Assembly (NCBI RefSeq): GCF_947623445.1
Contig: NC_135241.1
Span: 2,358,501-2,422,500 of the forward strand
Direction of reading: 5' to 3'
DNA: 64,000 bases
DNA from: Clavelina lepadiformis
Lineage: Eukaryota; Chordata; Ascidiacea; Aplousobranchia; Clavelinidae
Part shown: piece by piece, positions 1 to 64,000 of the stretch
How the letters are laid out: every line of letters begins with the position of its first letter
Position numbering within the stretch: the first letter of the stretch is position 1
The notes under the pieces: model-generated
Told to the model about the DNA's origin: nothing
The model's database searches: none
The model's input: the letters and a program-made list of their open reading frames with translations, nothing else
Position numbers and translations under genes: made by a program

Positions 1-2786
1 TTAACTCCAGTCCAGCCCACATCCCTCTCGGAGGAAAGAGCAGACGCATTAAAAGGTTAGTTTGCAAGAGATATGTGAAGCAAGTGGAATGTTGAAAATA
101 ATTCGTTAGCTATAACAAGCTGGCAAAGCTTTGCACCAGCGCATGTGAAACAATGCTAATAAATTAAACTTGTTCGCATTGCTAGTATGTCTGTCTGTCT
201 GTTTTATTTTGGCCTTGTTTGATTTTTACCTTTTTTGAATGGCTACAACAACTCTGCCCAATTGAAATGCCTATCGAGCCAAATATAATGTCACTATATT
301 AACGAGAGTCACACACTAAGTAACTTATAAGCCTATGTTACATGACGAAGCTCAACACAAAATTGTGATATTGTGATATGAAAAGAAATGAATTAAAAAA
401 TTGAAGTGATTTTTTGACTATTCAGCACTTTGTACTGAAAATGTATTTTGACAAAGCAGTTCATTATATTGTTTTAGTCGAATCCCATCGGTCATAATTT
501 TTTGATGACTGTTTGCGGATCATCAAAATTAAGACTATTTGCCATTATATGTGACGTGCATGACAGCTTAAACCTTTAACCAGGTCAACCAACACTTTTA
601 AGTTTTGACTGGGCCACTGCTTTGACATATGGAGCCAACAAGAAATTTTGTGACATATTACTGAAAGCAAAATTCTTTTGTCTAGGCCGACAGAACTATG
701 GGATATTCTTGAAGATATTGACAATGCACTTGCGCTACAGCATCAGTGGAACAGTTCTAGACACAACCAAGGACTTATGACTTCACTGGGCATTAAGACC
801 CAGAATGTGGTAAGCCGTTTAGAAATCCTTTATTATCTTTAGCTAGCGTTCGACTCTATCTTGGAAGGCTTGTACCATCGAAGCCTTTTGCAAGTCTGGT
901 TGTGATAGGACAAGCCGACATGTTCGAGGCAAAATTTGTCTTACGCCTTCTTTTTGATGCATTTTCGCCTTTTGTTGAGGCTTTGTCTGGTCTCTACTCC
1001 ACTTATTTGTTACTGCTTTATGCTTACTCTATCAACGTATTGTACTAAATGAGTTGCAACCCCAGCATGAAGATATTTTATTTTCATAGAAGCGCTTTGT
1101 AAGACAAGTAACATAGTTTAATATTTTCTCAGCATGTATATATTTATATTCTTTTGAGTATTGTATTTTCTTGCATTTTGTTGCATGACGGTGGTTTGAG
1201 TTAAGGTGGGTTTGTAAGAAAGTTATCACCTGGGATAAAACCATGTTAGAGCAGGTGTAACCACAGGTTAGGGACTTAAGTTGTACGAATTAAAATATTA
1301 CTTGCAAATTTATATTCATCAGCTCTTCAGTGGAACAAGCGCACCTTTTTACGTGCCAACATATGCTGCAAGCTTGGTAAGTTTTTAAAATGCAAACACA
1401 CATCACAAAGCGCAAGCGACATCGCCGTTATCATTTTGCTTGTCCATAAAACAGTATGATGTGATCATGTGAACGAGACACTTAGCCCACCAAGAATAAG
1501 AAATTTATTAAGCTTTGCCCTTATTTAAGGGTCTACTTGAGCCTAACAAGGAGCTAACAAAACCAATCTCTGCTGCTGAAAAGATAACAGCCACGAGTCC
1601 AACAGAGAAAACTATACCGGGAGTGAGTTAATGCTTCTTATATTGTGTATGATTGTCTGCTTATTATGTTATGCTTGTATTTATGCTTTGATCATCTTGA
1701 TTGATTTTTAGGGTGATACTGATGCCGCATGGACAACTGAATCAGGTAACAGGAGTTTGTCCTGCTAAAATGCTGTTTTGCTAAAGCAACTATTTAGATT
1801 GCAATATCATTTTAAATGCGATAATATTAATTCTTTGCTATCCTTTGGTAATGGCATCTATAACAATTATCATTACAACTCACAAAAGCTAATTTTCTTG
1901 ATCAGTAATCTTGATTTCCAATTTCCATGATCGTTCATACGTAATCACCACATATGTATGTGCATGTGTTTTGTAGATTGCAGCATAGATGCATGTAGCG
2001 TTGGTAGCAGCAATAACACTTTAGCACCTACTAGTGTACTTGACACTAGCTCTTTCAACCTTGATATTCTTGAAACTGCGTCGTCATACTCAACTCCGAC
2101 ACATTCAGGTGCTTCGCTTTTTACAAATATATTCCAAGGACTTTCCTACTAGAATTTTTACAAAATGAATTTTACTTAGGGCTGAGATTTTAACTTTTGC
2201 GTCCTGGTTAACCTCAACCTGGTTCAATGCAAAAAGTTTAAACGTCAGTTTCTAGCATTCTAGTGTACTGCACCCTAGCATCAGACATTTTATTATCGAA
2301 GTAATTTGTGAAAGCAAGTTTGCAGTTAATCTGTGTTACTGGATTATAATTGTTGCCTTGATTGGGCCTTTGACTTTCAAATGCAAACAACTACATGGAA
2401 AGAGTACATTAGAAGAATTGTAGTTGCTATTTGCTAGTGATAATGACTTACATTAGTGGCAAAGTAATTCGTCTGTTTCACTAAACACTAGATGTTGCAT
2501 TCTTAACAAGATTGTCTTCATATTTTTCTCAGCACAAGATAAACTTGATCCCGAGCTTCTGGAACTTGCGATGAACGATGTTCCTCCTGCAGCAGCGAAC
2601 ACCACTAAGCTAGCAGACCCACTATCGAAGATCCTTGCCTCCCTCGGGGTCTCCAAGAAGAAACCTGAAGAAGATGAAGAGGAACTGAGTGAAGAGGCGG
2701 CAAAAATTGTAGAAAACTTGCCGGATCTCTCCTACATGAGGTCCAGTGTTCTCATGTTCCCAGTCGGGCAGACGTTAATGAATTGA
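1..2786 (+). CDS. AFTPH: Aftiphilin (clathrin/AP-1 accessory protein), C-terminal half; 5' end outside window
   Basis: Visible exons are 1-55, 686-809, 1323-1376, 1530-1622, 1712-1745, 1977-2107 and 2533-2786, all with GT-AG introns and one continuous frame. The second exon reads PTELWDILEDIDNALALQHQ, then HNQGLMTSLGIKTQN; the next two give LFSGTSAPFYVPTYAASL and GLLEPNKE followed by AAEKI. These match the conserved C-terminal 'clathrin-binding box' region of aftiphilin in order. The last exon is acidic and ends LPDLSYMRSSVLMFP, like the vertebrate LPDLSFM...VLMFP tail. In vertebrates aftiphilin acts with p200a and gamma-synergin at the trans-Golgi network and endosomes, linking clathrin and AP-1. 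The stop codon is 2784-2786. Exon 6 (1977-2107) is Ser/Thr/Asn-rich and poorly conserved. The call is family-level recognition by eye and is strong for the exons quoted. Confidence 0.88.
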
Positions 2787-5700
2787 CCTGTGTGCTGTGG
2801 TCTTGTTATGCCCGTCCTCTGCCATAAAAAGAGCTTGTCCGCAAAAATCATTGCGTATCTTGCGTATTACTTTCACACGGACTGTTTCATCATAATAGCT
2901 GCTTGTCGCTTGAAACTTTAAGTTTTTAAATTTCCTTTAGCTGATTTTTTCGCGTAAATGCTCATGCCAGTTTTACCCAACAGTGACCTTGAGTTGAAAT
3001 CGCCGCCAGCTCGGTCGCTTTTATTTATTTGCGGAATTCTCCTCACTTTTTTACTCCGGGTTTACCCGAGTTACGTAACCGCAAAGCGCACTTACCTCTT
3101 TCACTGTACCCTGTTCTTGTTTGTTCCTCGCTCAAGGTACTAACTCACTTCTCATTTCCATCTCTGCGCTCTTAGTTTTTGTTTAGTGTTTTCTTCTGTC
3201 GAGTTGATCAAGTCTCGCTTTCGCTTTGTCTTCGAAAGAATTTTGTTCCAAGTAGTTAGCAGAACTGCAATTGCTTTGTTGGCGTTTTTTCAAAGCAGAC
3301 TTTTACAAAGATCCAAAACTTAGGTCGCGAATTGAGAAAATGGTTTAGTTTAGACTAATTTTATGTACATATAAGCTTATGGTGGCTCCGTGCAATTATA
3401 TTTCTCATATTACCGTATTATTGAAATAAAAACGGCATAGCTGGGAAATGGTTGTTTATGTGAATTACAAAGCTACTTTTTGATAAGACTGCTTCTTGAT
3501 ATTCATTAATTGTCGGTCATATTATTGCTGTACAGTGTACACCGACATTGCTGACGCAATATCAAGAACTCTTCCTGCTTAAAATTGAGATATCAAGTCG
3601 TTGTCTAGATGGCTACGGCTAGGTGTCGCCACGATGCTGTAAAGCCAGAAACACAGAAACTGGGTCAAAGTTGACTTTCAGGAAGTAAGCGAAACCAGTT
3701 GATCATTTACTACAAATACAACCTATGCCGACGAAACACGACGGAAACGTCGCTCAAACTGCCGATTTCGACTTACAAGTCAGTTCAATTTAGCTCATGC
3801 CCGTTTATGACATGATTTTATTGTGAGTTGTGACAACGGCACCAGGCCGATTTTTCATCGTCTGCGTTTTTCGGTTTACAACAAAGTGGCAATGTGAAGA
3901 AATTTACCTCAACTTGTCCAATCGCCTGGATTTGTGAAATTGTGGCTTCTTGCCGAGAAGTCAGTGTGATGAGTATTAACAATCCTATACATGTAACACT
4001 GTGTGTGGACTTAACTGTCACCCTTCAACGCACTTTTTGTATAAAGTATGCGGTTGAATGCGATTGCTTGTAACACCGAAGATACGCCTAGTTCAACTGC
4101 TTGAATAGAAAAGATACCTTTGTGTATTGCACGGAACTAATCCTAGTTTTGTTAAATATTTAGTTTGGGCAGGATCGAGAGCTCAACTCCAATTCATAAT
4201 CAACAAGTGATCAGAGACCTGGTTTGCTATGATAAAATATGATGATGATTGTTCAAAATTTGGTGGAAAATGCTCTCAGTCTCCTTTTAAACGGAGTCTG
4301 CAATTGGTTGCATATCTCATGAATTTCTTGAGATTTTGACATTTTGTCTGTTATAAATATTTCTCACATGAAATCAACAGGCGGGAGGATCACGCAAGTT
4401 GACCGCAAAAAGTTTGCCAAAAACCCAAGACATTTTTTACTGAGGCGAAATATGCTTTTCCTCTAATTTGTATGTTTCTCCTATTTCTGAAGAAACGAAA
4501 TTACATACTTTAAAATATTTCAGAAATATTAAACTTGGCAATAAATAAAACAAGCTTGTTGGCTGACTTTGATTGCCACAAGTAATAATGTTTCTTCAAA
4601 AGGTGAAGTTCTTTCAATTATAATAGTAAGAGTTCCTGTGGACATGTAACAAATGTCTTTGTGTGAGTAAAGCTTCATAAATGGTCTTTAACAGCTTCGT
4701 AACTAGGCGTGTGTGTGTACTCGGTTATTGGCCCACCTCGAAAATATTTTATCTTTCCAAAAAACTTGTGGGTAGTAACGTAATACAAGTAAGTAAAGTA
4801 CAGCAAGGAGTAAGTAAGTAAAGTTTAAGATCAAGCACTCGATGCCACGCTCGAGTTGGATCTGAGCGAAAAGTGCAAACGTATCTGGTATAGCTGCGTA
4901 ATTAGCAATTAACACAATTATCGTTTTGTTAATTTAATAATGTCAGTGGCAAGACTTGGAACAGTCACTACCTTTGTCCCATCGCGGAAAAAAATCCATC
5001 CAACTAAAACATTAAGGTATTTTCTATCATATCAAGAATTTTTGCGATTGGTTACTGTTAACCGGTTATTTGAAATGCAAATTTAAATGGGTGCTTAGCG
5101 GGAAGTTTTTGTAAGTGTAATTTTGACAATTGTCACTTCGGCCGTCTTATATTTTGTATTCCTTGTTACCTTGCATCTTTTGACCTTTTGACCTTTAGGT
5201 TTGAGGCTTCTGTTTCTCACGCACGGCGCGTAACGTGGCAACAAACCTTTTAATATTTTTGGAGAAAATAAATTTAAAAAACGAAAATCCGCCCGTCGTT
5301 AATTACTGACTCGGCGTTCTGATAAACATTTAAATTCATGCATCACATCGTCGTTAATATGATGTTTATGGGAAAATATTGCCATGTTTGCCTTGGATCA
5401 AACTCATTCTTATGCGATCTTCCGCATTTCATTCTTTGTTATTGTGTAAACGGAAATTTCTGGAGCTTATCTGAAATCTGCAATAAATCCAGGATCTACT
5501 TTGCCACGTGCTGGTTGGTACAAACTACATGAAATTAATTTGTGTTTTTGCGGAAAATGCGAATAATAATAATCGATGGTATCGGGAGGAGCAGTTATTT
5601 ATGTATGACCGTTCGACGCGCCCCAACGTATTTGCGACAAACAATCAACAAGAAATTCCAAGATCAATGCCCGTCGTTATCACGACCAAAGCCGATTGAG

Positions 5701-7779
5701 CGACTATTTTAAGCCAAACGAGGTTGAAATAGTGCTTGCGTGATTTTTGTCACATGGTTAGACGAATGCCTCGAAAAAACTTCAAACAGATATACCCTTG
5801 CCCCTGACTTGAACCCAAAGTCTCGTTTATGAGTAAGGAGTGAGGTCACTTGTATATGCCCAAATGTTTGACACATGTATCTAAGATTTTAGAAATAGTC
5901 TTGAGAGATGCTGTTGGGTTTGTTGTGTTAGTTTAAATTACAGCTCCGTTTCAATTTTATTTTTCAGATACATTGATGTGATTCATAACTTTGCGGATTT
6001 CAATGCTCACAGTAGCTGATGATGTCATGCAAACGTCATTGAAATACGCTGTGTAATACGTTTTTAATATGACGTCATATTGAACGTGTTTGCAACAAAC
6101 GGAATCTCGTCTCGTCTAAACATCTGTCCAACTTCATTGTTTCGACTTCAGAGGCGAATAAAAATTATTTTTGGTATCATTATTAAAATACTTATTTATA
6201 GGCTGTTTTATTTTAAAAAGCATTCTCTTTTCTATTGTTTATTTTTATATTAGTATGGGGATAGGGAAGAGCTAACTTGCAAAAACCACAAACATTTGTA
6301 AGCGCAAAATCACATTCAATTACACAAAGTTTTAGAATGTCACTTTAGTTCTTAAAATCAGCTTTAAGTTTACCTGGATATGACTCGGATGGAGTAAATG
6401 TTTTATCTATAACTCAGACTATTTTATCTTCGGGAAATAGAGTATTTCCCGAAGATAAAACAGGATTGGAACGCGTTAATTTCTCAAAAGATTAGTATTC
6501 GATTTTGATACGTTTTGACAACACAATTGTCCACAGTAAGTGATTACAGCGTAAATTTATTTCTGTATGCAAAACTTTTCCGAGAAATTTTCCGACTTGT
6601 CAAGCAGTTCAAACAAAACAAGGCTGGCACGAACTTCTAGGAAATTAACAAGATATAAGGGGAAGACTAATTGGGTATCAAAATCCGCCACAGGAAATTT
6701 TTTAATTATGCTAAGCCGATTACACCTCCTTGACAGTCATTTAAAGAGTTTACGTATGTCGTAAGTTATGTAAGAATAAGTAAGCAGTGATTTAATTAAT
6801 AAACAAAATGAATAATTTCTGGTCATTCATATCAAAAATACTCATCAAAAATATGTTCAGCATATCCAGTTGAAAGTCATCAGCGGAGCGTGGACGTTAA
6901 AATTGTTATGTCACAAAGACACCATAAGTGGTCAGAGTTTCGCAAAGAGTGAAGAGTTCAAGGTAAACGGTGACAGTCGACGTCTCTCAAACTTTCTTCG
7001 GTAAAATCGCGGCCGGTCACGATATATAAATTGCGACGCCTAATCCCGGATTTGTCTTCGCAAAGGAAAGTTGTGCAGAGCGAATGTTAACTTCATACAA
7101 GTGTGTAGAAGTTTAAGCTCACATTAGGCAAAGTATATAAATAATTTTTATTATTTTAGAGAAGCGAGGGTTGTCATAAGCAAAACTGCTTTACGTCAAC
7201 AACTTTTCCTACATTAATTGCAGTTAACGTTTTAGAGAAAAGTTTTTAAACTGTGTTTTTGGTTTTGTTTTCATATACTGTACTTTATTTGTACAATAGT
7301 TCTACAAATTATAAGTATTGAAGGCTTATTCAGACTGAAAAAGCTTAAAAAAGTATTTCTATTTTTCCATAAGCATATACCGAGATATTATACATTGTTA
7401 AAATACAAAATTTGACCAAAGTTTAATATATGCACGTTAGAAACACGAATTTTTTTATCAAAATCTGTAGCTTATAGCAAAATGTTTTATTTTAAAGTTA
7501 GTTTTTGTGGTTGGCAATAAAAGCGTAAATGGCAGCGTAACAAAATAAACGTATAGGCAATAGCTAAAATATTGTTTGTAAAAATTAGTGACTGGATAAA
7601 AAGACAAGAAATATTGCGAACAGAAAAACAGATTCTACCAAAATAAAGCTTACACCAGGCATGAAAAAATTTTTAATACCAATTTCTATTAAAACTTTAA
7701 TTTCTCACTTATATTTTCAGTAAATAGCTTCATATTTTTTTGGCATCTTCTCCTGTTTTTGCAAAACGAAATATCAGTT
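2787..7779. other. Gene-free interval between AFTPH and the BPI-like gene
   Basis: About 5 kb of AT-rich DNA. I find no open frame with splice sites or recognisable protein similarity on either strand. The first few hundred bases are presumably AFTPH 3' UTR; AATAAA occurs at 3425-3430. The only structured item is a perfect hairpin at 6422-6460, listed separately. The last few hundred bases should hold the promoter of the gene starting at 7780, but no clear TATA box could be assigned. Confidence 0.6.
6422..6460. repeat. Perfect 18-bp inverted repeat with 3-nt loop
   Basis: Left arm 6422-6439 (TTTTATCTTCGGGAAATA), loop GAG at 6440-6442, right arm 6443-6460, which is the exact reverse complement. 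There is no coding context. It could be a tiny MITE relic, a palindromic rearrangement scar or a structured RNA element. The sequence shows only the perfect symmetry. Confidence 0.85.
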
Positions 7780-10700
7780 ATGGCTTGGAACACTGTCAAC
7801 GTTCTTATTGCCATTTGTGTGATTACAGCGTCCAGCCAAAGGCTTGGTAAGTAACCATTACGTTTCAGGCTATTTTATATAAGGTATTAAGTTTATATTA
7901 TTTCCAGCCTTTCTATGTAAATTAGTTATTCACTATAAATAAAAGACGAGCAATCAACGTAGCCTTCTCGGTATAATAATTAATGGCCGTTCTGCAGTTA
8001 GACTTCAAAGCAAATGATTGTTGTCAACAACTTACAATCTATTCATAAATTATTACTATTAATGAGAAGGTTCGAATTACACGTGATAAGCTGGGAACCA
8101 TTTGAAAAATTCAGCGAGATACTATTAATTAAAATGTCTGGCTTTTGTGGTTGCTTTAAAGTGGATGCCATCAAAAATTGGTTATGTAGCATGTAGCTAC
8201 TGACTGGTATTGCTCGACCACTTATTAGCAATTCTACTCCTTAACCGTGTGTTTCGCATAGCCATGGGCTGTGGTGGTGGAAGCTGTCTCAATGATAAAC
8301 TACTTTTTTCATGATCGCGATCTTGGCAGGATTATCTCTGCAATGTCCATGTTTTCGCGATCAACATCGCTATTTTATAAATATTTGTCGCTTCGGTTAA
8401 AATTAAGCGTCCTGATCGTAATCGTCTATAATTTTATGACAGGGGAGAAAATCTCTCTGCAAATAGCTACCGCCAGGTTGACCTTGAGCCCAAGCTAACA
8501 CCTTTCCAAAAATATGCGCATTTGTGTATTTTCAAAACAGATTAAGAAACCCCACATTTGAACGATCGAGGTACGGCGCCAGGCATCACACCTTGGCACC
8601 GCACGTACTTAATCGTCATAATCCAGGTGTGAAATTGAATTGAACCCGTAATCTTTTAAGCTTTTCCCTAACTTGGGATCAACTCGTCTGTAAGGAGGAT
8701 TAAAACATGTTCTTCGATGATTTTACCTCCGGAGTCGGGGGGCAAGAATTCAAGAAATGCTCTACATAAAAGACCAAGATTTTTGAAAAACATGTTTTCC
8801 GAGATCGAAAAATCTTTGAATTTGGCAAATTAAAGAAGTTATTTTTGGGCTAGAATGAAAGAAGTAAAACAGAATATCGAATTTACCGCATTCTGTTTAT
8901 TTCAACAGAATTTTGCTAGTCCAAAAACATCAAAACCCTTCGTAGCTCGTAAACACCATTTTCGACCAAATCAAGACACTCAAGTATCGGAGATAAATCC
9001 TGGTTCCCGCAAACATGGTTTTTTGCGCCAACAGGCGAAGAAAAACTTCAACTACAAATTTGCCTCAGAGTATTATATTTAATTAAATGACATGGACACG
9101 TTTACAAGTAGCGACGAGTGACACACGACTCGTAAATAAGCAACAAGTCAAATAAGCAAATGACTAAGCGATTGTATCTTTCTAGTGGCCACTACTTTAA
9201 ATACGTAGAAGGAATGATTTGCTTATTTTCACAACAAGGGATTTGGGAAATAGTCAAGAATATAAATTTATTTCTGTACAAAACTAACCAAGCACATATA
9301 GGGTAAAAATTGAGTTACTTGCTATTTTGGATCGCAAAAATTCCCATAAACTTTTCTAGGCTGGCATTTTAGTAAAATATTTTGGTTTTCGTTTATTTCG
9401 GCATTGCAATGAATTGTATGACTTGTGATTCTTTTTAGATCCAAAGGTCTTCGAAGCACTCGCAAAACTTCCAATGCCGGAGGTGGGAAATAACTTTTCC
9501 ATCAAATTCAACTTCACTACCGACGAGTAATTTACAGTATAGGCCTATCTTACGTTGAAAAAAATACGTAATGACATTAATAAAAACCCAAAGCTAATAC
9601 GTTAATAAGTTCTGGGCACTTTCGTATTCATAAATTTGAGTTATGTTGTTCAGAAATGTTCTGCTTGACGCTACGTCTCGTAATGCAACTTATGACGTCA
9701 GACTGATGTCAGACTTTAACTTTGATTCGTCCATTTCTCTTTTCATCCCAGTTGAAGAAATAAACATGAAAGGAGTTTACTTCAGTTCCATTCAAATGTA
9801 AGTTGAGTTTTTGTATGCAATGTTATTTCTATGCAATGTTATTTCATGCAATGTCATTTCATGCAATGTCATTTCATGCCATGTTAAATCATGCAATGTT
9901 ACATCATGTAATGTTAAATCATGTAATGTTAAATCATGCAATGTTAAATCATGCAATGTTAAATCATGCAATGTTAAATCATGCAATGTTAAATCATGCA
10001 ATGTTAAATATGATTAAAAAGTCGAGTTTGCATGAATGAATCGAATCGACATAAAAACAAATTTCGACAAATTTTCCCTTAGTTTTTATAAATTTTACTC
10101 TTTTTCTCTGCAGACCGTTTGAAAACGGACAACAAATTTCACAGAGCAACTCCGGCACTTACAAGCTCACTCTGCGGAATGTTCATCTCACATTTACCGT
10201 TGTTATTCAATGTAAGCTCGATCTCTCTTTTTTATCGGCAATTACATATGTCTACATTTTTTTGGTGGTGTCGATTGAGGTTGTTGACCGGGTTGGAATT
10301 TCCATCTTTTTGATACAATCTGTTTGTTTTGGGCGTTTTCAACGAATGCTCGTGATATAAGAACGTTAAACACTACACAAGCGTTTATACCAAATTTGTT
10401 TTTATTCGGTGATGGTCCAATGTTTCCACAATATCACTCTAGGCACGATTGGCCTTTTCACACAAAGCAATGCAATGTTAAGCCAATGGGCTTTTCAATT
10501 CTAATAATCGATCATAAACTTATGTCGTAAGTCGGTTTGTAAGCTTTACACACATTACCCAGCTACCTTCTTCAAAGCGCTATATACCATTTTACCAAAA
10601 GCATTTTTACATACAAAACTAAATGCACGAGGGCTATCAGCCTAAAATGAGCTGTTATAGGCCTACTCACTATTTTCGTCCAGCCGGTCGAAACCCTTTC

Positions 10701-12730
10701 CTGTTTGCAAACGTAAAACTTATTGTACCCAGTGGTAGGCCACGTCACGGGTTCTGTGTAGTTGCAAGTTGCTCAGAATTACACAGGAAATTGATAAAGT
10801 ACTTTTGGCTTCCAACGAGCCGTTCTTTAATGGTTTATTATTATTAAAACGAAAATCTTTATGCTATCTTCATTTACTCTAACATATTCACCTGACTCCG
10901 AACTTTCGATCACGGAAGTTAACGATAAGTAAAAAGAACACCTTTTAAAATAAGTATTTACGGAGAAACTACAAAGTATTTACGTAAACTGTCCAAAATA
11001 GAGTAAAATAAAAAAGTATTCAAAAAGTACAAGTAAGCCAGTTATTTTGTACGCGTGAATGTAATCGCACAAGATTTTTTCTTCCAGTTTTTCTTGACGG
11101 TCCCGCATTGACCTTAACCCATTGCCACCCATTGATTGGAGAAGCGGATATGCGGCTGCAGGAGACGGATAACAACCGGAAACATCCACTCAGTATGACA
11201 ACTTTGACCGATCTTTTGAATCTGGTCTCAGCAGAAGAATACAGATCGATGTTTTGTAACGCCATGGCTGGGTAGGAAAATAGCCTACAGTAATATAACC
11301 TGAAATATAAAAAAATTATAAAAAATAATATAATATAATAATAAAATAGTATAACTGAATAAAGATTTGTAATATATAACAATAATATCACGAAATACGA
11401 TACAAATATAAAGTAAAGATTTAGTAAAAAAAAACTAAAATAATCCACAGTAGACCTATTTTCATTGCCAAGTTATGTTAGTGGTCGTATACAGCTTGTT
11501 ACGTCATATTATGTATCTTGTTACGCCGTATATCTTATTTGTTTTCTCAACTTAGATTGTTGTAAATTGGTAGGTGCAGCAAAATTACAGAAACTGATAA
11601 TATTGAAGTGGTTTCGTTGTTCTAGTTACATTCTAAGCTTAAGTAACTCGTAAAGTGCCAAAACGATTTTGACACGTATATTAACGTGTAATTAATAACA
11701 TTTGCAGCACCATTACATGTAAGTGAGGAAGCACGGGCATAGATAAAAAGCTTTAATAAACGACTGGTCACTTAATAGCCTGTAATAACACAAACCTGTG
11801 AGAAATCGCGCTGTCATTGTTGAAAGACTTTCGTAGAATTTTTACTGAAAAGTCACCAAAACACACTTTTTGAAAGACCGAACGAGATTCACGTAAAACA
11901 CATGATGGGCAAAGTTCAAATAAGTACGTGTTAGTTCGGTTTCAAGCCAGCACACGTGTACATTACATTTTCTGGCTTCTTCTACAGTTAGTTACGTTTA
12001 CAAATGAGTAATAATTTCTAGTTAAAACTGTTAGTCAAATCAATCAAAAATATTTGAGTATAAATTATTTCGTCAATACTTTACTAGTGCATCGGTATGA
12101 ACAACCGCATCAAGTTTAGGTACAAAACGAGGTTTAAGCTTTTTCTGATGTTCTCAAGTAGGCCTAGCCTACATTTGGCAAACTTTGCCACAAGGGTGCA
12201 CACAGCAATTTCATCTCTATTTTTTTCTGCAGTTTAACAAAGGACAGGTCGTCCCCAATCATTCAAGCTGTGCTGAGACGCATTCTAACCGGTTCTTACC
12301 CGTGAGTAGCCTATTGTGGACTGGCTCTGACTGTTATATTATGCGAGCTGATGCTAACTTTAACTTGTCTCTCAGGCGCGCCAACTAACGTCATGAATGA
12401 TTTGCGATTAATGACTACATGTAAAGTACCACTTGAGCAGTTCGCGTGAAAAAATGACCTTTACAATGAAAGTTCTTCATTTCATGCTGCATAAAGTCGA
12501 TAATAAAAAAACCAGTGCAACCATTAGCATGTTTTTGCATCTGTATCTGGCTAGCTGCATGAGTACGTCAGAATATGTCGGCAATTAAATATTTAACAGT
12601 TTTTTCTTTGTTCGAGGCTTAAGGTTCCGACAAAATATAGGCCAGCTATATTGAATAACTAAATGTCGTATATCGTGTGTAGTCTGCAAGCCTCGTTTAA
12701 GAAATTCCTTTCCACAGCAAGTCAGCATAA
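7780..12730 (+). CDS. Secreted single-domain BPI/LBP/PLUNC-like (TULIP) protein, about 220 aa
   Basis: Exons 7780-7846, 9439-9526, 9654-9797, 10114-10211, 11088-11271, 12233-12301 and 12718-12730 join in phase to 663 nt (220 aa). The start encodes a signal peptide (MAWNTVNVLIAICVITASSQ). The body resembles the N-terminal barrel of BPI/LBP: LPMPEVGNNFSIK near the start; GTYKLTLRNVHLTFTVVI mid-way; then DGPALTLTHCHP and LTDLLNL with MFCNAM. The two cysteines after the signal peptide lie where BPI has its conserved disulfide. Known members bind lipids or lipopolysaccharide; the short length matches single-domain PLUNC forms (BPIFA), not two-domain BPI. An alternative reading ends exon 5 at the in-frame stop TAG 11273-11275 (194 aa). 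A second 3' acceptor at 12725/12726 would give a longer, different C-terminus. Family assignment is by pattern recognition, not by a search. Confidence 0.6.
9815..10009. repeat. 15-bp minisatellite, about 13 copies, in an intron of the BPI-like gene
   Basis: Tandem copies of ATGCAATGTTAAATC with variants in the first half (TTATTTC, TCATTTC, TTACATC). The downstream copies are identical, so the array probably expanded from that end. The period is divisible by three, so several frames stay open on both strands; these are not genes. It sits just after the donor at 9798. Confidence 0.95.
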
Positions 12731-14208
12731 CCAAGATACCAGCGACATCAATTGAATCAACCTATTATCGTGAAAGGTGTCTCCTTTTTAACGACATTAT
12801 TTGGGGGCTACTTGTTTCGTCATTTATTGCTTATATATGTTCAAATCGACCAACTCTTCGAGAAAGTTCTTATCACAGCGTGAAGTAATTTTGCGTCTTT
12901 TTTTGGAAAACTGGAGTCGTAGCCTTTATATCGTCACAAGATATGGGGCTAATTTCGAACTTTTTCGACATGTGAAGCACTGCACAATAACCTTGCCTTA
13001 TGATGAGAACTATCGTGAAGAGTTGGATAAGTTTTAACAACCCGCGATTTTCATACGCCACTAAACTTTGTATTGTGTTTGGTTCCACTAGATTGCCACA
13101 AATTAACAATGTTGTTTTCATTTCTTTGGTTATCGGCATCGCTCACTTTGCATATGCTAGCTAGTAATTCTGTTTGTACATAACTCTTAAAATTGTATGA
13201 CTGGCGTACACGACCTCAACGTCAACGCTTAAATAAACTTCACCAGGTGTGGTGGAAGCCAGAACAATATGTTCCAGGTAGGAGTGGTATACAGTCCAAC
13301 AACTATGACCATGCCGCTTTGCAGAACGGCAATCTCTTTCTGACATGTGACACCTCTGGCGTTGACAAAAGTCAAAAACATGGTTAAAGTAGGTTGTTAA
13401 TTTAAAAGCGCGAAACAGCTAGGCTACAAGTCATGTCGAAATACGGTAGGAGATATCTTAGCATCATCTAGCGGGCAGTGAGACGCAACAAAAAACGAGA
13501 GAGCGCATAAACCAAGACGACTCGAATGGGAAGATTTTATTTCCGAGTCATCTGTGGAAAGAAAAAGAACTCCAGATGCGTGTGACAAGAGAGTAATGTC
13601 CAGAATGCAACCTGAGAGGGTTCAACCTAACTTTCCAGCTGACAAATGAGAATAGAACCGTCACCAAAAAGTTGAAAGTTGATTTGCCAATTGTTTGGCG
13701 CTGCTGGGGTTAGCTGGTGACGTGAGGGATTTCTGTACCAATCAGTGCACACATAAGAAGGCAAAAATATTGTGAACATTAGTTCCATAAAAGAAGAAGA
13801 AAATTTTTCCAAATAGCTAAAGGCCTGGAATAAGTTTACTCAGTTTAGCCATTAAATTGACCGCCTCTTTCCACTTGTTTACATCGGCCGATGTAAATGT
13901 TACGACGTTCTCGCAAATTTGAAGAAGTTTTCGAAGCAACCTGGTAAAATAAGATTTTCAAAATTGGAATGTTGCGAGATAAATTTTTTGTAATGAAAAG
14001 TGTTCGGTATATACACAGGACTATTATACTTTAACTAAAAGATTTGCAGAAGTTAAGGTTATTACCGGATCACGTCTGGTTTATCAAATCCTGACCTAGG
14101 ACATAAATTCAAAATATCTCCCTTACATACAAGTTGATACAAATGAAATAATCCAGCACTAGGTACAGAATCAGAATCATGCGGACACAGGCAACTGACA
14201 CGCGACTG
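12731..14208. other. Gene-free interval
   Basis: Intergenic DNA between convergently transcribed genes (BPI-like on +, ERMARD on -). The stretch 12731-12888 stays open if the alternative acceptor of the BPI-like gene is used. Otherwise I see no conserved coding sequence, RNA gene or repeat structure. It should contain both 3' UTRs. Confidence 0.55.
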
Positions 14209-17200
14209 TTAATGATTGAGGTTTATTTGTGAGAATAAATAAATCATCCAGAAAACCAACAAGTTATACATTAGATAGAGCCGTAGGTTTAATGCTTGAT
14301 AAAACTGTATCAAAACAAACCGCAACCTTTGAGGTGTGTCTGCCATAAAACCATGATGATGGATTAGCACAAGGATGTACAAGGTTAAGAACCGAAGTCC
14401 AGCAAACAAAACCGGACGGCTGTAATAAAATGAAAAAGAATAACAGCGGACATGAATGATGTTCATAAATGAAAACAGTCACTAAAAGTATTAAAAACAC
14501 AGCAAGCAAACCACTTGGCTTTTAATATTAAACAGCTTCCTAATATACTTTACTTCCTTCCTAAAATATTTTACAAAACTAAAAATGTCTGAATTAAAAT
14601 AAATAGCTTTACACATTGAGCATGACAACAAAATTAGATTTCATTTGGTAGTTGGCAAAATTAGTAAACCCATATCTCTGGGTTGTGTAATGCACAAAAC
14701 AACTAACTAACATAACAAAAAAGTTAGATAATTAAATAGGTGTACAATTTTACCTATTACAAACCTGCATAGGAGACAAATGTAATTTTTCCTTTGTCTC
14801 GATCTCAAAGAACGTTCCTTGAACATTCTCTTCCGGACTTCTAGAATGTTTTTTATATTTTCCGCCGCTTTCTTCACATTGAGCGATATCTGTCTTATGA
14901 TAACATCATTGGGACTCGCCCTGCAACCATGCAGCTTAAATGAGATGACTCATAAGAAAAAGAAATTAAATTCTCACCTACCTGTGCAAAGTGTGAAGGT
15001 GACTTCCGGCAAGGAATTCTATGAGCTGGTCAATCTGGTCGCTTTCTTGCAAGGGTTTCACATCACCTTTGTTTGTAATCGATGTAAAAAATTGTTCAAC
15101 AAAATTCGAGTCTGCAACAGTACTTTTTGCTAATTGTGCATACTGAATGCTCAAAAGTTTTAATGAAGAAACAAGCTCATCAACTTCGAAAGAGTCCACA
15201 GAATTTTTCAAATCATTAAAATTCTCTATTGAAGGTGTATCCTTAAAGTTGAAGCAGAGCTTGACAGAAGAGCAAACGTCACGCTTGGTAAAAGCCAAAG
15301 CATGAAAAAGCGATTCGTAATTATTTATAAAAGTTGAGATCTGTCTGAAGAGATCATTGTTTTGACAAGTGCAACATGCTCCTCCTTGGAAGCTGATGTT
15401 GAAAGCTGAATTTTGAGTATCTGGCTCATCTAAAAAGGAATCTCTTTCATTCCTTGTATACCCTGTTTCTTCATGCTTCCTTGCACATCCATGACTTGCA
15501 TAGAGTGCAGCAGAGACAACAACAAAGGCGATATTGTGATCTACATCTATAGATGACATCTCACCGTGGGATAAATGATCTCGGAGACGAAGGCCATCTT
15601 GGAGAACGAAAAGATCTCGAAGTAAAACCTGAAAAAATCACCAGTAAATAGTTAATATTTCACTTTGGGTATATAAAATTTTAAAAAATAGTAAAATCTT
15701 TGTAGGAGATTCTGTAAACTACAAGCAATTATATATATCATTATTTCCAAAGCATACTAGGATTTATGATCACCATTATCTAGCAAAATTCGATGCTAAA
15801 ATTACACACATAAACATTGCATAAACATAAACTGTTGTAGAATGTGTGAGTATATTTTTGGAAAACTGCCAAGACAGGACATAATGCATGGAACGTTGAT
15901 TGCACGTGGGTGTCTTCAGAGAAGGTACTTACCATGAAGTTATCACCAAGTTCGTATCGCAGATAATTTTCACCACCTTGCTTCAAATTGGATGACAAAA
16001 CCTGTGGACATGAAAGTGAATGCAGCCAAAACAATCACTACATAATGTACAAACATCTACGAGTACGTAGGCAAAAAAGTTAGAGATAAAAAATGCAATA
16101 ATTACGAATTTTTTCATTTAGAATGCATATACATAACATTCATCAATTGCAAACAGGCTTAATTTAAAAAACTGTGAAGAGTGGCACAAAACATTACCAA
16201 ACACTAAATCCAATTGCACACACAAAATATGTTCCATAATAATTAATAAGACAGATACTTTACATCATCCAAAGTTGTATAAAATTCAGTAGACTCAGCG
16301 GTCATGACACGTTCTGGGCATTTGTTGCAAAATGAAAACCTACAACGCAACAAATGTTCCAACTGTGGAAGTAAAATCATCACACAGTCGCCAAATCTGA
16401 AATAAAATATTGCCATAAATAACTTCTGCAGCATCACACTCAAAACCGAAGACTTTTTCAAAATATTTCAACACTAATATACTATTTTCAACTTAAAAAC
16501 AATGTAAACACTTGTACCTGCGTGATCTGTACAGATTTAATGAATATTTGAAGTAGACTAACATTGACTTTGGAATATAAGGAGACGTTTCATAAAGTTC
16601 ATTCATATTTGCCACATCACAGCCCCGGTTAGCTTCAAAACTTCTTAAGGTTGTTGCTAACCTCACCAAGTATACCATTAAAACTTATAACAACATGAGC
16701 ATTATTTAAATGTTTAAATCATCAGCACCAACCCAATAAACTTAGTGAAATATTATATACAGTGTCAACAGAGATATGTTTAACCATATGTTATGTGCAG
16801 ATAATATGCTCTAAATTTGTACTTATACATTAGGTAACCTGCATATAAAATATGAAAACAACTGTGTTGAATACCTAGTCTTTCATTGAGCACTCCCCTT
16901 ACAAAATCTTTCTGAACCAAAGGAAGTTTTTTCATTCCAACGAGCAGGTTTTGATCATCCAAGAACACTGACATTTCCACAATAGTAAAAAGAAGCACAT
17001 GAAAATACCTAAAAATGGTATTTTGTATGCAATTTCATAGATTATATAAATGACAAATTGGTCCAGATTTACTATTAGAAACAATGTATTTGCACTTAAG
17101 TTACAAAAAGATTCAATCTTCAGTAGATTCTACATAGATCTTACATTGACGGTAATTCATTTGGTGAAATAAATCCATGCCAAAGAAGATTTCTTAAATT

Positions 17201-18016
17201 CAAACTGAGTGGACCACCAAACAGAACTTGTAAGAACTTCATTCTAGTCTCACCAAATGTTTCTTTCAATGGTTTGCTGCTGAGAAGATCTCTCAAAAGC
17301 AAAGGATCATGACCATCTTTTAATCGATAAACCTGAAAATTAATGAGCAATTACATGTTTGAGTTTCCGCAATACACAAAATTTTTAGGCACGCTTTTTA
17401 GCTGAAAACTATGGTGTTTTCCCAGATTGGAAAGTTTACTAAGTGCGTGGGGGACAAAAAATTAATTGCCTATATTAACAGCTACTGTTTCATTTTGTTG
17501 TGCGAGGAATTTCTCACCCACAACCAGCAAACTTTCCAATCTGGGTGTTTTCTAGTCTGGTTAATAAGCATCCTTCCAACCTACACTGCGAAGGGAGTGC
17601 TCCAACGTTGAACAAATGTAAAGCATTTTCAATACAAGACAAAGATTCACTTCAGTATCAGCAGAAAGATATTCAACTTTAAACCAATCTTGGATATCCT
17701 GTTTTGAAATCCCGATAAACCAGTTTGACAAAAGTTCAACAAACCGCTCAATGTCATCTGATTCAAAATCCCAAAACAAGAGTTGATGAAAAAGGGGGCA
17801 TAATTCCTGAACAGCCGTATGAAAATCGAGTGTGGTGCTAAGCTGGTTTTCTTCTAAAACTGAGGTAATGAGCTCATAAAATCTACAAGTTAGTGTTTCA
17901 AATTTGTGGCACACTTTTTCTGTTTTATGTTGAAGTTGAGACAAATGTGAGCTCGCCTGCCAGATATCAACTACAATTTGTTTCACATCTTGAGAAAGAA
18001 ATGTACTAATATCCAT
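14209..18016 (-). CDS. ERMARD: ERMARD (ER membrane-associated RNA degradation protein) homologue, 694 aa
   Basis: Nine exons on the minus strand: 17585-18016, 17145-17332, 16875-17008, 16518-16632, 16264-16396, 15933-16001, 14982-15628, 14765-14920 and 14209-14419; all phases agree, giving 694 aa (human about 678). Diagnostic blocks are LLLRDLLSS followed by GGPLSLNLRNLLWHGF (the NLRN-HG signature of the DUF4209-like region), NKCPERVMTAESTEFYTTLD, LRLRDHLSHGE, and LRSRQRKNYI near the C-terminus, all in the same order as human ERMARD. The last exon encodes a hydrophobic segment (VLFAGLRFLTLYILVLI) and a second one near the tail, matching the C-terminal membrane anchor. Human ERMARD is an ER membrane protein linked to neuronal migration defects; its biochemical role is poorly defined. 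Start ATG 18014-18016 is the first in frame. Intron 1 contains a small MITE (17421-17545). Confidence 0.92.
17421..17545. mobile_element. Short MITE (about 125 bp) in ERMARD intron 1
   Basis: Terminal inverted repeats 17421-17437 and 17529-17545 are a perfect 17-bp pair (CCCAGATTGGAAAGTTT and its complement). Weaker complementarity continues inward for about 15 bp. TGTTTT occurs directly outside both ends (17415-17420 and 17546-17551), which fits a 6-bp target-site duplication. There is no coding capacity. The superfamily is not clear. The right end lies about 40 bp from the ERMARD exon 1 donor. Confidence 0.75.
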
Positions 18017-19503
18017 TTTTGTAAATACCAAAACCTTGTATTTTTACTCATTCAATTAATAAAAAAGCTAAAAGCATTAGGTGTTGGACAATAAAATTAC
18101 TTGCAATTTCTCTACTTCGCAGAAATTGCTATCGGGTATTTCCCTTTTAGAAAAAAAAAATATCTTAAAGATTTCATTTTACTTTGGGAGGTATGAATTG
18201 ACTTTCCAATAATAAAATGTTGTAATCGACACAACGAGTGCAGAAACAGAAATGTTTATTAATTAATTAGGCGAATTAACTGACTCGTTTCGAATTAAGT
18301 TTTTGTCTTTTTAGAGATTTATGCATAAGATTAGGATCCATCTGAAGAATTTTCGGAATCGTAGCCTACTTTAAGTTTTTATTGCAAAGCTCTCTCTCTT
18401 GCTTGGTTGCACTGTATTAAACCGAGATTAAACAAATGCAAAGTCCCTGCGCAATAATTCTTATGCAAAACAAACTTAATTTATTATGTTTAAAAGCAGT
18501 TTAAAGCAGGATTTCTATTGGTATAACTACAAATTAATGCTGACAAAAGTGCGCTAATAAGCCCGAACATTTGACGATTTAAAAAACATCACTGGTAATG
18601 AATTAAACTGCAACTTTCCAACATAACTATATTTTCAGTTTCAAGGAAACAACGGTGGGCGAAAAATAAATATGTCAAGATTAGTTCAATGATTCGAAAG
18701 AAGCCTAACTAATTGCTTGGTTGACTCAATTAAGACACAACCTAAACCCATCTGACCAAACAGCAGAGTTAGCAGAGTTAAAATTTACTAAACAATTTTA
18801 ATAAAAACGTTTTACGGACGAATTTGAAGTAAGATTACTTCTTTCTTGGGTGCATAGGATTACAAAGCGCATCAAGTGTGCAATAAAATAACTCGAAGCA
18901 TTTGATTTTGAACAGGAATTAAGTCGGAAATGAAATCAACATTAAAGATGTAGGCCTAATGCGTCTTTAAACACTTGGATGAGTCTAACAAGTAGACTCA
19001 AGTCTCAACGAGAGCAATCAGATGGTTTAAACTGAGACATGGGAACACACGCGCCCTGGAACTGGCGCCGATCTGGGATTTTAACGTGGATTTTTTCAGT
19101 AATATTAGCAACGTGTCGAGCAATGACAGCTTTGTCTTTAGTTTGTAATGGAAAAGTGGTATATGTTCCCTTAGCCTGTAAGGTTTACCCACTTACACTA
19201 CAAAGTCTGTTTCCTTGTGTATATCTTAACAGTGAACCTTGATAGACTTCAGCAATAATGACACAGGAATGACTACTGCATAATCTGATTATATATTTGA
19301 AGCTTCTTTGAACGAATACATCAAGATAGAACATTGTGACAGCAACAGCATAAAGACATGTTGCGGCGTTGAACGTAGAAACCAAAAAGGGACTGAATGA
19401 ATCAAAATGCACGCACAGGGCAACAATCGATTACGTCACGCAGTGTTATGCTTCACTGATTCGATAGACGAGAATTCTATGTCGTACACAATTTTATATT
19501 ACA
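18017..19503. other. Gene-free interval upstream of ERMARD and downstream of the GTPase-kinase gene
   Basis: AT-rich; no coding similarity, repeats or RNA genes recognised. It should contain the ERMARD promoter (just above 18016) and the 3' UTR of the gene ending at 19504. No convincing TATA box or polyadenylation signal could be assigned. Confidence 0.5.
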
Positions 19504-22500
19504 TTAATTGATATATTTATCACAAGTTGATAAGGAGCTTAGAAAATTGTCGCGTACTTCCATCATGGATGGTCTCATCTGCGGATCTTGGTTCCAGCAC
19601 TTAACCATCTCATCCTTGAGAAGATTAATGATCTCGACGTCTGCTTCATATTTCAAACTCAGCTTGAGCGCTTCGACTTCTTCCAGGCTGGGTCGGTTGC
19701 CCTGCTCAGCTACATAACGTACCACTTCCAAGTACGTCATCCTTTCCCGAAACGGCAGATTCCTGGTGAGAACTTCGTGGCTGATCATTGACACGCTGTA
19801 AACGTCCATTGCTCTGCTGCTCCGGGCTTCACAGTTCAGCAATCGCTCAGGTGAGGCAAATATGTAAGTAAACTCCTTTCTTTGCTCTTCCGATGATGGC
19901 CCAGAATTGGAACTCGTGGCAAAGTTAGCCCCACCGAAATCACTGACCTTACATCTTAGGTCAGTTGTCAACAAAACGTTCTCCGACTTGATGTCGCCAT
20001 GCGTTATGCGTTGGTCGTTGCAAAAGCCATAATGTAGATAGGTGATGCCACACGCCACGTCATTGCAGATTCGAAGTCTAATCACGGTTGGAATATGCTG
20101 GATCTTGTACTCGTCTCTATTCTTGCTGCTGAGAAAGGTATGTAAATCACCGGCGGGCATATACTCCATTACAATGGCTGCTGCACCTGGCCAGGAGGTA
20201 AAACCTACCAACCGAACTACGTTTTCGTGGCTCGATAACTTTGTATTTCTTGTTTCGTTCATCAGTCTGAATTAAAATGTTACACAATGTAAGAAGATAA
20301 AAGGGGAGTTAAGTCTTATCACGTTATTACAATACATTTGATGCACTTAACGATTTTAAAAAGAGACAATACGCAATTCACGATCTTCACAACTACAAAT
20401 GTCAAGGCACTATATCTACTATAGGTCACCTTTCATGGGTTTGCTTTATGATCTCTTTCGAGCCAGTGACTGGAAAATATTTGATTGCTACCGACCCATG
20501 AGGGTTCGTGAATCCAAGACGGACGCATCCGAATCCGCCTCTTCCAAGAAAACCTCTCATTCCCAGAACTCCAAAAATCTGATCACTGGAGATATACGTT
20601 GCAATCTGGAAATAAATACTGGGTTATATTTGTTGTGGCTTGTTTTGTTTTTAAAAAAGGTCCAAATACGTTTTTTGTAGACCGTTTAAATCTGCAACCT
20701 AGGGCAGTATTGGATGCGAGATTAAATTTTGTTCAGTTTTTTCCTGATTAGTTTGCATTAGCAAGAATTTATTACTGAATTACAGGTTTACGAAGAAAGT
20801 TGTAACCAAAGTAACGCAAGGAAGGATGGAGCCCTAGTTTTAAATCATGGTGAGATGATATATGTTATAAAATATAATATTATGCCCACGAGGAAAAATT
20901 TAATAAAAATATTTTTACCGTCATCTTGTTTATTTCTTCTTTTTTCAATTGCAATATTTCTGTCTTCAACATTTTTATTTCTTGATCTCTTTCGGTCAAT
21001 TCCTACAAAGATTACCGGAAATTAAACAGGTGCTTTCGTTACTCACATGACATATGAATTTTGTCGCCTAGACTTGATAGGCTAGAACAGTGCTCTTCAA
21101 CCGGTGTGCACGTTGCACCCTATGGTGTACTAAAATTATGCATGGAGTGCACCAGTACGAAAAGGTATACAAGGGTGCATCACAAACTTGTCACACTAAA
21201 CAGATACTTTTTACAAAAACTTTCTGTGAGCAAAAATGAACCATTTATATTTGACTTTCAGGATATTAGAAAAAAGATGTACACTCTAAAAAAATCTTGA
21301 GTCAGTGACTCCACTCACGCGAAAGAGAGAACGGATTCTGATTCTTTAAAGAGTCGATTTTTTTCCACCTTCTCTCGTTTTTTTTTTTGCTTATGCAACA
21401 TTCTATTTGAGTGGTGTCTTCACGGTTGGCTTGCGGCGTATTACGCAAGGGAAATTTTTACTTAGTGTTAGAATGTGATAGTTAATAATGTGCAACAACA
21501 AAACAGTCATTAAATAGTCTCTTTGCTATTTGCTCAAGTTTGTTTGAATGCTGTTTTATGACATGCAGTAGTACTCGCAAGCAGCCTGCAGCCATAATCG
21601 AACTCTCACCGACAATGTGAAAAACTTCGGCAGCTCCGCTCGGTTTGATTGACATAATGATGTGCATAATGATTTTTCATATCGCTTTTTACCTCAGTTT
21701 ACCTTTTAAGTAAATAAGGTGCATGAGTTCGTCACAACAACTTAAGGTTCACCAAACCAAAAAAGAGCTTGAAGAGCTCTGGGCTGGAGCTTGCAGCCTA
21801 CAAAATATGCGCCTAATCTTTTTTTTTGTTTTGTTTTTGCAGTTCGGAAATTTTTGCAAAAACTTCCAGGTCTTTCCTAACACCGCTGACCTCGGGTAGA
21901 CGTTGTTCAGTCTGAATCGAAAAAAAAAATGTTTGTCATCTCACTTATGGGACTTGATGGAAGTCTTTTTTTGTTAAAATTATACCTTACCTGCAGATTT
22001 TGGATTTTGCCTTTGATGAGGGTAAATCCCCCATCAATTTTGCTTTCCAGTGAAGCTTTGAAGCGGCTCTTTAGGTGTTTTATTTGATCGGGAAAAAGAT
22101 TTTCAAAATTTTCCATTGCCTTCGCTTTAAATGCCTTGTGAGCTGAATGAAGTAACATCATGTTGACGGAACAATTGCGTCTTTCCTCCTAAAAGAGGCA
22201 ATAAAATTGATAAAAACATGAACACGCTCTTATTGAAGAATTTATGATATTAAAGTTTTAGATATTAAATATTTGTGTAAACGTAACGTTTTATCTATGC
22301 CCTACAAGCTATATACGCAGGCTAGCTACCATCTGCTGTTGATATTCGGTGAATAATCTTGCCCAAAGTTTTTCAGCTGTAAGGCAAGCGAGTTCCTGTC
22401 AGTTGAAATACATATCTTGTTAATATCATTGCTGCATCCCACAAGCGGAGATTTTACAATTATTTTCTTCCAACGTAGACCACTCAAGTCGTAGGATAAC

Positions 22501-25011
22501 TGATATGTAGCCGACATATCCGTATGTTGTTTAATTATACAGCGTGGTGACTCGTTCATTCAACATCTCCTTTGACACAACTCAACAACTTTTCCAAAGT
22601 TCGGATATCAAAAATAATTTAATGGGCTTTTTCAGTTAGCAAACGAGTTCTGCTGTATGATGTTTATCGTTAAGACACTGCTAAGGCTAATATAGGCCTA
22701 CAGTGTTCGATGGGTTTACCGTCATTGTAGTGATCGGATTTAGAAGTCTTCTGTCTTGGAGAAGCTGGTACAATTTGTCGGTAATTTTTACTAGATCTTG
22801 GCCGGTCATGGAGTGGTTCCAATGCCGCTTTGATTCGGTGCATTCCGTCAAAAGGTGATGAAAGAAATTTCCCAGGTGGACTCGAAACGTGTCGTCCAGC
22901 TCTGCAAAACCAAACTAAAGCACTTACGGTACAACTAAAAAATACAAATAAGCTTTCTTATTTTTAGTGCGAGCGGTCAATACATTACTGAAAGATACTA
23001 AAAGTCTCGATTTGGTCGGTTATCGTTTGAAATGAGCTTTGTTAAACAGTAGTGATTTAAAATTGGTAACTGGAACGTACCTTCAGCAATAATTTCATTG
23101 TTCACCGTATTTTGACACTGATCTCCCACTAGACCGGAGAAGGGGAGCAACATGCACTTGACCTTGTCGAAAGCGTTTTTTACGCGATCCTTCACCGCTC
23201 GATCGCCGAATGCGTTTCTATCGTCATCGAAGAAGATTTCGTTCTCCATATAGCGAAAACCCCCTTCTATGCCGCACTCGTACTTCTCGTTGGCGGACCA
23301 ATAACGAATCAGGAAAAACAACGCCTACATAGACGTCATCATTAAGTAATCAAAGTGTCGGTTTTGATACCCGGGACCAAAGAAAAAGTGAACTTCGACC
23401 AACCTGAAAGTAAGTCTTGTCGCCTGGATCTTTGTATTCTCTATCGTATCCAGATAAAATCTTAAAGGCAACGAATAATTTTAAATCGGCCAACTTTTTA
23501 ACTAAGCATCTTCCTCAAGTCAAAGAAAATATCTAACTTACGTCCAATATTTCAAGGTCGTTTTCACCAATCTCTTCCACAACGTTGTTGATTAACACCG
23601 AACTTATGATGCTGCTGTAAACGAAGATTTCGTGATCTTTCTGAGATCGATTGTCAGTAAACGATCCTTCGGTCTCCATGAGTAACAGAGCAATCTATAA
23701 AAGTGATATTGCTTGTAAATTTTACGCATGAGTATAACTAAAACCTATACTTATAAATAGTACACCACCTGCAGCGTATGTGTGAAGATAATGCAAAGCC
23801 AAATACCTGCTGACCATCAGATTTGCGCAGAAGATATGGCTTGCTCCATATCCATATTCCAGGCTTGATAACTCTTCGTCCACGTCTCCACTTGAGAGTA
23901 AGCGAAAGGTCAATTTCTGGCTGCCAATTTTTATCCTTCAAATTCAAAAGTTACTTTTGCAGCCTGTATTTTTATTTGCAGTAGTTTTGCTGCAAAAAAC
24001 ACGTTGTTAAGTCAGAGTTAAATATTTCCCACCATGTCCGACTCCAGGAAGGCGATTAAAAAGTTTAGCAGCACAGACTTTCCGGTGTTTGGTTCTCCCG
24101 CCACTGAGATTACAGCAACCGGGTTATCTTTGACCGAATGATGTTCTGCAATCTTCCTCAGAGCATCTTTGTTCATCTCAAATCCACCGTTGTCGCGTGA
24201 TCCAAGAAGATGCACAAATTTTGCTGAATCGTCATGACCTATTAAGCGTAAACACGATACGTTGTTCAGCCCATTCCAGCAGCTTACATCGCTCAATTAG
24301 CGACGAGGAAACGTAGATTGGTATGTTTCCAGTCGGTATAGTTTTTTCATTTTGTTTTAATCACAACTTAATGAAACGACGTTTAAGTGACTATGTTAAC
24401 GTAAAGAGGACAAGCAACTCCTTGCTAAAGATCCAATAGGCTTTAGGTTAAGAAACTTCGTGAGCTAAAAACTGATTTAAGCTATTTGGGTTTAGTTGAA
24501 GTTGGATTTATTTTAGAAGAAATATTTAGGTTAGGGTACTATGCTTTTGAGTTATAACGTTCAACATAGATAAATACGAATAAGAGTTTGAACTGTTGAA
24601 CTGTTTGCTGAATTTTAAACCTGCGGTTTTACCGGCTGTGGGATTTGCAAACAACTCCCGCTCACGTTATGTTGGTTATGGTCGCTTTTGTTACTGTGTT
24701 TTACACCAGGCAAAACAGGCTATAATAAAAGATACCCTGCTAGAAAAGACGTTTAGTGCGATCATCAACGTGGCAACATCAAAATCACTTCACTTAGAAG
24801 ACGATCATTCATTTCTGACGGCAGACATCGATTTCATATAGGTCCATTCTTTTTACCGGCTTCAAAGTCCAAATAACAACCAAGGATTAAGTTCTTTGCC
24901 AAGCATTACTCAAATAGAAACGTACAAAATAAGAAGTAAATTTGCACCTGATCTTGTCGCAAAATGTACTGGACCGACGACAGTTTGATCATGACTGAGT
25001 TGCCTCTGCAT
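19504..25011 (-). CDS. Atlastin/GBP-like dynamin-family GTPase fused to an IRAK/RIPK-like protein kinase, 751 aa
   Basis: Eleven exons: 24948-25011, 24033-24238, 23807-23935, 23542-23694, 23404-23460, 23081-23324, 22720-22901, 21991-22188, 20919-21002, 20430-20605 and 19504-20266 (minus strand). Lengths and phases sum to exactly 752 codons without a stop. Residues 22-345 follow the atlastin GTPase: P-loop GEPNTGKS at 69-76, WRRGRRVIKPGIWIWS (91-133 exon), G3 METEG (E140), and FFLIRYWS at the G4 position (R210-Y211 where atlastin has RD). Residues 346-411 match the start of the atlastin middle helices; no membrane hairpin follows. Exon 9 (412-439) is a charged coiled coil. Residues 458-751 are a TKL-type kinase: GRGGFGCV (460-467), VAIK Lys481, HGDIKSEN (587-594), DFG 607-609, ASPE. 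The HGD catalytic loop is typical of IRAKs. Inferred role: nucleotide- or oligomerisation-controlled signalling, perhaps in innate immunity. Two separate adjacent genes are the alternative, but no promoter, start or stop separates the modules. Confidence 0.85.
21088..21300 (+). mobile_element. Possible hAT-type element end (remnant) in an intron of the GTPase-kinase gene
   Basis: The sequence starting CAGTGCTCTTCAACCGG resembles the CAGTGNTTCTCAACC-type terminus of many hAT transposons. No matching inverted end or clear 8-bp duplication was found, so this would be a one-ended remnant of uncertain length. Weak support. Confidence 0.3.
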
Positions 25012-26079
25012 TTTCACCACTTGCAAAAAAATCCTTTATTGAAACGAATCAACACCTAAGCCACTGGAAAAAAAGTAAACTCTTTAATCAGAAAAAAAAT
25101 AGTAAAGTTATTAAAACGAACATATTAGCAGTAGGTTTTAATAATTAGCTTGATTACATATCAATTAAACTGAACACTGAACAGCAACTGAGTAACCTTG
25201 CAACCAAAACAACTTTGCCAACAACTCATTTATTTCAAACCATAGGACTGATTTGGCGATTATCGCTTATCTTTTAAGCCTGTTTCACCTTAAAAAGCAA
25301 GAACAACAATTTCGAAATGTATAAAACTTCGACGACCTGGCCGTCGTCAATACGCACAGCACATAGGTTGAAGGGGAAAACAGGTTAGCAGTCTTGAATC
25401 ACTTACACCCACTTTAAACTAATATTTACTTAATATGTACAGGATCGTTTACATTGACCCAGACCGGAATAATCCTGTGTCCCAGAAAGGCAACAATTAG
25501 AATTCCTCAATGGCTGTACCTGCTGCTGCCTGATAGTTTGGGAATATTTTTAAATAAAATAGTTAAGTTTTTTGATTATAAATATTTTGGCATTGGCATA
25601 AAGGTTTTGTCCTCTTCCAGCCAGCCAGATGTATAGACTACCAGCACAAGGTTGATTTTTTTCTACTGCATTTTATTGAAATGATTAATTAACGCACAGA
25701 CAATCTCTTGCAAGAACAATGAATGACGACACGAACAGGGAGCTTTGAAGAAAACTGAATAATAAAAGCACAAGTCGTTGCGGTGAAACAAAGTTGCTCA
25801 AACATGCTGTGTCTGAAAAAACAGCAGGGGCTGGCAACATAATGGACACACGTAACGTTACCAGCACCACAAATTAAATTCAAAACACAAAATCTCTATA
25901 CGGCGGCTAATCTCTTAATCTTACTAAAAGTTTAAAAATGCATATTAAGCCTGCATCAATTAGTTGGCAAAACTACGAAAATCATTTAATGATTTGAAGT
26001 AAAAGTGCAAAAAAAAAAAAAAAAAACTTGTTACAATTGACAAAGTAGAACTCATAAATCCTTAGCAACCACCATATTG
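25012..26079. other. Gene-free interval between the GTPase-kinase gene and the 2OG oxygenase gene
   Basis: About 1 kb; contains an A-homopolymer of about 18 bases near 26010-26028. No coding exon recognised. It must hold the GTPase-kinase promoter and the 3' UTR of the upstream minus-strand gene. Confidence 0.5.
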
Positions 26080-29000
26080 TTATATTTCATGAGCCAAGGC
26101 CTCTCTGTGCATCTTTTGCTTCGTGTCTCGTATCTGCTGAGAGACTTTTTTATGGAGTTTTTCAAGCTTCTCGGTGGCAAAATTCCTGGGGTCATCTAGC
26201 TCACCGGACATCAATCTTCTACAAAATACATGGGCAATAAACTATTCTATGTGTGGTTAAAAAACTTTTTATGCATAGTTATCATAAACATACACTAATA
26301 TAATTATTGTAGAACTAATAATACCTGCAAAATACAACAATGTCTTGCTAATGTTTATAAACGAGAATGTCAATAAATGCTTTGCCAACTTCGAGTAATT
26401 CACAGTAATTTCAGGCCCCCCCACAACCAGCGAACAAGCATTCATTGTTACAAGCCTCAACACCTCGCAATCCAACAACGTAACTTTCGACGTTTCAAAC
26501 TGATACCATGAACTTACTCATTGAGTTGTTCTTGAGCATGAGTTAGATCCAAGTTCTCCATCATCTCGTACGTCCTCTTGACAAGGGACAGATGCTTTGT
26601 TCTGCTCACTTTCAGTGCGAAGGTGAATCGCACCCCGGTGAATTGCGTGCTTGGAGGATGAGCTGAGTGTTCTATGTTGTCTGTTGCGAAGAAAATTCAC
26701 TTAATTGAAGAAAATTTAGCAAAGTTTTTCAGATCAAAAGTTAATGTTTTTTTGCGAAATATATATTTCACCTCACTAAGCATCTTCAGTTTCTCATTCA
26801 AATAGAATCAATAATTCATATTATAATTAATTATAATAAATTAAAATTTCTACAGTTGAAAAGTTAAGTGCCATACACAAACATGAAAAACGGTTAGTTT
26901 GTAACAGCAAAAATTTTAAATTAAAGTTATTTTGTACCATGTTCAATTAACTTTTCCACGGCACCCAACCCCAAACTTAAACAGCAGTATTAAATTCTAA
27001 AAAGTTTGCCAAAGATCGGTTATTGTTATTTCAACAAAATAACACCCGAGGCTTACTTCTGAAGATGGCAATACGTCCAAATTTTGGTGTGACAGTTGCA
27101 ATTGCCTCATACACTTCTCCGCCTTGTCCTATAAACTCATGTACTCCATCCGCTTCCTTCAACACCACAAATGTCGTCTCTCCGTAATCTGAAGGCACCA
27201 AACCCTCATTGAGATAGAACACCATGGTCAGCTCAGTCTGTTGAAATAGAATTAGTCAAACAGTTAAACTTAGTTAGTTAGTTTTAAACTATTACTTAAA
27301 ACGGCGTTAACTTTTGACTAATATGATATACATTGTTATGTCACTTTACAAATTGAAGTAAAAGTTACAATTACCGATATTAATAAATATGACTCTTTAG
27401 TTCTTAATTATAAGACAAAAACTCCTTTTAACCAATATATACGAGACAGACAAAGAAACTGACTTGGTGAGGTTCAGAGTCGGGGTGAATGCGGGTGTGG
27501 TCGGCCGATCGAACAAAATTGAGTGCGACATCGTATGGATACCATTCTGTTTCATTTGAGACGAATTCACACAGAGCTAGGAACCTTGGCCACATGTCGG
27601 TCTTCATGAAGCTCTCCACCTTTGAAACATAGTAACGGCTGACACAGTGCATACGGTTTGTAACATGATGGTAGTCCCACACAAAAGCCAAACCCAGCTT
27701 ACATCATAGGCTGAAATCCACTGGACGTTATCGTTGTCTTCCAGTTGATCCGTGTCATACGAGTTTCCCTGAGGAAGGGACTTTAAGAGGTGACTCTTCC
27801 ACTGCCTAACTTCATCAGTCGTGAAGAGGTCATCAAATATGTGAAGGGTTCTGGATAATTTCGAGCAAACGGAAGTGTCAATGAATAATTATTCAGAGCA
27901 GTTTCAAAAATTCTTGCTAATTTCAATCATTTATCGATGAGGTGCTGAGTCTAAGCACGACTTTCTTGCTCGTCATACACTTCGGTTACACACAATGAAC
28001 AAAATTAGCAGATTTACGTTTCCATGAATATCAAGAACTATTATTGTATTTTCACAAATCCACTCTTTTCAATTTCATTCATCCATGATAAATCACAGTA
28101 ACAGAATCAAAAATAAAAACTACATCAACAAATAAAGAAAAACAACATTTAAGCAAAACTAACTGCATATACAACGCTGGTGCAAGACAGTTTCCTGACC
28201 TGTCCTCAGAGCCATCATTGAAACTCCGAACAAGATGCTGATGGAAGTCGATCTTTCGATCTGCGTCGAAATTAGTGAAATGGAAATCAGCAAATTCTTC
28301 ATCACTTTGTGGAGTGAAGGGGGCTGGGAAAGGAGGGTTTTCTACAATTGTTAAAAAGAATGTTAGTTTTTGGATAAAAATTGTTGCAAGATTTGTTAAA
28401 CAAGTGTTTCTCAAGTTGGCTCCGCGAAGTCTTTGAAGTCCGTAAGAAACGTCCATGGGTTCTACAATTGCTTTCTTATCTTGTAAATTACTTAACCCAT
28501 TAACATTTATAACTATTAATAGCAATATACAGGTTTATAAGGATGGACTCTTGTGCAAGAAGAGATCAAAATTAAATCTGACAGAACAGAATAGACTGGG
28601 AAGAAACCAATTTGATTTCACACAAATAAAATAATTAATTTTACCATCATTGTTTGGATCCGTGGTAATCCAGAGGTTTAAATACTTCAGGCGATGAAAG
28701 TAATTGACGCATGGAGCACGGAAAAGCACTGTGTGACAAGATGGCCACAAGATGGCACGATACGCATGTGGATGAACGCTTTGTGTTATTTCCAACCTCG
28801 ATGAGTTGGGTTCATTTTGTCGAGGCACTTTTTGATAAAACGATGCCTAAAAATTACAACGCAATGGACCAAAAAGTGTAATATGGACACCATGGTACAA
28901 CCTGGCTACTGTAAATTACCATAACAAGGCTTTGAAATTTCTCATCCAACACTGACGGTAACAATAAGCCTTATTTTACAGCTTAAATTCATTCGTAAAT

Positions 29001-30621
29001 TGCAAACATTCTACTGGTAATTGCAAATGAGCATACTTGTCCATAGTTGTTCAGATTCCATTGTGAAGTGAGATAAATAGTCAAGACATGTCGATTCGAA
29101 GCGCAATATCGCCCTCGCATGGGAGCAACTACATCAAGAGCTCTGAGCAATTCCATTTGACCATACTCCATCACAACCTATAGTAGTTGAAAGTGTACAT
29201 TTCATAACGCACTTGTCAAGATGTGGTGAAGTACACTAGACTACATGTAGAAAAGCTATTTTATATATATATACAGTATGATATAATACATAAAATCTAC
29301 TGCTTACTGAATGTTATATCATATGCTGTATAAACTATTTAATTTACACTCAACATAACTTTGCAGAAAAAATTGAATCCAAAGTTACAGTTGCTTCAAA
29401 CCAAAATACTGTTCAGCAAAACTGTGTGCCGTGAATGCACACTGCACAAACATAATTATCTAAAACTCAACAAAGTAAAATTTTTTTGCTATGTAGATAT
29501 GCATGTCTTGAACCAACCTCATTCTCAAGCAATTTTTCAACGTGGGGCTGCAAGTTTTTCCAAGCAAATGTTCCCTGAAAGTTATCTACGTCCAGCGATT
29601 TAGTCCACGGCGCATTTCCATATTTCTCATCTTTGCCTGTGCCAATCTTGGTAAATTTTAAAGGTGTATAATAAAAGACTAATTTCGGGATAAGTCAAAA
29701 ATAAGGTAACACCAATTATATTGAAATAAATGACAACAACAGTTTATTCAGGTTAAATATGTTTATAAGTAATATTTGGTGTTTAACATTTTTGGTATGG
29801 TATTGACATACATTTTTCATAATGTTTTCATAGGAATATCCTCTGAACTGAGTCAACTGATCGAACGTGTCTGAATAGAACTCTGCTGCTTCCTTGGAAA
29901 TTGCATTGTCTATCACCCATGCTGTGTGACTGTCACCGATATCTAGCACACGAGATATTTTTATTTCGTCAAAATCATGGTCAGGTTTTTCCATGTCTTG
30001 TTCATCATTCATGTCCACCTGAAACCATTTTATACTTGACACACAGAAATGCAGAATATTACTTCAATGCTAGACTAGACCAATGTCTCAAGTACCAAAT
30101 TGGGGAGTTACTGTTAATGAAAATTTCGATTTCGAAATACGTTGCTTATTAAGCATAACAATGTGTGTCTAGTGCATAGGTGCACTACCAAATGATATCA
30201 TAATTAGGGCAGCAGGGGTGTAGTATACAAAAGCATATCATGGTTATACACTTTTGCACCAAACTAAATAATGGTAGATCTTGTTCAGTCATCCTGACTA
30301 TAAGTTCCAAATTCAGGGATACCAGAAAACATAAATTTTCAGTTAAAAATGCATCCATCAAACAATGCATGAAGACTGGAAGACTGAAAAGAAAAGGTTA
30401 GTAACCGCTTTTTAGCACTTTTAAATCAACACCAACTTTAAGTTTTGCAAAAACATATCTTGGTCTGGTAAATAATTCAATAAAAAATTGCAGCTGCCAT
30501 GCACAAATCCAGGTAATTTACAAAATACAAAAGTGTTTACATCTTCTTGGAACCCAAAAACCACCATTCCTAATCCCAAACATAAGAAAACTGCAAGAAG
30601 CTCGTTTGTCATCAACTTCAT
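26080..30621 (-). CDS. Secretory-pathway 2-oxoglutarate/Fe(II)-dependent oxygenase (prolyl-hydroxylase-like) with two jelly-roll modules, 562 aa
   Basis: Exons 30541-30621, 29812-30018, 29518-29646, 29037-29177, 28645-28846, 28200-28341, 27703-27850, 27464-27619, 27057-27237, 26518-26680 and 26080-26218; phases sum to 563 codons. The N-terminus (NELLAVFLCLGLGMVVFG) is a signal peptide or signal anchor. Residues about 300-485 form a clear 2OG-Fe(II) domain: HPD metal motif at 395-397, TELTMVFYLNEG, DYGETTF, VTPKFGRIAIF, then HSAHPPS (His467/470) and TGVRFTF (Arg480, the likely 2OG-binding residue). Residues about 40-255 look like a second copy: LTIYLTSQWNLNNYGQASF and VHPHAYRAILWPSCH, but the HxD position is replaced, so this module is probably non-catalytic. 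The tail is helical and charged. It is likely an ER or Golgi-lumen hydroxylase of unknown substrate. Exact family not recognised; the domain call is strong. Confidence 0.8.
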
Positions 30622-32339
30622 AGCCTGTACCAGTTGACTGTCCAAACAGCCTACTTCTCTGTTTAAAATTTGTTTGTTTGAAGCTATAACATATTAAAGT
30701 AAGCTAGACCTATAGGCAATAAGAAATGGCAAATTTTTACTTCCAAACACAAATGTCAATTTTCAAATCAAGCACTGTAACTAACTGGCAATAACTGATT
30801 TAAGGCAATTTAGGATAGGTCTGGTTACGTTTATGGCTGCCGCTATTTCACCGGAAAAAATTGAAACTAGCCTATTTTTAAAGTTTGTTGTTAACGTAAC
30901 TAAAATGTTTCTAAACTAAAGTTTGTTGTTAACCTAACTAAAATGTTTCAACATAGTTACCTAGGCTAGACCTTACCTAATTCTATCTTCTAATCTAACT
31001 CCCGCAAAACCTTAAATAGATAAAAACAAATTTTTGATTTTACAACAACCACACCAAGCTGCTTGACCTGCTCGCGGTGAAATAGGCCTAGTTACTCTCT
31101 AAATTTATTTTTGTGCTGCATTATGAAGATGTTGTTCAATAATAACCAATCATAGATGTTGTGGGACTGGGAAGTTGTTGATTATTTAGACAGGATGACA
31201 GACAGGTGGTCGCACGCACAAACAAAATTTTCTTTTTTAATATAATTTTCTGTCAGTATAAATACACTAACATTCGCAGTTTTGAGCTTGTGGGGGACAA
31301 CACTAATTTGTAGAATGGGGATACGGAGGAACGCGACACTAATTTGCGGAAAGTGAGAAATTACGGAATTAGGGAAACTTTTTTTCAACGTTTTCAAAAA
31401 TCGAAATAACACTTGGTGTTACTGCACTGTTTATGCTGCTTCTCAGCAGATTCCGCTCGAAAAACGAAATTCTTTTTCCTTCCCCAAAATGTTTTGGATG
31501 ATGCCGCTTTTAAAATGAACACTTTTTGTCGGTCGAGCCTAGCTTGATAAACCAGAGAGAAAGTCAAGGTCGTTGTAGGCTAGGAGAAGCTGATATAGAG
31601 GTGAAAGCAAAGTAACCTTTTGAGCAACGTTGCCTTGTGTGATATATATTCATGAATGCTTTTGTTGTTGCCTGAAATACAGAGGCTACTAACAAAGTGA
31701 TTAAAAGAAAAAAGGTTTGTAGAGTTTGTCGCTTTGAACACCTTGAGTACTGATCTTAACAAATGGTAGTTGTTAGCTTTGTTTAACGTGATGTTATCGT
31801 ACTTTTGTAATTCATTCATTTTTTCGCATTTTCTTAAAAAAAGAGTACGCATGCATGCAATAAAAACAAGTAAAGTTTTAGAAAATAGTTGAGCTCTGTC
31901 GTCACAAAACGTAACTTGCCGACAAACGTAGACAAGCACAACGAAAAACCGGTCAACACAATGAGATGAAACGCGTCACATTAGCCTATATAGCGAGTCA
32001 TATTCTTACTCAGCGGCGTATTTAGGAGTTCGTTCAGGGGTGGGCAAAGGTTCTTAACGAATGGATCTAAACTTCCTGTGTTTTACCATGTCGCGTTTAG
32101 ATTTTACGCTCCAAAAGCCGCTTTTAAAACGGCTTGAAATGAGTATTACGCTCATATCAATACGTAGCGGCCAATTTTTTGTGTACAATTTTGAAACGCC
32201 GTGTACAATGATTTTGTAAAAGTCGTCCCGGTATACAAAGTTTTTGAAATATAGGCTAGTATACTTACCTTTTGTGGTTGATTGAGATATAACGTCACAA
32301 TCAGTGTCTCAATTGAATGAATTTTAAACTTAAAGTGAA
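30622..32339. other. Gene-free interval upstream of the 2OG oxygenase gene
   Basis: No coding exon, RNA gene or transposon recognised. It contains a near-repeat of a short segment (AAAGTTTGTTGTTAAC, twice, around 30880 and 30920). The region just above 30621 holds two AG sites shortly before the start codon (about 30638 and 30626) that could be splice acceptors. Confidence 0.45.
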
Positions 32340-32478
32340 TTCACTAGAATTCTTCTCGTTACGTGACCCTGCGTTTTTTCTCGCTCGACTAATCATACTT
32401 CACAACAATGATTTTCCATATCTCGAAAGTTTTCACAAATCATTTGTGTCAATCTAATGTAACGGTTTACAAAAACTG
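32340..32478 (+). repeat. Tail of a lost 7TM-locus duplication unit
   Basis: Around 32370-32470 the text CTCGCTCGACTAATCAT followed by ACAACAATG and a T-rich stretch recurs, diverged, at about 33800-33900 and at about 37130-37230. The latter two lie a similar distance downstream of the 3' ends of the 7TM fragment and the full 7TM gene. This copy lies immediately before the fragment, so it is best read as the 3' flank of an earlier unit whose gene has been lost. Confidence 0.55.
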
Positions 32479-32807
32479 CAACGAAAAACACGACGATCAC
32501 GAAGAGGAAAAAAGAATCCAAAATTAAATCGTCGAAAACGGTGAAGCGCATCATGCAACGCACCGTTGCTTTTTCATTGGTCACGGTTGCCACAGACATC
32601 ATACTGCTGTCGATTACAACGTTCGAAATCAGTAATGAACGTGTTAATTTATTACTGTACGATATCAACGCTTTTCTTAATGTCATCTTTGTCATTTGCT
32701 CATTTTTGTCATTCAAGCAAATGCTGTTTTCACCGCTGCTTAGCGAAGACAGTCTGAAGAGAGTGGAAAAGAAGTTTAAAAACAAGCAAACATCGGACGT
32801 TTTTTGA
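32479..32807 (+). pseudogene. 3' fragment of the neighbouring 7TM receptor gene (partial duplicate)
   Basis: Bases 32479-32775 align without gaps to 36180-36476, with only three differences (32606, 32609, 32636), each synonymous in the receptor frame. The fragment covers the end of intracellular loop 3, TM6, TM7 and the start of the C-tail, then diverges and ends at a different stop (32805-32807). It lacks TM1-TM5, so it cannot make a receptor on its own. The 3' flank keeps only diverged similarity to the flank of the full gene. An assembly artefact is unlikely because both flanks differ, but cannot be excluded. Confidence 0.85.
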
Positions 32808-35401
32808 TGAAGCTAAGAGTGCGTGTACACTGGTAGGATGACATGGTTGCGTTTGATTTGATAACGTTGAAACGGTTGGTTATGAAACATTCTGTAAATA
32901 ATTTGTGGCATTTGCAGAACCAATGTCATGTGGATTGTTGAGGGTTTTTGCGAGGTCACATAATAATTTGGCGATAGCTGCAGAAATTTATTATAAGTAA
33001 ACTGCTAACGAAAGGGATCCCAAAACTCCACCCATGTGTTCACTACTCCAAAGGCGAAATTTTTCACAAACTGAATCTTTATTCATTTTGTACAATTTTG
33101 TTTTTAATTTTGTAATTACAAAAAGCGTATCGCTTGCTGTAATTTGTAAGCTCCTGTTTTATATTGGTTTTAACTTAGCTTCAAATATATATTTGTATTT
33201 ATACTGGAAATTTGTCACTGAGGATATATTTAGATGAAAACAAGTAAAAGATGTAAGTTCTCATTATTCCTATCAGGTTGCGCTTTTTGCCTTTTTCTTT
33301 CCTTTTCAGTGCCTTATAACAATTGGTTTCTCAAGAATTTTCACTTCATTGTCTTGTGAATGCAATAAACATTAAGCCGAATACAAAAGTTATTTTCAAA
33401 TCTCAATTCCAATGAAAACATTTTTAGAATCTGATTATTACGTTTGTTACTTTTGTTTGCGTTTAATTGTTGACTAACGAAGGTAAATTAACGCGTCTTT
33501 GGGTTTGAGTTAATACACCGTTCATAAATGAGCTTCATTTAGATGGTCCCGTTTCGTAAAAATGTTAATAGAGTAGGCATTGATTTCGAAGACGGCTCAG
33601 CCCATTTGCACTCAGATTAGATGTCGAGGCAAACACGGAGCATGCAGCCACCGGGTCGTATTTTCTTCCGGAATGCGCATGTCGTGTCGTCCGCGTAGTA
33701 CTGGTATGCGGAAAGTGGACTTGAAGTTTTTAGTTTTAACTGTATGTGGGGTGCGTTTTACGCATGAAACAAGTTCACAAATTTCTTCTCATCAGATGAA
33801 ACCGCGTTTGCTTTTGTCGCTCGACTAATTATGCTGTACAAAAGCAATATTTTGAATTTTGAAACGTTTTGACAAACCAATTGCGCTTGTTTAAAGTTAC
33901 AAGGTCATCGAAACTACCAAGAATTTGGCGCCTGCTCTGCTTGCTCATTGTCTCAATTGAAGATCACTTGAGCGAAACTACCATCGCACGAAACCTGTAA
34001 TTCGTGCTTTCCCCAGAATGCACTCTCCGTAAAAACAATAGCGGTAGTCGGTCAAGAATGCATGCAAGATAATCAGGCTTACTGCGTAAGCACATGCAAT
34101 GTTCAACAAGTCCCTTGCAGAGGAACGCGTCATGCTAGCAGCTCTACACGAACTTGTGGTCGTTTTACATTTAGCTACGTCGTGCCAAGGTTGGTCAGAA
34201 TAAGTGGAATGGACATTTCATATCAACCTCGCACCAAACCTGCTTCTCAATAATGATTTAATTTTTAATCTGTAGGCGTCGACAGTTATGTTGTTGTATG
34301 GTATGTAGTTATACTTTCCTGAAAGTAGTATACCATAGTGGTAATGATAAATAGTAGCCTGGTTGCTGCTAAATAACTTTTTCATACGAAAGCAAAGTTG
34401 TACTCGCACGGCAGGTAGCGCGACGCCGTCTCGTTCATTGTTGTTTTTCGGGCTAAAAAAAAGTTGTCTTAAATTTCAGGCTAAGTGGTTATCTTTTAGA
34501 GTTAGACCCTTAGCCTGTAACGAGTGGTAAATAAGAGCTTTGTTGCGTTCGCAGAAGCATGTTGGGCAGCATAGAAAGAGACTATGCCTGTTCAATGCAA
34601 TGATTCTAAGTGCTTAGAATCATGCGTCGGCCTAATGGCAGGTTTTAACGGTAAGATTTGATTTGCTTTTCTAACCAGAATTGTGTGATTTAAATTTGGA
34701 ATCTGGTCTAGAAACGTATAGACTTATACGGAAAAATTTCTCTGACTACAAGGGATAAGTTCAATTTAAATGATGAAAGTTTGTGAAGAAGGCGTTTTTC
34801 GTTAATCTTAAAACCCTTGCCTTTACCTTCCGGACATATGCTGGGCACAATGGCGGATCCCGCGACTCTCCACATGCCTTGGAAGTTAGGGGTGGTTAAA
34901 GTAAAACAGGTGGCCGAAAACACGTTTAACGTCACGCTTAGCAAACTGATGCGATTTTGAAACAGAACAATGATAAGTCATGAAATATAAAAAAATAAAT
35001 AAAGTATAAACTGCTTTCAAAATTTTCATAAAACTTATCAAACAAGTACATTCTTTGATGAAGTCGTTATCATTAATGGTTATTTATGAAAGAAGCTGTT
35101 TAAGCTATTTGAAGGACAAATACACAAAAGGATAAAAAATCAGAATTAATGCAAAGGGCTAGCTTAGCATAAAATTATTTCCAAATTTTCGACCAGTCGG
35201 TATGGTTTCAAGGTTCATGTTGTGTCAACTGATAAGCTAATCTTTGAACTATACAAATTTTTGAGTTTCAACTGGACAAAATATTTTAAAATAGACTTGA
35301 TTATAAGCTTTTAACTGGCAACTTCATATTTATGCAGCTTGTCCCACGGTTTCATTGTAGCATTCAATACTGGATTGTCGTACTTAATTAAGTAGTAAGA
35401 A
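32808..35401. other. Interval between the 7TM fragment and the full 7TM gene
   Basis: The first about 1.2 kb (to about 34000) shows diverged similarity to 36520-37400, the 3' flank of the full receptor gene: for example GAGCTTCATTTAGATGG versus GGGCTTCATGAAGAG, and CTACCAAGAATTTGGC versus CTACCAGGAATTTGTG. The remainder (34000-35400) has nothing I can identify; the last few hundred bases should be the receptor promoter. Confidence 0.5.
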
Positions 35402-36517
35402 ATGCCAATTGAAATGAACAATACGAACTCGACTGACTCGAAACCGTACCTTAGATGGAAACATGCAGACTGGCTAATAGCTGAAGTGATCAACTCTCTG
35501 CTTATGCTCTCTACTCTGTGGATCATATTCTCCTTGATCCATTTCGGCATAAAACACAAAAAGTGGAGCAAAAACCAAACGGGAAACGTAGATAAACTGA
35601 CCGGAGGTATAGTGTACACATTGACAGTAGTGTGTGCAATTTTAGCACTTGTGAGATTCATCGTCGACCAATTTGCATTTAATATCGGAATTGGCATTGG
35701 TTTCGACAAAGAATGTGAGGTGTTGGCAGATGCTGCATTGGTGTTGTACTTTCTTGTCATTTCGGCGGTTTATGCTTTCCTTTGGCTACGGCAGCGTATA
35801 TTTTATGCGAACAACATGCTGTTTGTAAACGTTGGGATTTTCTTAAAAGTCTTGAGCGCCAGCAGTTACGCAATTTTGTTTTTGGCCGGTCTAGCGGGAT
35901 TACTGCTCACCACGATTCCTGTCAACCACCCATCATCACCTGAAGGTTGTGTTTATGTGGAAAGTGAAGAAATCGGACCTGTCGCTTGGATTATTTTTCT
36001 TATTGTCTTGGTTGCGGGTCAAATCACTTTAGTTGGACTTTTCATATATCCCCTCAAACGGGATTTCATTCAAAGCATTAGAGGATGTTGTCGATCTTTA
36101 TTTCATTCGGGAAATACCGACAAAACCAGATCATGCAGTGTTGCAACAAAACAGACTTCGAAAAATGAAGACGAAACTTCAACGAAAAACACGACGATCA
36201 CGAAGAGGAAAAAAGAATCCAAAATTAAATCGTCGAAAACGGTGAAGCGCATCATGCAACGCACCGTTGCTTTTTCATTGGTCACGGTTGCCACAGACAT
36301 CATACTACTATCGATTACAACGTTCGAAATCAGTAACGAACGTGTTAATTTATTACTGTACGATATCAACGCTTTTCTTAATGTCATCTTTGTCATTTGC
36401 TCATTTTTGTCATTCAAGCAAATGCTGTTTTCACCGCTGCTTAGCGAAGACAGTCTGAAGAGAGTGGAAAAGAAGTCTGAAAACACTCGTACATCCGACG
36501 TAGTTCGCAGCAGCTGA
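35402..36517 (+). CDS. Intronless seven-transmembrane receptor-like protein, 371 aa
   Basis: A single open frame with ATG 35402-35404 and stop 36515-36517; AATAAA lies at 36816-36821. The N-terminus is short, outside-like and carries N-glycosylation sequons (NNTNST). Seven hydrophobic segments are visible at roughly residues 24-48, 68-92, 104-128, 146-171, 192-217, 284-304 and 315-340. A Cys at the start of TM3 (CEVLADAAL) and a Cys in extracellular loop 2 (EGCVYVES) could form the usual GPCR disulfide. The end of TM3 reads LWLRQR where rhodopsin-like receptors have DRY, so coupling is uncertain. Intracellular loop 3 is long and basic (KRKKESKIKSSK). I do not recognise the ligand or subfamily; a lineage-specific chemoreceptor-like GPCR is the best guess. 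A nearly identical 3' fragment lies upstream. Confidence 0.75.
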   Translation: MPIEMNNTNSTDSKPYLRWKHADWLIAEVINSLLMLSTLWIIFSLIHFGIKHKKWSKNQTGNVDKLTGGIVYTLTVVCAILALVRFIVDQFAFNIGIGIGFDKECEVLADAALVLYFLVISAVYAFLWLRQRIFYANNMLFVNVGIFLKVLSASSYAILFLAGLAGLLLTTIPVNHPSSPEGCVYVESEEIGPVAWIIFLIVLVAGQITLVGLFIYPLKRDFIQSIRGCCRSLFHSGNTDKTRSCSVATKQTSKNEDETSTKNTTITKRKKESKIKSSKTVKRIMQRTVAFSLVTVATDIILLSITTFEISNERVNLLLYDINAFLNVIFVICSFLSFKQMLFSPLLSEDSLKRVEKKSENTRTSDVVRSS

Positions 36518-37782
36518 GGTGCGCGTACACTTTACCAGAGACTAGGTTTTTGTATAAATTGTATCTATTCGTTCTGTGGATATGCTCGTTGTATTTCACA
36601 ATGCTTGTAAAGTCCTTTTTTATACTGCTTACAACTCAGCTTTGAATACTTGTTAATATTTCATCTCACTTTAACATAGCCTAAAATGTTTTTATAAAGA
36701 CTAATTTTAAACGTTATTGCAACAAATGTGTAGTTTAACCCTATAAAAGGATGTTGCTTTTGCCTACGTTTTACTGTTGAGTAACAAGTAATTGATCAAC
36801 TCGGTTTTACGTTTGAATAAACGCAGCTTTCATTAATGGGCTTCATGAAGAGATTTTGCTTCTGTGAAAATATTTTTCTTCTTGCATATGAGGCAGCGAC
36901 GCTCATGTTATTTCGTCCAGGTTCAGCAGCCATTTAACTCTATTTTTGTTGAGTGCTGTCAAGTCTACATACTCAACTCGAGGTCGGTAGATGGGTTATT
37001 TTTGGAGGATATATTGTGCCGTCTGGGCATGCGATCCACATTTGCAGTGGAACTTTGGTAGAGAGTAGGGGAGAGGTGTTGAAATGCGATAACTGTAATT
37101 GTGAGATGCATTTCACGAGTAAAATAAACCTGCGTTTTCTTCGGTTGACTGATCAAGTAATCATGCTTCAAAACAATGGAATTTTGACTTTTCAAAAATT
37201 CTGAAAATTCTTTTGCGCCAGGCTGACGTTACGATCGAGCTTACCAAAACTACCAGGAATTTGTGACTTTGCATGCATGTGTCGCTTGGTCATTGTCTCC
37301 ATTGAAGAGAATTGAAGCAAATCTAAATATATCGCACAATAGGTTTTCACGCTTTGATTGACATGAATGTTCAAGAGGCTAAAGATGTTCGTGTGTCCAC
37401 AAGGCACACTGTTATCTTGCAATAGACAACGTCAAAAAAGACTTTATCAATGCATTTTTTGGTCATGGTGGAAACTTTACCGCAACGTGCCAAATTTTAA
37501 AAGCTTTGAACGGTTCGATCATGTTCATTAAATTCTAAAATAGTCCTGATTTACATGCATTCAACACGCTTCTTCTTACACACAGCTGCAATATTATTTG
37601 TAATGCATTATCGGTTCTTTATACTGAACTTATCCACTACACTATATAGGCCAAGTTTTGCCTTTACGCAAACGATTCAGTTGAGATTTGGATTTTATGC
37701 CATAACGGTAAGCGACGTAATTTTCGCTCGATCTGCACTTAACAACGAACAATACACCATCGGATTATTCCGGACTTGAATA
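36518..37782. other. 3' flank of the 7TM gene
   Basis: Contains the presumed 3' UTR with AATAAA at 36816-36821. The stretch to about 37430 is diverged from, but alignable by eye with, the flank of the 7TM fragment at 32810-34000. No other gene seen. Confidence 0.5.
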
Positions 37783-37970
37783 GCTAGGCCCACTAGCCTA
37801 GTGGTTCAAGGGTTCCAGCCCTGGCCTCGCAATAAATGCGGCTCGTGTTCCGTGTTCGATACCCAGTGGCACCATAACGATGTAATGCCCTTGGGCAAAG
37901 CATTAAAAACCCCTGCTCCTATCCGGAGGACCTGGTGGACAGTTCAATTGGGGTAATATTATAAATATTG
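37783..37970 (+). mobile_element. tRNA-derived SINE
   Basis: A pol III type 2 promoter is visible: A box TAGCCTAGTGG (37795-37805) and B box GTGTTCGATACC (37851-37862), spaced as in a tRNA but without a foldable cloverleaf. A non-tRNA body follows (TGCCCTTGGGCAAAGCATT, CCCCTGCTCCTATCCGGAGG), then an AT-rich 3' end. The CCTTGGGCAAGGCA-like core is common in animal SINE families. The exact ends and target duplication are not clear. Confidence 0.75.
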
Positions 37971-38822
37971 CTAACATTGTACTATTACAACCAAAAAGCA
38001 AGATGGGTGACAATCGGTACTTACCCTAGCTCGAGCGATTATTACTCATCGCCGGGTTTAAGTTGTGCTAGGACTTTCCTCAGTCCAAGGATAAAAATTA
38101 TATCACACCATACCAACACAGCAAATTGCAACTCGCATGTTAAAAATTTAAGTCATCATACGAATATGACGTAACAAATTGTCCTACATGGTCACAAAAT
38201 GCGCCGCACGTTTGTTCAGATCATTTGTTTTACGAGTTCGAGAAAAGGATTGTCCAGATTTCGTGTCTAAGAGGTAGGGCAGATCTTTATAACGTATAAG
38301 GTTGTGCAAAGTAGACGGTAAACATGATTTTCCAGACTCTGCGCGGGTATAACCTTTCTGCCCCAGCTGTAGTGTTGGGTTGTTTGGGGGTTACTGCATT
38401 TCAATTTTCTCCACCCGGGCCAAGCAAACTCGCGAGTATTCGAGTTTTATGATAATTGTTTTAATGATTAATTTAGTTATATATATTAGGACCTGCAGTC
38501 AAATTTAAGCTTTTACCGGAAAGCATTGTAATAAATATCTGCGCCTAACACAGCAACAATTCGATCATTTATTAAATTGAATGTTGTATGATTTAAAAAA
38601 AGCATAAAGATATAAACTATAAAAGAACTATATACTAAACTAAAGGAGCTGCATAAACAGTGTATCCTACAACCAAGACGCTTGTAGGCTACTACAGTTT
38701 ACTAACAACGAAAAAATTTGGTTTGAAAATAAACTTTAACAATGAACGGCATTTCCCTATGGTCTTATTGGTATATATGAGATGTGAAGTTAGTAAGCCT
38801 ACACAGTTTTTAAAGAACTTCG
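37971..38822. other. Gene-free interval
   Basis: No coding or RNA gene recognised; contains the 3' UTR of the sulfotransferase gene that ends at 38823. Confidence 0.45.
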
Positions 38823-40442
38823 TCAAAATTGTGGACACAACATGGCATGAAATATATAATCAGCATTTTTAGTGGTGAAATGCAGTTTGGAAATATTTCT
38901 TAACTCATTTTCTGAGTTAAAGAGACGATAACCTAATTTGGGCATAACCTCTTTGCAAATTTCTTGAACTGCCTTCACCTTTTCAAAGGACAAACTTTCT
39001 CTCCAACGAGACAAAACTGCCATCGAATCCCGGTTGGTTCCTTGAGGATTTTTCAAAGAAAGATCATCTTTGTTTTCTGATGACGTAGCTTTACGTAACC
39101 ATGACTTCATGCTATCAGGAAAATTGATTCCAACAAAATCATAAATTTTCGCTGAAACTCCAATTGGATCCAAGGCAAAGTCTTCGTGACGTATTCTCAT
39201 GTATTTGTGACGTAATGTCGGATCCTTCATCAAAACGTCATTAGCAAACTGGACGTTGGGAATCAATCTCTCGCAAATGATGTTGCCGGCGTTTCTATAA
39301 AACAAATAGTTATAACTTAGAGTATGAAACTATATTCATACTTGGTCGTCACAAAACTGTTATTTATTGGTTAAAAAAGAAGTACAAATTTCAAAGTCAA
39401 ACAAAACCAATGCATGTTACGGATTTAAGATAGGCTAAGCTATGGAAGACAAGCCTGACATTCTGCAATTCATACAAGTATTTAAACTCAACATGAATTG
39501 ATTTTAACTTGCATTCCGGGCACGATTAATCTCGAATGACACAGAATCCGAAAAAGGTTGATGCTAGCCTTCTCTATAATGCAAAAATTCGTCTCCAAAG
39601 CTTACTTTGCAACATCAATTCCGCCCTTGCCTTCAGTTCTTGAATTAGTTGTAGCTCGCGGATCCCGCACCAAATGAATAACCTTGATATTGACCTTAGG
39701 GTCACGAAGGAGTGGAACGATCCATTCCAACTTGCAAACATAGATCGCCTTCATCGCAACTAACAAGCTCTTCTTGCAGTAACAGGAAAGTTCGGTTGCG
39801 TTTAACGGCTCCGGGCAGATCTGGACACGGTTCGCTACATGACACATTCCAGCATCACGTGATAGAAAATGACTGACTTTCTGCGTTTTGCTTGTGAAGC
39901 AAACATTATGGATTTTGCATCTGAAACATCAATAAATGTTATTTGTTGGACCTATGTTTTACTAGACTTCGATAGCATCTGTAACTCAAGTATACACCTA
40001 GTACAGTAAATATCGACTTCTTGAAAACCGTTTCGTTGAAAAATATTCACCTCGCGTGAATGTCGTTGCGATTTGTGACGTTATAAGCCTTTTTATAAAG
40101 CGCAGGAAGCGGGAAAAATTCGCATCGGGAAATATGACGTAATACTTGTATCCTGTCCTCGTAAAGTCTCTCACATGGTCGTTCATCGAAAGGAAAGACT
40201 GGTTCATACAAGTAAGTTACGCCAGTTCGTTGATTAAAGAGTTCTCCGAGTATACTTGAGCCTGAGCGCATTTGAGTGAACAAAATCACCACGTCAGGTC
40301 TTCGCTTGTAAGAAGTCGATACAATTTTCTGTCTACTTGCGTCATAAAAGTTTTGATTCCAGAAAATGGACAAAGTGATTAACTGAATGAAAAGGGCAAA
40401 GCTTGTGATGTAAAAATACTTTATATGCTTAGCCGCTGCCAT
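38823..40442 (-). CDS. Golgi carbohydrate 6-O-sulfotransferase (CHST1/CHST3-like), 392 aa
   Basis: Three exons, 40051-40442, 39606-39920 and 38823-39294, in phase (393 codons). This is a type II membrane protein with a short N-terminus, an anchor at residues 9-28 (YFYITSFALFIQLITLSIFW), a stem and a luminal catalytic domain. The 5'-phosphosulfate loop is TQMRSGSSILGELFNQ (RSGSS 59-63). The 3'-phosphate site is KVIHLVRDPRATTNSR (R216, S at the end). These define the PAPS-dependent Gal/GalNAc/GlcNAc 6-O-sulfotransferase family; length fits CHST1-like enzymes (about 410 aa). The predicted role is sulfation of galactose, GalNAc or GlcNAc in Golgi glycans such as keratan or chondroitin sulfate. 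A strong acceptor (TTTCCTCTTTGCAG) abuts the ATG directly, so the 5' UTR is either on an upstream exon or added by spliced-leader trans-splicing. The acceptor sugar cannot be decided from sequence alone. Confidence 0.88.
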
Positions 40443-42527
40443 CTGCAAAGAGGAAATACTTGCTTGGTAAAGAGTAAAAGACGTCCTTCGTTGCAGAACT
40501 TTTAGATATTCTTGTGTTTACATTAGAAATGGAAAACCAAAATGTAGATAGGACAGACAGACAAACAGACAGACGAGCAAAATCCCTTTTTCGATTTGTA
40601 GGTAATACATGGATTATAAACATTTTTTCAGTTCCTTTAGAACAGATTTCTATGCATGAATTTTTACTTTCATATCTGGATATGGATAAAACTTAACCTT
40701 TCTAATTAAACTTGTTAGTTACAGCAAACTTATTGTGCAAAATATTGAGGTAAGCTTTCCAAAGCTTTCGCTGCAACACTCTCTGCTATTATAATTCAAC
40801 TGAAACACCAGGCCAAGAAACTTCTACAGGACATCAGCTGATTTAAATCATAATATTTCTCAACACAATCAAACAGTTTTCAGAAGTTTCATTCCGTTCA
40901 AACCATGAAACGAAAGCATAAGTTGTTCTTTGTCAACTCAATCAAATGCAGGGACGTATATACCTCTTACAGTAATCAGTTTAATCACTGTCCTTCTGTC
41001 CATGGTTAAAAACTAAATCCAGTACTGTATCTTAAAATTTTGAGCTTCGTATTCGAAAGGCAACGTGAAACGTAATAGAATTGTTTTAACTCTTAAACAT
41101 AAGAATTCAAATATCCAGTTCTCTTTGCACATCCTCGCAAATTTCTAAAAACCTCGTCTCAACTAAGCTGGGTAATCGAGGAAGCACCTATTTGTTCTCT
41201 CTCTGCATACACGCTCACGTCGCCTAGCAGAAATCTTTATGAAAATAAATCCGTAAACTCACAATATCACAAAACGGAAGTAATAAATTTTAAAATGTTT
41301 AATTCCATTGAAGCGAAAACATAAATAAATATTATTTTTGTTATTCCAGACAAAAGCTTTATTTTATGTCGATCAATATACTGTCGAACCAATAATAATA
41401 AAGTTGTCAGATCGGCAACAGTTATTCTGGTGAACCGTTACAGAGGTATCTAGCTGTCACGCTTTTTTATTTTGATAACAATAACGCAGTGGGCATCAGA
41501 TTTGACAATGACGAAAACGGTTTTTACACTAAATCATAACATACAACTAAGCTGTTCACTGTACCGACTTTCAAACAAAAAATTTTGCCAACAAACGAGC
41601 CGTTCGTTTTCATTCAAGTCGAAAAGATTTATCCTTTAGAGTGTTAACTGCCTTGAACAAAAGACCACTTCCTTGTTTGTAATCATATTCGTTTCACAAT
41701 ATAAGTCGTGTATCAGGCATTTAGCAATGCATAATTTATTAGTTTCCTCTCACATAATTCTACACTGAGTTCTGAACAGCTGACGATAAAATGACTCCCA
41801 GTTGATGAACGGCCCATCCCAAAGTCAATAAAAAAGACAAGTTATATCGACGCTTGTTGTCAAATGACTACGGTATATATTTGAACCAAATTCAATGTCC
41901 AAACATATTTATTTTGGCCTGACCTACATAACGATGAAATAGTTATTTTTTAAACTCCATGGAAAACTGTCCTACTTTGCTCTTGGCTAAGTTAAGCAAA
42001 ACGCAAAACCCCATCAACCAACAATCTCTTCACCAAACGTTTATTACAAAATGACAATCGCATCAACTGCAAAACTAACAGGGCCACATTTAAGCCATTA
42101 TCACCTTGTAAGCTAATAACTTATGCATTGCTGTACGTGAAACACTATTGATACAAGCATGCAGAAAAAAATTTGCAATGCAGCGCTTGGATGTTTGAAC
42201 AATTATACAAGTAAAGGTTTATTTGGGTCTGATGCGACATTTTGATCAATTAACTTTGAACTATGACCTCAATCACCTGGCAAAAATAACGTGACAGCTG
42301 CTTTTATGCACCACACCTGAGTTAAGTTTCAAACAAAGATTATACTGAGATTATACATGGAAACAAATGACAAAGTAAATTATTACATTTTAAGGGATTT
42401 ATACAAATGTTAGAAATACAAATCCCTTGAATCGCTAAAACTATTTAACTAATACACATTGTTATGACGTGAATATTAAATTTCTTCAGCCCTAGCAACC
42501 GAAAATTACAGCTAACAACCGAATTCT
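40443..42527. other. Gene-free interval between the sulfotransferase and lipoxygenase genes
   Basis: About 2 kb of AT-rich DNA. A short GACA/GACAGACA-type simple repeat lies near 40550-40575. I see no coding exon. AATAAA on the minus strand at 42219-42224 may serve the lipoxygenase gene. Confidence 0.5.
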
Positions 42528-45500
42528 TCAAAGCGACGATGCGAGAGGAATCTTCTCAGGAAGTAGGAAGTCATAAGGGATCATGGAGCGCTCGTTTCTG
42601 CCTCGAATTGACGAAGAAATCCCGGTCATCTCGTCGCGGAAGTTGACAATCGCGTGCTGCGCGGCGTCTTCGCAGAACAAAGACCCAGGATAATCAGCCA
42701 AGTACACCTGAATAAAAATGAAAAGAATGTGACAGAGTCGTTCTCGGTGTTTGTGAAACCGAACCGTTGCGGATCGAACGTAATCTGATGATACGGAAGG
42801 ACCAAGACTTTGCCTGGAAACTGGAAGGTTCTTCACGCACCAAGTGAACTGTATATTAGTCGTTAAATACATCAGAGGCATCATGAATGATTTTTACAGT
42901 ATTTGACCATTGCAGAATAAAAGATGATTTACCAACGACGGTACTTGAGAGAAAATAATTTGTAAGCAGGACATGACGCACAACGACGTCCTAAGTTGCA
43001 TTTGTGCTCCCATAATTTGCCGTCTGCCTTCCTAAACATTTTTGCATTCAAGTCCAAGTTTAAAACCATCAATATAGCTGAAGGCGAAGCCGGTTTGCGT
43101 GAAAACTGTTTGTGTTTTTCGAGCTAAGTAGAACTGTCGGAGATTTTATTGTTTTTGAACCACTTCTTGAGCAAAAAATATATTAATTCTGTTTTCAACA
43201 ATCCTTGCCCACGTTCGCACACGCTTGCAAAAATCTTTGCAAATCTTTTGACATTATTTTTCACAACTGCTCCAGTTACGTGTAAAAATTAACCTTTAAA
43301 AGTGAAAGGTTTAGAGCCTTGACAATGGCACCATAAGGTGTTTGGTACCAGGTTCATTCGAAAGGGAAAATTACTAACTTGGTCCTGGTGATGTCTACTC
43401 AGCGCGTGACACACAGAGACTTGAAGACAACTTAGTTGCTTCGACGGCAGGCATTGCATCATCGTGTCGTGAGAAGTCTGCAAAAGAACTCAGTGTCTTT
43501 AGTTCAATTAGTTCAAAAAGAACTAGTTCAATTAGTGTCTTAACGCCACCATCCCATACAAGGTCGCTACAGTCGTTTTACATAAGTATAGCCTAAAGAT
43601 AAAACATTTTACCTTTCCCTTGCCGCTAGGGGGCGGAAAGGACATGCTAAAAGGGGCGTTGGGTACATTAACGTAAATATCGAAAAGAGCATTGGACACA
43701 GCTGCTTGGCGACAAGATGCAGTGAATACGATGCACGTCACGAATTCTACCAAATTCGAAATCGAGCTCATGGTCTCAGGAAACCCTGAATTTTAAAGCA
43801 AATTACAATGATTGCAATCATCATGTGGAAGAGTAAAAGAGCACGGAATGGGAGAAGAGTTAGCTGAATCTTTCAAAAGCAAGTGTGGAGCCTTGGAGGG
43901 TAACCTTTGCAACAAATCAAACTGATCCTAACCTTTATCGTCGTTGTCTTTAAGCCAGAAGCCCTTGCTTCGAATTTCTTTTATGTAACTCTGAATTTCT
44001 TCATCTACTTTAACATCCTGTAAAATCAGTTAGAAAAGTGCGTACCTCTGTGTGGCCAGTCCTTGCGGTTAAGCCGTTATTACATTTCCTTTAAAGCAAA
44101 ACTTTACCTCATCAGACTTATAGTAAATGCCCAGAATTTTTCCCACAAATTTCTGCAAACTATCCCACAACACCAAAGAGTCGTCTCTGAAATGATATCC
44201 AGGCAGCTTATTCTTGTTCAAAGTCCCATTGCCAGTAAAGACTTTGCGCACATTCAAGTGCTCGTATCTGAATGACTTAAGCGCCGAACGTATGATCTGA
44301 TTTTGGGCACCGCCACCTTTTAAATCAAAAAATGAAGACTGTGATGTAATTTCAATTGCTTTAAAACCTTGGTTGTATATAATGCGGTCAAGTGCGCCTG
44401 AAAGTGTAATCTAATGGTTATTGGCGTTGCCTGCAATGAAGAAATTTTACCTTAAACTGAATAAGTGTTTAAAGTAAAACCCTTATTTCATAATAAGCGC
44501 AAGCATAGGATAAAAGTGTATGGTAAATAAAGAGTTTATAGAAATAGTAGCAGAAGGATGTCCAACATCCAGTGGCATCCTCATCATTTAAGGAAGAAAG
44601 GAAGCTTACCGTACGAGAGTAGTTTATCCAACGCTCCTCCAGGATTCAGAAGAGAAGTCCGGATGGCAAGATTGGCGGCGCAAACGTAACGCAGATGAGG
44701 AAGAAGAAGCTTGTGAACTGGATGATTCTGTGACAGACATCTGAGAAGTCCGACCACAAACGGCTCCAACACGAAGTGACAATGAAATATTTTCTCCACA
44801 ATCTAAAAGGGTCTTGCTTTAAGTGACTGCTAAATCATAGTTTCCATTGTAAAACAATTGCTAATTTTGTATAATTGCTAAAATTTGTACAATTTAAATC
44901 AAGCACAACATATAGACAACGTATAAAACTTTAACAGCATATATTTAACACTTTTAAACTAACAACTTCAACTTTATAACCTGTATGCACACGGCAAAAC
45001 ATCCCGAAATATGACATCATATATCTCACCATCTGTACGTTGGCTTCGGCGTTGCGAAAGTACATTTTAGCGAGCAGCCAGTCACAGTCAGAGTCATCTG
45101 GTGTCCAGACCAGATTATTGACACCAGGTTGCTGCCAGAGTTGGATCGCTATTGGCACGAGATTCTTCTTGCTGTTCAGATAAAGCAAACACGCGGGGGA
45201 GCAAGAGAAATAAGCGTTGTGATTGAAAGGGTTTTTCCCGCACGAAAGACCCTCGAGAATATTAAGATCGATGACGTAAACATTTCCGTTCTAAAAGGTA
45301 AATTAAAATAGGTGAAATGCTAACATTTAACTAAACCTTGCGAGCACGCTTGTATTTTTAACCTTGTCGGTTGCAACATGCTAAAAACTTCATACGCCTA
45401 AAAACAGATACGTCATATCACAGAAGTCAAACGTCATAAAAAATTGTAAAGCAACAAACCTTGATCTCCTGTTCGAGAGTGTGCCCTCTCGTCATTTGGG

Positions 45501-47220
45501 AGCTCACCATTCTATTGGTGACTGGGAAGTTTTTTGGGAGTTGGTCACACCTCTTCAACACAGCTGGATGACATCCGTTCATCATTTGACGACCAAACTC
45601 TTCGTCTCTTTCCCAGCTGGGTAAAAGAAAAACATTTCATGAGCGCTTTTACTTCAGAAATTAAATCGATATTGCCTCTATCTGCTATTTTTATGACGAT
45701 TGTTTAGTTTGGATTTTGAAATTAGAGTTTTGTCTTACTTTTGCTGAAATTCTGGCAACTTTTGCACTTTTGAGTGCGCGAAGAAATTCCTCACCTCCGC
45801 AAAATTGTCCCATTTATCAACGACTTCTGCAAGTAGCGTTAGTTACTATGCGGAGATGAATGCGACAAATAATTACTGCATGACTTAGCACCAATAAACG
45901 ACAAACAATTCCGTCAAATTGATTTATTTTGACATAATTACGGCAACAACGCTTTACCTTGGAATCTATCGAATATGTTATATTTGCCGAGTTTTTTAGA
46001 ATCCTCAAAATCCTTAGTCATGCCTTCATCTAGTTGAAGATTTCGGGGCAATTCCTCAAATGAGTTTGCCATAATTCCACCTAAATGGAATTCTTTATAT
46101 ACTCAAATATATTTTCCAATGTTTAAGTTTATTGTTTAAAAGCAGCAATTTTTGTTGTTGTTTTTCCATGTAAGTCCAAACCAACCTAAAATATAGTTCA
46201 CCTGGTAGACCGAGCGCTCGAGCGCTATCTTGCGAACGCCACTGAATGTGTCGTTGTTTCTTTGCAAGTTCGTGCTTTCGAAAGGAAATTAAAACCGGGT
46301 TCTCTTCATTTTGTGGAAGTTTTGCTGAAGTTACAATAAATAGTAATCTTACGAAGGTAATTTTAAACTTTGAGGCGCATCAATTATGCAATGTATTGAT
46401 GGAAAATGCATTCCAGTTAACTTGTATGAAGTCTCGTATTGTTTTAACAAATGTCTCGAAGCGGATTCCAAACGAACAAAGAAACAAAAGTAAGAACGAG
46501 AAGATCTTTTGTCTCTTACCGTCTCCAATCGCGACCTGAACCATCCCTGAAACCCACATATTCACTGGGAATCGATAAACTTCCCTCTCTCCTGTCTTTT
46601 GAACGCTGACTGATGCAGCATACCAGTCCGAAAACATCCCAGTTTCTTCGTGTTCTAAAAAAGAGCTATTTAGTTGCTTTTTAATTTCCGTGGTAATTGA
46701 TTTTTGTCTTATAAATTTTGCAAAAACATATTTTCGTTAGCCCATAAAATGCTTTCACACTGGAAAAGAAAAAGGACTCACTAATGGTCAAAATGACCGG
46801 CTTTCCAATGTCTTCCATTTTCACCTTGAACTTGTCCACGCTGCCACGTTCAAAGTCGTTATGAAAGGCATTATCCAGCTTAGTTAGACTGGTACGGTCA
46901 CCACTGGCGCCTGTCATGGCGATATATACGTTCGAATCGGTGCCAGCAAATTTCATGCAACCGGTCTGTAAGAAAACAAAGCCCATGAAACCACAAACAA
47001 AATCTAGCGAAAATTCTTTCTCAGCATGTTGTATTGGACGTAAACGTCAAACCTCTCTTTATAGCCGCTGTATCATGAAACCTCAAAATACTATGAAAAC
47101 AAATTTTACCGTCACGGTCACGTGATAGGTCACTCTCGTGGTAGTTCCCCCTTCTTTAAAGTGACTGGATGGAAGAAAATGATTCATTGCATTAGACGTC
47201 ATGCTACGTAGGTTGTCCAT
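42528..47220 (-). CDS. Lipoxygenase-family protein (PLAT + lipoxygenase domain), predicted catalytically inactive, 692 aa
   Basis: Thirteen exons: 47110-47220, 46782-46965, 46520-46654, 45958-46080, 45739-45826, 45460-45616, 45030-45290, 44610-44802, 44108-44397, 43933-44017, 43613-43785, 43379-43477 and 42528-42707; phases give 693 codons, the length of an animal ALOX. Residues about 30-143 are a PLAT/C2-like domain (GCMKFAGTDSNVYIAMTG; VYRFPVNMWVSG). The catalytic fold is clear: NGCHPAVLKRC, VPIAIQLWQQPG, DWLLAKMYFRNAE, HPVHKLLLPHLRYV, LPGYHFRDDS, PNAPFSMSFPPP. The iron ligands are not kept: the HxxxxH pair reads KIFHCH (K357, H362 kept), the later His and Asn are Gln569 and Ser573 (ASCRQAAVS), and the C-terminal Ile is Leu692 (IPLASSL). 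ALOX5 uses His367, His372, His550, Asn554 and Ile673. I infer that it cannot hold iron normally and is a pseudoenzyme; lipid or membrane binding through PLAT may remain. Confidence 0.9.
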
Positions 47221-49457
47221 GATCTACTGAAAGCGTCTTGAAATAGTTGAGGTCCCTGCAAACAACGAAATGTTTCTCTCAGAAAAATCTCTAGGTCTTA
47301 GTCCTGCGTAGTACGCTGCATGCAGTTCGTAGGCCTATATATACCGGTAGCTTGCATTAAGGCCGATTATAATTATTCTTTTACGGGCAAACAAAGATTA
47401 AGGTAGAGCAATCGGTTTACAACGAAGGTAAAGTATAAAAGTAATTGCGCAATCTGTAAAGATTAACAAAACTAAAATAACAATATTCCAAGACGAGATT
47501 AAGCAATGAATGAACAACATATAAAAGGTCCTTAAGTAGCTATATTTATTAAACAAATGAGCAAATAACTAATTCATAAATAAAGTATTTTCTCATATGT
47601 GCTTATTAGACAATTAGCAAAGAGTGTGTTGTTTGCTAAGAAGGCGCCGTAGACGTTTCTCATACGTAGGCTACGAAAGCGAAGAGTTACTTTTTAGCAA
47701 TTACTGTAAGTGTTTAGACTTTCAATCTGAATGCATTTCAGGGACTCCGTTTCAGAGGGTCAAGGGCACATGTCCACTCAAGTTTTGAACTATTATCATA
47801 ATTTATTACAATTGGAACTTTGCTCTAACTGTCAATGCATATCATACTAAGTTTGTCCTCTCTAAAGTTTTGTAGCAAACTAGGTCCCTGGTACATTTTC
47901 ATTGTTTATTTTTCGCCATTAACTGTGCAAAGCGAAAGTCATGATGCTAACCGTTATAGCACTATAAGACACATGCTCACGAATTTTGTTGACTAAGTTA
48001 TTTAGTTATTACATAAATCAGGTTTGAGCAGATCGTCTCGAACTGCAATCAATTTGGAAATTTTAAAACAAGTTTCGATTGACAGCCAGCAACATCATGC
48101 CTTTGCAACCTATCCACGTAAAAGGGTGCAATATTTTATACCTTTTGTATCTCTGCTTTCAGCTTTCGTGTTTCAAATTAAAGTGGCCCACACTGGCTGC
48201 AGTTGATCACTTCCCATTAACAGCGATGAAGGCCCAAGGTAAAACAGGACAAGTCTATAGTCAACGAACAGTAGCTTACACTGAGTGTTGAGCAAGTATT
48301 CGAGTTTTATAAGTGTAACGATTATTTTCTCGTTCATATAGCCAGGCTTAATTTCACATTTACGGTGAACCGCGACACCTTTAACTGCGAGTAACTGTGA
48401 GTAACCTTCAACTGTGAGACTTTGTAGCGTTATCACGCTAATGAAACAAACCGATGATCTTCGAAAAGCCACATTTAATTGGTCTCAGCCAGACGCCGAC
48501 TCAGACTAAAAACTCTAAAAAGCGCACAATATTTATATAGAACAAGGGTGCCAAATCATGTGATTAAAATACTTAACAAACGCGTAGGTGCTGGTTGGTA
48601 AAAAATGCTTCAAGCAAAAACACGGTGATAAGTAACGACACAACATGTGAGGAACAAAGTCCGTAACATAAGTTTAGGCTTTTAAGTAAAAAGTACTGAA
48701 ATTTTCGATTGTTGTGAACAACATGCCTCTAGAAGAAATGGCATGCAAAATAACATGACTACATACACATATTTTAACTTTCTCCAACCAGTTTACGTGG
48801 TAGATGGAACAGTTAAGTGGTTTCAGTTCAACCAGATTGTAAATAGTGTAAAGCCGAAACTTGTTTTTTTTTTTACAAAATACGGAAGATTCGGTAACTT
48901 ATCGCAAAACAAGACACTTCATTTTTCTCGATTTATGCTGTGTCGTAGTTGAGCAAATGATTACATTACAGTAGTAATTCTCCTAAGAGCGTCATACATG
49001 GTCACATGCAAGCATTATTTTGACCAATTAGCCAATGTGGTTACATTTTTTTGTAAATTACCGCACATTGGCATTCTTGTGCTTTTAAAAGTGATCCGTT
49101 GCCATCGAACTAACGCATTCGGCATCAGACATAGATTCTCGGCCGTTTTTGGTTCGCGAAACCTGCCTAGTGAAAAACAATCCGGGTCATATTTTTCGGT
49201 TCCAATTTTTAGCCGTTTACGAATAAACTGGAAACCGGTAATATGAAAAACCTGCTTGAGATTTAAAACTAACTCCTTGGCGAGTAGAAGGCTACGCGGC
49301 TTGGTTTCAAATGTCGCGGCACGAGAAGAAACACTGATCGCTTAAACACAATTTAAGTGCCAAAAGGCTCTTCACGGTCACATCACAGAGTATAAACAAC
49401 TTCTAACAATAAGCTTTATTTCTCGATGAAGCAATCAAAGCAAAGTAAATTGGCCGG
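47221..49457. other. Gene-free interval between the lipoxygenase and RPS27A genes
   Basis: No coding exon or RNA gene recognised. It includes the RPS27A 3' UTR; AATAAA on the minus strand at 49415-49420, about 40 bp after the stop, is a good polyadenylation signal. The upper part is the lipoxygenase promoter region. Confidence 0.5.
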
Positions 49458-52275
<2,818 letters not shown>

Positions 52276-54122
52276 GAATAAACCTGATTTAATCGTCAGC
52301 TAAGTTAAATCATATAACTCTTTTGAACAAATATAAATATTTTTGAATACTTTTAAAACGAGTTTATGCATTCAATAAAAGTAAACAACATGTAATTGTA
52401 CACAAAAATACTCCAAAAAATTGTCTTTTCATTTTAAATATAAATATCTTAATAAATTAAGAGATTTTATAATATAATTTCATGGTTGCAAACTTTTCCA
52501 TAATATGATTTCCTTAAAAAAAAACGTTTATTAACGTTCACATTTATTTTTCTTATTTTTTGTGAGGGACTTGTAGTTACGTTCCCAAAGACCAAGAAAA
52601 GAACGCAGTGGGCTTAAAGCATCCGTTTCTAGAATAAATTTAAAGTTCGAACTGATTTGATTCTAATATTTTGAAAATAAAATATCTTAGTAATACAAAT
52701 AGTTTATTCCCTCTGTTGTCTTTGTTACAACCCAATTTGTAGGTTGTTAGGCAGTTGCCACTTTGAAAGTGAACTCTATCGTACTGTAGTTGTGTCAAAG
52801 TAAAAGTTGGTTATTATACGTAGCCTAATCCTTTTTTCCATTTTAATCGCAATTGACTTAAAATTGTAAAGTAATTAATAAAAAGGAAAACTTATTGATG
52901 AAATGCGTCAATCATCAAATGGGTATTTTGTGATTGGCTTTTCAAGGAACCTCTCTACCATAGGCGCTCACATAGATGAACGAGGCTCAGTAGAAACCGG
53001 TTTACGAAATTCTTGTGTGTGATTCAAAACAATTTTCACGATCCTGCCTTGAAGTAGTGTTGGTTTAAGTTAATCTAGGTCGCGTTTACAAGCATTGGTA
53101 ACATTTTACAGGCGGAAGATTTGCGATTATATTCTTGGATAAGTGGAAATGATAAGTCGCGCTCCCAACCATCTTTTTCGTAGACTTCGCTGTGGGCGTC
53201 CATGCTCACAGTCACAACCACGGTAAACCAAAAAAACGAAATAAAATTTGTATTGTTTTGCAACCTGTAAACACGATTTCAATTTACCCAAGTTTCTTAC
53301 AGTATTTCTCATCCTGTTAAGTGGGAGAATTACACTAACCATATCCTTATGTATGCAGTACCGCGGTACTGTAGTACCGAATTTCTATGCCGCGGTCCTT
53401 TTTAGTACCGATACCGTCAGTACTTTTTTTCAAAGAAGGTACTTTTATGAATTATTTTTTTCGAGAAATTTCGGTCAGTCCCAGTACTCGGTACTTTTCG
53501 CGTGATTAGTTTAAAATTTTAACAAATTGTATGTTTTCGAAAACACTCGTTAATCAATCCTTAATACCTATTTTAGCATCTGCTAATCTTTTTAAATACT
53601 GAAATGTCAAGTAAGATTGCAAACGAGTAACGTCTCATATGTTATGACCTGGAGTAACCTTTACCGGGGCATAAAAGCTGCAAAAATTGCATTTGCTGCA
53701 ACATCTTTTACAGGAAGAGTACCGGTGCCGAACTACTTTTTTAAGACAGTACCGAATACTGGAACCGTCGGTACATTTTTCTGCCAAGTACCGGTATCGA
53801 CTGCCCACCTCTGATCATATTATTTAATATACTGGTCTTTCATGGAGCACAAAATTTATTTCATAAGTTGGCAGTCAAAAAAATTTAAAGTTGACATCAT
53901 TATGGTTCACAACATACACAGTAGGCACATTAAAATACAAGCACGGCTTCAATATATATACGGCAGGTCAGCATTGAAATGCAACAGGTACCATTCAACA
54001 AAAACAATGTTCATCATCTTTTTATTACAAATAACAAAATACAAAAACGTTCATATGCAAAAAGAACAAAAACTCTCTTGAGGCATTGATTAGCTGTGCA
54101 GTAAACAGGATCGGTTTCTTCG
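52276..54122. other. Interval between RPS27A and SIVA
   Basis: Contains the RPS27A promoter region (just above 52275) and a repeat-rich stretch 53345-53813 described separately. No gene recognised. Confidence 0.5.
53345..53813. mobile_element. hAT-like repeat with GTACCG/CCGGTA motifs
   Basis: Many copies of GTACCG and GGTAC (for example GTACCGCGGTACTGTAG near 53357 and AAGTACCGGTATCGACTG near 53787). The right edge ACTGCCCACCTCTG (53800-53813) is the complement of a CAGAGGTGGGC-type hAT terminus. The left end does not show a matching terminus and no target duplication was found, so the limits are approximate. Confidence 0.5.
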
Positions 54123-57100
54123 TCAAGTCTTGCACGACAAACAAATCGCGAACTCGATATTCGAATCATAACTTGGAGAAAAAATTAAAAATATTCAAAA
54201 AATACCTGCATCAACGTCCATAATAATTACAGAGAAGACTAGCACAGGCATGTCAAACTGGCAGCTTACTGAACTCAACAGTGTTCCACATGTTGTCTTT
54301 AATTATATGATCTTACCAAAATTTATTCAACACCATATCTAAAGATGCTTTGGCCAAATCTTAATCCTACAGTGAATTCATGCATTTGCGACTTCGCTTT
54401 GTACACTAGCAATGCATTGTTCAAAATAGTGCATACGCTGTTGCTAATATCAAAACATTCAGTGCACCATCTTGACACAATTAACTCCACGTTTAGTTTT
54501 ATTAGGGTTATACAACAAAATAGCAGCAGTTGTTTCTATTATTCTATACGCTTTGAAAGATAATGCATATTTTAATTTTCAGTCGACTGGAGTGAGAAAA
54601 ACGTGGTCACCTTACTACTAAGTAAGGTGAAGTCGTAATAAACGTAATTATGTAAATGATGTGCTCCCTGTGAAATCATGTATAAACGGTGTAAACCACA
54701 AATGTTGGGCAGTTTGACATGTCTGGATCAGCTTTCATGCATTGCTCAAGCTTTTGAAATTTTAGCCATTGACTTACCATAAAACTGAACAAACCGAACA
54801 GAAAGGAAGCTGACATTGATGGCAAATCTGACGACAGTTAATGCAAATCATGTTACTGCAGAAGGTACAATGGCAGGGTGAACTATTTTCATGGTCACAA
54901 AACTTCATTGCACCTGAGTGGGTAACACTAATTAGGTGAAGATCAACTAAATGTTTTAATAATAAACTTTATAATAGTACGTGGAGAGAAGGTGCAGTTA
55001 AAGCTAGCAACGCACACAACCACAAACTTAGAATGCAACACAAATAGTATCAATTATTTACCTGTTTTAATCTTGGCACTTTTACTACATTTATGTTTGC
55101 TTGAGCTTTTTGCATAATAAGACGTAATCATTTTCTGTGACTGTTGTGAGTCTTCAGAGTTCATTACAGAACTGTTGTTTTCAATATTTCCAACTTCAGA
55201 GAGACAGGGTTTAGCATAAAACTCTTTGGCTCCATTTAACATTAGTTGCTTTGTATAGCCTAGAAAAACAACAGAAGAACAAAACAATCTCATAACAGCT
55301 GTCATTCCGTTTTGATTGAGATAGCAAGTTTTACCTTGCTACGAGAAACTTGATTAAAATTCAAAACTTAGTTAAACAATATGTTGTTGCAAGCATAGTT
55401 TATTATACACATAGATGGTGTAGTACTATACATGGTCTAGTTTAAAATTGAGATACCGATTTATCATTTTTTTTTAAGTTTATGAACAGTAGCATGTACC
55501 AGTTATATAGCTTAATAATAAGATAAAAAGGAGGTGCAAAACTGTAGAAAGGCAACATAATTAAACTTGTTTCTCGCTAGTTACTGACACAGTTTGCTAC
55601 CAGAGTGAAATGACCAGTGGCATACACAAATTTTGCTTAATTGTATCACTGCTTGAACAAAATTAGAAATTAGAATACTCACAACTGTGGAAGTGACAAT
55701 TGTTGAAATTGTTTATTTTTGGCAGAGAATCTACAATTTACACAAGCATTTAGTGTATGGTAGGCCACACGAACTTCTCGGACATTGTGATTTTAGCAAC
55801 AAAGTTTAAATATTCACATGAAACGCAAAATTCTGCATTAAACATTTGACAAATGGGAAATGAATGGTTTTCCTTTTTAATACAATTAAAAGTGATATTA
55901 TCTATGCTAAATTATATTTAAAACAGTATATACTTATAACTGTTACCTTGGCTGGAAGTTCTACAATCCTAATAAAACGTTTCAAATCTAGCGCAGAAAG
56001 TTGACTCATACACAGCTTACTAAGCGCGGAAGTGACAAAAAGCTTCATATTCTATGTATAAGGGATATATACTACTTTGGCATGAGATTTATGGTGTTAG
56101 AAAATTTCTAACAAGTGGATACAAAGAGCTGTAGATTTTGCTTTTTTTAGTTTCAAGCTGCACTGACAAAACTATATATATACAATATATATATGCAATG
56201 GCTTAGTCCGCAATCCTATATCCATTCCACCCATAGTAGCACGGCAACTGCACCCTCGAGAATAATCGACATATTTTAAGATTGTGTTTGCTGCACACCA
56301 CCAATGTAAACTGTAAGAAAAAGCGCAATCTAAAAAAATATTCACTTTTGTTTCTTCGGTTGTTCTCTTTTTAAAAAAAGATCAGCACACAGCGTCTTCT
56401 TTTTTGAGAAGCCGCACTTTCACTAACTACAAGTTTAGGCCTTGGCCTTCATTGCAGACTTTAAAATTGCACCCCAAATTTTCACCCTGTGCACTCCGAT
56501 TTTTACCATCCTAAACCTTCGCATCCTGTACCCCAAATTTAGCTGTCATGCATTCTGCAATTTCGTCAAAAATTCGCTATCCTTTACAGTCCAGCCTTAC
56601 AAGCTAGATCGTAGGATAGTAATATATTCAAATAAACGTTTTTCTATCAATTAACATTAACAATGATCAGTATCATTGAAAGCTTTGCTTCAACAAGTTC
56701 CAGATTAGGCTATGTAACGGTTTTTGACAAGAAATTGCAGTTTTGACAAAACAATTTCTTGTAGTCTGGTGTTTAAAACAGCCTAAACTGCCTTGTTTTG
56801 TATTACAAATCAGCGTGAACGAGAAAACTTCGTCGTGCAAATTGGTAAGTCTTGTGCGTGCCTGTTCGCTCCGGCACATTCGATTGCCAGCTGAAGAGCA
56901 GCTTTGTGTAGACTACGACTATACCGTATAAAACACTTCGCAAAAAATAATACAAACTAACCTCAGCGAGTGATTCTTAAACTTACTTTAGCGAGTGAAA
57001 ACAACTCACCATAAATTTGGTTTTTGTACTGGCCACCATCTATTCCATACGCCACTTCTCTTGTGCTGATGTGAGTTTTGAGTTGAAAAGGTGATTCGTC

Positions 57101-57127
57101 GTGCCAGGGGTTTCTACGTTTTGTCAT
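54123..57127 (-). CDS. SIVA1: SIVA (CD27-binding, apoptosis regulatory protein) homologue, 166 aa
   Basis: Exons 57010-57127, 55062-55259, 54778-54913 and 54123-54171 join in phase (167 codons); human SIVA1 is 175 aa. The N-terminus MTKRRNPWHDESPFQLKTHI, with YTKQLMLNGAKEFY, parallels human MPKRSCPFADVAPLQLKVRV and KTKRLLFLGAQAYL. The middle is a variable Ser-rich stretch. The C-terminal half is a Cys-rich zinc-binding module (CHCTFCSNMICINCRQICHQ, CSVCSVLCYD) ending CLSCKT, like the human ...CTSCAMFET end. Known SIVA roles are binding TNF-receptor family tails (CD27) and BCL-XL, promoting apoptosis and regulating p53. The last exon is very short (49 nt) with acceptor CTCCAAG. Confidence 0.88.
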
Positions 57128-60100
57128 GATGAAATTCCAAGTTTTTTGTAAGATGCGTTTTGAAGGTATTCTCTTTGCAAATCCGGTTACAATCAACTAT
57201 CCAATAACATAGAACACTAAATTCAATTCATCAACAGTGAAGGCAAACTTATCAACATATTGTTGCGCTAACTTGCGCAACGCTTTTCGCGGCAATCTGC
57301 ATTTTTTCTGCTTAGTGTAGTTATCACTCAAGCGTGAAATTGATTCAATATTTTTTGTAATCGAAGGAGCCTAATATTTTCGTTTATATAAAACAACGTT
57401 TAACAATGAAGTTTGTAAAGTTTACCGATACTCTAAAATTATGTACATTATTCATGAATTTTTATTTTATAAAAACGATTTAAATACTGTACAATGAAAT
57501 CAGCATTACCAAAACATCTATTGTAGACAAACGTGATTGCAAGTAGACCTTGTGGAAACTTGGCGCCTTAATTACCATTCGAAAATGTAAGTTTTAAAAA
57601 CTGTTTGTAATGCATTAACTTTTTCGTGGCATGCAATAGTCAATAAAGAAAAGTTTCGAACCAAGTGGTATCAAGTAAATGGAGATTTGTCTGCGCTCTT
57701 ATAGGCAAGGTATTGTGGTTTTTGATTTGTTTGGATGGACAAAGATAATCTCTATTAAAAATGTTTTATTTAATACAGAAATATAGAAACAACAAATATA
57801 TATAAATTATCAATACAAATGAAACCCAGAAAACGCATTTAAGACTTTTATCTGTTCTTTATTGAAGCTTGTGATGAGTGATTAACTCAGGCAAAAAGGT
57901 TACCTAATGTAATGAACAAAACTCTAGGGGCCAGTAAGTTTTAGGTAATCCTATCAAATTGCTGTCGAAGAGCAAAAACGTTTCGAGTTTAGTTGAAAGT
58001 CTTGTGGCCAGATATATCACAGAAACCGAACTGCTGGAGATGTGACAAAAAATGAGCACTCTGGTTTTATTCGAAAATCGCCGAAGTGTGACGATGGTCC
58101 TACGAGTATCAGTATTTTTTCTCAAAGGTGATATCAGCCAAGGTATAGAGAAGCACATAAGGGAAAAGTTGATGCAAAGTCGTTGGTTCCAAATACTTTC
58201 GCATTAAACGGACCTAGTCTTTTAGAAATACTTTGTTTTGAGGATATGTTTTCGACACTGTCTGGAAATTGATAGACCTGTTAAACGCGCAAGTTGATAA
58301 AATTGCCGCTGTACAACAAGTCTACGAAGCTATAATGGCAAGAAAAGTGTCGAACTGAAGTACAGGGGTTTTAGGCTAAAGCTTGGTCATTGTATTTTAG
58401 CAATTCGAGCCTTTTAAAGTGTGTTGGCATTACACCTAAGTGAGACTGAAGGCTTCATGGTCGTTGGAAATGCTAGATACTATAAGATAGCAATAAACTT
58501 TCAAGATCGCCATTTTTCGTCGCGGCTTTATTTTGCTTCCTTGTTTGTTGATGAAATTTCTGAGCTGCTGAAACGCTTTTAAATAGTTGTAGGGGAAACG
58601 ATATTTCTTATTGCTAAAATATTTTCCTAAATCAAATCGTGCTGTTTTAAAAATTGACAAATTCCTAAAATTCTTCATCGCCACATTTCCGTAAAAAATT
58701 AACTAAGTTATGACGTCAGTTTTTCTTGTCTGTTGCTAATCAATGATCATGCTTACCTTAATTTATAACGTCTATATTGAATTTCTAATAATCTTTCTTT
58801 ATGGTTTAATCGAACTCGTGAGGTACGTTCGTTTAAAATGGAGGTTGAAGTCGTCTCTTTGTGTTGTATAAAATCATCTTCACCTGGCAACGTTGGTATG
58901 TTTAGTTTGTTACAAATATTGCTGACGTCATTTTACCGAAGCATCAATAAAATTTGTCATCTTGTTACGTGATTTGACGTTTTCTAAACATGTTTAGCTA
59001 ATTAAGCCCTCACTTTTGCGGTCAAGCCCAAAGCTGAAAGAATGCGCGACTGAGTGTCTGAGGCTTCTGCTTAAGTTCACGAACAATGCCCGTCACTTAG
59101 CAGAACTATTTAGCGATGTGAAATTTCGACTACCCCTTCTCAACATGCAACATAAATTCGAAGAAATATTGCCAGAAATAGGTCTACTTCTATTGCGTTT
59201 TAGTTTGTTGTAGAGCTTCGGTAGTTTGTTTGATAAAACGGTTTTCTGCGCGTTTTGGTTATTACTGTACATTCCCTGCACGGTCCACCGGGTATGATAT
59301 TCATTTTGTTTTGAGTATGAGAAATCGTGCTGACGTAACAATGGAGTATTATGACGCTGGATTAGTCTGGTGCACTTTTCCTGGTCCAAATTTGCTTACA
59401 ATATCCTGCGGACAAAAAGGAATCGATCGAGAACGCTTGGCCTGAATAATTGTTCCCATATGAGGGACGAACCGCGACGTTATTACAGAGTTTTCGGGCC
59501 ACCACTGGCCCACACGGAGGTTCTATGATTACAAAAGCAGTTCGCTTTTTTAGTTCAATAGTTTAATTACGCAACGCAGTGCTATGCGTCATGCAGCCGC
59601 ATTCTCACATCATAATACCCCTTTTATTCGTCGCTTGTCCGTGTCGACCAGATGGCGGCGACGCTTCTTTCTTGGCGTTCGATCTTTGAGAAATTTTACG
59701 CCTATGTGTTTCTTAGCGCGATTTAGCCGCTAAAAAAACTCGGTTACAACGAGTGTTTATGTTGGCTGAGGTAGCCTCTGCCAGCCTGCTGTTTTCTGCC
59801 TCATTTCGGCGAAAACAGCTTATTTGTGAAATGATGAACCCATCACGGATATTTTATCTCACGGCTTCAGAACCGAATAGATAATGACCACTCGGTCTCT
59901 CTGCTTCCTTAAATTACAAGCCCGGCCTGGTTCTGTTGTGCGCTGTGGTTGGCACCGATGCTCCTGGCTTATCGTAGTAATTTTTTCCCTTAAAACGTGC
60001 GCTGATTCGGTGTGAAAGCCATCGAAGCTAAACACAAGAGGATCGCCGAAATTAAGCCTTGAAATACGTGCTTACATGGTGACGAATAGTTTCCAACTCC

Positions 60101-63100
60101 TGTGGGATTTTAGAGTACTGTATATGAATAACTTTACACGGCTTTGTATGCCAGCTTTTGTCCAAGCACAGATTTAACACTGTAATCATTTCAATTATAT
60201 CGAAATTTTGTTCAGAAATGCTCTGAAACACAGTCTTGGTTGAAAATTGTTTCAAAATGTGATCAGCGCGAAAAATTTCCGGGAAGCCCGTGGTTTACAT
60301 TAAAAAATCTCTTATACAGATGATGTTTCGCAAAGTTTGTTATCTAAAGGCGATAGCCGTTCTCTCTAAACACAGATGCCAGGCGATAACTGCATTATTT
60401 CTGACGTCATTATCAGGTAATTGTGTTGCGAAACAAACAATGAACGTTGCAAAGCAGGTTTGGAATTCAACATTTGTATGGGCAGAGCCATCACATTCGT
60501 TTTCAACGTACATTTCCAGGTCTTGGTAATTGGCGTTGTACGGGGTTAATTGAAAGCCTAATTTGTTAGTAATCAGAAAATTGTCTCCATTATCGAAGCG
60601 AAGAGAAAAAAGGGGAAATAATTTACGGTTTTGTTTTTATTTTGACAGATTTATAAGAGGCCTGGCCAGTGCTGTGCTGTCGTTTGCGAGTTGAACGAGG
60701 GCAAACAAGACAAATTTGAAACGCCCATAGACATCTATTTATTTTCTCTTTTTCAATCATTGTTTCATCTCTGTTTGCTAGTTCGATCTTCCAAGGCTTT
60801 TAAGGCTGACGAAAGCACAGAAAAAGCCCTTTTCGAGCGAAAGCGAGTGTTAAGGTCGCCCAATTTCACAGCTCGCTTGCTTTCCGACAATGTGCTGATA
60901 ATTTGAACTCTCAACGCCGAAGGCGTCGCAGATATTTCTTATCTGCTTGTACGGTTTGAGCCAACTCAATTACAGAGCAGTCGTTCCCCGATGTGGTGTA
61001 TGGCAAACCCTAGGCTTTCAGTGACAGAAATTTTAAACCCTAGCATTCGTATGCGATCGTTTAATTCGACATAGGCTGTCACCGGCAGACCGTATTTGAT
61101 ATAGTCCTGTGAAACGTCACCATCCCTACTTAACATTTCTATAGGGTCCCAATTTCCTATCATTGGATATGTATAGCGTACATAAGCTCATGTGTCAACT
61201 TGTTCAAACGACTTAATAAGAATTTGCATGCACCTAGTTATTCTGTATAGGCATGTGCCGGTGCGAGAACTGTTTTAACGGTAAATCGTATTCAGAGCTG
61301 GCAAGTAGAGTTCAGGCGAAAAATCTACATGGGGGAAAGATTAGCCAAGCAACGTGTTGAGCGCCGAATAGTTTATACCGTAAGTTATTTTCTTAGCTGG
61401 TTTCGGCAAAAGGCTAAAGACATCAGATTAGAATATTGCAATAGCGGACTTTCCAAGCCAAGTTTCTCATCAGTCCAATCGCCAAACTCCTCTTTTTCGT
61501 TTTCATTTTTGGCTGTACAACGCAAGTTTAATAATGGTTGTTTCCCTACGTCACAGGGACTGGTCGTTAATGAAAGACTAACTCAATAGTGACGTCACAA
61601 AGACTGAGTCAGGTCAAATACTTATCCATGCTTCGTTTGAAATGTTTCCCGGCATCGCCTAATACGTAATAATGGTGCGCTGTGTCATTGTCTTGCGACG
61701 GCCTTTTGTTTTATGAGTGCATTTTAGAAGGTTGGGCTAAATCCGCTTTTAACCCTTGGGTTGCTGGCTCACATGACCGATAAATTAGTCTCGAGGGCCT
61801 GAAAGCAAATGGTTCTGACGAATTTAAAGCGTCTTTAGCATTTAAAACGCGTTGTTCGGCTTGTATGAGGTAGATGTAAAACCAGAAACAATTCCGTGCT
61901 TTCAGGTCATGTGTTTTCAGAGTTGTTAAACCGCTTGTCCCGTTAATTTGGATGACTTTCAGTTGGAGATTACATCTAAGCGCGACCTCGCATCGGAGAA
62001 AAAGCTGCTTTTAATCTTTGCGATAATCTTTCGCGTTTGCGCCACAGGAAGCGCGGTGTGCGTTTTGAATTCCTCCCTTGTCAATTTGACGGTCTTCGAG
62101 GGTCGACCCGCGGTTGTGACCAAACTGCTAACAAAGAGATGGCAGGGCAATGACGCACTGACCGAATAACGCTAGTCGGCTGCGAACTCAATTAGAACTT
62201 AGAAGACGGTTTTAAATTAAAACCTATCGCTGAGATGCGAAGCTTCGGAGCTTTGGCACTATTTCGTTGAATGTCAACAAAACTTAATGGCCAAGCAGTC
62301 GATACGTTTTGAACAGATGATAAGATGAAGCGACTAACTGGTTTAGGCTAACGGGAGAAAAGAGGTTTCAGCATCTTTTCAATTACGGAATTGCCCTTCC
62401 TATGCAGAATTGTGCAGGCAGGCTAGAGACTGATTGCGTCATTCGTGACGTGTAGTCTGTCGTGGGACGAAGGTTTGCTGAAAAAAAAACGAGGGAAAAT
62501 TTTACGCGAATTACAGAAATAATCTATTATTTATGAAATGAAGTAACGTTGCATGCTTCCTTTTCGATGAGGTTAGTCAACAACGCAAGCAGCAGAACGA
62601 CAAGAAAATTGAAAACAGCAATGTCAGTTTAAGCGTCAGACTGTTTAAGCAGAACTTGGGAAAGACAAGCGGTTTAATCCAATTATCTCTGATATTCTAA
62701 AGATTTCACACGGAAACAGCGGTTTGGTTCTTTGCAAGAACATAAATCAGACGACAATCTGAATGTAACGCGCGGCCCAATCACTTATGGGTTTTGTTGT
62801 GGGAGTCTGTGAGTGTGTGAAATTTGCAGGCGCAGCACTTAAGCTTAATTACGGACTGTCGGGCAGCGGTGAAGTGAAAGTTCAAAAAGTGTTTAGCGGT
62901 GTAAGATTTAATTTACGCAAACATTCTTCTGGTTAAGTGAATAAACGGACTGGACACACCCATTAAGAGCGAGCTCCATTTAAATTGAAACTTGTAAACT
63001 TTTAGAACTGATTGCTTCTAATAACGGAGCAATCACATCGGTGCCAGTAGGTCCACCAACGCCATATATTAATCTAGTACGTCGACTAGGTTGATTAATA

Positions 63101-64000
63101 AGCGAGTATGTTGGTAGATCCTAACACGCAAAGGCTAATTACAATCTCGCCACTCTAGCCCAATCACGAAATTCACCTTCGCGTGCCAACAGATCTGACA
63201 ACAGCAGTTATTTTCGTCCCCTATGTTTTCTGCAGCAGGATTTTTCGAAACCTCTATCACGTAGCAATTGCCAAGGTCACGTCTAGGAAAGGTTGATATA
63301 GATAGAACCCGTCGACTGCTGCGGACGATAAAATCATCATAATGACCATTGTTACATGTCTGATTGCGATGGTTTTGGAGTTAATGTCTTCCTGCGTTTG
63401 CGCGCTGATTACTGTTTCACATTTCGTTGTGATATTATTCCCAAAACAAGACTCCTCTGGGACTTAAGGAAAGCAAACACGTCTAGATGTCATGTTACTT
63501 GCCAGTTGCGCACCGTACACGTTTCGGTGGTCTTTGACGTGGTACAATGTTTTATATTTTTTGGCCACTGACAACGAAAGGTTAAATATTTGTTTTTAAA
63601 AGAAATGGTCCGACAAGAAATTTTCGTCAATTTCTGTGTATTTATTTTTGTATTTATTGATTTTCTGACCCACTGTTTATTTTACATTTTAACGACTTTT
63701 GCTGTACAACCACGACGGACGATTTTGCGGGAGAATAGCATAATCTTCGAACGATTGTGCGCTCATTTTGACATGGTAATTGTTACCTCATAATGCTCGC
63801 GAGTTCGACGTCATAATGAAAATGAAAAAAATGTGTACAATGAACTTGGTTTCCAGGCAAGGTCGAAGCAGTTTTGTCGGACAAGGCGCAAATACGTTGT
63901 AAAGCAAATTACCTGCTTTCTGCCGACACGAGTAAACGGCACTTGCTCGAATTATAATTTGTGCCATTTTTTTAAATGTCGAAGTGTTGTTATTGAAAAT
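57128..64000. other. Long interval without recognisable genes
   Basis: Nearly 7 kb; base composition becomes less AT-rich and CpG-containing from about 59000. Short open frames exist (for example 59016-59213 and 61329-61589 on +) but none shows similarity, splice structure or composition that I can defend. A palindromic TGACGTCA (CRE-like) at about 61591 is followed closely by an AP-1-like TGAGTCA; these could be regulatory sites. A hairpin at 63048-63123 is listed separately. The region may be the regulatory upstream of a gene beyond the window. Confidence 0.45.
63048..63123 (+). ncRNA. Imperfect 76-nt hairpin, miRNA-precursor-like
   Basis: Arms pair TAGG/CCTA, ACCAAC/GTTGGT, ATTAATC/GATTAAT and TAGT/ACTA around a 6-nt loop, with internal bulges. 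Size and shape fit an animal pre-miRNA, but the stem is broken in its middle and no known mature miRNA is recognised. The strand is arbitrary. Confidence 0.25.

Follow-up and report, generated by a model that had tools for sequence, protein, structure and literature searches.

An exon chain joining an atlastin-like G domain to a RIPK-like kinase in the ascidian Clavelina lepadiformis, and paralogs of the same order

We analysed a 64,000-nucleotide stretch of the Clavelina lepadiformis genome (the window; contig NC_135241.1, positions 2,358,501 to 2,422,500). On its minus strand, exons with GT/AG borders join into a single frame running from an ATG at 25011 to a TAA at 19504 (Table 1), which bears out the original prediction that they join in phase. 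Its count of 11 exons and 751 aa was corrected to 12 exons and 773 aa, a 22-aa exon (22395-22330) having been overlooked; this exon is contained in the NCBI protein of the locus, P0001, and has equal length at the C1 and C3:2.68M loci. The motifs named in the prediction (GEPNTGKS at 69-76, GRGGFGCV, HGDIKSEN and DFG) were all found in the 773-aa model, as was the kinase Lys, which is residue 503 instead of 481 because the 22-aa exon was missing from the 751-aa model.

Table 1 Coordinates of exons and mobile elements at the locus (positions within the window).
Feature	Position	Strand	Remark
Exon 1	24948..25011	-	Start codon at 25011; same N-terminus in P0001
Exon 2	24033..24238	-	P-loop GEPNTGKS; also in P0001
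Exon 3	23807..23935	-	Switch I region, VIKPG vs ETTG in Atlastin-1
Exon 4	23542..23694	-	G3 ETEG vs DTQG in Atlastin-1
Exon 5	23404..23460	-	
Exon 6	23081..23324	-	G4 RY vs RD in Atlastin-1
Exon 7	22720..22901	-	Middle domain
Exon 8	22330..22395	-	22 aa; absent from the earlier model
Exon 9	21991..22188	-	Middle domain
Alternative terminal exon	21813..21911	-	End of GTPase-only P0001 (32 aa and stop)
hAT-like mobile element (presumed)	21088..21781	-	694 bp, inverted ends; in the exon 9/exon 10 intron
Exon 10	20919..21002	-	28-aa linker exon, phase 0/0
Exon 11	20430..20605	-	Kinase N-lobe
Exon 12	19504..20266	-	Remaining kinase; ends in six residues and a stop contributed by the LTR
Solo LTR	19144..19524	-	381 bp, TG..CA ends, AACT on both flanks
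Kinase tail remnant	19005..19143	-	Conserved; past the LTR, open frame

The front half of the 773-aa model matched Pfam GBP (PF02263) at residues 40-307 with an E-value of 6e-33 (114.6 bits against a cut-off of 21.1). Atlastin-1 matched residues 30-419 at 1.1e-39, whereas GBP5 reached 2.5e-4; of the atlastin/GBP type originally proposed for the N-terminus, the GBP type was thus rejected in favour of the atlastin type. The atlastin middle domain is present as predicted, and not only its start, the Atlastin-1 match reaching residue 419. The residues taken to define activity, following excerpts of PMC12012479 and general background on these GTPases, were the Arg finger, switch-I Thr, G3 Asp and the RD of G4. 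In the alignment with Atlastin-1 the window G domain keeps the P-loop GKS and has the Arg finger, switch-I Thr, G3 Asp and G4 Asp all replaced. The same excerpts describe RNF112 without the Arg finger as having lost GTP turnover, and mammalian RNF112, in which G2/G3 residues are missing, as weak (PMC12012479). With four catalytic or base-binding residues replaced, the G domain of the window copy is probably a pseudo-GTPase. A hydropathy scan found no 19-residue segment above 1.6 in the 773-aa model, P0001, P0002, P0004 or P0006; as no stretch attains transmembrane hydropathy, the fused protein is probably soluble rather than a machine for membrane fusion.

The kinase half matched Pfam Pkinase at residues 480-758 (3.9e-37), with GRGGFGCV from 482, HGDIKSEN from 609, Asn616 and DFG at 629-631. 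Its best matches among solved kinases were RIPK2 (1.6e-24), RIPK1 (2.2e-20) and RIPK3 (7.3e-19), the weaker matches including the Roco4 kinase (7.1e-17) and IRAK4 (5.5e-15), so that within the predicted "IRAK/RIPK-like" assignment RIPK is the nearer of the two. A Pfam scan of the model at 0.01 listed GBP, Pkinase and PK_Tyr_Ser-Thr as the sole families, with no match to CARD, death domain or ankyrin. The catalytic loop reads HGD and is therefore non-RD, a kinase class linked with innate immunity in excerpts of PMC8463890.

The order of G domain, middle domain, 28-aa linker exons and kinase recurs, exon by exon, at three other loci in the Clavelina genome, where single annotated fused proteins were mapped. 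P0004 (1043 aa) and P0006 (953 aa) map completely and in order (1043/1043 and 953/953 residues), and P0002 (1117 aa) maps to C1:19956007-19970537 from residue 122 to its end (996/1117 residues), the upstream DNA for earlier residues lying outside the compared stretch. The other two loci are at C3:2696250-2682899 and C3:528696-520661. The window and C1 loci have equal lengths for the 22-aa exon, the 28-aa linker and the 59-aa kinase exon; eight further linker exons at C1 are absent from the window copy. The front of P0002 is atlastin-like (3.8e-13) and has lost its P-loop, and P0003 and P0004 keep more G motifs than the window copy. Kinases of the same family with other fronts were also found, namely P0076 (SH3) and P0077 (SPRY-like, with a SPRYD3 match of 2e-16 and no Pfam SPRY match). 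P0005, whose G domain is almost that of P0008 and whose kinase is almost that of P0003, may be a merged gene model and was set aside as independent proof.

The 28-aa exon (84 nt, phase 0/0) has homologous counterparts at C1, C3:0.52M and C3:0.54M. It had been described as a coiled-coil exon: the exon is real, and the coiled coil is not significant, the heptad score of the exon alone being matched or beaten by 1403 of 5000 shuffles, which rules it out as a proven coiled coil. A single-sequence structure model of P0002 (mean pLDDT 37.2) has fair confidence only in one long helix at residues ~670-760 and is unusable apart from it.

A tree built from 21 kinase rows unites in one clade (98/96) seven kinases whose fronts are GBP-derived, that of the window among them, and one SH3-kinase, which is nested inside the GTPase-fronted kinases. 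The window kinase lies inside the fused-kinase clades at 98/96 and 96/89 and groups with the C1 kinase at 92/85. The SPRY label on P0082 in this tree comes from reading alone. Since the same order stands at three loci and the kinases fall in one clade, the GTPase-kinase architecture is real. The prediction that a single gene combines GTPase, helix and kinase holds as a family trait, seen in P0004, P0006 and P0002; the annotated protein at the window locus lacks the kinase. A tree of the G domains was unresolved and was dropped as a test; one of its rows, L001, had been read on the wrong strand and carries no meaning. Kinase pN/pS was 0.24 between window and C1 and 0.25 between C1 and C3:0.52M, and the GTPase half was less constrained (0.59); with dS near or past saturation, these values concern past and not present selection.

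P0001, the annotated protein of the window locus, has 465 aa and ends in the alternative exon at 21911-21813. Such an ending between the GTPase and kinase halves, which had been held to speak for two separate genes, is thus found in part, in an annotated protein. Directly behind this exon lies a mobile element that we take to be hAT-like from its end motifs, and it makes up most of the intron between exons 9 and 10. The kinase stop codon and final six residues fall within the solo LTR (19524-19144), so that any fused product of the window copy would carry a cut kinase tail. Protein searches limited to 425-1353 and 187-595 aa returned no annotated protein with the window kinase, the query words of the 425-1353 aa search being drawn from the first 500 residues and covering only 39 kinase residues. 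The window copy may no longer yield a joined GTPase-kinase protein.

On balance we favour, at somewhat better than even confidence, a shortened member of a small Clavelina gene family composed of an atlastin-like G domain, a helical middle domain, phase-0 linker exons and a RIPK-like non-RD kinase, with which the locus shares exon order, lengths and phases. The fusion could instead be over here, leaving a GTPase-only gene whose linker and kinase exons are untranscribed or decaying, cut off by mobile elements. The end of P0001 in its alternative exon, the acceptor of that exon (14/17 pyrimidines, top among the acceptors scored), the hAT-like copy right behind it, the LTR within the last exon and the return of no annotated protein with this kinase by the two size-limited searches are all consistent with this. 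Exons 10-12, however, remain open; their splice sites are usable, the catalytic residues are intact, and the window kinase has a pN/pS as low as that between two paralogs, and we consider loss of the fusion rather unlikely.

The original view, that in the window protein itself an active GTPase oligomerises on membranes or pathogens and so gathers the kinases, draws on the kept P-loop GKS and on the related P0003 and P0004 with their fuller motifs, but the replaced Arg-finger, switch-I, G3 and G4 residues, the kinase tail cut by the LTR and an NCBI protein without kinase make it very improbable; assembly of this kind suits motif-intact members such as P0003, and not a copy with four G residues replaced. 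Least likely of all are two independent genes, in which the kinase would have a promoter and a start of its own in the interval from 21991 to 20605. P0001 does end upstream, and kinases of the family do occur behind other fronts (P0076, P0077); against this, exon 10 starts at a phase-0 acceptor and corresponds to the final linker exon in the fused paralogs, the intron is mostly mobile element, and the same size-limited searches returned no annotated kinase-only protein.

For the favoured family membership we infer a scheme in which the front module would sense or pair and the helices would hold the chains side by side, a closeness that would let one kinase act on another or draw in partners, by analogy with RIPK kinases. 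The G domain of the window copy would then serve for docking or pairing, with no cycling of GTP, and the copy itself would either use two alternative ends or be in decay. P0003 and P0004, members in which the G motifs are better preserved, may still act as switches driven by GTP. If fused proteins are made, a chordate couples a dynamin-superfamily GTPase directly with an immune-type kinase on a single chain, adaptors skipped, and its genome harbours live GTPases next to dead ones; the live/dead pair would offer a clean test of GTP-driven assembly against mere pairing as the switch of a RIPK-type kinase.

Tentatively, tunicates, or at least Clavelina, might possess a modular family of cytoplasmic receptor kinases, in which a RIPK-like kinase and a phase-0 helical cassette receive exchanged fronts. 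Dead GTPases retained ahead of live kinases would then act in docking or as decoys, the family would parallel, in a chordate, the plant immune kinases that carry integrated sensors, and front swapping via phase-0 exons would show the speed at which an innate-immune kinase is refitted with new sensors. The fronts in question are an atlastin-like GTPase, a dead atlastin-like GTPase, a double SH3 and a SPRY-like front.

Among known systems, atlastins (ATL1, ATL3) share the succession of a G domain and a helical middle domain (ATL1 1.1e-39); the window protein differs by its C-terminal kinase, the replaced key G motifs and the lack of a transmembrane-like stretch. The membrane anchor that atlastins carry behind the middle domain has no counterpart above the hydropathy threshold in the 773-aa model or P0001. 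RIPK1, RIPK2 and RIPK3 have the closest solved kinase domains, partnered by CARD, death domain, RHIM or ankyrin, whereas the window kinase is C-terminal, behind an atlastin-like front, with no Pfam match to CARD, death domain or ankyrin. Roco/LRRK proteins combine a GTPase and a TKL kinase in one chain, with a Ras-like Roc domain and the Roc-COR module ahead of the kinase; the window protein has no Roc or COR match (Pfam, 0.01), its GTPase being matched by the Pfam GBP family, and its G domain belongs to the dynamin superfamily. The GBPs of vertebrates, and those of fish that bear CARD-type tails, are dynamin-like immune GTPases able to carry a signalling tail; the window protein is far nearer atlastin than GBP5, and its tail is a kinase. 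RNF112, an atlastin-like GTPase carrying a RING as signalling domain, is a precedent according to excerpts of PMC12012479.

No published description of a GTPase-kinase fusion was found in open-licence PMC full texts, in agreement with the original statement that no described family is known to have this order. An alignment search for relatives gave 43 proteins, two of them in the family and both already-known Clavelina rows; it missed even P0002-P0005 and is uninformative on other tunicates. Protein searches returned Clavelina and environmental proteins. With a profile built from seven Clavelina middle-domain units, the front of P0078 scored 4.9 bits and did not beat its own shuffles. The front of environmental P0079 had no Pfam GBP match, and its best PDB match (0.26) was not meaningful; with the same profile it scored 19.2 bits (E 1.8e-5), compared with 7.6 bits for the best of 300 shuffles, which makes P0079 a candidate relative outside Clavelina, as a lead only.

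The window spans C2:2358501-2422500 of the genome, and its minus-strand gene model comprises 12 exons joined in frame into 773 residues. The original prediction had this chain at 751 aa because it omitted a 22-aa exon, exon 8, whose counterparts have 22 aa at C1 and C3:2.68M and 19 aa at C3:0.52M. The first 433 residues were 100% identical to a protein-database entry, atlastin-1-like isoform X1 of Clavelina lepadiformis, the light-bulb sea squirt (published assembly 210.1 Mb; PMC10884593).

Features of the window model and its surroundings
Feature	Position	Strand	Remark
Exon 1	25011-24948	-	window model
Exon 2	24238-24033	-	window model
Exon 3	23935-23807	-	window model
Exon 4	23694-23542	-	window model
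Exon 5	23460-23404	-	window model
Exon 6	23324-23081	-	window model
Exon 7	22901-22720	-	window model
Exon 8	22395-22330	-	window model, also within NCBI's protein
Exon 9	22188-21991	-	window model
Exon 10	21002-20919	-	window model
Exon 11	20605-20430	-	window model
Exon 12	20266-19504	-	window model
hAT-like element copy	21781-21088	-	inverted ends, imperfect flanking repeat; intron between GTPase and kinase halves
Solo LTR, 381 bp	19524-19144	-	AACT on either side; interrupts last kinase exon
Sulfotransferase-like open frame	38823-39329	-	PF00685, 4.9e-06
Weak 2OG-Fe(II) oxygenase match	27031-27255	-	6.2e-4, under Pfam's cut-off
372-aa open frame	35399-36517	+	many hydrophobic stretches
Near-repeat of 3' part of 372-aa frame	32463-32807	+	

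The GBP and kinase profiles proposed as a check both matched the model (Pfam: GBP 6e-33, Pkinase 3.9e-37, PK_Tyr_Ser-Thr 2.7e-35). Against solved structures, residues 1-461 matched Atlastin-1 at 1.1e-39 across residues 30-419 and GBP5 at only 2.5e-4, and the final 312 residues matched RIPK2 (1.6e-24), RIPK1 (2.2e-20), RIPK3 (7.3e-19), Roco4 (7.1e-17) and IRAK4 (5.5e-15). The kinase motifs originally reported are present and intact (Gly loop, Lys503, HGD, Asn616 and DFG, the catalytic Lys being renumbered), and the HGD makes it a non-RD kinase. A hydropathy scan revealed no transmembrane-like stretch.

A transcript end before the kinase, which by the original prediction would refute the fusion in favour of two genes, exists as NCBI annotation only: NCBI's GTPase-only protein joins exon 9 to an alternative exon (21911-21813), giving 32 more residues and a stop. 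No protein with the window kinase was found in two protein-database searches, within length limits, one using few kinase words. The 694-bp hAT-like element fills most of the intron downstream of the alternative exon and has 29 other matching stretches in the genome (76-92%). The solo LTR has at least 39 other near-full-length copies (93-98%; 40 of 887 candidates scored), including at least five pairs spaced ~1.5 kb; beyond it lies an open frame similar to the paralogs' kinase tail.

Alignment with Atlastin-1 showed GAFRKGKS replaced by GEPNTGKS in the window copy, with Asn at the Arg-finger position, ETTG by IKPG, DTQG by ETEG, and RD by RY. In PMC12012479, the Arg finger is reported indispensable in the atlastin-related RNF112, and mammalian RNF112, without canonical G2/G3 residues, has weak activity. 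Judged from these motifs, the window GTPase is probably dead. Among fused relatives, all of these motifs are intact in P0003; P0004 (this assembly's copy at C3:2.68M) differs only at the G3 Asp, replaced by Tyr; and P0005 has no P-loop region. The P-loop is lost in P0002 (C1:19.96M) and P0006 (C3:0.52M), neither with a GBP domain by Pfam, yet the P0002 front matched Atlastin-1 at 3.8e-13.

Window and C1 kinases share 65% identity (pN/pS 0.24; dS saturated), compared with 33% (0.59) for GTPase exons 3-9 and 46% (0.67, 28 codons) for the linker exon. Kinase pN/pS was 0.30 for window versus C3:0.52M and 0.25 for C1 versus C3:0.52M. Through most of its past, therefore, the kinase evolved under strong constraint, and the GTPase under weaker constraint; these figures are uninformative on the time after the insertions.

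Searching the genome with the window kinase yielded at least 130 matches, with 127 of 268 candidates scored. Nine loci were inspected (eight fetched plus the window), and four carry a GBP-derived front: the window, C1:19.96M, C3:0.52M and C3:2.68M. P0004 mapped over 1043/1043 residues in 18 exons, P0006 over 953/953, and P0002 over 996/1117, the remainder lying outside the DNA examined. P0002 exon lengths match the window's, with eight additional phase-0 linker exons after exon 9 and before the final, 28-aa linker exon, the only one the window has. Via the window model, no GTPase exons were found within ~10 kb upstream at C5:1.76M, C8:1.53M and C4:22.29M. At C3:0.54M, two SH3 domains replace the GTPase front (P0076, 515/572 residues mapped), and at C8:0.81M a SPRY-like front precedes the kinase. 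P0076 (G000:C3:544500-556000; L034, L035) has almost the linker and kinase of the pseudo-GTPase fusion at C3:0.52M, so its front seems to have been swapped. The P0077 front (G000:C8:805000-834970; L025-L027) matched SPRYD3 at 2e-16, and the kinase joined to it belongs to this family as well.

In a 21-row kinase tree (midpoint root; long lamprey RIPK2 row), the window, P0002-P0007 and P0076 formed one clade (98/96), with the SH3-kinase nested inside and the window grouping with C1 (92/85). The simplest history suggested is a single fusion followed by duplications and at least one front swap; the G-domain tree was unresolved and cannot confirm this history. The GTPase-linker-kinase architecture is real in Clavelina. 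The predicted one-gene fusion is supported for the family, which the window copy represents poorly; P0003, P0004 and the C1 copy serve better.

Outside Clavelina, the proposed search for this order gave no certain case. An environmental protein with a related kinase, P0079, has a stretch resembling the atlastin-type middle unit (19.2 bits versus 7.6, best of 300 shuffles), a likeness that Pfam and PDB searches did not support; its relative P0078 has no such stretch. No description of a GTPase-linker-kinase fusion was found in the searchable literature.

Pairing via the front or the helices would bring kinases together. The main role of RIPK kinases can also be that of a scaffold, as for RIPK2 in NOD2 signalling (PMC6120666), so the fused kinase need not act via phosphorylation. 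By analogy, the fusions may have an immune role. In the genome, 101 stretches matched the GBP profile, clustered on C2, C3, C4, C6 and C9, indicating a large atlastin/GBP-like expansion in Clavelina.
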